NCBI GenBank assembly: GCA_003695765.1
Contig: RFHQ01000118.1
Location: forward strand, 1-64,000
Direction: 5' to 3'
Source of the DNA: Gammaproteobacteria bacterium
Lineage (GTDB): Bacteria > Pseudomonadota > Gammaproteobacteria > Steroidobacterales > GCA-2729495
DNA: 64,000 bases
Shown in pieces: positions 1 through 64,000 of this stretch. Made by a program: the position numbers and the translations under genes. The notes under the pieces are model-generated. The model was not told the origin of the DNA, ran no database searches, and saw only the letters and a program-made list of their open reading frames with translations. Within the stretch, counting starts at the first letter, position 1. The number at the start of each line of letters is the position of its first letter.

Positions 1-255
1 GTGGCCGCGCAGGTCAACATCGAGGAACTGCGCCACTATCGCGAGCAGGCGCGTTTCCAGAACTGGCTGCCCTACCTGAAGAGCGAGATCTACCGCAGCC
101 TGTACGCCGATCCGGTCTGGCCGGCGAACCAGCCGCCGCTGCAGCATGCCGACAAGGCACGGGTCCTCGAGACCGTGATCCAGCGGCTGATCGAGCGCGG
201 CGCCTTCGCTCGCAGCGCGATCGGCAAGGCCGCGGCAGACGATGCAGGCGACTGA
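1..255 (+). CDS. C-terminal fragment of a carbon-nitrogen hydrolase (nitrilase superfamily), truncated by the window start
   Basis: Frame open from base 1. The tail 'REQARFQNWLPYLKSEIYRSLYADPVWPANQPPL' aligns by eye with the C-terminus of the nitrilase-like protein at 2469-3623 ('RAQWQNLAKDLRVEEYKVIYD...IYPANLAMEQPPL'). Confidence 0.6.
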   Translation: MAAQVNIEELRHYREQARFQNWLPYLKSEIYRSLYADPVWPANQPPLQHADKARVLETVIQRLIERGAFARSAIGKAAADDAGD

Positions 256-1243
256 CGGCCAGGTGCCTGGCGCGCTGGACAGCGGTCACTGGTATGCGAT
301 CCTCAGCAGCCGCGAACTGGGGCCTCGGCCCCTGGCACGGCGGCGCTTCGGCGAAGAGCTCGTGTTCTGGCGAGCGCCCGACGGCCGTCCGGCCGGGCTG
401 GTCGACCGCTGCCCGCATCGCGGTGCCGCGCTGAGCCTCGGGGCCGTCCGCGGCGACTGTATAGCCTGCCCCTACCACGGCTTCGAATTCGACCCGGACG
501 GCCGCTGCCGGCGCGTGCCGGCCGAGGGTCCCGACTGGGCGATTCCGCCGCAGTTCCGTGCCCAGCCGCTCAGCCTGGCCGAGAGCCAGGGTTTTGTCTG
601 GCTCTGGCGCGGCCCGCCGGTCGAGGCGCAGCGCTTGCCCCGGCCGCCCCGGCAGCCTGGCGTGGACGGTCTCGCCTGGGACGAGTGCGTCCAGCACTGG
701 CCGGCGCACTATACTCGCTGCATCGAAGGCGTGCTGGACCACAGCCACCTGCCCTTCGTGCACCGCAAGACCCTGGGGCGGGCCATACGTGACCCGGTGA
801 CCCGGGTCGAAGTCGAACGCCGCCCGGGCGGATTCCGCGCCAAGCTGATGCAGGCGGGACGGGTACGCCATCACGTCGATTTCACGGCGCCGAACATCTG
901 GACGCAGATGCTGACGCCGGGCTATGGCATGTCGGCGACCTTCGCGCCCGTCGACGACGCGCAGACCACGGTCTATTGCCGGCTGCATCGCCGGGTCGAC
1001 CTCCCCTTGCTGCGCCCGCTGATGCGGCTCTGGTGCCGCTTCAGCAACTGGCTGGTGTTCCACGAGGACCAGGCCGTGCTTGCCTCGCAGCGACCCCTGA
1101 GCGCCGACGATGCCAGCGGAGAACGCCTGCTGCCCAGCGACGCCGCGGTGATCGAATTCCGCCGCCTGCGTGCAGCGCAGCACAAGTCGCTGCACAGCGG
1201 CAGCCGCAGGCCGCAGTCCCGGACTTCGGTTTGCCCTGATTGA
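242..1243 (+). CDS. Rieske [2Fe-2S] aromatic ring-hydroxylating oxygenase alpha-subunit-like protein
   Basis: Rieske motif CPHRGAALSLGAVRGDCIACPYHGFEFD (CxH...CxxH) and a mononuclear-iron-type motif CIEGVLDHSHLPFVH. Confidence 0.85.
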   Translation: MQATDGQVPGALDSGHWYAILSSRELGPRPLARRRFGEELVFWRAPDGRPAGLVDRCPHRGAALSLGAVRGDCIACPYHGFEFDPDGRCRRVPAEGPDWAIPPQFRAQPLSLAESQGFVWLWRGPPVEAQRLPRPPRQPGVDGLAWDECVQHWPAHYTRCIEGVLDHSHLPFVHRKTLGRAIRDPVTRVEVERRPGGFRAKLMQAGRVRHHVDFTAPNIWTQMLTPGYGMSATFAPVDDAQTTVYCRLHRRVDLPLLRPLMRLWCRFSNWLVFHEDQAVLASQRPLSADDASGERLLPSDAAVIEFRRLRAAQHKSLHSGSRRPQSRTSVCPD

Positions 1244-1318
1244 CGCCGACGCGAATTCCTCCCAGTCTGGAGCAAAAGAAGACCCGCGCTGCCCGCCAGC
1301 CGGGAGGAGGATGCGCCG

Positions 1319-2029
1319 ATGCGCCTGCAATCACCGTGGGCCGTCCCGCTGATCGCACTTGCCCTCGCATCGAGGCTCGCCGCCGCGGCCTTCGTCACCA
1401 CCAACCAGGCTGAGATGAGCCAGATCTATGGGCAGCCGGTGTTCGCCACGACACCGATCGACGTGCGTTTCCAGCCGGTCGTGACGATCGTGGCACCGGG
1501 ACTGCTGAATATCACGACGCTGGCCGAACTGAATGCACTCTTTGGCCTGTCGCCGGTGAACGCGCCCGGCATCAACATGTTCTTCGTCGACAGTGTCAGC
1601 GTGTGCAATACGCCGACGCCGGCACCGGGCATCCAGGGATGCGCGACCATCAACGGCAACGACATCGTCGTCGAATCGGTGGCGGCGGCCGATCCCCTGC
1701 CGCTGGCCGGGCCGGTGGGGAGCCTGAGCGCCGGCGCAGCCCTGAACGCCCACGAGCTGGCCCACAACCTCGGCCTGCCGCACATCCCCGAGTGTGCACC
1801 GAGTGTTCCGCCGAATCTGATGGATTGCCTGCTCACAGGCTATGAACTGACGGCCGCTCAGGCGGCGACCGTGCTGGCCAACAGCAGTGTGCTGCAGTCG
1901 GACCCCTCCGGGCTGTTCGTCAGCATCACGCCGATCCTGATCCTGCCGATCCCGGCGCCGCCGGCGCTGCTGCTCTTCGGCAGCGCCCTGATGCTGGGCT
2001 GGCTGAGTCGCCGCCGCGCCGCGCACTGA
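1319..2029 (+). CDS. Secreted metzincin-type zinc protease with a VPLPA/PEP-CTERM-like C-terminal sorting signal
   Basis: N-terminal signal peptide; HELAHNLGLPH (HExxHxxGxxH) plus a possible Met-turn 'PNLMD'; C-terminus PIPAPPALLLFGSALMLGWLSRRRAAH. Confidence 0.75.
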   Translation: MRLQSPWAVPLIALALASRLAAAAFVTTNQAEMSQIYGQPVFATTPIDVRFQPVVTIVAPGLLNITTLAELNALFGLSPVNAPGINMFFVDSVSVCNTPTPAPGIQGCATINGNDIVVESVAAADPLPLAGPVGSLSAGAALNAHELAHNLGLPHIPECAPSVPPNLMDCLLTGYELTAAQAATVLANSSVLQSDPSGLFVSITPILILPIPAPPALLLFGSALMLGWLSRRRAAH

Positions 2030-2040
2030 AGCGCGGCGCG
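2015..2040. terminator. Stem-loop between convergent genes, possible terminator (no T-run)
   Basis: Perfect 10-bp inverted repeat cgcgccgcgc-(actgaa)-gcgcggcgcg overlapping the stop codon at 2027-2029. Confidence 0.45.
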
Positions 2041-2049
2041 CACCGGCTC

Positions 2050-2472
2050 TCAGGGCTTCTGTTCGCGCATCATCTCCAGGTCGGGATTGAATGCGCGCAG
2101 GCCGCGCATCGCTTCGGTGAACTGCTCCAGCGGCCGGTCGTAGATCGACGCGGAACCCTGCAGCTGCCGGGCTTCTTCGAGCGCATCGCAGGGCTCCTTC
2201 GTGGCCGCTACCAGGGCCATGAACTCGTCGAGCAGCCGGCTGTTGATGTCGAACGGGTCCTCGTCGTCGGCCGTGGTCCTGAGCTCTTCCCAGCAGTCGC
2301 GGACCTTCTCCAGTGCCTCGCCGATCGCGGGTGCCCCGGCATCGTCGCCGACCTGCTGCCACAGTCGCGTGGCCAGGTCCAGCATGCTCTGGATCGCATT
2401 GGCCAGGTAGTTCAGGTGGAAGTGCCAGTCGCCTCTGATCTGCGAGAAATCGACCTGCTTGGCTTCGCTCAT
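2050..2472 (-). CDS. Hypothetical 140-aa protein (MSEAKQVDFSQIRGDWHFHLNYLANAIQ...)
   Basis: ORF whose start overlaps the stop of the upstream nitrilase-like gene by 4 nt (ATGA), implying translational coupling. Confidence 0.65.
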   Translation of the reverse strand: MSEAKQVDFSQIRGDWHFHLNYLANAIQSMLDLATRLWQQVGDDAGAPAIGEALEKVRDCWEELRTTADDEDPFDINSRLLDEFMALVAATKEPCDALEEARQLQGSASIYDRPLEQFTEAMRGLRAFNPDLEMMREQKP

Positions 2473-3623
2473 TGACCGTCCCTCTTGCTCAATCGGCCGG
2501 CAGCCGCCAGCCGTTCCCGGACCTCCGGATCGATCTCGTAAGGCTCCCAGCCCGGCGGGGCCGTGTAAACCCCCATCTCCACCATGCGGTTGATCTGGTG
2601 CTTCACGAGTTCCAGCTGCTGCGTTTCGGTCAGCGGCGGCTGTTCCATGGCCAGGTTGGCCGGATAGATGCCGCCGCGCGCCATCATCGCGTCGTAGATG
2701 ACCTTGTATTCCTCGACCCGCAGGTCTTTGGCCAGGTTCTGCCATTGCGCCCGGACCCGGAAGTCGCGCAAGCCGTCGATATCGAAGATCGCGCTGACCA
2801 AGGATTGCCCGCCGCCGAGGTACTCGGAGACCACGTTGCCACGGTAGTCGATGATCTGGCTCTTGCCACAGCTCATCTTCTGCTGGCCGCCCGGGAACCA
2901 GATCTCGCCGATGTTCGGCGCCAGCACGTAGCAGGTATTGAAGATCGCGTGCGAGCGGTTCTGGATCTCGGCGAAGCCATTGCCCATCCACGGCTCCGGA
3001 TACTGTGTCCGCCAGATGATCTCGGCACCGTTGAGCGCCAGGCCGCGGGCGGCCTCCGGGAAACTGCCCTCGGCGCAGATCAGCGTGCCGATGTTGCCGA
3101 TCTCGGTCCGCGCCACCGGATAGACGGCCTCGAACAGCCGTTGCGGATCGTCGCCATAGCGCTGCAGATAGAGATTCCAGATGTCGCTGGGCGCCACGTT
3201 CGGCTCGCGCTGGTAGAAAGCGGTCTTGTAGTGCTTGTGAATGACCTTGCCGTTCGGATCGATGATGAAGGCGATGTTGAACACCCGATCCTCCATCAAT
3301 TCCGGGTCCTTGGCGATCATCTGCGCGATGAGAAAAATATCAAACTTCCGGCAGAGCTCACCGAGAAACTCGGTTTCCGGACCTGGGATCGTCGGTACGA
3401 TCTCCCGCGCGATCCGGATATGTTCCTCGCCACCGCCGAGGCACCAGCCGCCGATGCCGCCCTCGGAGACCGCAACGAGACGGACCGGCAGGTCCAGGCT
3501 GCAGTTCCAGACCGCGTATTCGATGCTGCCGGCCAGCCCCTTGAGGTCGGTCCAGTAATCATCGATGCTGGTTGCCATGTGGGATTCGTTCTGGATCCCG
3601 ACGGCCGTGTATTGCAGTGTCAT
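2469..3623 (-). CDS. Carbon-nitrogen hydrolase (nitrilase/amidase superfamily)
   Basis: Glu (AVSEGG), Lys (HKHYKTAFYQRE) and Cys (GTLICAEGSFPE) triad contexts; start placed at MTLQYTAVGIQNE. Confidence 0.85.
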   Translation of the reverse strand: MTLQYTAVGIQNESHMATSIDDYWTDLKGLAGSIEYAVWNCSLDLPVRLVAVSEGGIGGWCLGGGEEHIRIAREIVPTIPGPETEFLGELCRKFDIFLIAQMIAKDPELMEDRVFNIAFIIDPNGKVIHKHYKTAFYQREPNVAPSDIWNLYLQRYGDDPQRLFEAVYPVARTEIGNIGTLICAEGSFPEAARGLALNGAEIIWRTQYPEPWMGNGFAEIQNRSHAIFNTCYVLAPNIGEIWFPGGQQKMSCGKSQIIDYRGNVVSEYLGGGQSLVSAIFDIDGLRDFRVRAQWQNLAKDLRVEEYKVIYDAMMARGGIYPANLAMEQPPLTETQQLELVKHQINRMVEMGVYTAPPGWEPYEIDPEVRERLAAAGRLSKRDGQ

Positions 3624-3738
3624 CTGCGTTCGCTCCAAGCTGTGGTGACCGAGGCGACACGGCACCGCGGGGCATCGGTCACGATGGCGGTTCCTGATAT
3701 GCTCCCGCGAGTTTACCGGATTCAGGGGAGCTTCATCG

Positions 3739-4989
3739 GTGAGCGTGAGGCCCGATCGAACCTCGGACAGCGCGTCGGCCTGGCGTCAGATCGCGCAGGT
3801 GCCGGCGCACACCTGGCGGGTGTTCTGCATCTGCCTGCTGGGCGTCAGCTTCGCCAATCTGGACCATTCGCTGTTCACCTTCGTGCTCACGGAGTTTTCG
3901 GAGGAATTCAATTGGTCGCTGACCGACCGCGGCTGGTATATCTTCATTACCTTCGTGCTGGCCGGCCTGGTCATCACGCGTCTGGGCGTGCTGACGGACC
4001 GGCTGGGCCGCAAGAAGATGCTGCTGGCCACGACGCTATTGACGCCCGTCTTCGTGGCCGCGCTGGCCTGGGTGCCGAATACGCTGAGTCTGGTCGTCGC
4101 CCGCACGCTGGGTTTCGCGATGGCCGGCGCACAGTCGCCGATCACGATCACGACCATGCTCGAAGAGTCGCCGGCGCGGCTGCGCGGGCTGTTCTCCGGC
4201 ATCCTGCAGATCGGCTTTCCGATCGGCTTTTTTCTCGCCGGCCTGCTGGTACCATGGATCTACGCGCGCTTTGGCTGGCGTTATATCTTCCTGCTGGCGC
4301 TGGTCTTTCTGCCCTATGCCTGGATCATTCATCGCTACCTGCGGGAGCCGCAAGCCTGGCTCGCCGCTCGCGAAATGGGCGGCCGGATCCCGCGCACGCG
4401 AGAGCTGTTCCGGCCGGACCTGCGACGCAAGACCATCCTGCTGTTCCTGGGCCAGTTCCTGTATGTCTTCGCCTACGGCACGACCATCCTGCTGACCGCC
4501 TACTTCCGCGAGGCGCTGGGCTGGGAAGCCGAGGAAGCGATCCAGATGGTTGGTTTCTCCTTCGGTATCGGGGCCTTCGGCTACATCGCCGCGGCGATCG
4601 TCGGCGAGTTCTACCTCAGCCGCCGGAATACCATCGTGCTGTGGTGCTGGCTCGGCGGGCTGGCTTTCGCCGCGATGGTCTGGCTCGTGCAGGAACGGGC
4701 TCAGATGCTTGCCATCTTCGGACTGATGACCTTTTTCTTCTATGGCGCCTATGCGGTGATCGCGACCTTCATCGCCGAGAACTACCCGCCGGAACTGCGC
4801 GCAACCGCCGCAAGTTTCGCTGGCTCACTGGCGATCGAGCTGGGCCTCGGCGGCGGCCCGCTGGTGGTCTCCTATGTGATCGAGGCTTCCAACTGGCAAT
4901 GGGGCTTCACCGCCTGCGCGGTCATTCCGGTGATCGTCGCCGGTGCGATTTTCCTGGGCCTGAAGCCGGTGCCACGGGAGGCGCTGTAA
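3739..4989 (+). CDS. MFS transporter
   Basis: GTG start; about 12 hydrophobic segments; GVLTDRLGRKKM loop motif; sugar/acid-type MFS. Confidence 0.9.
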   Translation: MSVRPDRTSDSASAWRQIAQVPAHTWRVFCICLLGVSFANLDHSLFTFVLTEFSEEFNWSLTDRGWYIFITFVLAGLVITRLGVLTDRLGRKKMLLATTLLTPVFVAALAWVPNTLSLVVARTLGFAMAGAQSPITITTMLEESPARLRGLFSGILQIGFPIGFFLAGLLVPWIYARFGWRYIFLLALVFLPYAWIIHRYLREPQAWLAAREMGGRIPRTRELFRPDLRRKTILLFLGQFLYVFAYGTTILLTAYFREALGWEAEEAIQMVGFSFGIGAFGYIAAAIVGEFYLSRRNTIVLWCWLGGLAFAAMVWLVQERAQMLAIFGLMTFFFYGAYAVIATFIAENYPPELRATAASFAGSLAIELGLGGGPLVVSYVIEASNWQWGFTACAVIPVIVAGAIFLGLKPVPREAL

Positions 4990-5303
4990 TGCTGGTCACC
5001 TTTCACTGTCCGGTCTATCCCGACATCGTGATGTTCGGCGACGTGGCGCAGCGCTTGCTCGAACTGATGGGGCACAGTGGCACCGTGCCCGGCGCGCTGG
5101 CGGCCGACGACGTACCCGCGGCTCTGGCGCGCCTGCGTCGGGCGCTGGAGGAACATGGCGAGGAGCCGGCCGAAGAACTCCCGCCCGAAGAGCGCGAGCG
5201 GGATCCGCAGCGCCGGCCGGTCAGGCTGTCCCAGCGGGCCTTTCCGTTGCTGGAACTGCTGGAGGCAGCGGCCGCGGCCGGCAAGCCGGTGAGCTGGCGC
5301 TGA
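4989..5303 (+). CDS. DUF1840-like small protein
   Basis: MLVTFHCPVYPDIVMFGDVAQRLLELMG; start overlaps the MFS stop (TAATG). Confidence 0.7.
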   Translation: MLVTFHCPVYPDIVMFGDVAQRLLELMGHSGTVPGALAADDVPAALARLRRALEEHGEEPAEELPPEERERDPQRRPVRLSQRAFPLLELLEAAAAAGKPVSWR

Positions 5304-5307
5304 GCCC

Positions 5308-6003
5308 TCAGGTCGTGACTTCGTAGAAGATCCGCCGCGCCGTTTCCTTGCCGATCATCCTGGCGATCATGCCCTGGGCCTTGTCCTGCGTGCGGATGTC
5401 GCTGACGAAGCCGTCGTGGAATTCACGGATGCATTGCAAACGTTGCGGGTCCGTTTCCGGCGCCTGCTGCGCGGCGGCGGGCAGATAGCAGTCCAGGTAG
5501 TCCAAAGCACAGTTGCGCAAATCTTCGAAACGCTGCTTTGGGAACATGCCATAGATCGTGCAGTCGTTGCGGTATTTCAGCATCCATGCCGGGTAACGGT
5601 CGTCGCATTCGAACGATGGATAGCGCCGCAGGCGTTCCAACAGAGGCTCGACCCACTGCGCCCGGTCGCCGGCGTCGTCGAACGGGCAGTTCACGTTCAG
5701 GTGAGCAATCACCTTGCGCTTCGTCAGCAGGCAGAAAAAAATGAAGATCGGCGTGGCCCGGTCGGCTTCTGGATAGAAGATCAGGTTGATCTGGTCCAGC
5801 GGCGGCAGCTTGACGCGGAACCGCATGCCGAACAGCTTGCGGAAGCCGGGCGCTCGCCAATTGTAGTGGTCGGCATCCAGCACCTTGAGGAAGGATTTCG
5901 GCCTGGCCAGCGCCGGGTCCAGCGGCACGGCCTCGACCGGCCCATATTGCCGGACCCGCTCGATTGCCGTGTTCAGGAGCGCGTCGAGTTCGCTGGCGCT
6001 CAT
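5308..6003 (-). CDS. Putative divergent ferredoxin-dependent bilin reductase (FDBR/RCCR-fold)-like protein
   Basis: By-eye correspondence with the PcyA/PebA pattern: APGFRK..., LDQINLIFYPEADRATPIF, PAWMLKYRNDCTIYG, RFEDLRNCALDYLDCYL, and terminal FVSDIRTQDKAQGMIARMIGKETARRIFYEV. Overlaps the molybdoenzyme stop by 4 nt. Confidence 0.5.
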   Translation of the reverse strand: MSASELDALLNTAIERVRQYGPVEAVPLDPALARPKSFLKVLDADHYNWRAPGFRKLFGMRFRVKLPPLDQINLIFYPEADRATPIFIFFCLLTKRKVIAHLNVNCPFDDAGDRAQWVEPLLERLRRYPSFECDDRYPAWMLKYRNDCTIYGMFPKQRFEDLRNCALDYLDCYLPAAAQQAPETDPQRLQCIREFHDGFVSDIRTQDKAQGMIARMIGKETARRIFYEVTT

Positions 6004-8786
6004 GCGGCTGCGTATTTCTCGAAGTCGCAGGTCACATCCTGGAACACGGCGTTCGGTTCGAACTGGAAGGTCCGGTAGTTCACATGCCCCTGCCCGCCAG
6101 CCACGGCTGTCGGCTTGATCAGGCCGAAGGCCGACGTGACCGCACCGAAGTTCTGCCGCCCTCTGAACATCATCGGATCCCAGCCGTGGTACATGAAGGT
6201 CATGCCGGGCTGCATCGCCGGCGAGACGTGCGCCATGGCCACGAAGGCACCGTAGCGGTTGAACACGCGGATCAGTTCGCCATCGGCGACACCGCGCGCG
6301 GCCGCATCGTCCGGGTTGACGTAGATGTCCGGCTCGCCGCGCTGCAGGCCGACGAGCAGCGGATCATCGCGCCACATGCTGTGAATGCCGTGGCGGGCAT
6401 GTCCCATGACCAGCCGCAATGGCGCTGTTCGGTCACCGAGCGGCGCACGGTAGGCAGGCAGCGCTTCGCCCTCCTGCAGGAACCAGTCGTGGTCGATGTA
6501 ATACTGCTGCCGGCCGGTCAGCGTGTGGTAGGGCTTCTTGTCGTTGACGCTGCGGATCAGCGTGTCCCGGTACGGTGATCGCGGACCATAGACGAGCCCA
6601 TCGGAATCGGGCACGCGCGTGATACCGTTGCGCGCCAGCGTGTCGAAGGATTCCTTGGGAAAACCGGGATTGACTGCGATCTGGAAGTCCAGCGCATCGC
6701 GCATGCTCGTATAGGCGCCATTCTTCGTGAACAGCGCGTGGAACTGCGTGAAATCCCTCGTTACCGGCATGCCGAAATAATTGTCTTCGATGGGTGCGAT
6801 GCCGCGTTCCTCAGCGCGTTCGCTGATCGCCTTCGTCAGCCGTACGAACAGTTCGAAATCGTCGACCGCCTCGCCCAGCGGCGGCACGGCCGCGTCCAGG
6901 ACCTGCAGATAAGGTGTCCACTGCCACATGACGATGTCCTGGCGCTCGTAGTGATGCGCGACCGGCAGCACATAGTCCGAATACATGGCCGTCACGCCCA
7001 TGTCGGTCGCGCAGGTCACGATGTGCTCGAGCTGCTCGAAGGCCTCTTCCCGCCAGCGCTTGCCGGAGGCGCGCCAGTTGGCCGCATTGCTGCCCATGTA
7101 GAAACCCATCTTCCACGGGACACGGCCGTATTCCGGGAACCAGCGGTTCTGCACGGACTGCTGGAAGTACCGGTCGAAGTGCTCGGCCAGGGCTTCGCCG
7201 TAGATCTCGCGGTTCAGCTCCTTGCCGCCGGCATGCACATAGTCCCAGCGCGACAGCGTGGCCACGCGCAAGGTCGGCGGCAGGCCATCGAAGGTGAAGG
7301 CCAGCTGGTCCTGGTCCTGGGCGAGGTTCATGAACTGCAGGCCGCCCCCGGGCTTGCCCAGATTGCCGGTCAGTGACAGCAGCAGCAGCATCGATCGCTG
7401 TAGCAGGTCGCCATGCAGCCATTTCGATACCCGGAAGCCGGTGTAGATCATGGCCGGCTTGGCAGCGGCGAAGGTCCGGGCGATCTCGCGGATCACGTCC
7501 GGATGCACGCCGGTGATCTCGCGGGCCCGCTCCGGCGTGTAGGCAGCCAGCTGGTCCTTCAGCAGTTCGAAGACCGTGGTCACCTCGATCGGCCCGGCCG
7601 GGGTCTGGACCTGCCAGCGGCCTTCCAGCGCCGGCCGCAAGCCCCCGAGGCTCAGTCGCTCCGGGTGTTCGGGCACCGGCTGGCCCGGCGGCGGTACCCG
7701 AAAGCCGGTGCCCGGCGCCGCCACCGGCGCGTTTGCAGCCTGGTCCCAGAAATAGAAACGCTGATCGGCGCCGTCACCGGCATCGCCGAGGTCCGCGGCG
7801 CGCAGGAAGCGGCGATTGTCGGTCCGTACCAGAAACGGCAGGTCAGTCTGTTCACGGATGTAGTCCTCGTCGTGGCTGCCGTCCTCGATGATCACCTGCG
7901 CCATCGCCAGTGCCAGCGCCGTATCGGTTCCGGGCTTCGGGTTCACCCACTTGCTCGCATGCATCGCTGTTGGCGTGAATTCCGGCGAGATCGCGACGAC
8001 CTCGGTGCCGTTGTAGCGCGCCTCCCAGAAGAAATGCGCGTCCGGTATCCGCGTGACCGCAGGATTGGCGAACCAGATGAAACAGGCCTTCGACTTGAAG
8101 ATCGATGCCGCGGTGTCGCCGACCAGCGCCTCGCCGATCGTCAGGTAGATGCCGGTCGGGAGGTCGCCGACACCGGCGAAGGCCTCGGGCAACGGGCTGC
8201 CGGTGATGGTCGCGAAGCGCAGCAGGCCCATCAGCGAGGCACGCTTCATCGCCATCTGCGTGCCCAGGCCCATGGTTACCGACTCCGGGCCGTACTGGCT
8301 GCAGGTGTCGATGAAGCGATCGGCGATCTCGATCAGCGCCTGCTCCCAGCTGATACGTTCCCACTTGCCCTGGCCCCGCTCTCCGATCCGCTTCATCGGG
8401 TAGAGCACGCGCTGCCGGCCATACATGTATTTCGCATGCCGCAGGCCTTTCTGACAGCCGCGCGGCCCGTAGTCCGGCGCGTCCGGGTCCGACTTGCCGT
8501 ACTGGCCCTGCTGTTCCTCGCGCCAGACGATGCCGTTCTTGACATAGACATTGAAGGCGCAGCCGCCCTGGCAATTGGTGCCGTGTGAACCATGGGCGAC
8601 CCGGTCCCAGGTCCACTTGTGACGCATCAGGTCTTCCCAGCGGCCGTAGCCCTCGTCTGCGACCTGGCCGGCGGCGTTTGCATACTTGAGGCTGAGTGCG
8701 ACTGCACCGCCGCCCGCGAGAAACCCGCGCCGTGTCGTTGCCCTGCCTGCTGCCATCGCTGCCTCCCCTGCTATCCGCTCAGCCAT
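6000..8786 (-). CDS. Type II DMSO-reductase-family molybdopterin oxidoreductase alpha subunit (ethylbenzene dehydrogenase/steroid C25 dehydrogenase-like), Tat-exported
   Basis: Tat motif TTRRGFLAGGGAV; Fe-S site HGTNCQGGCAFNVYVKNGIVWREEQ...RGCQKG; NPAVTRIPDAHFFWEARYNG; PGTDTALALAMAQVIIEDG...REQTDLPFLVRTDN. Start taken at MAERIAGEAAM, 8 nt inside the upstream gene. Confidence 0.85.
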   Translation of the reverse strand: MAERIAGEAAMAAGRATTRRGFLAGGGAVALSLKYANAAGQVADEGYGRWEDLMRHKWTWDRVAHGSHGTNCQGGCAFNVYVKNGIVWREEQQGQYGKSDPDAPDYGPRGCQKGLRHAKYMYGRQRVLYPMKRIGERGQGKWERISWEQALIEIADRFIDTCSQYGPESVTMGLGTQMAMKRASLMGLLRFATITGSPLPEAFAGVGDLPTGIYLTIGEALVGDTAASIFKSKACFIWFANPAVTRIPDAHFFWEARYNGTEVVAISPEFTPTAMHASKWVNPKPGTDTALALAMAQVIIEDGSHDEDYIREQTDLPFLVRTDNRRFLRAADLGDAGDGADQRFYFWDQAANAPVAAPGTGFRVPPPGQPVPEHPERLSLGGLRPALEGRWQVQTPAGPIEVTTVFELLKDQLAAYTPERAREITGVHPDVIREIARTFAAAKPAMIYTGFRVSKWLHGDLLQRSMLLLLSLTGNLGKPGGGLQFMNLAQDQDQLAFTFDGLPPTLRVATLSRWDYVHAGGKELNREIYGEALAEHFDRYFQQSVQNRWFPEYGRVPWKMGFYMGSNAANWRASGKRWREEAFEQLEHIVTCATDMGVTAMYSDYVLPVAHHYERQDIVMWQWTPYLQVLDAAVPPLGEAVDDFELFVRLTKAISERAEERGIAPIEDNYFGMPVTRDFTQFHALFTKNGAYTSMRDALDFQIAVNPGFPKESFDTLARNGITRVPDSDGLVYGPRSPYRDTLIRSVNDKKPYHTLTGRQQYYIDHDWFLQEGEALPAYRAPLGDRTAPLRLVMGHARHGIHSMWRDDPLLVGLQRGEPDIYVNPDDAAARGVADGELIRVFNRYGAFVAMAHVSPAMQPGMTFMYHGWDPMMFRGRQNFGAVTSAFGLIKPTAVAGGQGHVNYRTFQFEPNAVFQDVTCDFEKYAAA

Positions 8787-9402
8787 GTTGTCCCGGCATG
8801 ACGAAACGCCGCCCGCTGGCCTGACCGAGCGCATATTCGACCAGCGGCATGCTTTCGTTGCCGTGGAACATCCGTTCGCCGACGAACATCGTCGCCGACG
8901 CAAAACCGCCGCGCGCCGCGAGTTCCCGTGCGTTGGCCGCCAGCGCTTCGGCGGTGCCGGGATCCGCCAGCGCCGAGTGGAACGCCGCGCCTTCCAGGCC
9001 GGCCGCCGCCGCGAGTTCCAGCAGGGCCGCCTCGGTCAGCGGCGGCTCGCCGCGCCCGAACTCGGCGGCCCAGACCGCCTCGGCGTAGGCGCGGGCCCGT
9101 TCCGTCGCCGCCGCGTAGACCGCGCCACGGGCGGCCAGCGTCAGCTCGGCGGGCCAGCCCTCGGGCAATTGCAGCGGTCGTGCGCAGAAATCGGCCCAGG
9201 CGGCCAGCATGCGCTGCGCATGCGCCCGCCGCGGCGGTTCGGCGGGCCAGCGCTGCTCAGCAGCCGACCGGCCGAGGTCGCTCAGCCGGAACGGCCGCCA
9301 GCGAATGCGCGCGCCGGTGCGCACGGCAGCCTCGTGCAAGCGCCCGGCCGCGAGGTAGGTCCACGGGCAACTCAGGTCGAAAAAGAACTCGACCTCGGCC
9401 AT
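8779..9402 (-). CDS. DsbA-family thioredoxin-fold protein (2-hydroxychromene-2-carboxylate isomerase/FrnE-like)
   Basis: MAEVEFFFDLSCPWTYLAAGRLHE N-terminus and a C-terminal GGFASATMFVGERMFHGNESMPLVEYAL segment. Confidence 0.75.
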   Translation of the reverse strand: MAEVEFFFDLSCPWTYLAAGRLHEAAVRTGARIRWRPFRLSDLGRSAAEQRWPAEPPRRAHAQRMLAAWADFCARPLQLPEGWPAELTLAARGAVYAAATERARAYAEAVWAAEFGRGEPPLTEAALLELAAAAGLEGAAFHSALADPGTAEALAANARELAARGGFASATMFVGERMFHGNESMPLVEYALGQASGRRFVMPGQHG

Positions 9403-9408
9403 GGGCCG

Positions 9409-10944
9409 TCAGCCGCGCCGGCGCAGCTCGGTCTTCAGGACCTTGCCGCTGGCATTGCGCGGGATCTGTTCGAGCAATTCGATCTCGCGCGGAATCTTCA
9501 TCCGTGAGATCCGCGGCTCGCACCACGCCTGCAGGCCGTCCGCTTCGAGTTCGGCGCCAGGCCGCGGCACGACGAAAGCCTTGAGTCGCTCGCCCCATTT
9601 CTCGTCCGGCACGCCGATCACCGCGACGTCGCTGATATCCGGGTGCTGGTGCAAGACCTCTTCGATTTCCCGCGGATAGATGTTGATGCCGCCGGAGATC
9701 ACCATGTCCTTCTTGCGATCGACGATGTAGATATAGCCCTCGGCATCCCGCCGCGCCAGATCGCCGACCGTGACCCAACCATCGTGGTAGGCCTCGGCGG
9801 TGGCCTCAGGGCGCCCCCAGTAGCCGTTGAACAGGTATGGGCTGCTGGAGAACAGTTCGCCGACTTCGTCCGCGTCGCAGAGGCTGCCGTCATCGCGCCG
9901 GATCTCGACGCGGGTCAGCGCGATCGGTTGTCCGACGCACTGTTGCTTGCGCAACTGGTCGGCCGGCCGCAGGTTGGTGACGATGCCCGCCTCGGTGGAG
10001 CCATAGGTCTCGTGCAGCAGCCCGGCGCCGAAATACTCGACCAGGCGTTCTTTCAGGGCCTGTGGCAGCGGTGCGGCATTCGAGATCACGCTGCGCAAGT
10101 GCCGTGGCCTGAACTGCGCCAGTGTCGCCTCCGGCAGATTCATCATCAGGTGAAAATGCGTCGGCACGCCGAAGAAGCCGGTCATCTGCTGTTCGCCGAG
10201 GCTGCGCAGCACGGCCTCCGGGTCGAAGCTGTCCATGATCTCCAGGTGGCCGCCGAAGAAGATCGGCGCGAGAGAAAAGATCATTCCCGCGCCGTGGCAC
10301 ATCGGCGCGATGGCCAGGAAACGGTCGTCCGGCGAATAGCAGCCGTACTCCACGGCCATGGCGAACAGGGTCAGGATCCGCGAGCGGTGGGGCACCAGCA
10401 CCCCCTTCGGCCGGCCCGTCGTGCCGGAGGTATAGGGGATCGTGAACACGCCCCATTCGGCGACGCCCGGTTTCGGCACCGGGCCATGGGCCGCGGCCAG
10501 CAGCGACTCGAGTTCCGGGCCGATCTCGACGAGCCGCTGGACGCTCGAGAACGAGGCATCCCGCAGGCGCGCGGCATTGTCGGCGTCAGTGAACAGCACG
10601 CGCGCCTGCGCGTCGTCACAGATCGCGACGACCTCCGCCGTTGCCAGCTTCGGATTCACCGTGGCCAGTGCCACACCGCTGGCGGCCGCGCCGAGGACGA
10701 TTTCCAGGTATTCGATCGAGTTGCGCGCGACGATGGCTGCATGGTCGCCGGCGCTCAGTCCGAGGCCTTGCGTGATCGCGTTGCCCACCCGCTCGATTCG
10801 TTCGACCAGCTCGCCGTAGCGTCGCTGCCGGTTCCCGTGGCGGCAGGCAATCTTGTCCGGCGCCCGGCTGGCGGCGGCGCGTACCCCGTCGGCCAGCGAC
10901 AGGTGCTGGAAGGAAAATGGCAGTTCCGGGCTGCGTGGGGGCAT
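9409..10944 (-). CDS. AMP-dependent acyl-CoA synthetase/ligase
   Basis: AMP-binding motif YTSGTTGRPKGV; ETYGSTEAG; GDLARRDAEGYIYIVDRKKDMVISGGINIYPREIEE. Confidence 0.92.
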   Translation of the reverse strand: MPPRSPELPFSFQHLSLADGVRAAASRAPDKIACRHGNRQRRYGELVERIERVGNAITQGLGLSAGDHAAIVARNSIEYLEIVLGAAASGVALATVNPKLATAEVVAICDDAQARVLFTDADNAARLRDASFSSVQRLVEIGPELESLLAAAHGPVPKPGVAEWGVFTIPYTSGTTGRPKGVLVPHRSRILTLFAMAVEYGCYSPDDRFLAIAPMCHGAGMIFSLAPIFFGGHLEIMDSFDPEAVLRSLGEQQMTGFFGVPTHFHLMMNLPEATLAQFRPRHLRSVISNAAPLPQALKERLVEYFGAGLLHETYGSTEAGIVTNLRPADQLRKQQCVGQPIALTRVEIRRDDGSLCDADEVGELFSSSPYLFNGYWGRPEATAEAYHDGWVTVGDLARRDAEGYIYIVDRKKDMVISGGINIYPREIEEVLHQHPDISDVAVIGVPDEKWGERLKAFVVPRPGAELEADGLQAWCEPRISRMKIPREIELLEQIPRNASGKVLKTELRRRG

Positions 10945-10950
10945 GGTCCC

Positions 10951-11808
10951 TCAGCCCGGCAGTTTGAATACGCGCAGTGCGTTGTCGCGCATCAGCAAGC
11001 GCTTGGCGTCCTCGCGCAGCCCCAGCGCATCGACCTCGTGCACGGCACGCTCCGGATCGATGACCGGCCAGTCGGTGCCGAACATCACCTTGTGCTTGCC
11101 ATAGCTGTTCGCGTAATGCACGAAGGACTCGGGCCAGTAGCGCGGCGCGTAGGCATCGCCGGCCGTGTAGACATTCTCGTGTTTCCAGCACATGGAGATC
11201 ATTTCCTCGGTCCACGGGATGCCGATGTGGATGCCGATGAGCCTCAGCTCCGGAAAATCGATGGCCACCTGGTCGAGGCAGATCGGTCGCCCGACGCTCG
11301 GCAGGCGCCGCTCGCGGGAATACACGAGGTTGTGGCCAACCTGCATCATGATCGGGATGTCCAGCTCGCAGCACTTGGCGTAATAGGGGTAATACTTTGC
11401 GTGGTCCGGCGGCAGCTCGCACCAGTGCGGATACAGGTGAGCGCCGACGAAGTCATACTCGCGCACCGCCTGCTCCAGGTCCCGCAGCCCACGCATGCCG
11501 CGAAAGGGGTCGATACCGGCGAGGCCGGAGAAACGCTCGGGATATTGCCGGCAGACTTCGTAGACCCGCTCGTAGGGGATCTCGAAACCGCCGCGCCTGT
11601 TGATGTCACCGGCGCGGACCGCGATCAGCAGCGAGCGTTCGATGCCAGCGCGATCCATGCGCTGCAGGTAGTCCTCGATCGGCACGCCGCCGCGGATCTC
11701 CTCGGGCATGCGCACTTGGGCCTTGAAGGCCTCGTCCAGGCCCGTCTGCCCCCTCTCGACCTCGAGCGGGGTAAAAAGATTACAAACAATATCAATGGCT
11801 CCAGCCAT
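10951..11808 (-). CDS. Amidohydrolase_2 (ACMSD-like) family protein
   Basis: IGIHIGIPWTEEMISM, KVMFGTDWPVIDPE; overall ACMSD-like layout; N-terminal HxH motif replaced by VCN. Confidence 0.8.
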   Translation of the reverse strand: MAGAIDIVCNLFTPLEVERGQTGLDEAFKAQVRMPEEIRGGVPIEDYLQRMDRAGIERSLLIAVRAGDINRRGGFEIPYERVYEVCRQYPERFSGLAGIDPFRGMRGLRDLEQAVREYDFVGAHLYPHWCELPPDHAKYYPYYAKCCELDIPIMMQVGHNLVYSRERRLPSVGRPICLDQVAIDFPELRLIGIHIGIPWTEEMISMCWKHENVYTAGDAYAPRYWPESFVHYANSYGKHKVMFGTDWPVIDPERAVHEVDALGLREDAKRLLMRDNALRVFKLPG

Positions 11809-11844
11809 CTTCCTAAAGCCAGATCGAGAAAATGCTGGCGCCGC

Positions 11845-12750
11845 TTACCAGCCGTCGAGGTCCCACTCGCCGGTCGAACGCGAGCGCACCGGGATGCCGG
11901 CGATCACCGGCGCCTCGGTGACCGGGTCGTAGTTCACGGCATCGCCCTCGACGATCACGCGCTCGTTCACGGTAATCCAGTTCACCAGGCTGCCGTCGAG
12001 GCGGAAGAAGCCGGTCCAGCCCTTTTCCTCGCCGGCCACGAAATGCCCGTGCTTCACGCGCGCCGGGCGGAAGAAATAGGTGCCTGCATCGAGGGTACCG
12101 AAGTTGTAGACCAGGTGCCCGTCGAGACTGTAGGCCTCCTCGAAGACCGGGTGATGCACCATGCGGTTGTCCGACCAGCCGGGTGGCGCCCAGGCCAGCA
12201 TCGTGACGAAACCGGTGTTGTTGTCGTCCGGCGAAGCCGGATCCAGGTACAGCAGCTTGAGCTTCAGGAAGCGTTGGGTATCGCCCTCGTAAACGTTGGG
12301 CATCCATTCCATGCGGCTGGTGTCGACCACGGTCAGTTCGCCGGGTTCGTCCGACACGGTATTGCCGCCGCGTGGCACGAACTTGTCGCGGTTGCCCTTC
12401 GCCGCGGTGAAGCCCCAGTCACCGTATTCCCGGAACAGCAGAATCTCCGAGCCTGCCTGCACCGAGATCTCCGGCACCCAGAGGCCGGCGGGCGCTCGGA
12501 AATACGCCCCCTTGCCGAGCAAGCGGTCGCCCAGCTTGACGGCTCCATCCATGACAAACCACTCGACATCGGCATTGTGATAGCCGGCCGGCCGGTGCCA
12601 GGCACTGTCGAAGTGCAGGCGCGTCGACGCGGCGCCGTTCTCCTCGTCGTAGGACAGGTTCCGCTGGCGCACGCGGCCCTCGCCGCCGTACAGCTCGGCG
12701 GCATGCCAGCAGAGGTCTTCGGCCTGGATCAGTTCAACATGGGGTCGCAT
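11845..12750 (-). CDS. Cupin-domain protein
   Basis: MRPHVELIQAEDLCWHAAELYGGEG...; beta-rich cupin-like repeats (GAYFRAPAGLWVPEISVQAGSEILLFREYGDW). Confidence 0.65.
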   Translation of the reverse strand: MRPHVELIQAEDLCWHAAELYGGEGRVRQRNLSYDEENGAASTRLHFDSAWHRPAGYHNADVEWFVMDGAVKLGDRLLGKGAYFRAPAGLWVPEISVQAGSEILLFREYGDWGFTAAKGNRDKFVPRGGNTVSDEPGELTVVDTSRMEWMPNVYEGDTQRFLKLKLLYLDPASPDDNNTGFVTMLAWAPPGWSDNRMVHHPVFEEAYSLDGHLVYNFGTLDAGTYFFRPARVKHGHFVAGEEKGWTGFFRLDGSLVNWITVNERVIVEGDAVNYDPVTEAPVIAGIPVRSRSTGEWDLDGW

Positions 12751-12944
12751 CGAATCTCCTCGGAACCATCGCCTGGCCGGCACGCCGGCCCTGTCAGTAG
12801 ACTATCAACAGTTTCCCTTGAGGGCGCAAGCGCCGCCGCGGCGCCCCGCCCTGCGGTCGCCGCATTGCATCGCCCGGGCGCGCCGGGCTGCGGGCCGGGA
12901 TTTTGCGGTATCGTTCCGGGGCAGCATCTGTTCAGGGTCCGCCA

Positions 12945-13616
12945 ATGAGCGAATTCGAAGCCTGGAAATACCTGCACATCCTGATGTTCGTATTCTGGAT
13001 CGGCACCGACCTCGCCGTGTACCTGTCGGCGCGCAAGGCCACCGATCCAACCCTGCCCTTCGATGCCCGCGTGCTGCTGCTGCACTGGGCGCTGCGGATC
13101 GAGCTGCTGCCCCGGACGATGTGGAAGGCGGCGTTGCCGCTGGGCGTGATGCTGTCGGTCGATATGGGGCTGCTGGATCTCGGTGGGCCCGGCATCGCGC
13201 TGGTCTGGGCCTTCACGCTGGCCTGGTGGGCGATCAGCGTGACCGGCGCCTACAAGTACGACCAGCCGCTCGGCCATCGGCTGGGCAAGTTGAACAATCT
13301 GCTGACCGGCATCGTCGGCGTCGGCTTGATCGGGCTCGCGCTCGCGTCCGCCGCCGGCCACGGCCCCTTCGACGCGAATGCCAGCTGGCTGCTGTGGAAG
13401 GTCGGCCTGTATGGGCTGATCAATCTGATGGTGATCCTGATGCTGGTCGTGTTCGACCCGATGGGCGTGGCTTTCGCCCGCATGGCCAGCGAGGGCAGCA
13501 CACCGGAGCTGGAGCAGATCATCGGTTCGGTCATGAGCCGCTCGACGATCGTGATCTGGGCCACTTACGCCACGATTGCGCTGGTGGCCTTCATCGCCAC
13601 CAGCAAGGTGCTCTGA
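12945..13616 (+). CDS. Integral membrane protein, paralogue of the 13623-14429 product
   Basis: Multiple hydrophobic helices; shared pattern LMFVFWIGTDLAVYLSARKATDPTL...RIELLPR. Confidence 0.75.
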   Translation: MSEFEAWKYLHILMFVFWIGTDLAVYLSARKATDPTLPFDARVLLLHWALRIELLPRTMWKAALPLGVMLSVDMGLLDLGGPGIALVWAFTLAWWAISVTGAYKYDQPLGHRLGKLNNLLTGIVGVGLIGLALASAAGHGPFDANASWLLWKVGLYGLINLMVILMLVVFDPMGVAFARMASEGSTPELEQIIGSVMSRSTIVIWATYATIALVAFIATSKVL

Positions 13617-13622
13617 ACGGCC

Positions 13623-14429
13623 TCAGGGCGCCGCGACCGTGCTGGCCGCGACGACGTCCGGGGCGCGGCGGTCTCCTGGCTGGAAGACGCCGAGCGCCGC
13701 TGCCATCAGCAGGCAGATCCACATCGCGATGACATAGGGCCGGGTCAGCGCGAGGCTGCCCGCCATACGCCGGTCGTTTTCCGGGCTCGCGCCCTCCGCT
13801 GCCATCCGGCCGATGCCCGCGAGCAAAGGCGCGACGCGCAGCCGCATCAGCAAGCCGAACAGCAGGATGGCCGCGAACAGCAGCAGCTTGCCGGCCACCC
13901 ACGGCGTCTCGGCCAGCCGGCCGCTGGTCCAGGCCTGGCCCACCGAGCCCAGCACGGCGACGATCATCACGGCGCGGAACCAGAAGTCGATCCGTGCCAG
14001 CCGGTCGCCGGCCGGTGTGCCGCGCTTCAGGTACACGGCCAAGACCAGCGCCAGCCAGGCCGGCCCCAGCAGCACGATGCCGAACAGCTGCCATGCCGGA
14101 TGCGGGATGCCGATGAACTCGGTCAGCAAGCCGCCGGCCGTCAGCATCAGGCTCAGGCAGACGCGCGGCACCAGGTCCACCTGGCTCATGACCTGGGCCG
14201 CTGCCAGCCGTTGCGCCGGCGACAGGCGGGTATCGGTGATCCGGTGGCTGAGGTAGTACACCCCGATGTCCGGCCCCAGCCAATAGACGAACAGCAGCTG
14301 GTGGACGAACAGCGCCAGTTCGGCGGCCGTCAGGCCATCGTCGGCACCGCGGACGCCGGCCGCCGCGAACAGCAGCCCGGCCGGCAGCAGCACCAGTCCC
14401 CACAGCATTCCCGCGCCCGCGCGTCCCAT
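13623..14429 (-). CDS. Integral membrane protein, paralogue of the 12945-13616 product
   Basis: LLFVYWLGPDIGVYYLSHRITDTRLSPAQRL...VDLVPRVCLSLM mirrors the convergent neighbour. Confidence 0.75.
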   Translation of the reverse strand: MGRAGAGMLWGLVLLPAGLLFAAAGVRGADDGLTAAELALFVHQLLFVYWLGPDIGVYYLSHRITDTRLSPAQRLAAAQVMSQVDLVPRVCLSLMLTAGGLLTEFIGIPHPAWQLFGIVLLGPAWLALVLAVYLKRGTPAGDRLARIDFWFRAVMIVAVLGSVGQAWTSGRLAETPWVAGKLLLFAAILLFGLLMRLRVAPLLAGIGRMAAEGASPENDRRMAGSLALTRPYVIAMWICLLMAAALGVFQPGDRRAPDVVAASTVAAP

Positions 14430-14511
14430 CGGCGGCCTCCCCGGTCTGGACCCGGTTATTCTTGCCGTGAGGCGGGCGGATTACAAACGCCGAACCCCGG
14501 TCCGGCGCTGC

Positions 14512-14700
14512 TCAACCACCCTGAGGTTTGCCATCGTCCCCGGCTGCCGGGGGCGGCCGGCGATCGTCGTCGAGCAGAATGCGCCAGGCCGGGCTTTCGA
14601 GGTCGTCGAACTGGCCGCTGCGCACGGCCCAGAAAAACGCGGCCACGGCGACCAGCAGCAGCAGCAGCCCCAGCGGGATCAGGTAGAAGATGATGTCCAT
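14512..14700 (-). CDS. ccoS: Cytochrome oxidase maturation protein CcoS (cbb3-type)
   Basis: 62-aa MDIIFYLIPLGLLLLLVAVAAFFWAVRSGQFDDLESPAWRILLDD; position after ccoI. Confidence 0.9.
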   Translation of the reverse strand: MDIIFYLIPLGLLLLLVAVAAFFWAVRSGQFDDLESPAWRILLDDDRRPPPAAGDDGKPQGG

Positions 14701-17162
14701 GCTGCGTCCGGTTCCTGCTCGCCGCCGGCCGACTCCGTGGTCCCGGATTCGCGTTGCCGGGGCGAACGGCCCAGGCGCAACGCATTGCCGGTAACCAGCA
14801 ACGAGCTGGCCGACATCCCGAGGGCCGCCATCCAGGGACTCAGCTGGCCGCTGGCGGCCAGCGGCAACGCAACGAGGTTGTACAGCAGCGCCCAGCCCAG
14901 GTTCTGACGCACCACGCGCAGGCAGCGGCGCGCGGTCGTGAAGGCCTGCGCGAGCGCGCCGAGGTCTTCTCCCATCAGCACGCAATCGGCCGAGTGCTGA
15001 GCCAGCGAAGTGCCGGCGCCCATCGCGATCGACACGTCGGCGCCGGCCAGCACCGGCGAATCGTTGATGCCGTCACCGAGCATGACCACCCGCCTGCCCT
15101 CGGACTGCCAGATCTCGACCAGCCGCAGCTTGTCTTCGGGTCGCAGCGCCGCGTGCCAGTCGTCGATGCCGAGCCGCCGGGCCAAGGCGGCGACGGGCCC
15201 GGGGCCGTCGCCGCTGGCGATGTGCAGGCGCAGGCCCAGCCGTCGCAGGCGCTCAACCGCAGCTGCGGCGCCCGGGCGCAGGCGTTCGCTGAGCAGGAAC
15301 ATGGCCACCGGCCCCCGCTCGTCGGCGAGAAAGACCGGCCGCTCGGACGGCCTGGCGGTCGCCGGCGCCAGCGGCTCTTGGCCGGTGACCTCGGCGATGA
15401 ACGCCCGGCTGCCGAGCCACCAGCGGCGGCCGGCGACGCGGCCGCTCAGCCCCCGGCCGGGGAAGACCTCGACTTCGGCGGCCTGCAGCCCGTCCGGCGG
15501 CGGCGGAAAGGCGCGTGCCAGCGGGTGCTCGGACTGCGCCTCCAGGGCCGCCGCGGCCTCCAGCAACGACTGCTCGTCCAGTTCTTCCCGCAGGCGCCGC
15601 AGGCCGGCGAGGTCGCTGCCCGGCTCGGTCAGCGTGCCGGTCTTGTCGAAGACGACGTCGCTGGCCCGCGCCAGGCCCTCTAACGCGTCGCCGCGCCGGA
15701 GCAACACACCGGCGCGGGCCAGAGCCGCCGTGGCCACGGTCAGCGCCGCCGGAGTTGCGAGTGCCAGCGCGCAGGGACAGGTGACGACCAGTACCGCGAG
15801 CACAGTCTCGAAGGCACGTTCCGGAGCCAGCTGCCACCAGGCAATTCCGGTCAGCGCCGCCGCGAGCAGCACGCCGCCGACGAACTGCCCCGCGACTCGG
15901 TCGGCCAGTGCCGCGAGGCGCGGCTTCCGTTCGCGCGCATCGCCAACCAGCCGCGCGATCTGGGCCATCAGTGTGTCGGCGCCGACGGCCGTGACCTCCA
16001 GTTCCAGGGGCCGGTGCCGCGCCAGGCTGCCGGCCGCCACGACCTCGCCAGCGCGACGGCTCACCGGCCGTGACTCGCCGGTCAGCAAGGATTCGTCCAG
16101 CTCGGCCCGGCCGCTCAGCAGCCGGCCGTCAGCGGGCAGCGCCTGACCCGGCTGGACGCGCACGCGGTCGCCGGGTTCCAGTTCCAGAACGGCGACTTCT
16201 TCCGTTCGCCCGCCGCGCAGCCGCGTCGCCGTCTTCGGCAGGTGCCGGGCCAGCGCCGCCGTCAGACCCAGCGCGCGATGGCGCCCGGACATTTCGAGAA
16301 AGCGCGCGGCCGACAGGAAGAAGACGAACATCGTCGCCGAGTCGAAATAGACTTCGCCACCGCCGCGGAAACTGTTCCAGACGCTGGCCGCCCAGGCTGC
16401 GCCGATCGCGATCGCGACCGGGACATCCATGCCCAGCGCGCCCGCCCGCAGCCGCCGCCAGGCGCCGACGAAAAACGGGGCGCCGGCGTAGAACACGACC
16501 GGCGTGGCCACCAGCAGGCTGACGAAGCGGAGAAAGGCCTGGTACTCGGGCTCGCGCCAGGCGCCCGCGTACAGGGCCACGGCGAAACTCAGGACCTGCA
16601 TCATGCCGAGCCCGGCGACGATCAGGCGCTTCAGCGCCGAGCGCTGCTCATCGCGCGCCTGCGCGTCCGTGGCGTCCGCTGTATAGGGGCTGGGCCGGTA
16701 GCCGAGCCGCGCCAGTTGCGCCAGCGCCTCGCTGAGCCGCAGGCGCTGCGGATCCCACTGCAATTCCGCGCGCGCCGTAACCGGGTCGACGCGGATCGAC
16801 TCGACGCCCGGCACCGTCGCCAGCGCGTTCTCGATCAGCCAGCCGCAAGCGGCGCAGCGCACCCCGTCGAGCAGCAACTGTGCCCGGCGACTGCCGCCCG
16901 GCAATTCGCTGACGAACTCGCGTTGCAGGCCGTCTCGATCGTAGGCGGCCCAGCGTGCGACACGCGTGTCCTCCGCCTTGGCCGCGCCGGTCGGCTGGAC
17001 CCGGAAACGGTAGAATTCATCCAGGCCACGCGCGTGGATTCGCTGCGCGACCGCCAGGCAATCGGGACCGCAGAATGGCCGTGGACCCCCGGCCACGTCG
17101 GCCGACAATGGCGCATCGCCCAAGGGGCCGCCGCAGTGAAAGCAATGCCCGCCGCCGCTCAC
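14679..17162 (-). CDS. ccoI: Heavy-metal (copper) P1B-type ATPase CcoI
   Basis: FDKTGTLTEPG, CPCALALATPAALTVA, GDGINDSPVLAGADVSIAMG; N-terminal CFHCGG and HMA CAACGW; GTG start overlapping the ccoH stop. Confidence 0.92.
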   Translation of the reverse strand: MSGGGHCFHCGGPLGDAPLSADVAGGPRPFCGPDCLAVAQRIHARGLDEFYRFRVQPTGAAKAEDTRVARWAAYDRDGLQREFVSELPGGSRRAQLLLDGVRCAACGWLIENALATVPGVESIRVDPVTARAELQWDPQRLRLSEALAQLARLGYRPSPYTADATDAQARDEQRSALKRLIVAGLGMMQVLSFAVALYAGAWREPEYQAFLRFVSLLVATPVVFYAGAPFFVGAWRRLRAGALGMDVPVAIAIGAAWAASVWNSFRGGGEVYFDSATMFVFFLSAARFLEMSGRHRALGLTAALARHLPKTATRLRGGRTEEVAVLELEPGDRVRVQPGQALPADGRLLSGRAELDESLLTGESRPVSRRAGEVVAAGSLARHRPLELEVTAVGADTLMAQIARLVGDARERKPRLAALADRVAGQFVGGVLLAAALTGIAWWQLAPERAFETVLAVLVVTCPCALALATPAALTVATAALARAGVLLRRGDALEGLARASDVVFDKTGTLTEPGSDLAGLRRLREELDEQSLLEAAAALEAQSEHPLARAFPPPPDGLQAAEVEVFPGRGLSGRVAGRRWWLGSRAFIAEVTGQEPLAPATARPSERPVFLADERGPVAMFLLSERLRPGAAAAVERLRRLGLRLHIASGDGPGPVAALARRLGIDDWHAALRPEDKLRLVEIWQSEGRRVVMLGDGINDSPVLAGADVSIAMGAGTSLAQHSADCVLMGEDLGALAQAFTTARRCLRVVRQNLGWALLYNLVALPLAASGQLSPWMAALGMSASSLLVTGNALRLGRSPRQRESGTTESAGGEQEPDAAWTSSST

Positions 17163-17677
17163 GGCGCCGGCTCCGCTTGGATCCCGACAGCAGTGGCCGC
17201 GGCACCCAGTTCCCCGACCAGCCGCCATTCGCCGGCCGGATCGCCGAGGTGGACGTAGAGCCGTCCCGGCGGCCGCTCGATCTCGCCCGCATAGATACCG
17301 TCCTGCCCGGTCAGCGAGGCCACGCGGTCAAGCTCTGCGCGAGTCGGGTGCACCAGCTTCAGCTGCAGCTGCGGCGGCGGCTGGAACCCGCCGGCATTCG
17401 CCTGCAGGCGCACCCGGACCCGGTCGGGGCGGCCCGCTCCGGCCGCCTCAATGCGCAGCGCCGCACTGAGCCCGAGGGCGGCGGCCTGCCGGTCGCGGGC
17501 CTGGCGCTGCGCTGTGGCCAGCGCGATTTCGCTGTAATCGTCGACGACCAGCGACGGCGGACCACCGGCCAGCCACGCGGTCGCGATCCCGCCGATCACG
17601 GCGGCCCCCGGCGGGATCATCAGCAGCCACGGCCAGAGATGGCGGTACCAGGGCCGGTCGTCCTGCTCGCGTATCAC
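17159..17677 (-). CDS. ccoH: FixH/CcoH family protein
   Basis: Single TM near the N-terminus followed by the FixH-like region; located between ccoG and ccoI. Confidence 0.85.
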   Translation of the reverse strand: MIREQDDRPWYRHLWPWLLMIPPGAAVIGGIATAWLAGGPPSLVVDDYSEIALATAQRQARDRQAAALGLSAALRIEAAGAGRPDRVRVRLQANAGGFQPPPQLQLKLVHPTRAELDRVASLTGQDGIYAGEIERPPGRLYVHLGDPAGEWRLVGELGAAATAVGIQAEPAP

Positions 17678-17698
17678 TGTCGTCCCGCCGTCGGCTGC

Positions 17699-19084
17699 TC
17701 AGTCCAGGGGCATGATAAACCGCGCCGTCTGCCGCGCGACAACCTCGCCCCCACCGGCCAGCCGGGCGCGGAACTCGATGTCGTGACCACCGGGAGGCGC
17801 CGCATTCGCCGGTAGCCGGACGCGTGCAACGATCGGCATCACGCTGGCCGGCGGCAATTCGATTTGCGGCGGGTCGGTCGACAAGCGCAGCCCCGGCAAA
17901 CCCGCGACCTCGAGGACGACCCGGACCGGCTGCTCGCGCTTGTTCAGCAACTTGACCGTATAGACAGTCTCGATGTCACCACCAGGCAACTCCCGGTACA
18001 GGGCGTTGCGGTCCCGGATCACGTCGACTGTCAACGGCGCGCGCTGCGCCAGCGCGTAGAGGAAAGTCGCGAACAACAGGAGCAGCAGGCCGGCATAGAC
18101 GATCGTGCGGGGGCGCAGGATGCGTGTCGGCTTGCCCTCCAGCGCGTGCTGCGTGGTGTAGCGGATCAGGCCACGCGGATAGCCCATCTTGTCCATCACG
18201 CTGTCGCAAGCATCGATGCAGGCCGCGCAGGTGATGCACTCGTATTGCAAGCCATCCCGGATATCGATGCCGGTCGGGCAGACCTGCACGCAGATATTGC
18301 AGTCGATGCAGTCACCGAGGCCGACGTCGGCGCCCCGCAGACCCCTTTTCCGGCTGCCCCGCGGCTCACCCCGTTTCGCATCGTAGGACACGATCAGGGT
18401 ATCCCGATCGAACATCGCGCTCTGGAAACGCGCGTAGGGGCACATGTACTTGCAGACCTGCTCGCGCAGGTGCCCGGCGTTGCCATAGGTCGCCAGGCCA
18501 TAGAAAGCGATCCAGAAGGTCTCCCAGGGGCCGAGATCGAAACTCAACAGGCGCGCGCCGAGATCGTGGATGGGCGTGAAATAGCCGACGAAAGTGAAGC
18601 CGGTCCAGGCTGCGAACAGAATCCACAGCACGCGCTTGGCAGTCTTCCGCAGGATCTTTTCACGGGTCCATGGGCCCTTGTCGAGGCGGCGGCGCTTGGT
18701 ATGCGAGCCCTCGGTGATCCTTTCCATCCAGACGAAGGCCTCGGTCCAGACGGTTTGCGGGCAGGCGTAACCACACCAGACCCGCCCGGCCACGGCCGTC
18801 GACAGGAACAGCAGCAAAGCCGCCATGATCAGCAGCCAGGACAGAAAGAAGAAGTCCTGGGGGAACAGGGTCAGGCCGAAGAGGTGAAACTGCCGTGCCG
18901 GCAGGTCGAAGAGCACCGCCTGCCGGCCGTGCCATGGAATCCACGGCAACAGGTAATAGATGCCGAGCAGCGTCCAGGCTGCCGTGCGGCGCAGCCGCGT
19001 GAAGCGGCCCTGAACCTCGCGGGCATAGATCTTTTCCTGTCTGGCGTACAGCGAGCCATTCGCCGTCGCCGCCTGGTCGTTCAT
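17699..19084 (-). CDS. ccoG: Cytochrome c oxidase accessory protein CcoG (FixG)
   Basis: CGYACPQTVWTEAF; ferredoxin motifs CIDCNICVQVCPTGIDIR and CITCAACIDACDSVMDKMGYPRGLIRY. Confidence 0.95.
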   Translation of the reverse strand: MNDQAATANGSLYARQEKIYAREVQGRFTRLRRTAAWTLLGIYYLLPWIPWHGRQAVLFDLPARQFHLFGLTLFPQDFFFLSWLLIMAALLLFLSTAVAGRVWCGYACPQTVWTEAFVWMERITEGSHTKRRRLDKGPWTREKILRKTAKRVLWILFAAWTGFTFVGYFTPIHDLGARLLSFDLGPWETFWIAFYGLATYGNAGHLREQVCKYMCPYARFQSAMFDRDTLIVSYDAKRGEPRGSRKRGLRGADVGLGDCIDCNICVQVCPTGIDIRDGLQYECITCAACIDACDSVMDKMGYPRGLIRYTTQHALEGKPTRILRPRTIVYAGLLLLLFATFLYALAQRAPLTVDVIRDRNALYRELPGGDIETVYTVKLLNKREQPVRVVLEVAGLPGLRLSTDPPQIELPPASVMPIVARVRLPANAAPPGGHDIEFRARLAGGGEVVARQTARFIMPLD

Positions 19085-19088
19085 GGCG

Positions 19089-19415
19089 TCAGTCCCTGTC
19101 GCCGTTGGAGCGTGAATTTCTGTGCGCTGTCCTCAGCAGGTAGACCGAGACGGCGCTGGACACCAGCGCAATCAGCCAGAAGAAGAAAAAGCCGACGCCG
19201 TAACCGGTCATGCGGTTGAATTCCAGCGGATGCGTCATCGCCTCTTCCATCTCGCCCGGATCGACGAAGGCAAAGAACAGCATCGTCGCCAGCGCTGCCG
19301 CCAGAAAGGACGGCCAGACGACCGCGGCCACCGCCTGGGCCCGTCGGCTCCAGCGCCGCTGCTCAGGAAGCCGGTCGTCTTCCTGCGGGACGCGCTGCGG
19401 CTCGCCGGCGTCCAC
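19089..19415 (-). CDS. Small two-TM membrane protein inside the cco cluster
   Basis: 108-aa ORF between ccoP and ccoG with two hydrophobic helices. Confidence 0.75.
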   Translation of the reverse strand: MDAGEPQRVPQEDDRLPEQRRWSRRAQAVAAVVWPSFLAAALATMLFFAFVDPGEMEEAMTHPLEFNRMTGYGVGFFFFWLIALVSSAVSVYLLRTAHRNSRSNGDRD

Positions 19416-19418
19416 CGA

Positions 19419-20306
19419 TCACCCCTGCTGCAGGCTCAGCACATAGGCGACCAGCGTGCGGATCTGGTCCGCCGTCAGAAAGTCTTTCTGCGCGGGCATC
19501 TGGTTCTGGCGGCCGTTCAAGATCACGTCACGGATCGCCTCTTCGGAACTGCCGTGCAACCAGTCATCGTCGGTCAGATTCGGAGCGCCCAGCATCTGAT
19601 TGCCCTGCGCCTGCGGCCCGTGACAGGCGCTGCAGTACTGCAGGAACTTCTGCTGGCCGGCCTGGACCGCGGCTGGGTCGGCCGCGCCGCGCCCGGAGAG
19701 GCTCAGCAGGTAGGCGACGACCTCGTTCAGTCCCTGCTCTCCCAGCGCGGCCCCAAGCGCCGGCATGACCCCGACGCGGCCGTTCGTGATCGTGGCCTGG
19801 ATGGTTTCCGGTGCGCTGCCCCACAGCCAGGCGTCATCGGTCAGGTTCGGGAAGCCGCGCGCCCCCCGCGCATCCGAGCCGTGGCAGGTCGCGCAGCGGT
19901 TCAGGAACAGGTTCCGGCCGAGGCGCACCGCCTCCGGGTTGTCTGCGAGTTCCGCCAGCGGCAGATCGGCAAAGGCAGCGTAGACGTCCCCATAACGCGC
20001 CTGTGCCGCGGCGACTTCCTCGGCGTACTGGTTCTGCTGGCTCCAGCCGCGCAGCCCCTGGAAGCTCCCGAGGCCGGGGTACAGCAGGAGGTAGACGACC
20101 AGCCACAGGGCCGTCAGCCAGAACAGCACCAGCCACCAGCGGGGCAAGGGATTGTTGTATTCCTTCAGATCGCCGTCCCAGGTGTGCCCGGTGGTATCCG
20201 CCTGCGGCGCCCGTGGTGCCCGCGTAAAGGCCTGCAACAGCCACAGCGCGCCGACGACCTGGCCGACGACCAGAACGATAATGAAGACACTCCAGAAGGT
20301 GCTCAT
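19419..20306 (-). CDS. ccoP: cbb3-type cytochrome c oxidase subunit III (CcoP), diheme
   Basis: Two CxxCH motifs (CATCH, CSACH) and an N-terminal TM segment. Confidence 0.95.
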   Translation of the reverse strand: MSTFWSVFIIVLVVGQVVGALWLLQAFTRAPRAPQADTTGHTWDGDLKEYNNPLPRWWLVLFWLTALWLVVYLLLYPGLGSFQGLRGWSQQNQYAEEVAAAQARYGDVYAAFADLPLAELADNPEAVRLGRNLFLNRCATCHGSDARGARGFPNLTDDAWLWGSAPETIQATITNGRVGVMPALGAALGEQGLNEVVAYLLSLSGRGAADPAAVQAGQQKFLQYCSACHGPQAQGNQMLGAPNLTDDDWLHGSSEEAIRDVILNGRQNQMPAQKDFLTADQIRTLVAYVLSLQQG

Positions 20307-20320
20307 CGCTCAACTCCGAA

Positions 20321-20503
20321 TCAGTGCTCGGTCCGCCCGGCATCCCCGGCCGGTGGAATCGACTCCCCGTCGGGTTCCAGCGGCAGGCGCGCGGCCTCAT
20401 CGAAGTCGCTGCGCCGGCGGCTGCTATAGGCCCAGATGCAGATGCCGACGAACAGCAGCAGCATCACGACGGTGAAGATCCCGCGCCAGGTGCCGGCATC
20501 CAT
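20321..20503 (-). CDS. ccoQ: CcoQ-like cbb3 subunit
   Basis: 60-aa single-TM protein (MDAGTWRGIFTVVMLLLFVGICIWAYSSRRRSDFDEAARLPL) between ccoO and ccoP. Confidence 0.85.
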   Translation of the reverse strand: MDAGTWRGIFTVVMLLLFVGICIWAYSSRRRSDFDEAARLPLEPDGESIPPAGDAGRTEH

Positions 20504-20504
20504 G

Positions 20505-21110
20505 TCAGTTGCCCCGGTTCGCGCGCCCGAGACTCTGCAGGTAGGCGATCAGAGCCTGCATCTCGGTCTTGCCCCGAACGGCTTCGGCCGCTCCGGCGAT
20601 CTCGGCGTCCGTGTACGGCACGCCGACCATCCGCAGCCGCTCCATCTTCAACGCGGTGCGCGTTTCGTCGACCAGGTTCTCCGCCAGCCATGGAAATGCC
20701 GGCATGTTCGATTCCGGCACGAGATCCCGCGGGTTCGTCAAATGGACGCGGTGCCACTCGTCGGTATAGCGGCCGCCGACCCTCGCCAGGTCCGGCCCGG
20801 TGCGCTTGGAGCCGAACTGGAACGGGTGGTCGTAGACCGACTCGCCGGCCAGCGAGTAAGCGCCGTAGCGCTCGGTTTCGGCGCGGAAGGGCCGGATCAT
20901 CTGTGAGTGGCAGACGTAGCAGCCCTCGCGGATATAGATATCCCGCCCCTCCAGTTGCAGCGCCGTGTACGGGCGGACACCGGGTGCGGGCGCCGCCGCC
21001 TGACGGTCTGCCATCAGCGGCACGATCTCGGCGAGCCCGCCGACGCTGACGACCGCAGCGATCAGGATGCCGAGCAGCCCGGCCTTCTTTTCGATGAGTT
21101 CGTGTGGCAT
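20505..21110 (-). CDS. ccoO: cbb3-type cytochrome c oxidase subunit II (CcoO)
   Basis: [30 protein letters not shown]. Confidence 0.95.
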
Positions 21111-21122
21111 CGGGTGACCTCC

Positions 21123-22541
21123 TCAGGCGGGTTCCGTGACCGCTTGCACCGCGTTGCGCTCGCCGCCGGCAATGGTCTTCCAGACGTTCCAGGCCATGAT
21201 CAGCGTACCGACGAGGAACAGGCTGCCACCGAGCAGGCGCACGCCGTAATACGGATACGTGGCCTTCAGACTCTCGATGAACGAGTAGGTCAGCGTCCCG
21301 TCCACGTTCACTGCGCGCCACATCAGCCCCTGCATGACGCCGGCGATCCACATGCTGGCGATATACAGCACGACGCCGATCGTCGAGACCCAGAAATGCA
21401 GATCGATGGCCTTTTCGCTGTACATGCTCTCGCGGCCGAAGACCCGCGGCACCAGCGTGTACAAAGAACCCATGGAAATCATCGCGACCCAGCCCAGCGC
21501 CCCGCTGTGCACGTGACCGATGGTCCAGTCGGTGTAGTGCGACAGCGCATTGACCGTCTTGATCGACATCATCGGACCTTCAAATGTCGACATGCCATAG
21601 AAGGACAGCGACACGATCATGAATTTCAGGATCGGATCGCTGCGCAGCTTGTGCCAGGCGCCGGACAGGGTCATGATGCCGTTGATCATCCCGCCCCAGG
21701 ACGGTGCCAGCAGCATCAGCGAGAAGACCATGCCCAGCGACTGCGCCCAGTCGGGCAGTGTCGTGTAATGCAGGTGATGCGGACCGGCCCACATATAGAT
21801 CGAGATCAGCGCCCAGAAGTGCACCACCGACAGGCGGTAGGAATACACCGGGCGCCCCGCCTGCTTGGGCACGAAGTAGTACATCATGCCGAGGAAGCCG
21901 GCAGTCAGGAAGAAGCCGACGGCGTTGTGGCCGTACCACCACTGCACCATGGCATCGACGACCCCGGCATAGATCGGATAGGACTGCAGCGCGCCGACCG
22001 GGATCGCCAGCGAATTGACGACGTGCAGCAGCGCGACCGTGATGATGAAGGCCGCGTAGAACCAGTTGGCCACATAGATATGCTTGACCCGCCGGGTCGC
22101 GATCGTGCCGAAGAACACGATCGCGTAGGCCACCCAGACGACGGTGATCAGCACGTCGATCGGCCAGATCAGCTCGGCGTACTCCTTGCCCTGGGTCAGC
22201 CCAAGCGGCAGCGTGACTGCAGCCAGCACGATGACCAGCTGCCAGCCCCAGAAAGTGAACGCGGCCAGTGGCCCGGCGAACAGGCGCACGTGGCAGGTCC
22301 GTTGCACGACATAGTAGGACGTCGCGAACAGCGCGCAGCCGCCGAAGGCGAAGATCACGGCGTTGGTATGCAAGGGACGGAGCCGGCCGAAATGCAGCCA
22401 GGGCAGGTCCATGTTCAGGGAGGGCCAGATCAGCTGCGCGGCGATCAGCACGCCGACGGCCATGCCGACGATGCCCCAGACGACGGTCATGACTGCGAAC
22501 TGCCGCACGACCGTGTCGTTGTAAGTCTGCGACTTCTCCAT
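21123..22541 (-). CDS. ccoN: cbb3-type cytochrome c oxidase subunit I (CcoN)
   Basis: [42 protein letters not shown]; start placed at MEKSQTYND. Confidence 0.95.
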
Positions 22542-22591
22542 CTTGGTCTCCGAAAGACGTGGGCGACGGGTACTCAGTGCGCGGATCATAA

Positions 22592-22643
22592 CACTGCCGG
22601 GGCCGGCGCCTTAGCCACTGGAATCGGCGCCGGTCCGGCAGTG
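22592..22643 (-). terminator. Strong stem-loop, likely terminator downstream of ompW
   Basis: cactgccgg-gg-ccggcgcc / 15-nt loop / ggcgccgg-t-ccggcagtg: about 17 bp stem with a small bulge, in the ompW-ccoN intergenic region. Confidence 0.6.
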
Positions 22644-22659
22644 CCGGCTCGTGGATCCG

Positions 22660-23280
22660 TCAGAACTTGTAGCCGACGTTGACCGAGAACACCCAGGGGT
22701 CGATCGTGGCGGTGCCGAGCTTGAGACCGTCGAGCTTGACGTCCGACTCGATGTTGATCCAGCGCAGATCGGCGTTCAGCAGCCACTTGTCGTTGATGTC
22801 GTAATCGGCCGCGACCTGTGCCGCGATACCGACCGAATTGCCGACCGAGAGCTTGGTGCCGGCGATCGGACCCTGAGTCTCTTCGTCGAAGAAGATCGTC
22901 CAGTTGACGCCGACGCCCAGGTAGGGATGCAGACGACCGATCGCAGGCGTGTGCCACTGCAGGCTCAGCGTCGGCGGCAATTGCTTGACCTCGCCGATCT
23001 GGCCGACCCCTTTCAGATTGACGTCATGGGTCCAGAAACTCGATGCGAGCAGCTCGACACTCACCGAATCCGTGATCATGTAGGCGCCCGTCAGCGTCAG
23101 CGCATAGGCCTCGTCCGCCTCGATCGTGCCGATGCCCGGCACGGTCAGGTTGTCGCTGTCGGGAAAGACCCCGCCGACACCGGCGCGGGCGATCCACTGG
23201 CCGGCATGACGGCCATCGCCCGCCAGCGCGGCGCTGCTCAGCAGGCACAGCGCCAGCGCAACCACAACAGTCCTCTTCAT
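22660..23280 (-). CDS. ompW: OmpW-family outer membrane protein
   Basis: Signal peptide; HAGQWIARAGVGGVFPDSDN; C-terminal WVFSVNVGYKF. Confidence 0.9.
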   Translation of the reverse strand: MKRTVVVALALCLLSSAALAGDGRHAGQWIARAGVGGVFPDSDNLTVPGIGTIEADEAYALTLTGAYMITDSVSVELLASSFWTHDVNLKGVGQIGEVKQLPPTLSLQWHTPAIGRLHPYLGVGVNWTIFFDEETQGPIAGTKLSVGNSVGIAAQVAADYDINDKWLLNADLRWINIESDVKLDGLKLGTATIDPWVFSVNVGYKF

Positions 23281-23418
23281 CGCAGCCTCCCTTCGATCTT
23301 CCCGGCACCCGGATCCGGGTTGCCGCTTTGCGACGCAGGCGATTCTGCGTTGCGTGGCGGGGCGGGGTTAATACGCTGATGCCGAGAAGCGCCTGCGGCA
23401 ACTACGTATTGCCGGCTC

Positions 23419-23455
23419 AAAAAAGGAGCCGCTCCGCTGGCGCGGGGCGGCTCCT
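23419..23455 (-). terminator. Rho-independent terminator of the TonB receptor gene
   Basis: Minus-strand AGGAGCCGCCCCGC-GCCA-GCGGAGCGGCTCCTTTTTT: GC-rich stem followed by six T. Confidence 0.85.
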
Positions 23456-23475
23456 GGCCTGGCCGTCAGGGCGGT

Positions 23476-26400
23476 TCAGAAGCGGTAGGACATGCGGATG
23501 CCGGCCGTGCGCGGCATCGGCAAGGTGCCGAAGAAGTGCGACACGCCGAAGCCGGCGGTGAAGCCGGTCTCGACCACCTGCTGAGAGAAATCGGGGCCGC
23601 TGCCGCCGGTGATGATGGTGTCGTCGTCCAGCAGGTTCTTGACGTAGGCGATGACCTCCCAGTTGTCGGCGGTCAGCCCGAGGCGCAGATCGACCATCCA
23701 GTAGGGCTCGAAGATGATCGAGTTGTCCTCGTCCAGAAACCGCTTGCTCTGCCAGCTCGCGTTGGTCTCGACGAACCAGTCGAAGTTCTGCTGGCCGAAG
23801 GGCCGCGTCAGGTTGGCCTGGAGCACCACGCTGTGTTCCGGTGTGCGTTCGAGCTTGTTGCCGGACAGGTCGAAGGCGCAGGTCTCATCCTGAAAATAGG
23901 CATTGTCACCCTCGTCGAAGACCTGCCGCACGACCACGTTACACTGCCCGTTGATCGCCGCGCGCACCAGGCTGGCTGATTCCAGCAGGAATTTCGTGAA
24001 CTTCGCATCCAGCCAGGTATAACCGGCCGCGAGTGTCAAGCCGTCGACGAAATCCGGCTGCCAGGTCGCGTCCAGCTCCAGGCCCCAGACTTCGGCCGCC
24101 GAGGCGTTCAGCACCACCGGCTGCAACTGGCCGCCGACCACGACCTGAGTGGTCACCTGCTTGTCGGTGTAGTCCTGGAAGAAGAACGAGCCGTTCAGCT
24201 GCAGGAAGCCGGCTGCTTCCCAACTCGTCTTGCTGCCGACCTCCCAGGCGTCCAGCTTCTCCGACTCGAAGCGGTCCGAGTCGATGCTGGGCGGGGGGAA
24301 CCCGCCGGCCACGAGCTGATTGATGCCGCCGGGCTTCTGGGCATGGGCCCAGAAGAAATACACCAGCGAATCGTCGGTCGGCGTCCACTCGATCGTGACC
24401 TTCGGCGTGTGGAAGCGCGAATTGCTGGAACCCTGCACATAGGCCCAGTCCTCGGGCGCGGCCAGGTTGATGTTGATGCTGGGATTCAGGATCACCTCCG
24501 ATTCGCAGACGATGTCCTGGCTCTGCGGCAGGTTGGTGATGTTCTCCTTCTGCAGGAAGGCCACGCCGCCGGGCGCAAAGGCAGCCGTCGTGCAGGCGCT
24601 GTGATTCGGCTTGAACAGCGTGAACTTCTCGTCGACGTAGCGGTTCTCGAAGGTCAGCTTCCAGTTCTCGGCGAATTCCCATTCGATCGCCAGGTAGGCC
24701 GACCAGTGCTCGGTGTCGGCCTGCCAGAAGACGCCGGCGATATCGGTATCCGGGATCGGCGCGAAGCCGTTGAGCGCGTTGATCTGCGCGGAGACCGGCA
24801 ACTGGCGGGCATAGTCCTGCCAGTTGTCCAGCGTGCCGTTGCTGCCGTCGCAGATGCGCCGTTCCGTGGGACCGGCGGTCGGCACACCGTACTTGCCGCC
24901 GACCTTGGCCACCGGCGCGCAGAAAATGATGAAGTTCTGGTCGTGCAGCACGCGTTTCTCTTCCCAGTACAGGCCGCCGACCGTGAAATTGACCGGCCCG
25001 TTGAAGCGCGAGGCGAAGCGCAGCTCCTGGCTGAACTGCCGGGTGTCGGTGCCGGCACGCGCCTGCTGCTGGCCGAGCAGCCGGTCCGGCCGGCCGAGCG
25101 CCTGGTAGTCCTGGTCATAGGTGTCGAAACCCTCGAAGTCGGTCCAGCCGGTCGTCGAGGTGATCGTGCCGATATCCAGGTCGAACTCGGCGCTCAGCGA
25201 GGCCCGCAGGGTCTTCTGCGTCGTGCCGGCATAGTCCTCGCCGGTGAACGGATCCTCGCTCTGCGCCACCTGCAGTCCCTCGGCATCGCCGAAGCTGCGC
25301 GGCACGCAGAAGCCCGGGCCGAAGTCCTGCAGGCCCAGCCCGGTCGTGCCGAAGGCCGTGCCGACGCCGATCTGGGCGTCGAGGGCCGATTTCGGGTAGA
25401 GCAGGAACTCGGAGCGGCCCTCGCAGGTATAGGCGGAGCGGTCGACGTCCGGGAAGCCGTCGCCGTCGCCGTCGGTGGTGATCCGCACCGGGGCCAGCGC
25501 CGGCGAGATCGGCACGCTGGGATCCGCCTGCACCGGGTCGGTTCCCGGGATCACGGCGCCCGGGTAGCCCGGGGTGCCCGGGCTCGGGTAGCCCGGATCG
25601 CCCGGGTTGAAGATCTGGCTCGGCCAGCTGTTGTTCTGCGTCCCGTTCGGCGTTGGCTTCAGTTCCAGCGGCAGCCCGCCGCCGATGCGCACGTTCGGGC
25701 GCGGCTCGTAGTCCTCGTCGGTGTACTCGACACGGGCCTTGACCTTGATCACGTCGTTGGGCGTGAACACCACGGTAAAGGCCCCGCCGAAGCCGTTGGA
25801 GCCGCCGACGGAGCCGCCGGAGACGCTGTTGACGTAACGGCCGTCCTCGTCCCACCAGACGCCGGAGGCGCGCACGCCGAGGTAGTCCTCCAGCCCCTTG
25901 ACCGGGCCGCCGACCGCGAAATCGATCTGCTTCTGCCCGTCCTCGCCGAAGTCCAGGCCGAACTTGCCGCCGAATTCGGGGCCGGGTTCCTTCGTGATAT
26001 AGCTGATCGCGCCGGCGAAGGCCGCGCGGCCGTAGAGCGCGCTTTGCGGCCCCTTGACCAGCTCGATTCGCTCGACGTCGTTCAGCAGGCGCCGGTTGGC
26101 GAGGAGGCCGGAGCCGGCGGTGATCAGGTTCTCGGTCGTCACGTCCACGCCGTCGACCAGGAAAGCCACGTTGGACCGCCCGCGGGTGTTCGACAGGCCG
26201 CGAATGGTCACGCGGGTGTCGGCCGGCCCGAAGGAGGTATCGAACTGCACGCTCGGCGCCAGCTTGACGATGTCTTCCAGCGAACTGATGCCCTGGCGCT
26301 CGATCTGCTCGGTGCCGATGGCCTGCACGGCGATCGGCACATCCTGCAGGCTCTCCTCGCGCTTGCGCGTGGTGACGACGATGTCTTCGATCTGCGCCCA

Positions 26401-26484
26401 ACCCGTCCGTGGGACGCCGGTCAGCAGTGGCACGGCCGCCACACAGGCGACAGCCAGGCCTCCAAGGCCCGTGATTCTGATCAT
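23476..26484 (-). CDS. TonB-dependent outer-membrane receptor
   Basis: Signal peptide; TonB-box-like IEDIVVTTRKREESLQDVPIAV; plug domain RRLLNDVERIELVKGPQSALYGRAAFAGAI; C-terminal RTAGIRMSYRF. Confidence 0.95.
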   Translation of the reverse strand: MIRITGLGGLAVACVAAVPLLTGVPRTGWAQIEDIVVTTRKREESLQDVPIAVQAIGTEQIERQGISSLEDIVKLAPSVQFDTSFGPADTRVTIRGLSNTRGRSNVAFLVDGVDVTTENLITAGSGLLANRRLLNDVERIELVKGPQSALYGRAAFAGAISYITKEPGPEFGGKFGLDFGEDGQKQIDFAVGGPVKGLEDYLGVRASGVWWDEDGRYVNSVSGGSVGGSNGFGGAFTVVFTPNDVIKVKARVEYTDEDYEPRPNVRIGGGLPLELKPTPNGTQNNSWPSQIFNPGDPGYPSPGTPGYPGAVIPGTDPVQADPSVPISPALAPVRITTDGDGDGFPDVDRSAYTCEGRSEFLLYPKSALDAQIGVGTAFGTTGLGLQDFGPGFCVPRSFGDAEGLQVAQSEDPFTGEDYAGTTQKTLRASLSAEFDLDIGTITSTTGWTDFEGFDTYDQDYQALGRPDRLLGQQQARAGTDTRQFSQELRFASRFNGPVNFTVGGLYWEEKRVLHDQNFIIFCAPVAKVGGKYGVPTAGPTERRICDGSNGTLDNWQDYARQLPVSAQINALNGFAPIPDTDIAGVFWQADTEHWSAYLAIEWEFAENWKLTFENRYVDEKFTLFKPNHSACTTAAFAPGGVAFLQKENITNLPQSQDIVCESEVILNPSININLAAPEDWAYVQGSSNSRFHTPKVTIEWTPTDDSLVYFFWAHAQKPGGINQLVAGGFPPPSIDSDRFESEKLDAWEVGSKTSWEAAGFLQLNGSFFFQDYTDKQVTTQVVVGGQLQPVVLNASAAEVWGLELDATWQPDFVDGLTLAAGYTWLDAKFTKFLLESASLVRAAINGQCNVVVRQVFDEGDNAYFQDETCAFDLSGNKLERTPEHSVVLQANLTRPFGQQNFDWFVETNASWQSKRFLDEDNSIIFEPYWMVDLRLGLTADNWEVIAYVKNLLDDDTIITGGSGPDFSQQVVETGFTAGFGVSHFFGTLPMPRTAGIRMSYRF

Positions 26485-26724
26485 GAGTCGATCCCCTGTT
26501 CCCCTCGGCTCTTGCGCCCGGTTTTGCAATCGAATCGCCGGCCGGAACCCGGCGCAATCGGTGAATTTCCAACGCGGCGGACAATAGCGCAAGAGACGAG
26601 GCCGCGGAAGGGCTCCGCTGTCCGCGGATCGGTGGCGGTTTTACGACAGAGCAGCGTTGCGGATTCCAAATTGCCGCCGGCCGCACTACACTCGCGGGCT
26701 CGGGAGACAGGGGATCCAGCGACG

Positions 26725-27420
26725 ATGACGAGAATTCCGACCTGCGGCGCAGGCATCCTGCTGCTTGTCGCCTTGCTGCAGCCGCTGCCGCTGCGCGCTG
26801 AGTCGCCACGCTACAGCTACCTCGGCGCCAGCTACGAGTGGACCGATGTCAAGTTCGGCGTTGGCACGAACAACGACGTGCTCAACCACGGCAAGTTCGA
26901 AGGACCGAACATCGAGGGCGCTGTGGGTCTGACCGGCTTTCTGCACGCCGCTGGACAGTATTTCGATGGCGACTGCCGCAACTGCCTCGGTTTTACGCGC
27001 AGCAACGGCGAATTCGTTCAGGAAGATCTCGACTTCAGCGGCTTCAAGCTCGGCATCGGGGCGAACCCCGACCTGCCCTTTATCGGCAAGGGCAACACCG
27101 ACCTGCTGCTCCGCGTCAGCTACGTGGATACGGAGCTGAAGGGCAGCTTCGGCAAGCTGTCCAGCAATGGCTGGTCCGGCGAGGCCAAGTTGCGGGCGCA
27201 ACTGTCGGACCGCGCCGAGATCGTCACCGGCGTCGAGTACTTCGACCTGGACGAGACCACGACCACTATCGTCCTCGGGCTCGGCTACGAGATCGCCGGC
27301 GGCCTGACCCTGCGGGCGCGCGGCGTCCTGTTCAACAATGAAACGGGACTCGACGTGGGCCTGCGCTGGTACTTCGGCGACCGCCTGTTCGGCGGCCGTG
27401 ACAGCGTCTTCGGTCGCTGA
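26725..27420 (+). CDS. Outer-membrane beta-barrel protein
   Basis: Signal peptide MTRIPTCGAGILLLVALLQPLPLRAES; alternating beta-strand pattern; GLDVGLRWYFGD near the C-terminus. Confidence 0.75.
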   Translation: MTRIPTCGAGILLLVALLQPLPLRAESPRYSYLGASYEWTDVKFGVGTNNDVLNHGKFEGPNIEGAVGLTGFLHAAGQYFDGDCRNCLGFTRSNGEFVQEDLDFSGFKLGIGANPDLPFIGKGNTDLLLRVSYVDTELKGSFGKLSSNGWSGEAKLRAQLSDRAEIVTGVEYFDLDETTTTIVLGLGYEIAGGLTLRARGVLFNNETGLDVGLRWYFGDRLFGGRDSVFGR

Positions 27421-27445
27421 GTCCCGACCGGGAGGAAAAGACAAC

Positions 27446-28150
27446 ATGCGCCATTTTTCGACTCTGCTGTTGCCAGCCTTGCTGCTGGTGAGCACCTCGG
27501 CCGTCGCGGATCGCGGCTTCTACATTGGCACCGGCATCGGCGGCAGTCACGTCGAAAGCACGGTCGCCGAGCTCGGCCTGCAACCGCCGGCCGGCGAATC
27601 CATCCAGAGCAGTGATTTCTCGGAGACCGGTTTCGCATGGAAGGTCTTCGGTGGCTATCGCTTTCTCGACTTCATTGCCGCCGAGGTCGCCTGGATCGAT
27701 CTCGGCGAGCCGGACACCAGCCTCTGCTTCACCACCAGTCCCCCGGCCGGCGTCGAGTGCGAGAGCCGCGAGTGGGACGTCAAGACCAAGCTCGACGGCG
27801 TCAACCTCGACCTCGTCGGCAGCTGGCCGATCGGCGAGAAATGGGAAGTCTTCGCCAAACTGGGACTGTTCCTCTGGGATGCCGAAGGCAGCGGTACCCA
27901 GCGCGCTGCCGGCGCCGCACCGCCGCCGCTGCCGCCGGGCCTGCCGCCGGGGGGCTGCCCGCCGTTCCGGCCGCAGATACCCGGCTGCGAGGTCAAGGTC
28001 AAGGACGATGGCGAAGACCTGAGCGCCGGCTTCGGCGCCGCGGTCGAGGTCAGCGAGCACTTCAGCCTGCGCGGCGAATTTCAGTGGTTCAATGTCGGCG
28101 CATTCGATACGGTCTGGGCGATCACGGCCAGCGCGATCCTCGCCTTTTGA
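27446..28150 (+). CDS. Outer-membrane beta-barrel (OmpA/OmpX-like) protein with a proline-rich insert
   Basis: Signal peptide; DRGFYIGTGIGGSHVES; C-terminal VWAITASAILAF. Confidence 0.75.
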   Translation: MRHFSTLLLPALLLVSTSAVADRGFYIGTGIGGSHVESTVAELGLQPPAGESIQSSDFSETGFAWKVFGGYRFLDFIAAEVAWIDLGEPDTSLCFTTSPPAGVECESREWDVKTKLDGVNLDLVGSWPIGEKWEVFAKLGLFLWDAEGSGTQRAAGAAPPPLPPGLPPGGCPPFRPQIPGCEVKVKDDGEDLSAGFGAAVEVSEHFSLRGEFQWFNVGAFDTVWAITASAILAF

Positions 28151-28153
28151 AGT

Positions 28154-28229
28154 TGGTGGGCCGTGTAGGATTCGAACCTACGACCAACTGGTTAAAAGCC
28201 AGCTGCTCTACCAACTGAGCTAACGGCCC
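28154..28229 (-). tRNA. tRNA-Lys(TTT), CCA encoded
   Basis: Minus-strand GGGCCGTTAGCTCAGTTGGTAGAGCAGCTGGCTTTTAACCAGTTGGTCGTAGGTTCGAATCCTACACGGCCCACCA. Confidence 0.97.
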
Positions 28230-28302
28230 TGTCCTGTCGACCGCCATGCGCCGGTGGCGGCGCGCGGCCGCGCATGATACCGGATCGCCCCCGGATCACC
28301 AA

Positions 28303-28992
28303 TCAGTCCGCCGCGCGGTAGCGCGTCGGATCGGCCACACCGGCCGCAGCGAAACCGGCGGCGCGCAGCCGGCAGGCATCGCAGCGCCCGCAGGCTCGCC
28401 CCTCGGCATCGGCCTGGTAGCAGGAGACCGTGCGGGCATAATCGACGCCCAGTTCGATGCCCCGGCGCACGATCTCTGCCTTGCTCAGATGGATCAGCGG
28501 GGTCACGATCTCGATGGCCTGGCCCTCGACCGCCTGTTTCGTCGCCAGCTTCGCCAAGGCCTGGAAAGCGGCGATGTATTCCGGACGGCAGTCGGGGTAA
28601 CCGGAATAATCGACCGCGTTGACCCCGGCGTAGATGTAGCGGGCGCCGACGACCTCGGCCAGGCCCAGCGCGAAGGCGAGGAAGATCGTGTTGCGGGCCG
28701 GCACGTAGGTGACCGGGATGCCGCCGGCGCCGCTGTCCTCCGGTACCGGTATCCGGCGGTCGGTCAGCGCCGAGCCACCGAGGGACGCGAGATCCAGGGA
28801 CAGCACGCGATGCTCGCAGGCACCGAGCGCGACGGCGATCTCGCGGGCAGCGTTCAGCTCGGCCGCGTGCCGCTGGCCGTAGCGGAAGCTCAGCGCATGA
28901 CAGTCGTGGCCACTGGCGCGGGCGATCGCCAGGCAGGTCGCGGAATCCATGCCGCCGGACAGGAGAACGACCGCCTTCTCCGGAGTGCTCAT
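28303..28992 (-). CDS. queC: 7-cyano-7-deazaguanine synthase QueC
   Basis: [17 protein letters not shown]-loop; C-terminal zinc Cys cluster [20 protein letters not shown]. Confidence 0.95.
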
Positions 28993-29009
28993 GCGCGTCG
29001 CCTCAGCCG

Positions 29010-29675
29010 TCAGTGCCCCGGCGCCTCGCCCCAGAGCAGCTTGTGCAACTGCAGCTGCAGGCGCACCGGCAGGCGGTCAGCGAGTATCCACTCCGCCAGC
29101 TGCCTCGGCTCCAGCTCACCCCAGGCCGGCGACAACAGGACGGCGAACCGGTCCGGCAGATCCCGCGCCCGCAGCTGCGCGACGGCCCAGTCGTAGTCTT
29201 CGCGGTCACGGATCACGATCTTCAGCTGGTCCCCGCACTTGAGCTGCGCCAGATTCTCCCAGTGATTGCGTTGCACCTCACCGGAGCCCGGCGCCTTCAG
29301 GTCCATCACGATCGTCACACGCTCGTCGATACCGGCGAGATCCAGCGCGCCGCTGGTCTCGAGCGAGACCTCGTAGCCGCGGTCGCAGAGCCGTTGCAGC
29401 AGAGTCCGGCAATTGGGCTGCGCCATCGGTTCACCACCGGTGACGCAGACCAGGCGGCTGCCCCAGGCCGCGACCGCGTCGATGATCTCGTCCATCGACA
29501 TCGACCGCCCGCCGTGGAAGGCGTATTCGGTGTCGCACCAGCGGCAGCGCAACGGGCAGCCGGTCAGGCGCACGAACACGGTCGGCAGGCCGGCCGGCCG
29601 GGACTCGCCCTGCAGCGAGTAGAAGATTTCCGTGACTCGCAGACGCTCCGCGCGTGCCGGCTGCTCGCCTGGCAT
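29010..29675 (-). CDS. queE: 7-carboxy-7-deazaguanine synthase QueE (radical SAM)
   Basis: [28 protein letters not shown]; adjacent to queC. Confidence 0.95.
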
Positions 29676-29693
29676 GGCCTTCCTCGTCCCGGC

Positions 29694-30494
29694 TCAGTGG
29701 CCCGCCTGCCGCATGCGCTCGAGCCGCTGCTCCGCCAGCCGTGCCGCCGTCGTTTCCGGGTACTGCGAAGCGACGGCCTGCAGCGCCTGGCGTGCAGCAT
29801 CCCAGCGCTTGAGCTCGTAATTGCAGAAGCCGATCTTCAGGAGGGCATCCGGCAACTTGCGCGAATCCGGAAACCGGTCCAGCACGGCCTGGAATTCCTT
29901 CAGCGCCCGGCCGTAGTCCTGGGTCACGTAATAGGTCTCGGCCAGCCAGTACTGGGCATTGTCCGCGTAGTCGCTGCCCGGAAAGGAACGCATGAACTGC
30001 TGCAGTGCGCGCTGGGCATCCTGGTAGCGCCCCTGCTTCAGCAGCTCGAAGGCGGCCTGGTAATTGGCGCGATCCGTGCCACCCGGCACCGGCAGCTGGC
30101 CGGCGTCCAGCGTCGCGCCGTCGAGCACACCGGCCCCGGCCACTGCCGCGCCGGCCTTTTCGATCGCTTGCAGGCGCTTGTCCAGGTCGAGGTACAGCTG
30201 CCGCTGGCGGCCCGTTGCCTGATCGAGATCGTGCCGCAGGGTCTCGACCTCGTTGCGTAGCTGCGCGAGATCCTGTTGCAGAGCATCGACCCGTGCCAGC
30301 AGGTTCACGAGCCCTTCGTTGTCGACGACCCGTTCGACACGCTCAAGGCGGTTGTCCAGCTCGGTCAGGCGCAGGTAGGTCGGATCCTCTTCGGGCGGCG
30401 TCATCAGCTCGCAAGCGCCCAGCAGCAACGCCGCTGTCGCCAACAGTGCCAGCCGCGGCGTTTCGATGCTGCGGAGAATCGGCAAGGTGACCAC
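29694..30494 (-). CDS. cpoB: Tol-Pal system protein CpoB (YbgF)
   Basis: Coiled-coil N-terminus plus TPR-like repeats YQDAQRALQQFMRSFPGSDYADNAQYWLAETYY; downstream of pal. Confidence 0.92.
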   Translation of the reverse strand: MVTLPILRSIETPRLALLATAALLLGACELMTPPEEDPTYLRLTELDNRLERVERVVDNEGLVNLLARVDALQQDLAQLRNEVETLRHDLDQATGRQRQLYLDLDKRLQAIEKAGAAVAGAGVLDGATLDAGQLPVPGGTDRANYQAAFELLKQGRYQDAQRALQQFMRSFPGSDYADNAQYWLAETYYVTQDYGRALKEFQAVLDRFPDSRKLPDALLKIGFCNYELKRWDAARQALQAVASQYPETTAARLAEQRLERMRQAGH

Positions 30495-31046
30495 CTAGCG
30501 CTGGTAAACCAGCTCGACCCGACGGTTCAGGCTCCAGGCCTCCTCGTCGCTGCCGAGCACGGCCGGGCGTTCCTCGCCGTAACTGACGGTGCTGAGCTGT
30601 TCGGCGGATGCACCTTGCAGCAGCAGCAGGTTGCGCACGGCCTGCGCGCGACGCTCGCCGAGCCCGATGTTGTACTCACGGCTGCCGCGTTCATCGGCGT
30701 GGCCCTCGAGCCGCAAGCGCGCCGCCGGATTCGCGGCCAGATAGCGGGCGTGGGCGGCCAGCAACTCGCGGTACTGCTCCCGTACCTCGCTGCTGTCGAA
30801 ATCGAAGTAGATCAGCCGGTTCTCTGCGCTCGCGGACGGACCGGCGACGACCGACTCGCCGCCCTCACCGAAGGCACTGCCGGCGGGGATGCCCTCGTCG
30901 GCGCCAGTGCCGGCCGTCGCTGCGGCCGCCTCCTCGCCACCGTACTCGCCGAACAGGTCGTCGCCCTGAGAACCGCCGGACTGGCCGGCGCAGCCAGCCA
31001 GCAGCAGGATGAGCAAGGCCACGCCGAGGTGTTTGATCGAATACAT
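30495..31046 (-). CDS. pal: Peptidoglycan-associated lipoprotein Pal
   Basis: Lipobox LLLAGC; OmpA-like LRLEGHADERGSREYNIGLGERRAQAVRNLL. Confidence 0.95.
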   Translation of the reverse strand: MYSIKHLGVALLILLLAGCAGQSGGSQGDDLFGEYGGEEAAAATAGTGADEGIPAGSAFGEGGESVVAGPSASAENRLIYFDFDSSEVREQYRELLAAHARYLAANPAARLRLEGHADERGSREYNIGLGERRAQAVRNLLLLQGASAEQLSTVSYGEERPAVLGSDEEAWSLNRRVELVYQR

Positions 31047-31088
31047 AGGCTCGTTCTCCGACAGTGCCAATAACCCTGTCCCGCCCGG

Positions 31089-32414
31089 TCAGTTGGCGGG
31101 AAACGGCGACCAGGCGGGTTCGCGCACGTCACCCTCCAGCGCCGTGATCCGCTGGCGTATACGGCCGTCCACGGTCACCGTCGCCAGCACGCCCCGGTTC
31201 CCTTGCCGGGTAGCGTAGATCAGTGTCTCCCCGTTCGGCGCGAAACTCGGCGATTCGTCCAGCCGACCATCGGTCAGCACCTGCAGTGTCGCGCGCCGGA
31301 GGTCAATGGTCGCGATTCTATAGTTGCCGCGGTCGTTATGCACCACGGCCAGCTGCTCTGCAGCGGGGCTGACCCGCGGCCGGGCGTTGTAGCTGCCTTC
31401 GAAGCTGACCCGTTCCGGGCGCCCGCTGCCGTCGGCGGCAATCCGGTAGATCTGCGGCCCGCCGCCGCGATCCGAGGTGAAGTAGAGCCAGCGGCCGTCG
31501 CTCGACCAATCGGCCTCGGTGTCGATCGCCGGATGCCGGGTCAGGCGCTTCAGCAGTTGCGTGGCCAGTTCCAGCGTGTAGATGTCGAGATTGCCATCCT
31601 GCCGCGACAGCGTCAGCGCCAGGTAGCGGCCATCCGGCGACCAGGCCGGCGCGCTGTTGACGCCACGCCTTGCCGACACCCGCTGGCGCGCCCCGGACCG
31701 CAGCTCCTGGACGTAGATTTCGGAGTGGTCGCGCTCGAAGGACACGTAGGCGAGCTTGCGACCGTCCGGGGACCAGGCGGGCGACATCAGCGGCGCCGGG
31801 CTGTCGACCAGCACCCGAGCGTTCTCGCCATCGGCATCGGCGACCACGAGCCGGTAATGCCGCGCATCCGGCCCGCCGCTGACCGTGACATAGGCGATGC
31901 GGGTGCCAAACACGCCGGGCACGCCGGTCAGTTCCTCGTAGAGCATGTCGGCGACGCGATGCACGGTGGCGCGCAGCAGTCGGCGGCGCGCCGGCTGCCG
32001 ATAGCCGAGCAGCTGCCGGCCGCGCAGCACGTCGAAGAGCTGGAACTGGATCGTGAAGTCTTCGCCGGCCGGCAGCAGCCGCCCGACCACGAGATACTCG
32101 ACGCCGAGGATCCGCCAGTCGTCGAAATCGACCTCGCGGCCGGCCGTCGGCCGCTGCAGCATATCGGCGACCGGGATCGGCGCGAATCGCCCGGAGCGCG
32201 CGAGGTCTGCCGCGATGATCCCGGCGACGTCGGCCGGTGCCGAAAGCTCACCTTCCCAGCCGAAGGGGACGATCGCGACCGGCACCGCTTTCTCCACCCC
32301 TTCGCTGATCTCGATGCGCAACTCGGCGGCGGCCATGCCGCTGAAGGCCAGCAGTGCGGCGCAGGCCAGCGCCGCGAGCCATCGGTGCCTTCCTCTGCCC
32401 ATGCTCCGGGTCAT
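31089..32414 (-). CDS. tolB: Tol-Pal translocation protein TolB
   Basis: ELRIEISEGVEKAVPVAIVPFGW; beta-propeller repeats (MSPAWSPDGRKLAYVSFE...); ATG overlaps the tolA stop. Confidence 0.95.
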   Translation of the reverse strand: MTRSMGRGRHRWLAALACAALLAFSGMAAAELRIEISEGVEKAVPVAIVPFGWEGELSAPADVAGIIAADLARSGRFAPIPVADMLQRPTAGREVDFDDWRILGVEYLVVGRLLPAGEDFTIQFQLFDVLRGRQLLGYRQPARRRLLRATVHRVADMLYEELTGVPGVFGTRIAYVTVSGGPDARHYRLVVADADGENARVLVDSPAPLMSPAWSPDGRKLAYVSFERDHSEIYVQELRSGARQRVSARRGVNSAPAWSPDGRYLALTLSRQDGNLDIYTLELATQLLKRLTRHPAIDTEADWSSDGRWLYFTSDRGGGPQIYRIAADGSGRPERVSFEGSYNARPRVSPAAEQLAVVHNDRGNYRIATIDLRRATLQVLTDGRLDESPSFAPNGETLIYATRQGNRGVLATVTVDGRIRQRITALEGDVREPAWSPFPAN

Positions 32415-33199
32415 TCCTCCGGCCTGAAGATCAGCACGATGTTGCGTTCGAACAAGGCCGGATCCGGTGGCGGCGGCAGCGGCGCTGCCCGGTAGACCGC
32501 GTTCTCGATACTGCGGACCACGGCCGCGTCCCCGTTGCAACGGCCGATCTCGACGCCAACGACATCGCCGCCCGGAATCTGCCGGACCCGCAGTTCGCAT
32601 TCCAGTCCGGGGCCGGCGCTGGGTGGCTTGATCCAGTTGCGTTGCACCTTCTGGCGGATCACTTCGATCCACTGCGCCAGCAGGCCACCGCGAATGGCGT
32701 CTTCCCGCGCCTGCTCGGCCGCCAGCTGCGCCTGCAGCTCCGCTTCGCGCTCTGCCTGCCGCTGCCGCGCCTCGGCCGCTCGCCGCCGTTCCTCGGCTTC
32801 CCGCCGCCGGCGCTGTTCGGCCTCGCGCTGGCGTTGCGCCCTGGCCCGGCGCTCGGCCTCCGCCGCGGCCCGGCGTTGCTGCTCCAGCCGCTGCCGTTCC
32901 GCTGCCAGTCGGCGCTGTTCCTCCGCCCGGCGTTGCTGCTCCAGCGCCTCGCGCTGCCGGCGGGCTTCTTCGGCCCGTCGCCGTTCCTCTGTCTCCCGGC
33001 GCCGGCGCTGTTCGGCCTCGCGCTGGCGGACCGCTTCGAGATCCGGCACGACGGCCGCATCGATCGCCAGCCGCACCGGCTGCGAAGCCTGTCGCGGCCA
33101 CAGCGACAGGTTCGCCGCCAGCAGGCCCAGCAGCAGCAGATGAGCGCCGAGCGACAGGCCGAGCGGCAACAGCGAGTTCTCCGACTGGCGGATCTGCAC
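32411..33199 (-). CDS. tolA: Cell envelope integrity protein TolA (GTG start)
   Basis: N-terminal TM; long Arg/Glu/Gln-rich helix; C-terminal TolA domain QRNWIKPPSAGPGLECELRVRQIPGGDVVGVEIGRCNGD. Confidence 0.88.
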   Translation of the reverse strand: MQIRQSENSLLPLGLSLGAHLLLLGLLAANLSLWPRQASQPVRLAIDAAVVPDLEAVRQREAEQRRRRETEERRRAEEARRQREALEQQRRAEEQRRLAAERQRLEQQRRAAAEAERRARAQRQREAEQRRRREAEERRRAAEARQRQAEREAELQAQLAAEQAREDAIRGGLLAQWIEVIRQKVQRNWIKPPSAGPGLECELRVRQIPGGDVVGVEIGRCNGDAAVVRSIENAVYRAAPLPPPPDPALFERNIVLIFRPEE

Positions 33200-33210
33200 G
33201 CCGTGGCGCC

Positions 33211-33675
33211 TCAGCCGGCACCGGCGACTTCTTCCAGCGCCGCGTCGACATCCGCCGGGTCGGTCAGGAAACCGATCTTCGCAGCCCCGGCCTGTTGCAG
33301 CAGGACCATCGCCATGATGACCTGCCCATAGGCAACGCGCTTGTCGGCCTTCACCAGTACCGGCGTGTCCGGCTTGCGCCGCAACACAGCCGATGCCAGG
33401 CGCTTGATCTCGGCTGGCGGCCGGGCGCGCTCCTCGTCGTCGCCAACGTTCAGATACAGTCGGCCTTCGGCATCCAGCGCCAGGATCAGCGGCTCGTTGT
33501 CGCGGGTCAGGGCCGGATCCAGCGGCTCGGCCGCGGCTTTCGGCAGTTCGACTTCCACGCCCTGCGTGAGCAGCGGCGCCGTGATCATGAAAATGATCAG
33601 CAAGACCAGCATCACGTCGATGTAGGGAACGACGTTGATCTCGCCCATGAGCCGCCGTTTCTTCACCCGGGCCAT
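33211..33675 (-). CDS. tolR: TolR/ExbD biopolymer transport protein
   Basis: MGEINVVPYIDVMLVLLIIFMITAPLLTQGVEVELPKA. Confidence 0.95.
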   Translation of the reverse strand: MARVKKRRLMGEINVVPYIDVMLVLLIIFMITAPLLTQGVEVELPKAAAEPLDPALTRDNEPLILALDAEGRLYLNVGDDEERARPPAEIKRLASAVLRRKPDTPVLVKADKRVAYGQVIMAMVLLQQAGAAKIGFLTDPADVDAALEEVAGAG

Positions 33676-33678
33676 CGT

Positions 33679-34380
<702 letters not shown>

Positions 34381-34388
34381 AGACTCCG

Positions 34389-35432
34389 TCAGTCATCGCC
34401 GAACAGCGAGCCGGTGCCCGGCTGCCCGGCCGCCGCCCGCGGCAGCCCGAAATGTTCGTAGGCCAGCCGCGTCGCGACCCGTCCGCGGGCCGTGCGCTGC
34501 AGGAACCCCTGCTGGATCAGGAAGGGTTCGATCACATCCTCGATCGTGCCGCGCTCCTCGCTCAGGGCCGCCGCCAACGATTCGATCCCGACCGGCCCGC
34601 CGTCGAAGCGCTCGATGATCGTCAGCAGCAGGCGGCGATCCATGACATCGAATCCATGAGGATCGACATCCAGCAGATCCATCGCCGCCGCCGCGGTGTC
34701 TCCGGCGATTCGCCCGTCGCCCTCGACCTGCGCGAAATCGCGCACCCGCCGCAGCAGGCGATTGGCGATGCGCGGCGTGCCGCGGGCGCGGCTGGCGATC
34801 TGGCGCGAGCCTTCCGCGTCGATCGGCACCTCCAGGATGCCGGCCGCGCGCGTGACGATCCGTTCGAGTTCAGCCTGGCTGTAGAACTCCAGCCGCTGCA
34901 CGATCCCGAAGCGGTCGCGTAGCGGCGAAGTCAGCAGGCCCGCGCGGGTGGTCGCGCCGACCAGCGTGAACGGTGGCAGGTCCAGCTTGATCGAGCGCGC
35001 CGCCGGCCCTTCGCCGATGACGATGTCGAGCTGGAAGTCCTCCATCGCCGGGTACAGCACCTCCTCCACGACCGGGCTGAGCCGGTGGATCTCGTCGACG
35101 AACAGCACGTCCCGCGGCTCCAGGTTCGTCAGCATCGCAGCGAGATCGCCGGGCCGCTCCAGCACCGGACCCGAGGTGTGACGCAGGTTTACGCCCAGCT
35201 CGTTGGCGATGATGTGGGCCAGCGTGGTCTTGCCGAGCCCCGGCGGGCCGAAGATCAGCACATGGTCCATGGCCTCCCTGCGCTGCGCGGCCGCGGCGAT
35301 GAAGATGCGCATCTGGCGGCGCACCGGCTCCTGCCCGACGTAGTCGTCCAGCCGGCGCGGGCGGATCGCCGTTTCCACCGCGCTGTCATCCGGCCGGGCC
35401 TGCATCGTCACCAGGCGTTCCCCGTCTGCCAT
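34389..35432 (-). CDS. ruvB: Holliday junction helicase RuvB
   Basis: [61 protein letters not shown]. Confidence 0.97.
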
Positions 35433-35442
35433 CGCCCCTCCG

Positions 35443-36036
35443 TCAGCCCGCGGCCGCGCGCAGGACCTGCCGCAGCACATCCTCGGTGCTGGTCAGGTCT
35501 TCCGGCACCGCCGCCAGCATGCGGCGCGCCTCCGCCGGCTTGTAGCCGAGCGCCAGCAGCGCCGTCAGCGCTTCCGCGTGGGCTGCGGCCGGGGCCGCGG
35601 CCATCTCGCCGTCGCCGGCCGGCAGCGCCGCCCCGTCCCCCAAGCGGTCCCGCATCTCGATGATCAGGCGCTCGGCCGTCTTGCGGCCGACACCGGGCAG
35701 CTTGATCAACGCGGCCTTGTCGTCGTTACGCACGCAAGCGGCGAAGCCTTCGACGCTGATGCCGGACAGCACGGCCAGGGCCAGCTTGGCGCCGACCCCG
35801 GAGACCTTCAGCAATTCACGGAACAGCCGCCGCTCGGCTTCGGTGCCGAAAGCGTACAGCGTCTGCTGGTCCTCGCGCACCACGAGCTGCGTGTGCAGCT
35901 GCACTTCGCTGCCCGGCGACGGCAGTTCGAAAAAGGTCGACATCGGTGCTTCCAGTTCGTAACCGACGCCACCGACGTCGACCAGCAACCACGGCGGTTC
36001 CTTGCGCAGCAGCACGCCCCGGAGGAAGCCGATCAT
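35443..36036 (-). CDS. ruvA: Holliday junction helicase subunit RuvA
   Basis: [54 protein letters not shown]. Confidence 0.97.
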
Positions 36037-36554
36037 CGCCGCGCTCCCGCCGCATGCAGCCGGCCGGTCAGAGCCCGCAGGCCACGGCTGTGAGCGTGGC
36101 AGAGTGCGACCGCGAGGGCATCGGCCGCGTCCGTGGCCGGCAGCTCGTCGAGCCGCAGCAGCATCCGAACCATCTGCTGCACCTGCTGCTTGCCCGCGCC
36201 GCCATGGCCGGCGACGGCCTGCTTGACGGCCCGGGCGGCGTATTCGTGCAGTTCGACGCGCGCGTCGAAGGTTGCGCAGATCGCTGCGGCCCGCGCCTGC
36301 CCGAGCTTCAGCGCGCTGTCGGCATTGCGGTTGACGAAGACCCGTTCGATCGCGACTTCGGCGGGTCGGTAGTCGCGCACCAGCGCGGCGACCGCATCGA
36401 AGATCCGCTGCAGGCGCTCACCGAGCCCCCCGCTACCGATCTGGATGCAGCCGCTGGCGACGTGGCGATTCTGCTGGCCCGCGCTATCGATGATCCCGTA
36501 ACCGGTCACCCGTGAACCGGGGTCGATGCCGAGGATGCGGATCGCGTCGCTCAA
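36033..36554 (-). CDS. ruvC: Crossover junction endodeoxyribonuclease RuvC (start uncertain, TTG proposed)
   Basis: RILGIDPGSRVTGYGIID; AIERVFVNRNADSALKLGQARA; DAADALAVALCHAH. No in-frame ATG is positioned well. Confidence 0.9.
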   Translation of the reverse strand: MSDAIRILGIDPGSRVTGYGIIDSAGQQNRHVASGCIQIGSGGLGERLQRIFDAVAALVRDYRPAEVAIERVFVNRNADSALKLGQARAAAICATFDARVELHEYAARAVKQAVAGHGGAGKQQVQQMVRMLLRLDELPATDAADALAVALCHAHSRGLRALTGRLHAAGARR

Positions 36555-36564
36555 GAGCAGGCCG

Positions 36565-37308
36565 TCACAGGCGCGCGAGGATCTCATCGGAGATCTCGGC
36601 GTTCGAATAGACCTGCTGGACGTCGTCGAGGTCTTCGAGCATCTCCAGCAGGCGCACCATCTTGCCAGCGTCGTCCTCATCGAGCTCGGCATTGACCGAC
36701 GCGCGCATCGTGACCTCCGCCAATTCCGGCTGTAGCCCGGCCGCCAGCAACGCATCGCGCACGGACTCGAAGTCCTCGGGGGCGCAGAGCACGTCGATCG
36801 AGCCGTCGTCGTTGCTGACGACATCTTCGGCACCGGCCTCCAGCGCCACCTCCATGAGCTGGTCTTCGTCCACGCCGGCCGGAAAGCTGATCAGCCCGAC
36901 CTTGTTGAAAAGGTAGGCGACCGAACCGTCCGCGCCGAGGTTGCCGCCGAATTTCGTGAACGCGTGCCGCACCTCGGCCACGGTCCGATTGCGGTTGTCG
37001 GTCAGGCACTGAACCATCACCGCCACGCCGCCAGGTCCGTAGCCCTCATAGCTGATCTCCTCGAAATCGCTGCCCTCCAGCTGTCCCGAGCCGCGCTTGA
37101 TCGCACGCTCGATGTTGTCCTTGGGCATGCTCTGGGCCCTGGCCTTCTCGATCGCCAGGCGCAACCGCGGATTCGCCGCCGGGTCCGGGTCGCCGAGCTT
37201 CGCCGCCACCGTGATCTCGCGGATCAGTTTGGTGAACAGCTTGCCGCGTTTCTTGTCCTGGGCACCCTTGCGATGCTGGATGTTCGCCCATTTGCTATGG
37301 CCAGCCAT
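36565..37308 (-). CDS. yebC: YebC/PmpR family regulatory/translation factor
   Basis: [39 protein letters not shown]. Confidence 0.97.
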
Positions 37309-37329
37309 GCCGCTGTCGCTCCCCGGCCT

Positions 37330-37887
37330 TCAGAATCTCAGGTTGACGCCGACGTGCAGGCCGGTGTCGAAGTAGGCGCGCGGCGCCTGGTCGTACTCGG
37401 CCTTCACATAGCGGACACCGATATAGGCATCGGCATTGCGCAACAGGTTGTAGGCTGCTCGCAGTTCGTAGTCTTCCAGCTTCTCGACCTCGCCGATACC
37501 GAGTACCTGGGGACCGTAGTAGGCCGACCCGGCGATGCTGAAGCGGTTATACCGCGGCAGCGTGTAGCGGAGGAAGCCGCCGAGCGCGAAGATCAGGCCG
37601 TCCTGATCGTCGAGATCGCCGTTGGCGAAGACTCCGCGGATACCGAGCCCGCCCTGCAGCGGATTGCCGCCCTCGCTGGCCAGACCACTGAGGTACAGCC
37701 CGCCGTGCAGCGCGTCGCCGTTGTCCGCATGGTGCAGCCAGCCCGCATCCCAGGCCAGCTGACTGCCTTCGAAGGGGCGGGCGAAGCGCAGGCGGAAGGC
37801 ATCGCCGTTGAAACTCAGGTCCAGCTCGCTGGCCGCCGCCGGGGCCGCCCACAGCAGCGCGCCCAGCAGGATCAGAAGACCTCTCAT
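37330..37887 (-). CDS. YfaZ-like outer-membrane beta-barrel protein
   Basis: Signal peptide MRGLLILLGALLWAAPAAASELDLSFNGDAFRLRF; C-terminal YFDTGLHVGVNLRF. Confidence 0.7.
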   Translation of the reverse strand: MRGLLILLGALLWAAPAAASELDLSFNGDAFRLRFARPFEGSQLAWDAGWLHHADNGDALHGGLYLSGLASEGGNPLQGGLGIRGVFANGDLDDQDGLIFALGGFLRYTLPRYNRFSIAGSAYYGPQVLGIGEVEKLEDYELRAAYNLLRNADAYIGVRYVKAEYDQAPRAYFDTGLHVGVNLRF

Positions 37888-37964
37888 CCCGGGGTTCCTC
37901 GACAACAACGGCCGTATGATAACCGACGGCCGCCCGTCGCTGGCAATTTTCGCGGCGGCCGCCG

Positions 37965-39392
37965 TCAGCGATTGATCGCGTGAATCGCCCGCTGGTCGGC
38001 AGACAGCGCCGCCTCGTGGATCGCCTCGGTCAGGGTCGGGTGTCCGTGGATCGTGCGCTGCAGGTCCTCGGCGCTGGCCTGGAATTCCATGGCCACGACG
38101 GCCTCGCCGATCAGCTCGCCCGCGAGCGGGCCACAGATGTGTACGCCGAGGATCTCGTCGCTGGCCGCATCGGCCAGCATCTTGACCAGCCCGGCCGCGT
38201 GATCCATCGCCTTCGCGCGGCCGCTGGCGGCGAAATTGAAGGTGCCGACCTTGTAGGCGACCCCGGCGGCCTGCAGTTCTTCCTCGGTCTTGCCCACCCA
38301 GGCGATCTCGGGCGTGGTGTAGATGATCGACGGAATCACGCCGTAATTCACCTCGGCATATTCGCCGGCGATCAGGTCCGCCACCATGATTCCTTCTTCC
38401 GAGCCCTTGTGCGCCAGCATCGGCCCGCGCACGCAATCGCCGATCGCCCAGACGTTGAGCGCCGTGGTCCGACACTCCTGGTCGACCGCAATGAAACCAC
38501 GCTCGTCGACATCGACCCCGGCCAGCGGATCCAGCAGGCCCTCGGTGCAGGGCCGTCGGCCGACCGCAACGACGACCTTGTCCACGGCCAGTTCATGATC
38601 GCCCTGCTCGTCCTCGTAACGCAGCCGCAGCGCCTCGCCGGACTGCTCCACGGCCTGCACCGTCGCGCCCAGCCGGATGTCCAGCCCTTGCTGCTTGAAT
38701 TGACGCTGCGCCTCGCGGGCAATTTGCGCATCGGCCATGAACAGGAAGCGGTCCATGGCCTCGAGGATCGTGACCTTCGCGCCCAGGCGCGACCAGACGC
38801 TGCCCAGTTCCAATCCGATCACGCCGCCGCCGATCACGCCCAGCCGCTCCGGAACGCGGTCGAACTCCAGTGCTCCCCAGGAGTCGACGATGCGCTCGCC
38901 ATCGAAAGGTGCGATGTCCAGCTCGACCGGTGTCGAACCGCTGGCCAGGATCACGTGTTCGGCTTCCAGCAGCTCGGCTTCGCCCTCCAGCGGGGTGTAA
39001 CGCACCTTGTTGTCCGGCAGCAGCTGGCCGCGCCCGTGCAGGCCGGTGACCTTGTTGGCCTTGAACAGGGCGCTGATGCCGCCGGACAGTTCCCGCGTGA
39101 TGCGCGTCTTGCGCGCCTGCATCTGCGCCAGGTCGAGCGCCAGCTCGCCGACGCCGATGCCGTGGTTCGCGAATTCCCGCTGGGCGCGGTGGTACAACTC
39201 GGAGGATTCCAGCAACGCCTTGGACGGGATGCAGCCCGCATTCAGGCAGGTACCGCCGAAGGCCGGTGTCCCGTCGCGGTTCAGCCAGGCATCGACACAG
39301 GCCGTGTCCAGGCCGTGCTGCGCCGCGCGGATCGCGGCCACGTAGCCGGCGGGACCGCCGCCGATGACGACGACGTCGAATTTTCTGCTCAT
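37965..39392 (-). CDS. lpdA: Dihydrolipoyl dehydrogenase (E3)
   Basis: VVIGGGPAGYVAAIRAAQHG; GGTCLNAGCIPSKALL; downstream of sucB. Confidence 0.96.
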   Translation of the reverse strand: MSRKFDVVVIGGGPAGYVAAIRAAQHGLDTACVDAWLNRDGTPAFGGTCLNAGCIPSKALLESSELYHRAQREFANHGIGVGELALDLAQMQARKTRITRELSGGISALFKANKVTGLHGRGQLLPDNKVRYTPLEGEAELLEAEHVILASGSTPVELDIAPFDGERIVDSWGALEFDRVPERLGVIGGGVIGLELGSVWSRLGAKVTILEAMDRFLFMADAQIAREAQRQFKQQGLDIRLGATVQAVEQSGEALRLRYEDEQGDHELAVDKVVVAVGRRPCTEGLLDPLAGVDVDERGFIAVDQECRTTALNVWAIGDCVRGPMLAHKGSEEGIMVADLIAGEYAEVNYGVIPSIIYTTPEIAWVGKTEEELQAAGVAYKVGTFNFAASGRAKAMDHAAGLVKMLADAASDEILGVHICGPLAGELIGEAVVAMEFQASAEDLQRTIHGHPTLTEAIHEAALSADQRAIHAINR

Positions 39393-39414
39393 CGCTGTTG
39401 TCCTTAGCCCGGCC

Positions 39415-40701
39415 TCAGACCTGCAGCAGCAGGCGGCCCGGGTCTTCCAGGGCTTCCTTGACGGTGACCAGGAACTGCACCGCCTCGCGGCCGTCGATGA
39501 TGCGGTGATCGTAGGTCAGCGCCAGATACATCATCGGCCGCGCGGCGATCTCGCCGTCGACGACCACCGGCCGCGACTGGATCCGGTGCATGCCCAGGAT
39601 GCCGCTCTGCGGCGGGTTCAGGATCGGCGTCGACAGCATCGAGCCGAAGATCCCGCCGTTGGTGATCGTGAACGTACCACCGGTCAGATCCTCCATCGCG
39701 ATCGTGCCTTCACGCGCCTTGCGCGCAAAGGCGTCGATGGCCTTCTCGATGTCTGCGAAACCGAGCCGGTCGGCGTCGCGGACCACGGGCACCAGCAGGC
39801 CGCGCTCGCTGGAGACCGCGATGCCGATGTCGTAGTAATCGTGATAGACGATCTCGTTGCCCTCCACCGAGGCGTTGACCACCGGGAAACGGCGCAAGGC
39901 CTCGATCGAGGCGCGCACGAAGAAGGACATGAAGCCGAGGCGCACACCATGCGTCTTTTCGAAGGCTTCCTTATGGCGGGCACGCAGCGCGATGACTTCG
40001 CTCAGGTCGACCTCGTTGAAGGTGGTCAGCATCGCCGCATTGCGCTGTGCCTCGACCATGCGCTCGGCGATGCGCGCGCGCAGCCGGCTCATCGGCACGC
40101 GGTGCTCGCTGCGGTCGGCGGCCGGCGCCACGGCGATGGGCTGGTCCTCCGGAACGGCCTCGGGCTGCACCGGCCGGTTCAGAAAGGCCAGCACGTCGCT
40201 CTTGAGTATGCGTCCGCCGCGGCCGCTGCCCGGAATCTGTGCCGGGTCCAGGTCGTGCTCTTCCAGCAAGCGGCGCACCGACGGGCTCAGCTTCGTCGCA
40301 CCCTCCGCGGGCGGTCCGCCCCCGACCTGCGACTCGGCAGCGGCGGGCCCCGACCTGACCGGTGGCGCCGTTGCCACCGCAGCGGCTGGTGCGCCGCTCG
40401 CCCCCGCCGTGCCCGAGTCGGTCGCCGCTGCCACCTCGCCTGCCGGCGCGGTCGCGACCGCCTCGCCTTCCTCGATCACCGCGAGCAACTGCCCGCTGGT
40501 CACGGTCGCGCCGTTGTCGACCTTGATTTCCTTCAGTACGCCGGCAGCCGGCGCCGGCACCTCCAGCACGACCTTGTCGGTCTCCAGGTCGACGAGATTC
40601 TCGTCGCGGGACACCGGATCGCCCGGCCGCTTGTGCCAGGCCACCAGCGTCGCGTCGCTGACCGACTCGGGAAGTTGGGGAACCTTGACCTCGATGCTCA
40701 T
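39415..40701 (-). CDS. sucB: 2-oxoglutarate dehydrogenase E2 (dihydrolipoyl succinyltransferase)
   Basis: Lipoyl domain [19 protein letters not shown]; peripheral-subunit-binding domain; catalytic [18 protein letters not shown]. Confidence 0.96.
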
Positions 40702-40708
40702 GCCTCTG

Positions 40709-43540
40709 TCAATCCTCGTTGCCGGGAGCGCCGCTGAGCGCGGTCCTCACCAGGTCCTGCTGCTGCTGCACGTGCAGCTGGAAGATTCCAGGCGCCGGCG
40801 CCGCCGCGTGCGGCCGGCCGGCGTAGTAGAGCTCCTGCTGCGGGCCGAGCGGGGCCTGGAGCCGGTGCCGCACCTGATACCAGGCGCCCTGGTTCTGCGG
40901 CTCTTCCTGGCACCAGACGATCTCCCGGGCCCGCGGGTAGGCGGCGATCGCCGCCGCGTACTCCTGCACCGGAAACGGGTAGAGCTGCTCGATGCGCACG
41001 ATCGCGACCTGCTCCAGCCCCTCGCTGCGGCGCGCCTCGAGCAGATCGTAGAAGACCTTGCCGCTGCAGAACACGATCCGCGTGATCGCCTGCGGGTCGT
41101 GCTCGTCGATCTCCGGAATCACCAGCCGGAAGCGGCCGGTGCACAGTTCCGCCAGCGGTGAGCTGGCCAGGCGGTGGCGCAGCAGGCTCTTCGGCGTCAT
41201 CACGACCAGCGGCTTGCGCAGCTTGCGCAGCATTTGCCGCCTGAGCATGTGGAACATCTGTGCGGGCGTGGACGGCACACAGACCTGGATGTTGTTCTCG
41301 GCGCACAGCTGCAGGAAGCGTTCCAGCCGTGCCGAGGAGTGTTCCGGCCCCTGCCCTTCCTGACCGTGCGGCAGGAACAGCGTCATGCCACAGAGGCGGC
41401 CCCACTTCGCTTCGGCCGAGGTGATGAACTGGTCGATCACGACCTGCGCGCCGTTGGCGAAATCGCCGAACTGGGCCTCCCAGATCACCAGCGTATCCGG
41501 CACCGTGGCCGCGTAGCCGTACTCGAAGGCCATGACCGCCTCTTCGGAGAGCAGCGAGTCGGTGACCGTGAAGGAACCGGCCTGATTGTCGACATCGTCC
41601 AGCGGGATGTAGCAACGTCCGGTCACCTGGTCGTAGAGAGCCGCATGCCGGTGAAAGAATGTGCCCCGCCGGCTGTCCTGCCCGGTCAGGCGCACCCGGT
41701 AACCCTGCCGCAACAGGCTGCCGTAGGCCATCATCTCGGCGAAGCCCCAGTCCATCGGCACTTCGCCGGCCGCCATGCGCTCGCGGTCGGTGATGATGCG
41801 CGCGACGCGCGGATGCAAGGTGAACCCCCGCGGGATTCGCGTGACCTCGCGACCGAGAAAACGGCACTCCGCCTCGCTGATCGCCGTGTCCACGACTTCA
41901 TCCGGGTCGGCGCGCATATACGGCGTCCAATCCACTGTGAACTCATTGCCGGCATTGCCGACCACGGCCTGCGGCAGAGGCTGCCCTGCATCCAGCCGGG
42001 CGCGGTAGGCCTCGGCCATTTCGTCGGCCTCGGGGGCCTGGACCACGCCCCGCTCGATCAGCCGTTGCGTGTAGAGCTGGCGAACCGTCGGATGTTTGCG
42101 AATCGCCTGATACATGATCGGCTGCGTGGCGGCCGGCTCGTCCGCCTCGTTGTGCCCGTGCCGCCGGTAACAGACCAGGTCTATGACGACGTCCTTGTGA
42201 AAGGTCTGCCGGTACTCCAGCGCCAGCCTGGTCACGAATACGCAGGCCTCGGGGTCGTCGCCGTTCACGTGAAAGATCGGCGCCTCGATCATCTTGGCGA
42301 TGTCGCTGCAGTACGGGGTGGAACGCGCATCACGGGGGTCGCTGATCGTGAAGCCGATCTGGTTGTTGACGACGATGTGTACGGTGCCACCGGTGCGAAA
42401 GCCGCGTGCCTGACTGAGCTGAAATGTCTCGGCGACCACGCCCTGCGCGGCGAAGGCCGCGTCGCCGTGGATCAGCACTGGCAGGATCTCGGCGCCGGCG
42501 GTGTCGCCGCGACGCTCCTGCCGGGCCCGCACGGAGCCCTGAACGACGGGGTCGACGATCTCGAGATGCGAGGGGTTGAAGGCCAGCGCCACGTGGATCT
42601 GTCCGCCCGGCGTCTGAATATCCGACGAAAAGCCCAGGTGGTATTTGACATCGCCGGAACCCTGCAGGCGGCTCAGGTCGCGGCCGCCCTCGAATTCCTC
42701 GAACAGCTCCTGCGGTGCCTTGCCAAGGATATTGACGAGGACGTTGATGCGCCCGCGGTGGGCCATGCCGATCACGGCTTCCTGAATGCCGTTCATGCCG
42801 CCGTGCTGAATCAACGTGTCCAGCATCGGGATCAGGCTGTCACCGCCTTCCAGCGAAAAGCGCTTCTGGCCCACGTATTTCGTATGCAGGTAGCGCTCGA
42901 TCCCCTCGGCCGCGGTCAGCTGTTCGAGGATCGCGCGGCGCTCTTCGGCTGTGAACGGGTCGGTCAGCATCCCGCGTTCGAGGCGCTGACGGATCCACAG
43001 GCGTTCGCGCCCACGAGACAGGTGCGCGAAATCCGCGCCCACATGGCCGCAATAGACCTGCCGCAGGATCCGCAGAATCTCCCGCAATGGCAGCCGCGCG
43101 TCCCCGGTGCCTGCGAGCCCGCCGGTGTAGAACTCGGTGTCCATGTCGGCCTCGCCGAGGCCGAGGTAGTCGAGCTTCATCACGGCCGGCATGCGCCGGC
43201 GGGCCAGTCCCAGCGGGTCGAGGTCGGCGACCTGGTGCCCGCGCAGGCCGTAGACCTGAATCAGGCGGGCCACCGCCGCTTGCTTCTCGTTCGACGCCGC
43301 GGCCGCCCGCCGAAGCCGGCGCGGACCGGCCGGAACCCCGGTGACCGGGGTCTGCGCCGGGCGCGGCCCGGCGGCCGCCGGTTCGGCCTCCGGCGGCCCG
43401 AGGCGATCGAAGAACGCGCGCCAGTTCGGCGGCACGGACGCCGGATTCTCCAGATAGGCCTCGTACAGTTCTTCGACGTAGACGGCGTTGCTGCCGAACA
43501 GGGCCGACCAGGCGTATTGCTGCTGCAGAGACTGGCTCAT
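40709..43540 (-). CDS. sucA: 2-oxoglutarate dehydrogenase E1
   Basis: [83 protein letters not shown]. Confidence 0.97.
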
Positions 43541-43663
43541 CGCGACGGACGGGGACGCTGTGGGCGGAGCACCGCGAAAATGACGTCAAGCCTGCTGGCT
43601 CGGAAGGCGCGCTAGTGTAGCCGAACGCCCGGCGCGGCGAAATGCCGGTGCAGTGGCCGGGGA

Positions 43664-44200
43664 TCAGCGGGCAAGCGCCAGCCAGCTTGCGATCCCGCCC
43701 TGCCAGGTGTGCGGAAACAGCAGGCCGAGCAGATAGACCTCCCAGGCCATCAACAGGAAATAACCGGCGCAGAACAGCTGCAGGATCCGCAGGACGCGCA
43801 GACGTCCGAAGAACTGCCGCTTGACCACGACGGCCAGCAAGGTGACGCCGCTACCGGTGATCAGGATCTTGGCGGCCACGAACCACAGCGGATCGCTGCG
43901 GATCAGCCAGTCCATGAAGCCGTTCAGTTCGCGTCCCCCGGCGGTCAGGATGTTCAGGGTCAGCAGTGCGTCGACGCAGCTCATCAGCAGGATCGCCAGC
44001 GACAGGTACAGCACGCCCGGCTCGTGCCAGTCCAGGAAGGTGCGCTGTTCGTCACCGCGGCGCCGGCCGCTGCGCCGCCTCGGCCGCAGGCTGCCGTAGA
44101 GAAAGGAATAGGCCCCGTGGCTGCGCCGTTCGGCGCGCACCCGCCGCTCGATCTCGGGGCAGGCCGCGTCGGCGAGTTCCGGCGTCGCTGGGTCGGGCAT
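43664..44200 (-). CDS. DUF5658-like membrane protein
   Basis: MSCVDALLTLNILTAGGRELNGFMDWLIRSDPLWFVAAKILIT pattern and several TMs. Confidence 0.65.
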   Translation of the reverse strand: MPDPATPELADAACPEIERRVRAERRSHGAYSFLYGSLRPRRRSGRRRGDEQRTFLDWHEPGVLYLSLAILLMSCVDALLTLNILTAGGRELNGFMDWLIRSDPLWFVAAKILITGSGVTLLAVVVKRQFFGRLRVLRILQLFCAGYFLLMAWEVYLLGLLFPHTWQGGIASWLALAR

Positions 44201-44304
44201 CGGGTTCCTCCGGGCCCGCCCACCGGCGGGTCACGGTCATGCTGGAGAATTACAAACTCTATTAGAAAATAGCTACAACCGTCTGTAAACCAATCGATTC
44301 TATT

Positions 44305-44664
44305 ATGTCAAACAGCGCGTATCAGCGCTGGGGGAACTTGTCGGCGGCCGGCACCGGCGTTATAAAGCCGGCCCTTCCCCTCCCGAGGATGCCCGGCCGA
44401 ATGCTGGTCCCTGTCGAACTGCGCCGCGCCGGTGAGCGCTGGTGCGCCGCCTGCAGGCTCCTGCCGGACTGCGCCGTCGAGGCCGGCGATCCGGGCGTCG
44501 CGCTGGCACGGCTGCGGCTGGCACTGGAAGCCGAGATCGCCCGCAGGCTCGGCCGGGACGAGCCGTTGCCGGAATTCGGACGCGGCGCCGGTACCCACCA
44601 GATCCATATCAACCTGCGGCACCTGCAGGCATTGGCGGCGCATCAGCAGGGGCGCTGGGACTGA
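44305..44664 (+). CDS. Hypothetical protein (start may be the internal ATG at MPGRMLVPVELRR)
   Basis: ORF only; no family recognised. Confidence 0.45.
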   Translation: MSNSAYQRWGNLSAAGTGVIKPALPLPRMPGRMLVPVELRRAGERWCAACRLLPDCAVEAGDPGVALARLRLALEAEIARRLGRDEPLPEFGRGAGTHQIHINLRHLQALAAHQQGRWD

Positions 44665-44674
44665 GAGCCCGCGC

Positions 44675-45466
44675 TCAGCGGCGACGCCACCACCATCGCA
44701 AGACGATGACGCAGGCGCCGAGCAGGACCGCGTTGCTGAACGCCAGGAAGGCCGTGGTCGACGCCGCCAGCGCGAGGCCCCGGCAGATATTGATCAGCGC
44801 GTGCCAGCCGACAACCAGCGGCAGGCTGCGACTGCGTTCCCAGATCCAGCCGAGCCAGAAGGTCGCCGCCAGGATGCCCAGGCTGAATGCCAGCCACTGG
44901 AACCAGCCGAATTCGGGCCGGGCGAGGAAGAACGGCAGGTGCCAGCCTAGCCAGACCGGAAACAGGGCCAAGTTGGCGGCCAGCGGGCCGAGCCGGCTGC
45001 GCAGGCGCGGCAGCGCGAAACCGCGCCAGCCCGGTTCTTCCCCGGCCGACTGCAGGACCGCGGACAGCAGCACGAGGTCGACCAGGCCCGCGCCGCCGAA
45101 GTGTGCCCCCGCGGTGCCGGCGGCCCCAGCCGGCCAACGGCCGGCCGATGCGCTGGCGGCGATCGCGATCGCCAGCAGCATCGCCGGGCCAAGCCAGGCC
45201 ACCAGCTGCACCGACAGCGGCGCCCGCCAGCGCCGCCAGCCGCGCAGCAGCTCGGCGACGGCCGGTCTCCCGCCGGCGACGGCGGTGACCAGCAGCGCCG
45301 CGATCGCCGGTCCGAAGGCCGCGGACACTTCGAGTACGGCCGGCAGCGGTGCCGGCAGGCCCGCATGTCCGAACAATAGCAGCGGCAAGCCCAGCGACCA
45401 GCTCCACAGGTAGGCCAGCAGGTAGAAGGCGGCCAGCGGGTGCCGCCTGAGCGGCTCGCTCAGCAT
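44675..45466 (-). CDS. CPBP-family intramembrane metalloprotease
   Basis: Motif GEEPGWRGFALPRL plus GWHLPFF and a later W-H motif; multiple TMs. Confidence 0.85.
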   Translation of the reverse strand: MLSEPLRRHPLAAFYLLAYLWSWSLGLPLLLFGHAGLPAPLPAVLEVSAAFGPAIAALLVTAVAGGRPAVAELLRGWRRWRAPLSVQLVAWLGPAMLLAIAIAASASAGRWPAGAAGTAGAHFGGAGLVDLVLLSAVLQSAGEEPGWRGFALPRLRSRLGPLAANLALFPVWLGWHLPFFLARPEFGWFQWLAFSLGILAATFWLGWIWERSRSLPLVVGWHALINICRGLALAASTTAFLAFSNAVLLGACVIVLRWWWRRR

Positions 45467-45603
45467 GCTGCGAGCAGCGCGGCCCCGCCCTGCGTTCGTT
45501 CCGCTCGGTCCATGCGCCAAGCCTGACATGCTAGGCTGCCGGGGCAAACCGCGGGGCAGCGCTGTCGGCTGCAACAACCGGCCCGCGGCCGAAGCGATCG
45601 GAC

Positions 45604-46800
45604 ATGCAAGATAAACCGCGACGAGCCGCCGCATGGCTGGCCCTGTTCCTGCTCTGCGGCCCGACCGCGGCAACGGGGCATGCCGAACCGGAAGGACGGG
45701 TCCGCTTCTATAATATTGCCGACAGCGACTTCGATGCCTATTCGCGCTCGCCGACGCCGCAACAGCAGGCCTGGATGCGCCGCCACTATGCGCGCATGCA
45801 GACCTACAGCCCCTATTTCGACCAGCGGCTGGCCTGGTATCCGGGCGCCTGGGCCTACAAGGACAGCTACGCGATCAAGCCGCAGTGGCCTGAGTTCCGC
45901 GAGCACCCGGACTGGATTCTGCGGGACGGGACCGGCCGACCGCTGTTCATCCCCTGGGGCTGCGGCGAGGGCCGCTGCCCGCAGTATGCCGGCGACGTCG
46001 GCAATCCAGCCTTCCGGGCGCACTGGATCGCTGCGGCGAGCCGGCTGATCCAACGCGGCTACCGTGGCCTGTGGGTCGACGATGTCAATCTCACCTGGCG
46101 CGTCGGCGACGGTCTGGGCCGGCCGGTGCGGCCGCTCGACCCGCGCACGGGACGCCCGATGCGGCTGCAGGACTGGCGGCGCTATTTTGCCCTGTTCATG
46201 GAAGAGATCCGCGCGGCTCTGCCGCAGGCGGAAATCGCGCACAACGTGATCTGGTACGCTGGCCCGCCCACCGATGCGTGGATCCGCCGCCAGATCGACG
46301 CGGCCGACTACATCAACCTGGAACGCGGCGCCAGCGACCCGGGCCTGACCGGCGGCGACGGTCCGTGGAGTTTCCGACGCTTTCTGGAGTTCATCGATTT
46401 CGTTCACCAGCGTGGCCGCGCCGTCATCCTGATGGACTACGGCGACGACCTGCCGGCACGGGAATTCGGTCTGGCGGCCTGGCTCCTGATCAGCCACGGC
46501 CGCGACCTGCTCAGCAGCAACCAGCTCGCCTGGACTGCCCCGGACCGTTTCTGGCACGGCTACGCCCTGGATCTCGGGCACGCGCAGGGTCCGCGCAGCC
46601 GCTGGCGCGGCCTGTACCGGCGTGACTTCGATTGCGGTTACGTGCTGCTGAACCCGCCCGGCGGCGCCCCGGCGGCAATCAGCCTGCCGCCCGGGCAGCG
46701 GCGGCTGGACGCCGGTGCGCAGCGCAGCTTCGTGCTGCGGGCACGCGGCGCGGCGGTCGTACTGCTCGACTGCGCCCGCAGCGCTGGACCGCTCAGGTAA
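45604..46800 (+). CDS. Secreted putative glycoside hydrolase (GHL15-like)
   Basis: Signal peptide; RGYRGLWVDDVNLTWRVGDG; INLERGASDPGLTGGDGPWSF; TIM-barrel-like layout; located in the EPS locus. Confidence 0.65.
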   Translation: MQDKPRRAAAWLALFLLCGPTAATGHAEPEGRVRFYNIADSDFDAYSRSPTPQQQAWMRRHYARMQTYSPYFDQRLAWYPGAWAYKDSYAIKPQWPEFREHPDWILRDGTGRPLFIPWGCGEGRCPQYAGDVGNPAFRAHWIAAASRLIQRGYRGLWVDDVNLTWRVGDGLGRPVRPLDPRTGRPMRLQDWRRYFALFMEEIRAALPQAEIAHNVIWYAGPPTDAWIRRQIDAADYINLERGASDPGLTGGDGPWSFRRFLEFIDFVHQRGRAVILMDYGDDLPAREFGLAAWLLISHGRDLLSSNQLAWTAPDRFWHGYALDLGHAQGPRSRWRGLYRRDFDCGYVLLNPPGGAPAAISLPPGQRRLDAGAQRSFVLRARGAAVVLLDCARSAGPLR

Positions 46801-48088
46801 AGCTTGGACGCAGCCCGAGGTGCCGCGCCGCGAGCCAGCGCATGCCCAGGGCCCAGAAGAGGATGTCCAGCGAGGCTGCCAGCGCGGCCCCGCTCGCCCC
46901 GTAACGCGGAGCCAGCAGCGCCATCAGGACGATGGCCAGCAGCAGCGCAGCGGCGAAGACCTTGAGGCAGCGTGCCTCGTGACCGCTGATGCTCAGCAGA
47001 CGCAGAACCGGACCAACGGCTGCCTGGATCAACTGCCCGCCACCGAGGATCAGCAGCAAGGGGTAACCGGCGACGAAATCCGGCCCGAACCAGCCCAGTA
47101 TCCAGCGCCCCAGCAGGACGAAGCCGGCTACGGCGACGACAGCCGCCCAGAAACGCAGGCGTGTGGCCTGATCGACGACGGCTCGCAAGCGTTTGCGCTC
47201 ACCGGCGGCATGCAGCCTCGCGATCTCCGGGCCGGTGAATGCGTCCACGGCGAACAGGCCGAAGGAGATCAGCATCGCGACGCGAAAGCTGACGTGCAGG
47301 GTGGCCAGCTCCGCGCTCGGCAGATAATGACCAGCCAGGATATTGATCATCTCCGGGAAATAGCCCGTGAACAGCACCGCCGGCAGCAATCGCAGCGCCG
47401 TGGCCAGCCAGCGGCCCGGCTCGCGCCGCTCGCTGCCGGCACGGCCCTCGGCCGAAAGGAGCAGCCACAGGTAGGCCAGCAGGGGCAATGCCGTGGCGAA
47501 GACCGCCGCGGCCTGCAGGCGCAAAGCCAGTACCGCGTCGAGTCGCCCGCCTGCCAGCCAGGCGGCACTCACCAGGATTGTGAAGAACAGCGGGCGCAGG
47601 ACATTGCTCGGCAGGAACCCGGGAGTGAAGCGACCGTAGGCATTTGCCAGACCGCCACCGAAATGCAGCAACGCCAGGCCTGGCATGAACGACAGCGCGA
47701 GGGCCGCGAGCCCGGGTGCCGGTCCGCCCGGCCACGGCAGCCAGCGCGTCAGCCCGTAGCCGGCCAGCGCCAGCAGCAGGCTGCCCCCGGCCACGCTGCG
47801 CAGCGCGAACCCGGCAAAGGCCCGGCCATAACCCGGCTCGCCGCGGGCCAGCCCCTCGGCGACGAAACGCATCGCGGCCGGGATCAAGCCCAGCGTGGCG
47901 ACGCTGGCCAGCAGGATGGCCCAGGAAAAAGCCAGCACGTACATGCCGAGCTCGGCGGCGCCCATCCAGCGAGCCAGCAGCAGTTGCGTCAGCAGCGTCA
48001 GCGCCGCGCCGGCGACGCGACAGCCGAAGATGAAGCCGGAACCCCGCAGCAGCCGCATCAGCGCCGGCCAACCGGCGGGCCCGCTCAT
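46793..48088 (-). CDS. Polysaccharide flippase (Wzx/MurJ-like MOP superfamily)
   Basis: Multiple TMs; GSGFIFGCRVAGAALTLLTQLLLARWMGAAELGMY N-terminus. Confidence 0.88.
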   Translation of the reverse strand: MSGPAGWPALMRLLRGSGFIFGCRVAGAALTLLTQLLLARWMGAAELGMYVLAFSWAILLASVATLGLIPAAMRFVAEGLARGEPGYGRAFAGFALRSVAGGSLLLALAGYGLTRWLPWPGGPAPGLAALALSFMPGLALLHFGGGLANAYGRFTPGFLPSNVLRPLFFTILVSAAWLAGGRLDAVLALRLQAAAVFATALPLLAYLWLLLSAEGRAGSERREPGRWLATALRLLPAVLFTGYFPEMINILAGHYLPSAELATLHVSFRVAMLISFGLFAVDAFTGPEIARLHAAGERKRLRAVVDQATRLRFWAAVVAVAGFVLLGRWILGWFGPDFVAGYPLLLILGGGQLIQAAVGPVLRLLSISGHEARCLKVFAAALLLAIVLMALLAPRYGASGAALAASLDILFWALGMRWLAARHLGLRPSFT

Positions 48089-48144
48089 CGACCGCCACCG
48101 AAGGCCCGCGAGCGGCACGGCCGGCGGAACCAGCGCACAGAATC

Positions 48145-48165
48145 AATTCGTGTCAGACACCAATT
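48145..48165. repeat. 21-nt near-perfect intergenic palindrome
   Basis: aattcGTGTCaGACACcaatt, a single mismatched pair about the centre 48155. Confidence 0.6.
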
Positions 48166-48278
48166 CAACGTAATCACATTGCGGCCGGCCACGCCGGGCG
48201 CTAGTATGCGGCAAGCTCTAAATAATTTCGATAACGCTTTCAAATAACAAGCAAAAACAAGCCCGTCGACGCGCCTGC

Positions 48279-49622
48279 ATGAACCTGCAACTCACCACCC
48301 CCCGCGCCGGCACGGTCTCGCCGCCTGCGCGCGGCGCGGCTCGCCGGGCGGCACTGCTCGGCCTGCTGGCTGCCAGCGGCTCCGTGGTGTTCATCGAGCC
48401 GGCGCCATACGACCTGCTCGCGATCGCGATGTTCCTGGGCCTTGGCGCCAGCGGACTGCGCTTCCCGCGCGAACTGCAGTGGCCCGTGATCCTTCTGGGC
48501 CTGTTCGTCTTTGCCAATGCGCTGGCCGCGGCGCTTGCTCCGGAACCGCTGCAGACCCTGCGCTCGCTGTCCATCCGGGTCTACATGCCGATGACTTTTC
48601 TGCTGATCGCGAGCCTGATCGCCAGTGACCCGCAACGGATGCTGCGTGCGCTGTGGGCCGGCTACCTGCTGGCCGCCGTGCTCGCGGTCTGCTGGGGCAC
48701 GGCGGAGTACCTCGGCCTGCTGCCCGGCGAACTGTGGCAAGGCGGCCTGCGCGCCAAGGCGGGCTTCAAGGATCCGAATGTCTTCGGTCCCTTCCTCGTC
48801 CCTGCCGCGATCCACACCGTCCGGCGCCTGGCCGGCGGCCGGCCGCGCGACCTGGGCCTTTATCTGCCGCTGTTCCTGCTCCTGGCCTTCGGCATATTGC
48901 TGAGTTTCTCGCGCGGCGCCTGGATCAATTTCAGCCTGTCGCTGGGCCTGTTCGGCGCACTGAGCGTGTTGTTCGCGCGCAGCCAGCGGCAGCGGCTCGG
49001 CTGGCTGGCCGCCGCGATCCTGCTGGCCCTGCTGGCGGCCGGGACGCTGGCCGCGGCCGTGTCCGTGGACGTGATCGGCGCACGTTTCTACCAGCGCGCC
49101 GTGCTGGCGCAACGCTACGATGTCGCCGCCGGTGGCCGCTTCGACGCCCAGCGCAAGGCGCTGGAACACATCGGCAGTGATCCGATCGGTGTCGGACCGG
49201 GCCGCAGCGACGAGGAATTCGGTCTGGAGCCACACAACCTCTACCTGCACGTGCCGGTCGAATCCGGCTGGCTGGGCGCGCTGGGCTTCTTCGCGCTGCT
49301 GCTGCTGACCGGCGGCCGGCTGCTCGCCCTGCTGCGGCGGCCGCCGCCCGAGTTGCAGGCCGAGCTAGGCATCGTCGTGGCCTGTCTCAGCGGGGTGCTG
49401 GTGCAGAGCCTGTTCATCGATTCCACCCACTGGCGGCACCTCTGGCTGCTGCTGGCGGTGGCCTGGGGGCTGATCGCGGCCTGCCGGCGCCGGCCGGCGG
49501 ATCGCCCGATCTTGTCCGAGGTCACAGCAGCGGAGCCGTCCAGCCGGTACCCTGACCGGGCTGTGCGGGCCACAGCGGGCCACGCCGGTCGAGGCACTGG
49601 CCACAGCGAAAAAACGAGGTAG
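48279..49622 (+). CDS. O-antigen ligase/polymerase (Wzy)-like membrane protein
   Basis: About 10 TMs; HNLYLHVPVESGWLGALGFFALL motif. Confidence 0.85.
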   Translation: MNLQLTTPRAGTVSPPARGAARRAALLGLLAASGSVVFIEPAPYDLLAIAMFLGLGASGLRFPRELQWPVILLGLFVFANALAAALAPEPLQTLRSLSIRVYMPMTFLLIASLIASDPQRMLRALWAGYLLAAVLAVCWGTAEYLGLLPGELWQGGLRAKAGFKDPNVFGPFLVPAAIHTVRRLAGGRPRDLGLYLPLFLLLAFGILLSFSRGAWINFSLSLGLFGALSVLFARSQRQRLGWLAAAILLALLAAGTLAAAVSVDVIGARFYQRAVLAQRYDVAAGGRFDAQRKALEHIGSDPIGVGPGRSDEEFGLEPHNLYLHVPVESGWLGALGFFALLLLTGGRLLALLRRPPPELQAELGIVVACLSGVLVQSLFIDSTHWRHLWLLLAVAWGLIAACRRRPADRPILSEVTAAEPSSRYPDRAVRATAGHAGRGTGHSEKTR

Positions 49623-49631
49623 CCTGAAGCC

Positions 49632-50882
49632 ATGAGACAGCGAATCCGCACAGCGGCGTGGCTGCTGCTATTGGCCTGGCTGGCGAGCCTGCCGGCCGCG
49701 GCGCAACAGCTAGAGCGGCGCGATACCGTAGCGCAACGGTCGCGGCCTGGAGTGGATGCCGACGGCATGCCGCTGGGCGCGTGGCGACTCTACCCCGAAC
49801 TCGGCCTGGAACTGCGCTACGACGACAATGTCTTCGCCGACGATCAGTTCGAGGAGAGTGACACCGCGACCATCGTCCGGCCGGAACTGCGGCTGGAAAA
49901 CCGGGCCAGCCGCTACCGCGCACTGCTCGGCGCCAACGCCGATATCGCCCGCTACGCCGACTTCGACAGCGAAGACTACACGGACCTGCGCGGCTGGCTG
50001 CTCGGCGACATGCAGCTCGGCGAGGGCGAGCTGCGCGGAGAACTGCGCTACGGCAAGTTGCACGAGGATCGCAGTTCGCCGGACGATCTGCGCGGCACTG
50101 AATTGACGGAATTCAGCCGGCGGGACGCGCGCCTGGCCTATGGCTACCGGCCCGGGCGGCTGCTGCTGCGCGCCGACGCCGGTTTCCATACCCTGGATTT
50201 CGACGCGACGCAGACGGCCGCGGGACTGGTGAGCAACGACGATCGGGACCGCGATCTGCTTGAGTTCGGCCTGCGCGGCGGCTATTCGGTCTCGCCGGAT
50301 CTCGCCCTTTACGCCGAAGGGCGGATCGACCAGATCGATTACGACCTTGCGCGCGATCGCGACGGCTTCGAGCGCAGCTCGGACGGCTGGGAACTTCGCT
50401 TCGGCGGCCTGCTGGACTTCACCGGCCGCACGGCCGGCGAGTTCTATGTCGGCTATCAGTCCCGCGACTACGATGACCCGCGCTTCAGCGATGCCAGCGG
50501 TCCGAGCCTCGGCGGCGAAGTGAGCTGGAACATGAGCGGCCTGACCACGCTGACGATCAGCGGCAGCCGGCACATCGACAGCACGACCGTCGTCGGCGCG
50601 TCCGGCATCACCAAGTCGCAGCTCGCATTCGGACTGGACCACGAACTGCTGCGCAACCTGATCCTGACGGTCGAAGCCGAAGTCGCCAACGATGACTTCG
50701 AGGGCCTGGAGCGCAACGACGACCTGGCCCGCGTCGAGCTGCGCGGGCGTTACCTGGCGAACCGCTTCCTGCAGCTGCTGTTCGGCTACCGCTACCGGCA
50801 GCGGGACAGCTCCCCGGCCAACGCCGCCGGCCGCGAGTACCGGATCAACGAGATCTACCTCCGCGTCACGGGGCAACTATGA
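49632..50882 (+). CDS. Outer-membrane beta-barrel protein of the exopolysaccharide system
   Basis: Signal peptide; LYPELGLELRYDDNVFADD; C-terminal INEIYLRVTGQL; between wzy and the export gene. Confidence 0.8.
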   Translation: MRQRIRTAAWLLLLAWLASLPAAAQQLERRDTVAQRSRPGVDADGMPLGAWRLYPELGLELRYDDNVFADDQFEESDTATIVRPELRLENRASRYRALLGANADIARYADFDSEDYTDLRGWLLGDMQLGEGELRGELRYGKLHEDRSSPDDLRGTELTEFSRRDARLAYGYRPGRLLLRADAGFHTLDFDATQTAAGLVSNDDRDRDLLEFGLRGGYSVSPDLALYAEGRIDQIDYDLARDRDGFERSSDGWELRFGGLLDFTGRTAGEFYVGYQSRDYDDPRFSDASGPSLGGEVSWNMSGLTTLTISGSRHIDSTTVVGASGITKSQLAFGLDHELLRNLILTVEAEVANDDFEGLERNDDLARVELRGRYLANRFLQLLFGYRYRQRDSSPANAAGREYRINEIYLRVTGQL

Positions 50883-51433
50883 GCGGGCACGGCAATCGAC
50901 GGCTGCGCCGCGCGGCGCTGACGATGCTGCTGGCCCTGCTGGGCGCCGTGGCCGCCGCGCAGGAGCAGCCGGCAGACGAATACCGGCTGGCGGTCGGTGA
51001 TCGCGTCAAGGTCACGGTCTACGGCCACGAGGACCTGTCCGGTGAATTCGAGGTCGATGCCAGCGGCGACGTCAGTCTGCCGCTGATCAACGAAATCCCC
51101 GCCGCCGGGCGCAGCCTGGACGAGCTCGAGGCGGCCATCGTCGACGCGTTGCAACCGGATTACCTGATTCAGCCGCGGGTCAGCGTCGAGCTGCTGAGCC
51201 TGCGGCCGGTGTACGTGCTCGGTGAGGTCGAGGCCCCCGGCAGCTACCCGTTTCACAGTGGTATGACCGTGGTCAACGCGATCGCCGAAGCCGGCGGCTT
51301 CACTTACCGGGCGCGGCGCAACCGCATCCGGATCGTGCGCAGCGGCAAGGATGGCGAAGTCGAACTGCAGGCCGAACTGAACACGCCCCTGAAGCCCGGG
51401 GACGTGATCCAGATACCGGAGAGATTCTTCTGA
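50879..51433 (+). CDS. Polysaccharide export protein (Wza-like, Poly_export/SLBB)
   Basis: EYRLAVGDRVKVTVYGHEDLSGEFEVDASGDVSLPLI; VYVLGEVEAPGSYPFHSGMTVVNAIAEAGGFTYRA. Confidence 0.93.
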   Translation: MSGHGNRRLRRAALTMLLALLGAVAAAQEQPADEYRLAVGDRVKVTVYGHEDLSGEFEVDASGDVSLPLINEIPAAGRSLDELEAAIVDALQPDYLIQPRVSVELLSLRPVYVLGEVEAPGSYPFHSGMTVVNAIAEAGGFTYRARRNRIRIVRSGKDGEVELQAELNTPLKPGDVIQIPERFF

Positions 51434-53580
51434 TGCACGATATCGCCGAGCGACACGGCGGCGCGATGGGCCAGGAGTCCGCCGGCGACGACGTCGGCGT
51501 CGGCGAGATCTTCGCCGCCCTGCGCCGCCGCATCTGGGTGCTGCTGGGCATCGTCGTTCCGGTGCTGGCCGTGACCGCGGGCCTGCTGTCCCTGCTGACG
51601 CCCCGCTACACCGCCGAGCTGCTGATCATGATCGAGGCGGCCGACAACCAGCGATTCGTTTCGCTGGACTCGGTGGTCGCCGGGCTCAGCGGCGACGAAC
51701 AGTCGGTGCAGAGCGAAGCGCATGTGCTGCGCTCGCGGGCTCTCGCCGAGCGGGTCGTGCAGCGCCTGGGCCTGGCGCAGGATCCGGAATTCAGCGAAGG
51801 GCTCGATCCCGCGCTGAGTCCCGCGGTTCGGCTCAGCGCGATCCTGGAGCGCTATCTTGACCGGCTGGAGGTCGCGCCGCTGGACAATTCCCGCGTCATC
51901 GCCGTGCGCTTTTCCTCCCGCGACCCGGAAAAAGCGGCGCGGATCGCGAATGCCCTGGCCGATGAATACCTGCAGTCGCGGCTGGAGACCAAATTCGAGC
52001 TGACCCATCAGGCCAATACCTGGCTCAGCCAGCGAATCGCCGAGCTACGCCGGAAGACGGCCGACGCCGAGGCCGCCGTCGAGAAGGCGCGCGCCGAGCT
52101 GGGGCTGCTGGAGGGCAACGGGATCACACTGACATCGCAGGAACTGGCGGAACTGAACACCCAACTGGTGCTGGCGCGCACGGAGCGCGCGGAGGCCGAG
52201 GCCCGTCTGGCGCAGGTTCAGCAACGGGCCGGCGACCGCGGCGGGGCCGAGACGACGCTGGAGGTCCTGCAGTCGCCGCTGATCCAGCGCCTGCGGGAAC
52301 AGGAGGCCGAGGTGCAGCGGCGCGTGGCGGAACTGTCCTCGGAGCTCGGCCCGAAACACCCGCGGATGATCCAGTTGCAGGCCGAAGCGGCGGACCTGCG
52401 CGAACGCATCGACCGGGAGGTTCGCAAGATCATCACCGGCCTGCGCAACGAGGTGAACGTCGCCCGCGCGCGGGAACGGGCGATCGCGCGGAGTCTCGAC
52501 GAACTCAAGTCGCGCAAGCAGGCCGACAACCAGGGCGCGATCCGGCTGCGCCAGCTCGAGCGGGAGGCGGCGGCGAATCGCGAACTGCTGGACACCTTGC
52601 TGGCCCGCCAGAAGGAAACGGCGTCCCAGGAAGACCTGAATTTCCAGCAGCCGGATGCGACCGTGTTCTCGCCGGCGGTCACGCCGGCCGAGCCGTCCTG
52701 GCCGCGGACCGGCCTGGTACTGGGACTCGCCGGCCTCGGCGCGCTGATGCTGGGGCTGCTGACGGTGCTGCTGCTGGAACTGATGGACGCCGGCTTCCGC
52801 AGTGGCGAGCAGTTCGAGCAATACACCGGCGTGCCATCATTGGGCTTCATTCCACTGGTCCGCAAGCCGCGCGAATTCCGTACCCTGCCCGGCTACCTCG
52901 CCGAGCGCCCGGCCTCGGCGCTGGGTGAATCCCTGCGCACACTGAGCTGGAGCCTCCGCCTGGCCTTTCCCGACCAGCCGCCGCGCCGCCTGCTGTTCGC
53001 CTCGGCGCTGCCGAACGAGGGCAAGACCACGGTCGCCAGTTGCCTGGCCACTGCCGAGGCCAATGCCGGGCGGCGCGTCGTACTGGTCGATGCCGACATC
53101 CGGCAGCCGGGCTGCCACGAACTGGCCGGGATCGCGCGCGAACCGGGACTCAGCAATCTGCTGGCTGGCGACGCCACCGTCGACGAGGTGCTGGCGGAGG
53201 CCGAATGGCAGGGACTGAAAGTCATCCCGGCCGGGCAGCCGAGTTCGCAGGCACCGAATCTGCTCGGCTCGGAACGGATGCGCAAGCTGCTCGCGGAACT
53301 GGACGCGCGCTTCGATCTCGTGGTGATCGATTCGCCGCCGGTCATGGCCGCCGCTGACGCGCGCATCCTGGCCGGGCTGGCAGACGCGACCGTGCTGGTC
53401 ATCCGCTGGGGCAAGACCCGCCGCAGCACGGCGCGGCTCGCGCTGCGCCAGCTGCAGGGCGCCGGCGCCCGCATCGCCGGCGGCCTGCTGTCGATGGTCG
53501 ATGTCAAGCGCAATGCGCAGTACGGCTATGGCGACTCCGGCGCCTACAGCGGCGAACTCGGCAAATACTACGTCGGCTGA
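51433..53580 (+). CDS. Polysaccharide co-polymerase/tyrosine autokinase (Wzc-like)
   Basis: Wzz domain; coiled-coil; Walker A SALPNEGKTTVASCLA, VLVDADIRQPGCHEL; C-terminal Tyr cluster YGYGDSGAYSGELGKYYVG. Confidence 0.93.
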   Translation: MHDIAERHGGAMGQESAGDDVGVGEIFAALRRRIWVLLGIVVPVLAVTAGLLSLLTPRYTAELLIMIEAADNQRFVSLDSVVAGLSGDEQSVQSEAHVLRSRALAERVVQRLGLAQDPEFSEGLDPALSPAVRLSAILERYLDRLEVAPLDNSRVIAVRFSSRDPEKAARIANALADEYLQSRLETKFELTHQANTWLSQRIAELRRKTADAEAAVEKARAELGLLEGNGITLTSQELAELNTQLVLARTERAEAEARLAQVQQRAGDRGGAETTLEVLQSPLIQRLREQEAEVQRRVAELSSELGPKHPRMIQLQAEAADLRERIDREVRKIITGLRNEVNVARARERAIARSLDELKSRKQADNQGAIRLRQLEREAAANRELLDTLLARQKETASQEDLNFQQPDATVFSPAVTPAEPSWPRTGLVLGLAGLGALMLGLLTVLLLELMDAGFRSGEQFEQYTGVPSLGFIPLVRKPREFRTLPGYLAERPASALGESLRTLSWSLRLAFPDQPPRRLLFASALPNEGKTTVASCLATAEANAGRRVVLVDADIRQPGCHELAGIAREPGLSNLLAGDATVDEVLAEAEWQGLKVIPAGQPSSQAPNLLGSERMRKLLAELDARFDLVVIDSPPVMAAADARILAGLADATVLVIRWGKTRRSTARLALRQLQGAGARIAGGLLSMVDVKRNAQYGYGDSGAYSGELGKYYVG

Positions 53581-54720
53581 GGCCGCAGCGGCCCCACGGC
53601 TTAAGGTGCTGCTGGCGCTGGAAGCAACCGGCGGCGGCGCCGGACGCCACGTCCGGGATCTCGCCGCCGGACTCCTGCAGCGCGGTCATCGCGTGAGCCT
53701 GGCCTACTCGCAGGAGCGTGTGGAAACCGGCTGGCTCGAGGCCATCGATTCCCTGCCGGGGCTGAAGCTGACGGCAGTGCCGATGCAGCGGGCCGTCGGG
53801 CAGGGCGACCTCGTCGCGCTGCGTGCGCTGCGCCGGCTGCTCGCCAGCGCCGGCCCCTTCGACATTGCCCACGGCCACAGTTCGAAAGCCGGTGCCCTGC
53901 TGCGGCTCGCTGCGCATGGCGCCGGCCTGCCCTGCGTCTACACGCCGCATGCGTTCATCACGCTGGATCCGGAACTCGGCCGGCTGCGTCGGCTGGCCTA
54001 CGGCCTGGCCGAGCGCTGGCTCGCCACGCGGGCGGAGCGAATCATCTGCGTCTCGCGGCAGGAGTTCGAGCATGCCAGGCGGCTCGGCATCACCGCCGCC
54101 CGCCTGCGGCTGGTCGCCAACGGCATCGGGCCGCTGCCACCGGCCGAGCGGCTGCCGGCGCGCCGTGAACTGGGCCTGCCCGCCGGCGCGATCTGCATCG
54201 GCAGCGTCGGACGCCTCGCGCCTCAGAAGGCGTTTCATTGCCTGCTGGCCGCGTTCGCGCTGCTCGAATCGGCGCAGGCGCCGCTGTGGCTGGCCATCGT
54301 CGGTGACGGACCCGAGCGGCCGGTGCTGGAACGGCAGGCCGCGCGCCTCGGGATCGGCGAGCGGGTGCTGTTCGCCGGGCCGGGTGACGGCGCGCGCCTG
54401 ATGGCAGGCTTCGACCTGTTCGCGCTGCCCAGCCGCTACGAGGCCGGTCCCTACGTGCTGCTCGAAGCCGCGGCCCGCGGGCTGCCGATCGTGATGACGC
54501 CAACCGGCGGTGCCGGTGAAGTGGTTCGCCACGGCGATAACGGCCTGGTGGCGGACGATCATGGCCACGAGGCGCTGGCCGCCTGCCTGCAGCGGCTGCT
54601 GGACGACCCGGCGCAACGCCGGCGGATGGGCCAGCGGTCGAGAACAATCGCGGCCGAATACAGTGTCGACCGCATGGTCGAGACGACGCTGGCCGTCTAC
54701 CATGAGGCGCGGGCGGCGCG

Positions 54721-54727
<7 letters not shown>
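53528..54727 (+). CDS. Glycosyltransferase family 4 (start uncertain)
   Basis: GGGAGRHVRDLAAGLLQRGHRVSL; GSVGRLAPQKAFHCLLAAF; LPSRYEAGPYVLLEAAARGLPIVMTPTGGAGEVV. Confidence 0.9.
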
Positions 54728-56184
<1,457 letters not shown>

Positions 56185-56414
56185 GGCCGTCCCTGGAGCC
56201 CTGCATTGTTGTTGTCGACAGCGACAGGCTCCGGCGAGGCCATTATTGTACAAAGCCACCCGGACCCGACGTCCTTTCGATAATATGTGCGCGTGCGCGA
56301 CGAAGTCGAGACAGGCATCGCCTTATGTGAAACGCGTCGGCGATTTTCCGGCCGGAATGCGACCGCCGTCACAGCCGCCCTGGCAGCCGCCGGACCCTCA
56401 CCGCAGTCGACAGC

Positions 56415-57209
56415 ATGAGCAAGATCGCCGTCCTGATCCCGGTCTACAACCAGCCCGACGACCTGCTGCGCACGCTGGATTCCGTCGACCGGGAATCGGC
56501 TGACCTGGATTTCGTCATCGTCGACGACGGCAGCGACCCGCCGGTCGGCATCCCGGACGGCCGCTATCGCCATCCGGTGCACCTGCTGCGCCTGGCACAG
56601 AATCGCGGCTGCACAGTGGCACGGAACCTCGGCCTGCAGCTCATTCTCGACGGCGGTTACGACTATGTGGCGCTGCAGGACGCGGGCGATACCGACATCG
56701 GCGAGCGCATGGCCCTGCAGGCGGCCTATCTCGATGCGCACCCGGAGATCGCCGTCGTCGGCGCCTGGGCGCAATACGTCGACCGCGCCGGACAACCGCT
56801 GTATGTCTACCAGGCACCGGCCGGCAGCCAGCAGATCCGCACCCGGATGCGCTATGTCTCGGCTTTCGCCAATCCCGCCAGCATGATCCGGCTCACGGCA
56901 CTGCGCCAGGTCGGCCTGTATGATCCGGCGTACCCGATTGCCAGCGATTACGAGATCTTCTTTCGCCTGACCCGGGCCTTCGAGACCGACAACCTCCAGC
57001 AGGTCCTGATCAACAAGGAAGATCACCCGCAGAGCCTGTCGCTGGGCAACCGGCGCCGCTCGCTCTGGTACCGCCTGCGCGCGCAGCGACAGTACTTCAG
57101 CTGGGCATCGGTGCACGCCTGGCTCGGCGTCGGCGCGACCTTGCTGCTGATGCTGCTGCCCTACCGGCTGGTGCTCGGCGTGAAACGCTGGCGCGGGTAC
57201 GCACACTGA
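56415..57209 (+). CDS. Glycosyltransferase family 2
   Basis: MSKIAVLIPVYNQPDDLLRTLDSVDRESADLDFVIVDDGS. Confidence 0.92.
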   Translation: MSKIAVLIPVYNQPDDLLRTLDSVDRESADLDFVIVDDGSDPPVGIPDGRYRHPVHLLRLAQNRGCTVARNLGLQLILDGGYDYVALQDAGDTDIGERMALQAAYLDAHPEIAVVGAWAQYVDRAGQPLYVYQAPAGSQQIRTRMRYVSAFANPASMIRLTALRQVGLYDPAYPIASDYEIFFRLTRAFETDNLQQVLINKEDHPQSLSLGNRRRSLWYRLRAQRQYFSWASVHAWLGVGATLLLMLLPYRLVLGVKRWRGYAH

Positions 57210-57225
57210 AGCTGCTGGCGATGGA

Positions 57226-58809
57226 ATGAGCATGCAAGCGACGGAACGCAAGACCCGACTGCTGCTGATCGGCCTGGACTCGGCCGACCGGCATCTGATC
57301 GAAGAATGGAGCGCCGACGGCAGCCTGCCGGCCTTCCGGCGGCTGCTGCGAAGCAGCCTGCGCGGTGACACGCGGAACCCGACCGGCATGGTCGCCGGCA
57401 CGGTCTGGCCGAGTTTCTACACCGGCGTGCTGCCGGGGCGCACCGGGCGCTTTCGCGGCACGACGCAGTTCGTGACCGGCTCTTACGAGCATGCCGACAT
57501 CGATTTCGGCCGCCGGCAGTTTCCGCCCTTCTGGGACGTGCTGGCGAAGGCCGGCCTGCGCTGCACCGTGATCGACGCGCCCTACGCTTTCCTGTCCGAG
57601 CAGCCGAACGTCACGCAGCTGGTCGACTGGTGCGCTCATTCGCCGTGGCGGGATGGCGTCAGCTTCAGCAACCCACCGGAACTGGCCCGGCGAGTGCGGC
57701 AGGACTACGGCCGCGACCCGGTCGGCAAGTGCGATTTCGCGCGGCTGGGCGATGCAGCCGACTTCCGGCGCTTTACCGAAGGCCTGATTCAGCGCATCGA
57801 GACCAAGCTGCGGCTGACGCTGGACCTGCTGGACGCGGGCGATACGGACCTGCTGTTCAACGTATTCAGCGAGTGCCATTGCGCCGGCCACCAGCTCTGG
57901 CACCTGCACGATGCGCAACACCCGCTGCACGATGCCGGCATCCTGGCCGAGCTGGGCGGCGACCCGCTGCGCGAGGTCTATCGAGCGATGGACCGGGCAC
58001 TCGGCCGCCTGCTGGAAGCCGCCGGCGACATCCCGGTACTGGTTTTCTGCAGCCACGGCATCGGCCCGGCCTACAGCGGCACACACCTGCTGGACGAGAT
58101 CCTGCTGAAGCTCGAAGGCCGGCCGTCGCCGCGCCGGCGACAAGGGCTCGCGCAGGCGATGGTCGCGGCCTGGACAGGGCTGCCGCAGGCCTTGCGCACC
58201 GCGTTGACACCGCTGCAGAAGAAGCTCTGGCCCAAGCTCAAGGCGGGCCTGGTGCAGCCAGGCAAGGCCCAGCGCCGCTTCTTCGAGATCATCGTCAATG
58301 ATGCGGCCGGCGGCGTGCGCATCAATCTGAAGGGGCGGGAACCGGCCGGCACGGTCGAACCCGGCGCCGAGTACGACGAGGTCTGTGACTGGCTGGAACG
58401 CCAGCTGCGCGCAGTGGTCAACCCCGGCACCGGCAAGCCGCTGGTGGCCCGGGTACTGCGGAGCCAGCAGCTCTATCCAGGCGAACACTCGCACTGGCTG
58501 CCGGACCTGCTGATCGTATGGGACCGTTCCGGACCGATCCACGAAGCCGAATCACCGGCGATCGGACGCCTGTCGCGGCGCTTCGTGTTCCGCAACCACC
58601 GGACCGGGGATCACACCGAGGACGACGGGCTGTTCTTCTTCGTCAGTCCGGCAATCTCACCGGCGCGGCTGGACGAGGTTTCGGTCGCCGACCTGCCGCC
58701 GACGATCGCCGCGCTGCTCGGCGTCGACATGCCGGGCACGGACGGCCGGCCAGTGTCCGCCATGCTGAGAGAGCCGGCCCGCGATGGCGGACTGGCCGAG
58801 GTCAGCTGA
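57226..58809 (+). CDS. Alkaline-phosphatase-superfamily (type I phosphodiesterase/nucleotide pyrophosphatase-like) protein
   Basis: LLLIGLDSADRHLIEEW; GTVWPSFYTGVLPGRTG; FCSHGIGP; DHTEDDGLFF. Confidence 0.85.
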   Translation: MSMQATERKTRLLLIGLDSADRHLIEEWSADGSLPAFRRLLRSSLRGDTRNPTGMVAGTVWPSFYTGVLPGRTGRFRGTTQFVTGSYEHADIDFGRRQFPPFWDVLAKAGLRCTVIDAPYAFLSEQPNVTQLVDWCAHSPWRDGVSFSNPPELARRVRQDYGRDPVGKCDFARLGDAADFRRFTEGLIQRIETKLRLTLDLLDAGDTDLLFNVFSECHCAGHQLWHLHDAQHPLHDAGILAELGGDPLREVYRAMDRALGRLLEAAGDIPVLVFCSHGIGPAYSGTHLLDEILLKLEGRPSPRRRQGLAQAMVAAWTGLPQALRTALTPLQKKLWPKLKAGLVQPGKAQRRFFEIIVNDAAGGVRINLKGREPAGTVEPGAEYDEVCDWLERQLRAVVNPGTGKPLVARVLRSQQLYPGEHSHWLPDLLIVWDRSGPIHEAESPAIGRLSRRFVFRNHRTGDHTEDDGLFFFVSPAISPARLDEVSVADLPPTIAALLGVDMPGTDGRPVSAMLREPARDGGLAEVS

Positions 58810-58818
58810 GACAGGCCA

Positions 58819-59790
58819 ATGCCGCCGCTCAAGATCATCTACATCGGCGGCTGGGGTCGCAGCGGCAGCAGCCTCCTCGCCAACGTGCTCGGTTCCTACG
58901 CGCAGCTCGCGTCGGTCGGCGAACTGCGCTACCTCTGGGACCGGGGCCTGATCGAGAACAAGCGTTGCGGCTGCGGGCAGCCCTTCCGCGACTGCGACTT
59001 CTGGCCGGCCGCGCTCGCAGATGCCGGCCTGCCAGCCGCGGCCGGCGCTGCGGCCCGCTTCGCCGCCCGGGTCGGTTCGCGGGCCACGCTGGCGCAGATA
59101 CGGGCACTGCTGACCGGCAGCATCGAACACTATCAGCGCCGGCATGCCGGCGAGATCGCCCGCCTGCGGGCGCTCTACCTGGCCGCGGCACGGCGAGCCG
59201 GCGTCGACACGCTGGTGGACGCTTCGAAAACTCCGCCCTATGTGATCAATCTGCTCGGCCAGCCTGGCGTCGAGTTGTGCTTCCTGCACCTGCTGCGTGA
59301 CCCGCGTGCCGTCGCCTGGTCCTGGTCGCGGCGCCGAGCCAGCGGAGAGGCCGACGACGACTACCTGCCCCGCTACTCGGCGTTCAAGTGCGCGCTGTAC
59401 TGGAATGCCTTCAACCTGTTCGCCCTCGCCTTTCGCAAGCGCCCGGGGGTCCGTTACCTGCGGCTGCGCTACGAGGACTTCGCCCGCGCGCCACGAGCCA
59501 GCGTCGAGCGCATATTGCGGGAATTCGGTTGCGCGCCGGATGGCCTCGACTGGGAGGGCCCGCGTTCACTCGAGGTTCAGCCTCAGCATTCGATCAGCGG
59601 CAACCCCAGCCGCTTCAGGACGGGTACGGTCACGATCCGCGCTGACGAGGAATGGCGGAACAGGCTGCCGGCCGCACGCCGGCGCCTGGTCACGACCCTG
59701 TGCGCGCCGCTGCTGCCGGTTTTCGGTTACCCATTGCGGCACGTGACCGCGCCGCTGGCGGCCGAAGCGGCCGACGAGGCCCGGCACTGA
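58819..59790 (+). CDS. Sulfotransferase
   Basis: PAPS-binding IIYIGGWGRSGSSLLANVLGS; LLRDPRAVAWSWSRRR; LRLRYEDFARAPRASVERILREFG. Confidence 0.9.
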   Translation: MPPLKIIYIGGWGRSGSSLLANVLGSYAQLASVGELRYLWDRGLIENKRCGCGQPFRDCDFWPAALADAGLPAAAGAAARFAARVGSRATLAQIRALLTGSIEHYQRRHAGEIARLRALYLAAARRAGVDTLVDASKTPPYVINLLGQPGVELCFLHLLRDPRAVAWSWSRRRASGEADDDYLPRYSAFKCALYWNAFNLFALAFRKRPGVRYLRLRYEDFARAPRASVERILREFGCAPDGLDWEGPRSLEVQPQHSISGNPSRFRTGTVTIRADEEWRNRLPAARRRLVTTLCAPLLPVFGYPLRHVTAPLAAEAADEARH

Positions 59791-59810
59791 GCTGACCGTC
59801 CGATACGGCG

Positions 59811-59884
59811 TGCCCCGACCAGGATTCGAACCTGGGACCTTCCGCTTAGGAGGCGGACGCTCTATCCGGCTGAGCTACCGGGGC
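59811..59884 (-). tRNA. tRNA-Arg(CCT), CCA not encoded
   Basis: Minus-strand GCCCCGGTAGCTCAGCCGGATAGAGCGTCCGCCTCCTAAGCGGAAGGTCCCAGGTTCGAATCCTGGTCGGGGCA. Confidence 0.95.
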
Positions 59885-59942
59885 GCCACTGCGATTCTGA
59901 CGGTTCGCCGGCGGGATTTGAACCGCAAGGCGTCCGCTGGGA

Positions 59943-60449
59943 CTAATCCGGCGCCGGCGCCAGGGGCTGTCTTGACCCGGCCGCTGCGGCGCTGGCGCCG
60001 CCGGTTGCCGGCAGTTTTTCGAATGCCTGCGCATAGGCCTCCCAGCAGGCATATTCCCAGTCGCGATCGTCGGCTGCGTCGATATCGTTCAGATCACGCT
60101 CCGCAAGGCAGTCGTCGACCCATTGAACGGCGGCGGGATCGTCGCCCCAGCGCGCGATCAGTTCGCCATGGCGGCGCTCGGCGCTGGTGGCATCGCCGGG
60201 AATCTCGATGCGCAGTTCCTCGCGCCCGCCCGGATGCCGGCCGAGCGCGGCGGCAGCTTGGCCCGACGCCGAGTTCCTGGCGGCTGCAGAGCCGGACTGC
60301 CGCCCATCGGCCGGACGACTGCCGTTTTGCCGCCCGCCGGCGTTTCCGCCGCCGGGCAGGCCCGGTTGCAGCCGGCCGCCCTCACCGCCCAGCTGCCAGA
60401 GCCAGGCAAACAGGCCGGCGAGGATCAGCAAGGGCAGCAGGCGGCGCAT
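59943..60449 (-). CDS. Hypothetical membrane-anchored protein with a low-complexity linker
   Basis: N-terminal TM MRRLLPLLILAGLFAWLWQL; Gly/Gln/Arg/Ala-rich linker; acidic C-terminal domain. Confidence 0.6.
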   Translation of the reverse strand: MRRLLPLLILAGLFAWLWQLGGEGGRLQPGLPGGGNAGGRQNGSRPADGRQSGSAAARNSASGQAAAALGRHPGGREELRIEIPGDATSAERRHGELIARWGDDPAAVQWVDDCLAERDLNDIDAADDRDWEYACWEAYAQAFEKLPATGGASAAAAGSRQPLAPAPD

Positions 60450-60451
60450 GC

Positions 60452-61033
60452 TCAGCGCAGTACGTTGAAGTAGCGCGGCCGTTCGCTGGAAGTCGCGCCA
60501 CCGGGGTCCTCACGTCGTCGATCCGGAGGTTCTTCCAGCGGCACGGTGTCGGCCTCGATGCAGTCACCCCGGCTGATCGCAGCCGTGCGCTCGGCCAGCT
60601 CGGCCTGCATCACCTCGTCGAAGCGGCGCAGCGCCTGGTTGAAGCGCACGGATAGCTCATCGCTGAAGCCCTCGTTCAGCATGACCTGGCAGACGAAACA
60701 GACCTGTCGCGCCGCCATCGCGACCTCGGCATCGGCCATGGCCGTGATCAAACGAAGTTGGTCGCGCACCAGGTAAAAGGTGCTCCAGCGCCCGCCGCCG
60801 TCGGCCAGTTCCTCGACCAGGCGCGCGGCCGACCGGCGGAAGTCCTCGTACAGTTCGCGGCGGTCGCGGATGCGTTCCAGCGCCTGCTGGCGGCTGGTCT
60901 CCTCGAACTGCCGGCGGCGTTCGCGGGCCTCGCGGTGGGCCCGCCAGCGCGCGACCAGGGGGCGGTACAGCAGCAGGCCGCCGGCCATGCCAGCGCCCAG
61001 CCCAATGCCCAGATAGAGTGCGTCCATCCGCAT
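60452..61033 (-). CDS. Hypothetical N-terminally membrane-anchored protein
   Basis: One TM then an amphipathic helix-rich domain; 2-nt gap to the downstream gene. Confidence 0.6.
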   Translation of the reverse strand: MRMDALYLGIGLGAGMAGGLLLYRPLVARWRAHREARERRRQFEETSRQQALERIRDRRELYEDFRRSAARLVEELADGGGRWSTFYLVRDQLRLITAMADAEVAMAARQVCFVCQVMLNEGFSDELSVRFNQALRRFDEVMQAELAERTAAISRGDCIEADTVPLEEPPDRRREDPGGATSSERPRYFNVLR

Positions 61034-61094
61034 GCCACGCGCAGAGTCCCGGGTTGTCTGTCGGCAATCGGCGGCGATGCCTGAATGACCGGCA

Positions 61095-61517
61095 TCACAG
61101 ATCGCCGAGCACAGTGACCAGCAGGCGCCGATGGTGGCTGCCGGCGCGGTGTTCCCAGAGGTAGACGCCCTGCCAGGTGCCCAGCGCGCAGCGGCCTTCG
61201 CTGACCGGCAGGCTCAGCGCCGACTGGGTCAGCACGCTGCGCACGTGCGCGGGCATGTCGTCCGGGCCTTCGGCCGTGTGCAGGAACAGCGCATCGCCGT
61301 CGGGCACCAGCCGCTGCATGAAGCGCTCCAGGTCCTCGCGCACGTCCGGATCGGCGTTCTCGCAGACCATCAGCGACGCGCTGGTGTGCTGTACGAATAC
61401 CTGGCAGATGCCGGTCCGGATGCCGGATTCCCGGACGATTTCCTGCAGCTCGGCGGTGACCGCGGTGGTGCTGCGGCCCGGCGTGATCACCTGCAGCGCT
61501 TTCTGGAATACCGCCAT
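61095..61517 (-). CDS. YjbQ/UPF0047 family protein (secondary thiamine-phosphate synthase-like)
   Basis: QVFVQHTSASLMVCENADPDVREDLERFM; GTWQGVYLWEHRAGSHHRRLLVTVLG. Confidence 0.95.
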   Translation of the reverse strand: MAVFQKALQVITPGRSTTAVTAELQEIVRESGIRTGICQVFVQHTSASLMVCENADPDVREDLERFMQRLVPDGDALFLHTAEGPDDMPAHVRSVLTQSALSLPVSEGRCALGTWQGVYLWEHRAGSHHRRLLVTVLGDL

Positions 61518-61521
61518 CGGT

Positions 61522-62100
61522 TCAGGGAATGTACGGCTCGCCATATTTCAGGCGCAGCGTCTTCACCTTGCCGTACCACGGAATGCTGACGATGTAGAGG
61601 TTGTCGTGCTCGGTATCGGCCATGGCCGGCACTTTCTTGCTGCCGTGCAATTCGCTGATCAGCATCGGCAAGGCCGTGCGATTGGTCACCACCAGCACGA
61701 TCTTGCCCTTGTGTTCGCGCAGGATGCGCGTGGTCAGGCCCTCGATATCGCGAGAGTCGACGACCCGCACCGGCAGGTCGAGCTGCGTAGCCAGCGGCTG
61801 GGCCGTTTCCTGCGTATTGCGAAATCGATTCGCGTAGATCGCATCGACGCCGGCCACGACGTCGACGTCTTTCAGGACCCGCACCAGCTCCTGGGCACGG
61901 CGCTGCCCGGCCGGTGACAAGCCGGGGTTATCGCTACCGTCCGGCTGGATCTCGGCATAGCGGACGAAGATCACCGTTGTGGTCGCCTGCGATTCGAAGA
62001 ACCAGGCGAGGCCCAGCGCCACCGCGAAGAAGGCGATGACGGCCGCCACTCGCCGCCGCCGGCGCCGCCGCCGACGCTTGTCGTCCTGGTTCGCATTCAT
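61522..62100 (-). CDS. Membrane-anchored histidine-phosphatase-like protein lacking both catalytic histidines
   Basis: Arg-rich N-terminus plus TM; phosphoglycerate-mutase-like fold pattern VIFVRYAE...LSPAGQRRAQELVRVLKD...IYANRFRNTQETAQPLA...VLVVTNRTALPMLI. Confidence 0.75.
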   Translation of the reverse strand: MNANQDDKRRRRRRRRRVAAVIAFFAVALGLAWFFESQATTTVIFVRYAEIQPDGSDNPGLSPAGQRRAQELVRVLKDVDVVAGVDAIYANRFRNTQETAQPLATQLDLPVRVVDSRDIEGLTTRILREHKGKIVLVVTNRTALPMLISELHGSKKVPAMADTEHDNLYIVSIPWYGKVKTLRLKYGEPYIP

Positions 62101-62381
62101 GGCCAGCGTTCGTCGCGATCCCGGCTGTCGATCACCGTGTACTCCGTCTCGATGATTTCTTCGTCGAGCCCTTCGCGCCGCAGGCGGCGGGCAAGCCACC
62201 ACAGCCGCAGATAGAACACCAGGCCCAGGATCAGCGCGAAGCCCAGCAGCCCCGCCAGCAGGAAAGCGCCGAGAAACACCGACACGGCCAGCACGGCGGC
62301 ACCAACGATGAAACCGAGCACCTGTGCGATCAGACCGGGCCGGCGCGGCCCGTAGGGAGCATAAGGGGGAAGCTGCCGCAT
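62097..62381 (-). CDS. Small membrane protein
   Basis: 94 aa, hydrophobic core; overlaps the next gene by 4 nt. Confidence 0.6.
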   Translation of the reverse strand: MRQLPPYAPYGPRRPGLIAQVLGFIVGAAVLAVSVFLGAFLLAGLLGFALILGLVFYLRLWWLARRLRREGLDEEIIETEYTVIDSRDRDERWP

Positions 62382-62427
62382 GGCGTTATTCTAGCCGCCT
62401 TGGCGGGCCGGCGTTAGCCGCGCCCGC

Positions 62428-63279
62428 TCAGCCACCGAGCGCGGCCAGCGGGTCGCCCAGCACCTCGGGGTAGAAGCGCTCGAGCAGTGCCAGATACGGC
62501 GCCGGCAGATCCGCGACGGTAAGCGCACGGCGGCCGTTGCCGCAGGCGAGGCTGTGACCCGGCGTCTCCGCGAAGCCCATCCACGGCCGCCAGCTCACGA
62601 GGCTCTGGAAGCTGACCTGCACCGGCACCGCGACCTGCGTCGGATCGGCCAGGTCCGCAAGGCTCGCCTGATAGCTGCTGTTCTCGTTGTAGGCGAAGGG
62701 CCGTCCGCCCGCTTCGCGCGGCTCGCCGAAGACGCGAATCTCCTCGGTGATCCAGACATCGTCCTGGTGCACGACCGGCGGCCGGAAGCGATGCCGGATC
62801 TCCAGACCGGCCGCCTCGCCCTCCGGGTCCGCCACCTTCAGGCCGTCGGCGGTCAGCAGGATCCGGCTCGGGCCCATGCGGGTGCGCGGCACGTCGACCG
62901 TGACACCGGTCACCGGGTTGCGCCAGCGTTCCAGGTACGCGCCCGTCTCCGGGTCGGTGAAAAAAGCCAGTTCCAGCGTGCGAGCCTCGAAGGTTTCGGC
63001 GTCGAGCCGGCGGTAGCGGGCGAACGTGCCGGCGAGGATGCCGAACATCGGTGTGGCCCTGGTCTCGATCACGGCATAGCGGGCGCCGATGATCCAGCCG
63101 ATGACCAGCCGGTCGTCCGCGGCACCGCGCATCCGGGCGATCGCTTCGAGCAATTGCCTGCGATCGGCCAGATCGACCCGGCCGCCATCGCGGGCCAGGG
63201 CAGTGATGCCCGGGCTGAGCAGGGCGAGCCCGCTGGCAGCCGCCAGCAGACCGCGGCGGCTGACATGGACTTCGATCAC
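62428..63279 (-). CDS. DUF1838-like protein with a Tat-type N-terminus
   Basis: VSRRGLLAAASGLALLSPG; ETFEARTLELAFFTDPETGAYLERWRNPVTGVTVDVP. Confidence 0.75.
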   Translation of the reverse strand: MIEVHVSRRGLLAAASGLALLSPGITALARDGGRVDLADRRQLLEAIARMRGAADDRLVIGWIIGARYAVIETRATPMFGILAGTFARYRRLDAETFEARTLELAFFTDPETGAYLERWRNPVTGVTVDVPRTRMGPSRILLTADGLKVADPEGEAAGLEIRHRFRPPVVHQDDVWITEEIRVFGEPREAGGRPFAYNENSSYQASLADLADPTQVAVPVQVSFQSLVSWRPWMGFAETPGHSLACGNGRRALTVADLPAPYLALLERFYPEVLGDPLAALGG

Positions 63280-63327
63280 GAGTGGCGGCGCCGGCGGCGC
63301 GGCGGTATCAGGCTCATCCGGCGAAGT

Positions 63328-64000
63328 CTAGCAGGCCGGCGCGGCTCGGCCGGGATGAACCGCGCTGACCAGGCCGTCGGCGAGCCAGCGCCGCAGCAGG
63401 CCTGCTGCGGTACCGGGCACGTCCTCCTCGGGGCAGTGAGCGCAGAGGCCGGCGCAGAGCGCGGCGAAGTCTTCACCGCGCTGGGCGGCATCAACGGCGC
63501 AGGCTTCGGCCGGACTCAGCGAGCGCCACTTGACGACCAGGCCCTGCCGCCACAACAGCCATTCCGTTGGCGCCGCCTGCTCGGCCGGCGGCGGTGGCGT
63601 CTCGCCAGCGGCAATCGCCGCGTAGATCGCCGGCACGTTCCAGCGCAACTTCAACCGCCGCTGGGCGGGCTGAAACTCGAGCCGCAAGCCCGGCCAGTCC
63701 CGCGGCTCGAGCGCAGCGAGTTCGCTCGCCGAGAGCGGCTCGGCCTCGGCGGCATCGAAGACCTCGCCCCAGGCCCATTCGAAGGTGGCCATCTCGGCCA
63801 GTTCGGGACGCGCCGACCACGGCGGGGTTCCGGCCAGAAAGCTCGCCAGCCGGCGCCCAAACCAGCGTACCGACGGGTGCTGCGACGGGTGAGCATCGAT
63901 ATAGGCGCGCGCCATGGTCGGGAAATCGTCGCCGAGCAAGGCTCGCAGCCCGTCGAAATCGTTGCCCAGCACGTCGATGAGCCGCAGGCGATAGGCCTGG
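63328..64000 (-). CDS. DUF2063 (HvfC/BufC N-terminal domain)-like protein, 5' end outside the window
   Basis: Frame continues to the window edge (...QAYRLRLIDVLGNDFDGLRALLGDDFPTMARAYIDAHPSQHPSVRWFGRRLASFLA). Confidence 0.7.
   Translation of the reverse strand, partial: QAYRLRLIDVLGNDFDGLRALLGDDFPTMARAYIDAHPSQHPSVRWFGRRLASFLAGTPPWSARPELAEMATFEWAWGEVFDAAEAEPLSASELAALEPRDWPGLRLEFQPAQRRLKLRWNVPAIYAAIAAGETPPPPAEQAAPTEWLLWRQGLVVKWRSLSPAEACAVDAAQRGEDFAALCAGLCAHCPEEDVPGTAAGLLRRWLADGLVSAVHPGRAAPAC

Follow-up and report, generated by a model that had tools for sequence, protein, structure and literature searches.

The window, which is the whole 64,000-nucleotide stretch of DNA analysed here, encodes on its minus strand (5308–6003) an FDBR-fold protein of 231 amino acids. 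FDBRs produce the pigments of phytochromes and phycobilisomes, the province of light sensing and of plants and algae. The open reading frame runs from an ATG at 6003 to 5308 and is the only one at these coordinates; the peptide blocks that an earlier note had quoted are all found in its product. We regard the frame as a real gene, since its GC3 of 0.83 is similar to that of the adjoining genes and its orthologs are 55–80% identical to the window protein along the chain. The source genome (G000; 2.57 Mb in 222 contigs, 92% complete), from an uncultured and apparently non-photosynthetic bacterium, carries this single FDBR-fold gene.

The gene is the last of a minus-strand operon. Reading towards it, the operon encodes a cupin (DUF4437/ChrR-like; 11845–12783), an amidohydrolase (Amidohydro_2; 10951–11808), an AMP-forming acyl-CoA ligase (9409–10944), a DsbA-family protein (Pfam DSBA; 8779–9402) and a TAT-type molybdopterin oxidoreductase (6000–8903) of the type II DMSO reductase alpha family, a relative of perchlorate reductase and ethylbenzene dehydrogenase. 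The stop codon of the oxidoreductase gene overlaps the FDBR-fold start codon as ATGA. This alpha gene has no neighbour coding for a beta (Fe-S) or a gamma (heme b) subunit. Two such molybdenum alpha paralogs are typical of genomes of the family, and a CN-hydrolase gene often precedes the second. Elsewhere in the window (1319–2029) lies a gene for a predicted secreted protein with an HELAHNLGLPH metalloprotease motif, a PEP-CTERM-like tail and no Pfam match.

Family membership and fold

Sequence and structure comparisons place the protein in the FDBR/RCCR superfamily. Its single Pfam match is to Fe_bilin_red (PF05996), at 46.7 bits against a curated cut-off of 31 (E=4.1e-12), and the match is full length (residues 12–228 on profile positions 3–224 of 228). 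In the same search, c1 orthologs (the clade defined below) from sister genomes scored up to about 74 bits and cyanophage PebS scored 65. Used alone as a phmmer query, the protein found 6qwq, a bilin reductase of Guillardia (E=4.7e-5); a profile of its orthologs searched against the PDB recovered GtPEBB (2.6e-14), PebA (5e-6), HY2 (3e-5) and PcyA (0.002). In these searches, the FDBR-like pattern that the earlier note had claimed goes well beyond chance. Orthology to PebA, PebB or PcyA is excluded, since the NCBIfam equivalog models of all three matched only weakly and far under their cut-offs.

An AlphaFold2 model built with 19 orthologs in the input (pLDDT 92.9, pTM 0.91) has the FDBR alpha/beta/alpha fold. 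In a Foldseek search of the PDB, the best 33 matches were all FDBRs, among them PebB, HY2, PebA and PcyA, or RCCRs, with TM-scores by query length of up to 0.85. The structure comparison that the note had proposed thus finds the expected sandwich. The all-helical TorD/NarJ/EbdD chaperone domain, raised there in its TorD/NarJ form as an alternative, is ruled out by the lack of any such Pfam match and by the mixed alpha/beta model. It is as good as certain that the window protein is a genuine member of the FDBR/RCCR superfamily. With that fold and Fe_bilin_red as its sole Pfam match, the choice originally offered, between an outlying FDBR with another substrate and a tetrapyrrole-binding accessory protein, is retained.

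Distribution and phylogeny of the clade

FDBR-fold genes occur in 24 of 40 genomes of the source GTDB family, versus none of 398 other sampled Pseudomonadota. Three ortholog groups can be told apart within the family: c1, which contains the window protein; c2, with proteins mostly of about 300 aa; and c24, with proteins of about 240 aa. The c1 group spans at least 21 species including the source, nearly all from one uncultured gammaproteobacterial family. A scan of a genome collection, keyed on two conserved C-terminal peptides, accounts for at least 20 further species, all represented by metagenome-assembled genomes, nearly all of them under the labels Gammaproteobacteria, Chromatiales or Pseudomonadota; as just these two peptides were sought, the figure is a minimum. 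Its outliers were one genome labelled Rhodospirillales, which by kinship belongs to the window's own order, and one labelled Alphaproteobacterium, whose protein is 50% identical. Among plasmids there was just a weak partial match annotated wrbA, and among phages just weak partial matches to a cyanophage FDBR.

For the tree, c1 was set against cyanophage and cyanobacterial PebA, PebB, PebS and PcyA, tomato HY2, Guillardia PEBB and seven Methylococcales-type FDBRs (L114–L120); RCCR, pre-2, pre-3 and Schekmanbacteria sequences were left out. We infer both the label ‘pre-1’ and the order name of the seven-sequence set, the order having been reached through a pMMO-bearing genome; the FDBR genes of the set have globin-like and V4R-like neighbours, as described for pre-1 (PMC10151467). 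In the resulting tree, c1 is monophyletic (support 98/98) and the known FDBRs, including the pre-1-type set, group apart (88/95), on long branches. In the best trees c1 is thus a distinct clade outside PebA, PebB/HY2, PebS, PcyA and the Methylococcales pre-1-type set, although a single group of c1 and pre-1 is compatible with the data by the AU test (p 0.163). Grouping c1 with PebB/HY2 is rejected at the borderline (AU p 0.048). FDBRs of the pre-PcyA type have already been reported from heterotrophic bacteria (PMC10151467), and heterotroph FDBRs in general are therefore not new; no description of the c1 clade was found in the open-licence papers searched.

The c1 genes tend to occur with a paralog: 14 of 19 c1 genomes also carry c2 or c24, versus 5 of 21 others (Fisher p 0.004, uncorrected for kinship), and c2 and c24 were found together in G007 only. 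Some c2 members from sister genomes (L048:9546-10454, L034:9532-10425 and others) have C-terminal matches to PCP_red, the domain of the protochlorophyllide reductase 57 kD subunit, at E=7.9e-6 and 0.0011, both under the curated cut-off. At the columns of PcyA D105 and E76, the c2 proteins retain Asp and Glu, respectively. Related MFS transporters and luciferase-like monooxygenases are frequently encoded close to both c2 (L034, L039, L060) and c24 (L061, L057, L042, L063) genes.

Active-site residues and genomic partners

In PcyA, Asp105 is the residue that protonates bilins, and a second Asp (PebS D206) is usual outside PcyA and pre-1. Residue columns were scored in three alignment modes over 20 c1 and 37 other FDBR-fold sequences. 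In all three modes, the PcyA D105 column holds Asn in 20/20 c1 sequences and Asp in 37/37 others. This residue, at the position of the central proton-donating Asp, is Asn103 in the window protein (codon 5695–5697; this and the following codons lie on the minus strand and were computed from the start at 6003). Two residues ahead of it, with the same strand parity, is His101 (5701–5703), found in every c1 sequence (20/20) and nowhere else. The second catalytic Asp (PebS D206/PcyA D220) is Asp207 (5383–5385), likewise invariant in the 20 c1 sequences and missing from the pre-1-type set. The column of PcyA His88 is Asn73 in the window protein, and is also Asn in PebA, PebB, PebS and c24. The earlier residue claims, namely Asn for His88, a non-acidic residue for Asp105 and a kept C-terminal D-K pair (Asp207-Lys208), all hold across the alignment modes. 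Their emphasis needs correction: the His88 change was misplaced as a peculiarity, being normal outside PcyA, and the loss of Asp105 is real, clade-wide and accompanied by a new His. Pre-1 is stated to lack D105 (PMC10151467). Contrary to that statement, L114–L120 have Asp in this column; the alignments or the sets may differ.

Conservation within c1 is concentrated on the pocket side. For the three strands to which PcyA E76, H88 and D105 map, mean entropy is 0.29 bits at pocket parity versus 1.26 bits at the other (permutation p 1e-4), and invariant residues make up 9 of 16 positions on the pocket side versus 1 of 14 on the other, with pocket facing taken from strand parity and PcyA positions rather than coordinates. 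Such a pattern indicates selection on a putative ligand site. The C-terminal helix and tail (DIRTQDKAQ...RIFYE.TT) are also almost invariant in c1. As for the consequences of Asn103, the D105N mutant of PcyA is reported to generate substrate radicals and to retain about 10% activity, with the reaction not completed (PMC9800206). Asn103 therefore does not forbid electron uptake. Nonetheless, because the PcyA mutant is nearly dead for product formation, the clade-wide Asn103 could, by analogy, mean lost catalysis. With the central Asp missing and any activity putative, the functional label ‘bilin reductase’ is not earned.

The canonical partners of FDBRs were likewise not found. The earlier note had seen no heme oxygenase or phytochrome in the window, and this holds genome-wide: G000 (92% complete) has no match to PF01126 (heme oxygenase) or PF00360 (the PHY domain of phytochrome). 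With G000 counted, the search covered 14 of the family's c1 genomes, and in addition G041 from another family. None of the 13 further c1 genomes has an above-cut-off PF01126 match, G010 alone giving a sub-threshold one, and PF00360 has no match in the c1 genomes searched. A role in supplying a bilin photoreceptor is rejected on this absence of the PHY domain from the c1 genomes searched. No gene for a bilin-using protein, heme oxygenase or ferredoxin was seen beside the FDBR-fold gene. Photosynthetic use is rejected as well, as a reaction centre occurs in just one searched c1 genome, G003. This genome of the same genus (L100, G003:C24) encodes two photosynthetic reaction centre proteins, and the other searched genomes of the genus encode none. 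Nothing points to a chlorophyll substrate: the Rieske oxygenases near c1 genes are VanA-type (VanA_C), not of the pheophorbide-a-oxygenase type, and no Staygreen was seen in a search run without a positive control. A PaO/RCCR-like route of chlorophyll breakdown is set aside on these two observations.

Several known systems are instructive by comparison. PebB, HY2 and PebA (6qx6, 6kme, 2x9o) are the best sequence relatives and resemble c1 in fold across the whole chain (TM 0.81–0.85). In the PcyA His88 column PebB and PebA have Asn like c1, HY2 having Asp instead, and all three share the second Asp. In contrast to these enzymes, c1 has Asn for the central Asp, the unique His101, Lys rather than Pro after the second Asp, and a clade of its own. 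PcyA and pre-PcyA share the FDBR fold; pre-PcyA likewise comes from heterotrophic bacteria, and PcyA Glu76 is absent from c1 as it is from pre-PcyA (Rockwell, Martin and Lagarias 2023, PMC10151467). However, c1 lacks Asp105, which is kept in published pre-2 and pre-3 (PMC10151467). RCCR (3aga, 2zxk) matches at a Foldseek E of about 1e-9 and TM 0.75–0.81 by query length, but at 11–13% identity and with no chlorophyll-breakdown partner found with c1; only a likeness of fold was seen. Finally, the ‘PcyA1’ chain of the FtsHi chloroplast motor (8xks, 8xqw) matches in fold (E 7e-7) and profile (E 0.0011). It is eukaryotic and far longer than c1, and serves as a prior example of an FDBR built into a different complex.

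Candidate functions of the clade

The c1 proteins retain the fold, a conserved pocket and the second Asp (D207), swap the central Asp for Asn103 and add His101. We tentatively favour, as the leading explanation if one short of probable, a divergent reductase that has an altered proton relay and acts on a tetrapyrrole-like ligand. The FDBR cleft would bind a linear tetrapyrrole or a similar conjugated compound, to be reduced with electrons from a ferredoxin-type donor, while His101 and Asp207 would take over the part of Asp105 in a rearranged proton relay. As no canonical heme oxygenase was found, biliverdin produced by such an enzyme in the cell itself is probably not the ligand. That c1 is a new FDBR branch in heterotrophs, with a His/Asn relay and a tetrapyrrole-like substrate from a source other than its own heme oxygenase (e.g. 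scavenged pigment breakdown products), is rather unlikely. Next after the favoured reductase comes a protein that only binds: a retired FDBR acting as a non-reducing tetrapyrrole carrier, sensor or scavenger, whose pocket would hold, hide or present a pigment. Although less than likely, it has several points in its favour. The sole residue lost is the one by which the substrate is charged so that it can take up electrons (PMC9800206); Chlamydomonas PCYA1, which binds LPOR, is a precedent for moonlighting (PMC5974162), as is the FDBR-fold chain in the FtsHi motor; and the near-invariant C-terminal helix and tail are as expected of a partner surface. Against it, neither Asp207 nor the added His varies, and both lie on the pocket side, a pattern suggestive of catalysis.

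The remaining explanations depend on the surroundings of c1 genes, annotated by clustering, by Pfam searches of selected genes and by reading. The operon arrangement occurs with c1 in eight genomes, the window's included, partly reduced in some, and UbiD, nitrilase-type and transporter genes lie near several of these loci. This catabolic appearance, together with the missing heme oxygenase (PF01126) in G000, would suit a reductase or binder of a non-tetrapyrrole compound in aromatic or xenobiotic catabolism, with just the fold inherited from FDBRs. Such a role is improbable, as in other genomes c1 stands in unrelated surroundings (after hisE, or beside glycosyltransferase-like, carbamoyltransferase or Rieske oxygenase genes) and the catabolic operon persists without it. 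The same facts bear on a maturation chaperone or subunit of the adjoining molybdoenzyme, standing in for a beta subunit or a TorD/EbdD-like chaperone. The ATGA overlap, the adjacency in eight genomes and a c1 gene beside a different molybdenum oxidoreductase in G041 speak for it; yet the operon is kept in G012, G014 and G018, where no c1 was found, and the FDBR gene lies elsewhere, apart from the operon, in G007, G011, G017, G019 and G024. In G021 only 2 bp separate the stop of the molybdenum gene from the gene that follows, at a junction where sister genomes carry the FDBR gene; this genome is 78% complete and could hold a copy elsewhere, but the junction is contiguous. Because the operon persists without the FDBR gene, the link is optional, an obligate chaperone or subunit is ruled out, and a role in molybdoenzyme maturation is the most improbable of all the explanations weighed here. 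Slightly less remote, though still highly doubtful, is an ordinary divergent pre-1 pre-PcyA, that is, a biliverdin reductase as already described in heterotrophs. The AU test and the report of pre-1 from gammaproteobacteria (PMC10151467) are consistent with it. However, the best trees place c1 outside the known FDBRs; the pre-1 cluster of HO, an Fe-S protein, two V4R proteins and a globin (PMC10151467) was not seen in the c1 neighbourhoods read; and the pre-1-type set, with Asp at D105 and without D207, is the reverse of c1.

The c1 clade offers a natural counterpart to the well-studied D105N mutants of PcyA and PebS, at a time when the origin of FDBRs is an active question. By keeping the fold and the pocket without the canonical partners, these proteins either extend the chemistry of the superfamily or show its conversion to a binding protein.

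Follow-up and report, generated by a model that had tools for sequence, protein, structure and literature searches.

Within the window, the whole 64,000-nucleotide stretch analysed here, a gene for a 231-aa protein with the fold of ferredoxin-dependent bilin reductases (FDBRs) lies directly behind the gene for a molybdoenzyme catalytic subunit of the type II DMSO-reductase family, hereafter MO1. The pair is real: it recurs among related genomes within one lineage of uncultured gammaproteobacteria, where it is optional rather than obligate. Our leading, though tentative, reading is that the small protein is a divergent, lineage-specific cytoplasmic enzyme or binder, which would have a ligand of its own and serve as an optional accessory of the catabolic MO1 cluster.

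The FDBR-fold protein and its pocket

The FDBR-like ORF (5308..6003, minus strand) was matched by the PF05996 Fe_bilin_red profile (E 4.1e-12, 46.7 bits, curated cut-off 31). A sequence-only reading of this DNA had assigned the two genes to the molybdoenzyme and FDBR-like families, and TIGR03479, PF05996 and the fold bear this out. The AlphaFold model, for which an alignment of 17 relatives was the input, had a pLDDT of 93.6 and a pTM of 0.91. When this predicted structure was submitted to Foldseek, the top match was PebA (15,16-dihydrobiliverdin:ferredoxin oxidoreductase; 2x9o, E 3.3e-12, TM 0.84), and the matches 2x9o, 6qx6, 6kme, 2g18 and 2zxk included PebA, PEBB, HY2, PcyA and RCCR. The predicted fold is thus unmistakably that of FDBR/RCCR proteins. 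The earlier reading had allowed for a canonical chaperone, but Pfam search, AlphaFold and Foldseek yielded neither a PF02613 (TorD/NarJ) match nor a helical fold. Compared with its counterpart in G159, the gene had a dN/dS of 0.09, the same value as the molybdoenzyme, and we therefore regard it as a real gene under constraint. Its C-terminus, RIFYE(V/I)TT, was near-identical across 17/17 aligned relatives. No signal peptide was seen on inspection by eye.

To obtain residue equivalences, the protein was aligned by profile with PDB chains; some of the PcyA numbering follows general background on the enzyme. In this alignment the catalytic Asp105 of PcyA corresponds to Phe90, Glu76 to Met60, His88 to Asn73, W154 to Trp140 and N219/D220/K221 to Q206/D207/K208. 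Phe90, Asn73, His101 and Asn103 were invariant in 22/22 relatives. Trp140, Asp207 and Lys208 were invariant in the 21/21 relatives covering these positions, and Q206 was likewise invariant wherever it was covered. The C-terminal Asp (D206 of PebS, D220 of PcyA), which we take to have a catalytic role, is thus present as Asp207. Since these pocket residues are invariant, the pocket looks remodelled and not decayed, although the loss of Asp105 may mean that the protein is no longer a reductase. PebA and GtPEBB have a similar fold (TM 0.83-0.84), an Asn at the His88 site and, within a conserved helix, the C-terminal Asp that is D207 in the present protein. They differ from the FDBR-like protein in sequence (about 20% identity), in the residue at the Asp105 site, which is Phe here, and in genomic setting: here the gene is linked to a molybdoenzyme, and neither a haem oxygenase nor a partner that would bind bilins was found.

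FDBRs are known for making phytobilins, light-sensing pigments of plants and algae, downstream of haem oxygenase. An ordinary bilin reductase, reducing biliverdin from the environment or from an unrecognised haem-degrading enzyme, would agree with the Foldseek result, the conserved Asp207 and the Asn88-type residue. However, the best score against the NCBIfam equivalogs for PcyA, PebA and PebB was 23.5 bits, far below the cut-off of 263, and the Asp105 site is an invariant Phe. Classical haem oxygenase, the only haem oxygenase family searched, gave no match above cut-off in 22 genomes, the PHY (phytochrome) domain was absent from all 20 genomes searched, and V4R was found in 1/20. The pre-PcyA proteins (pre-1, pre-2 and pre-3) are likewise FDBR-family proteins of non-photosynthetic bacteria, and pre-1 FDBRs also lack Glu76, His88 and Asp105 (Rockwell 2023, PMC10151467). 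That some activity persists in pre-1 proteins without any of the three catalytic residues (Rockwell 2023, PMC10151467) speaks for the ordinary reductase, which we nevertheless consider unlikely. The described gene neighbours set the present gene apart from all three groups: pre-1 and pre-3 FDBRs of heterotrophs adjoin haem oxygenase, V4R, Fe-S and globin genes, and pre-2 FDBRs a globin and a B12-binding protein (Rockwell 2023, PMC10151467). Haem oxygenase, V4R and globin genes were not seen near the FDBR gene in neighbourhoods with identified members. As the pre-PcyA neighbours, Fe-S and B12-binding genes included, were not seen here, the setting is a different one.

MO1 and its gene cluster

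The FDBR-like gene ends a tight minus-strand array that runs from 12783 to 5308. The array comprises genes for a DUF4437/ChrR-like cupin protein (11845..12783; PF14499, E 1.5e-35), an Amidohydro_2 family hydrolase/decarboxylase (10951..11808; PF04909, E 1.2e-39), an AMP-forming acyl-CoA ligase (9409..10944; PF00501, E 2.6e-73), a DsbA/HCCA-isomerase-like protein (8779..9402; PF01323, E 3.9e-29), MO1 (6000..8786) and the FDBR-like protein. At 6000..6003 the letters ATGA were read on the minus strand, confirming the reported 4-nt overlap of the FDBR start codon with the molybdoenzyme stop. The 8-nt overlap also reported between MO1 and the DsbA-like gene (8779-8786) stands only if MO1 starts at the ATG at 8786, which has no ribosome site. 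An alternative ATG at 8756 is preceded by a strong ribosome site, AGGGGAGG, and judging from these signals it is at least as likely to be the start, if not the likelier one; with it there is no overlap.

Beyond the FDBR-like gene lie an AAHS-like MFS transporter (3739..4989, plus strand; PF07690, E 4.4e-44; TIGR00895 below its cut-off) and a nitrilase-superfamily hydrolase that is conserved in the cluster (2469..3665, minus strand; PF00795, E 1.5e-27; 88-91% identical to its L001 counterpart). They are followed by a gene for a 140-aa protein of no known family (2050..2472, minus strand; L001 counterpart 63% identical), which several genera retain next to the nitrilase gene or ahead of the cupin gene and whose L001 and L003 relatives had no Pfam match. 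A secreted protein with the zinc-protease motif HELAHNLGLPH and a C-terminal sorting-like tail is encoded at 1319-2029 (plus strand). On the other side of the array, two convergent membrane-protein genes (12903-13616, plus strand; 13623-14429, minus strand) are conserved beside the cluster; their products are about 25% identical to each other, and neither had a Pfam match.

MO1 was matched by TIGR03479 (DMSO_red_II_alp) with E 6.5e-262 and 871.6 bits, short of the curated cut-off of 984.75. It also matched, over its full length, perchlorate reductase PcrA (5e7o, E 1e-161) and ethylbenzene dehydrogenase EbdA (2ivf, E 2.3e-131). With the type II family (PcrA, EbdA, steroid C25 dehydrogenase) it shares the Fe-S0 ligands HxxxCxxxC...C, the Mo-ligand Asp in a GDxPTG motif, as aligned to PcrA, and a Tat signal (TRRGFL). 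Unlike PcrA, it has no Tyr beside the Mo-ligand Asp in the alignment. MO1 clusters also differ from the known systems in that neither the beta and gamma subunits nor TorD are encoded next to MO1; the one exception is a beta subunit in G052 (locus L124, G052:C7), the only genome seen with an Fe-S beta gene directly behind MO1.

Most genomes of the family carry a second paralogue, MO2, which is then followed by an Fe-S beta gene, in G000 directly. A TorD/NarJ-family gene was found elsewhere in the genome in 17 of the 19 FDBR genomes of the family and in 40/43 genomes overall. Sterolibacterium is reported to have more alpha than beta and gamma genes, and two chaperones (PMC6153880). The simplest reading of this arrangement is that MO1, itself one of a paralogous pair of type II catalytic subunits, shares its beta subunit and chaperone in trans, probably borrowing both from operons elsewhere. 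In many genomes of the family a nitrilase-superfamily gene was also seen directly before MO2 (loci L100, L102, L134, L136, L141, L143-L145, L147 and L148), the MO2 usually being followed by the beta subunit. These nitrilases are 27-31% identical to the paralogue in the reference cluster. The presence of nitrilase genes at both MO1 and MO2 loci suggests that the substrates of these enzymes belong to a nitrogenous class.

Distribution of the pair and of its parts

FDBR matches were found in 21/296 genomes of the order, nearly all from the window's own family, and the class and phylum samples gave no further relatives outside the family. Within the family, the FDBR gene occurs in 19/30 genomes with MO1 and in 0/10 without a recognised MO1 (Fisher p = 5e-4, a value uncorrected for phylogeny and subject to the incompleteness of several MAGs, G000 among them). 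The relation in the family is one-way: every FDBR genome has MO1, but 11 MO1 genomes have no detected FDBR. In eight of the 19 FDBR-bearing genomes, spanning three genera, the gene is directly behind MO1 (G000, G159, G088, G094, G147, G168, G103 and G191). G194 has a contig break at exactly this place, and in the other ten (G015, G052, G062, G177, G183, G115, G143, G180, G077 and G135) the gene lies away from MO1. MO1 clusters with no detected FDBR were found in G171, G111, G153, G099, G070, G123, G041, G127 and G107 and, judging from partial matches, probably also in G174 and G185, giving 11. The sequence-only reading had named rare co-occurrence as an outcome that would tell against the pair. 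This is not what the neighbourhoods show, although the association runs in one direction only. The same reading knew of no described pairing of the two families, and our full-text search of the available literature likewise found no description of an FDBR paired with a molybdopterin oxidoreductase.

The exact 4-nt overlap was kept in only two relatives, L001 and L002. L095 has an 8-nt overlap and the other relatives have short gaps, so gene order is better conserved than overlap length.

The main rival to our reading is that the FDBR-like gene has a function of its own and is merely a passenger, co-transcribed with MO1 in some genera after settling there by chance. Unrelated genes (his operon, FG-GAP, TMEM260-like, MscS) surround it in the ten genomes where it lies apart and at locus L014, and the operon link may therefore be incidental. 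G171 has the same cluster minus the FDBR gene, the MO1 stop being followed directly by the transporter start. In the FDBR tree the G135 (g4) sequence falls among g3 sequences, which suggests independent transfer. Pairwise distances for FDBR and the molybdoenzyme correlated with r 0.62, compared with 0.59-0.72 for FDBR and most other cluster genes; specific FDBR-MO1 co-evolution was rejected, as the correlation was not in excess of that with other cluster genes. Three observations speak against a passenger: FDBR shows one-way co-occurrence with MO1, the two genes adjoin tightly in g1 and g5, and in G002 FDBR is paired with a molybdoenzyme of an unrelated subfamily. We regard the passenger as quite possible, if somewhat less probable than an enzyme or binder serving the cluster.

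G002, from another family of the same order, has FDBR without MO1. Its FDBR gene lies behind an FdhF/YdeP-family molybdoenzyme (TIGR01701), as at L008, with a short gap between the two. A tie between FDBR and this FdhF-like enzyme was rejected, since orthologues of the latter (68-72%) occur with and without FDBR. Nor does L008 stand as a separate case from the Alphaproteobacteria: its FDBR and that of the order-mate G002 are identical, and the two therefore count as one case inside the order. Viral spread of FDBR was rejected, with no relative in IMG/VR. In G135 the FDBR-like gene adjoins a VanA-like Rieske oxygenase gene (L116:8176-8871 and 9173-10303).

The earlier reading had placed the FDBR-like protein in the slot of a chaperone. 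As a maturation partner it would hold the MO1 apo-protein or cofactor before Tat export, replacing TorD. Its gene is directly downstream of a Tat-exported subunit, the place taken by TorD in the MO-TorD-beta operons of relatives (L101, L106 and L107, all in the same order). The apparent lack of a signal peptide, the conserved C-terminus and the placement behind a different molybdoenzyme in G002 also fit such a role. However, the protein differs from TorD/NarJ (PF02613) in fold and sequence, and separate TorD-family genes are present in nearly all of the same genomes. The Tat motif was checked across relatives and is clear on MO1 in most of the 11 genomes with no detected FDBR. The gene lies elsewhere in ten genomes, and there is no co-evolution signal. 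A maturation role is thus improbable, and the chaperone slot, above all as an obligate one, is weakened both by the TorD genes elsewhere and by the MO1 clusters without FDBR.

A possible second function of the fold

We favour the repurposed enzyme or binder because the fold is that of an FDBR, the pocket residues are invariant, classical haem oxygenase and PHY were not found, FDBR occurs in the family only alongside MO1, and it lies behind MO1 in eight genomes and behind another molybdoenzyme in L008/G002. Weighing against it are the placements elsewhere (10/19 and L014), G002 without MO1, the lost Asp105 and the incompleteness of some MAGs. The protein would be cytoplasmic and have a ligand of its own. 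It would either reduce this ligand in its remodelled pocket, with electrons from ferredoxin, or bind it, the ligand in that case being bulky, conjugated and tetrapyrrole-like. The Tat-exported MO1 would oxidise its substrate in the periplasm, with the FDBR-fold protein as an optional accessory of its catabolic cluster.

A bolder view is that a protein of this fold has left pigment synthesis behind and now serves molybdoenzymes of two or more unrelated subfamilies as a dedicated partner, whether by aiding their maturation or by supplying or sensing a tetrapyrrole-like ligand; we think this doubtful. A constrained FDBR subfamily in heterotrophs in which neither classical haem oxygenase nor phytochrome was found, with a remodelled site and a recurring molybdoenzyme neighbour, suggests a second function of the fold. 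The FDBR-like gene offers a concrete, testable case for the role of FDBRs in non-photosynthetic bacteria.
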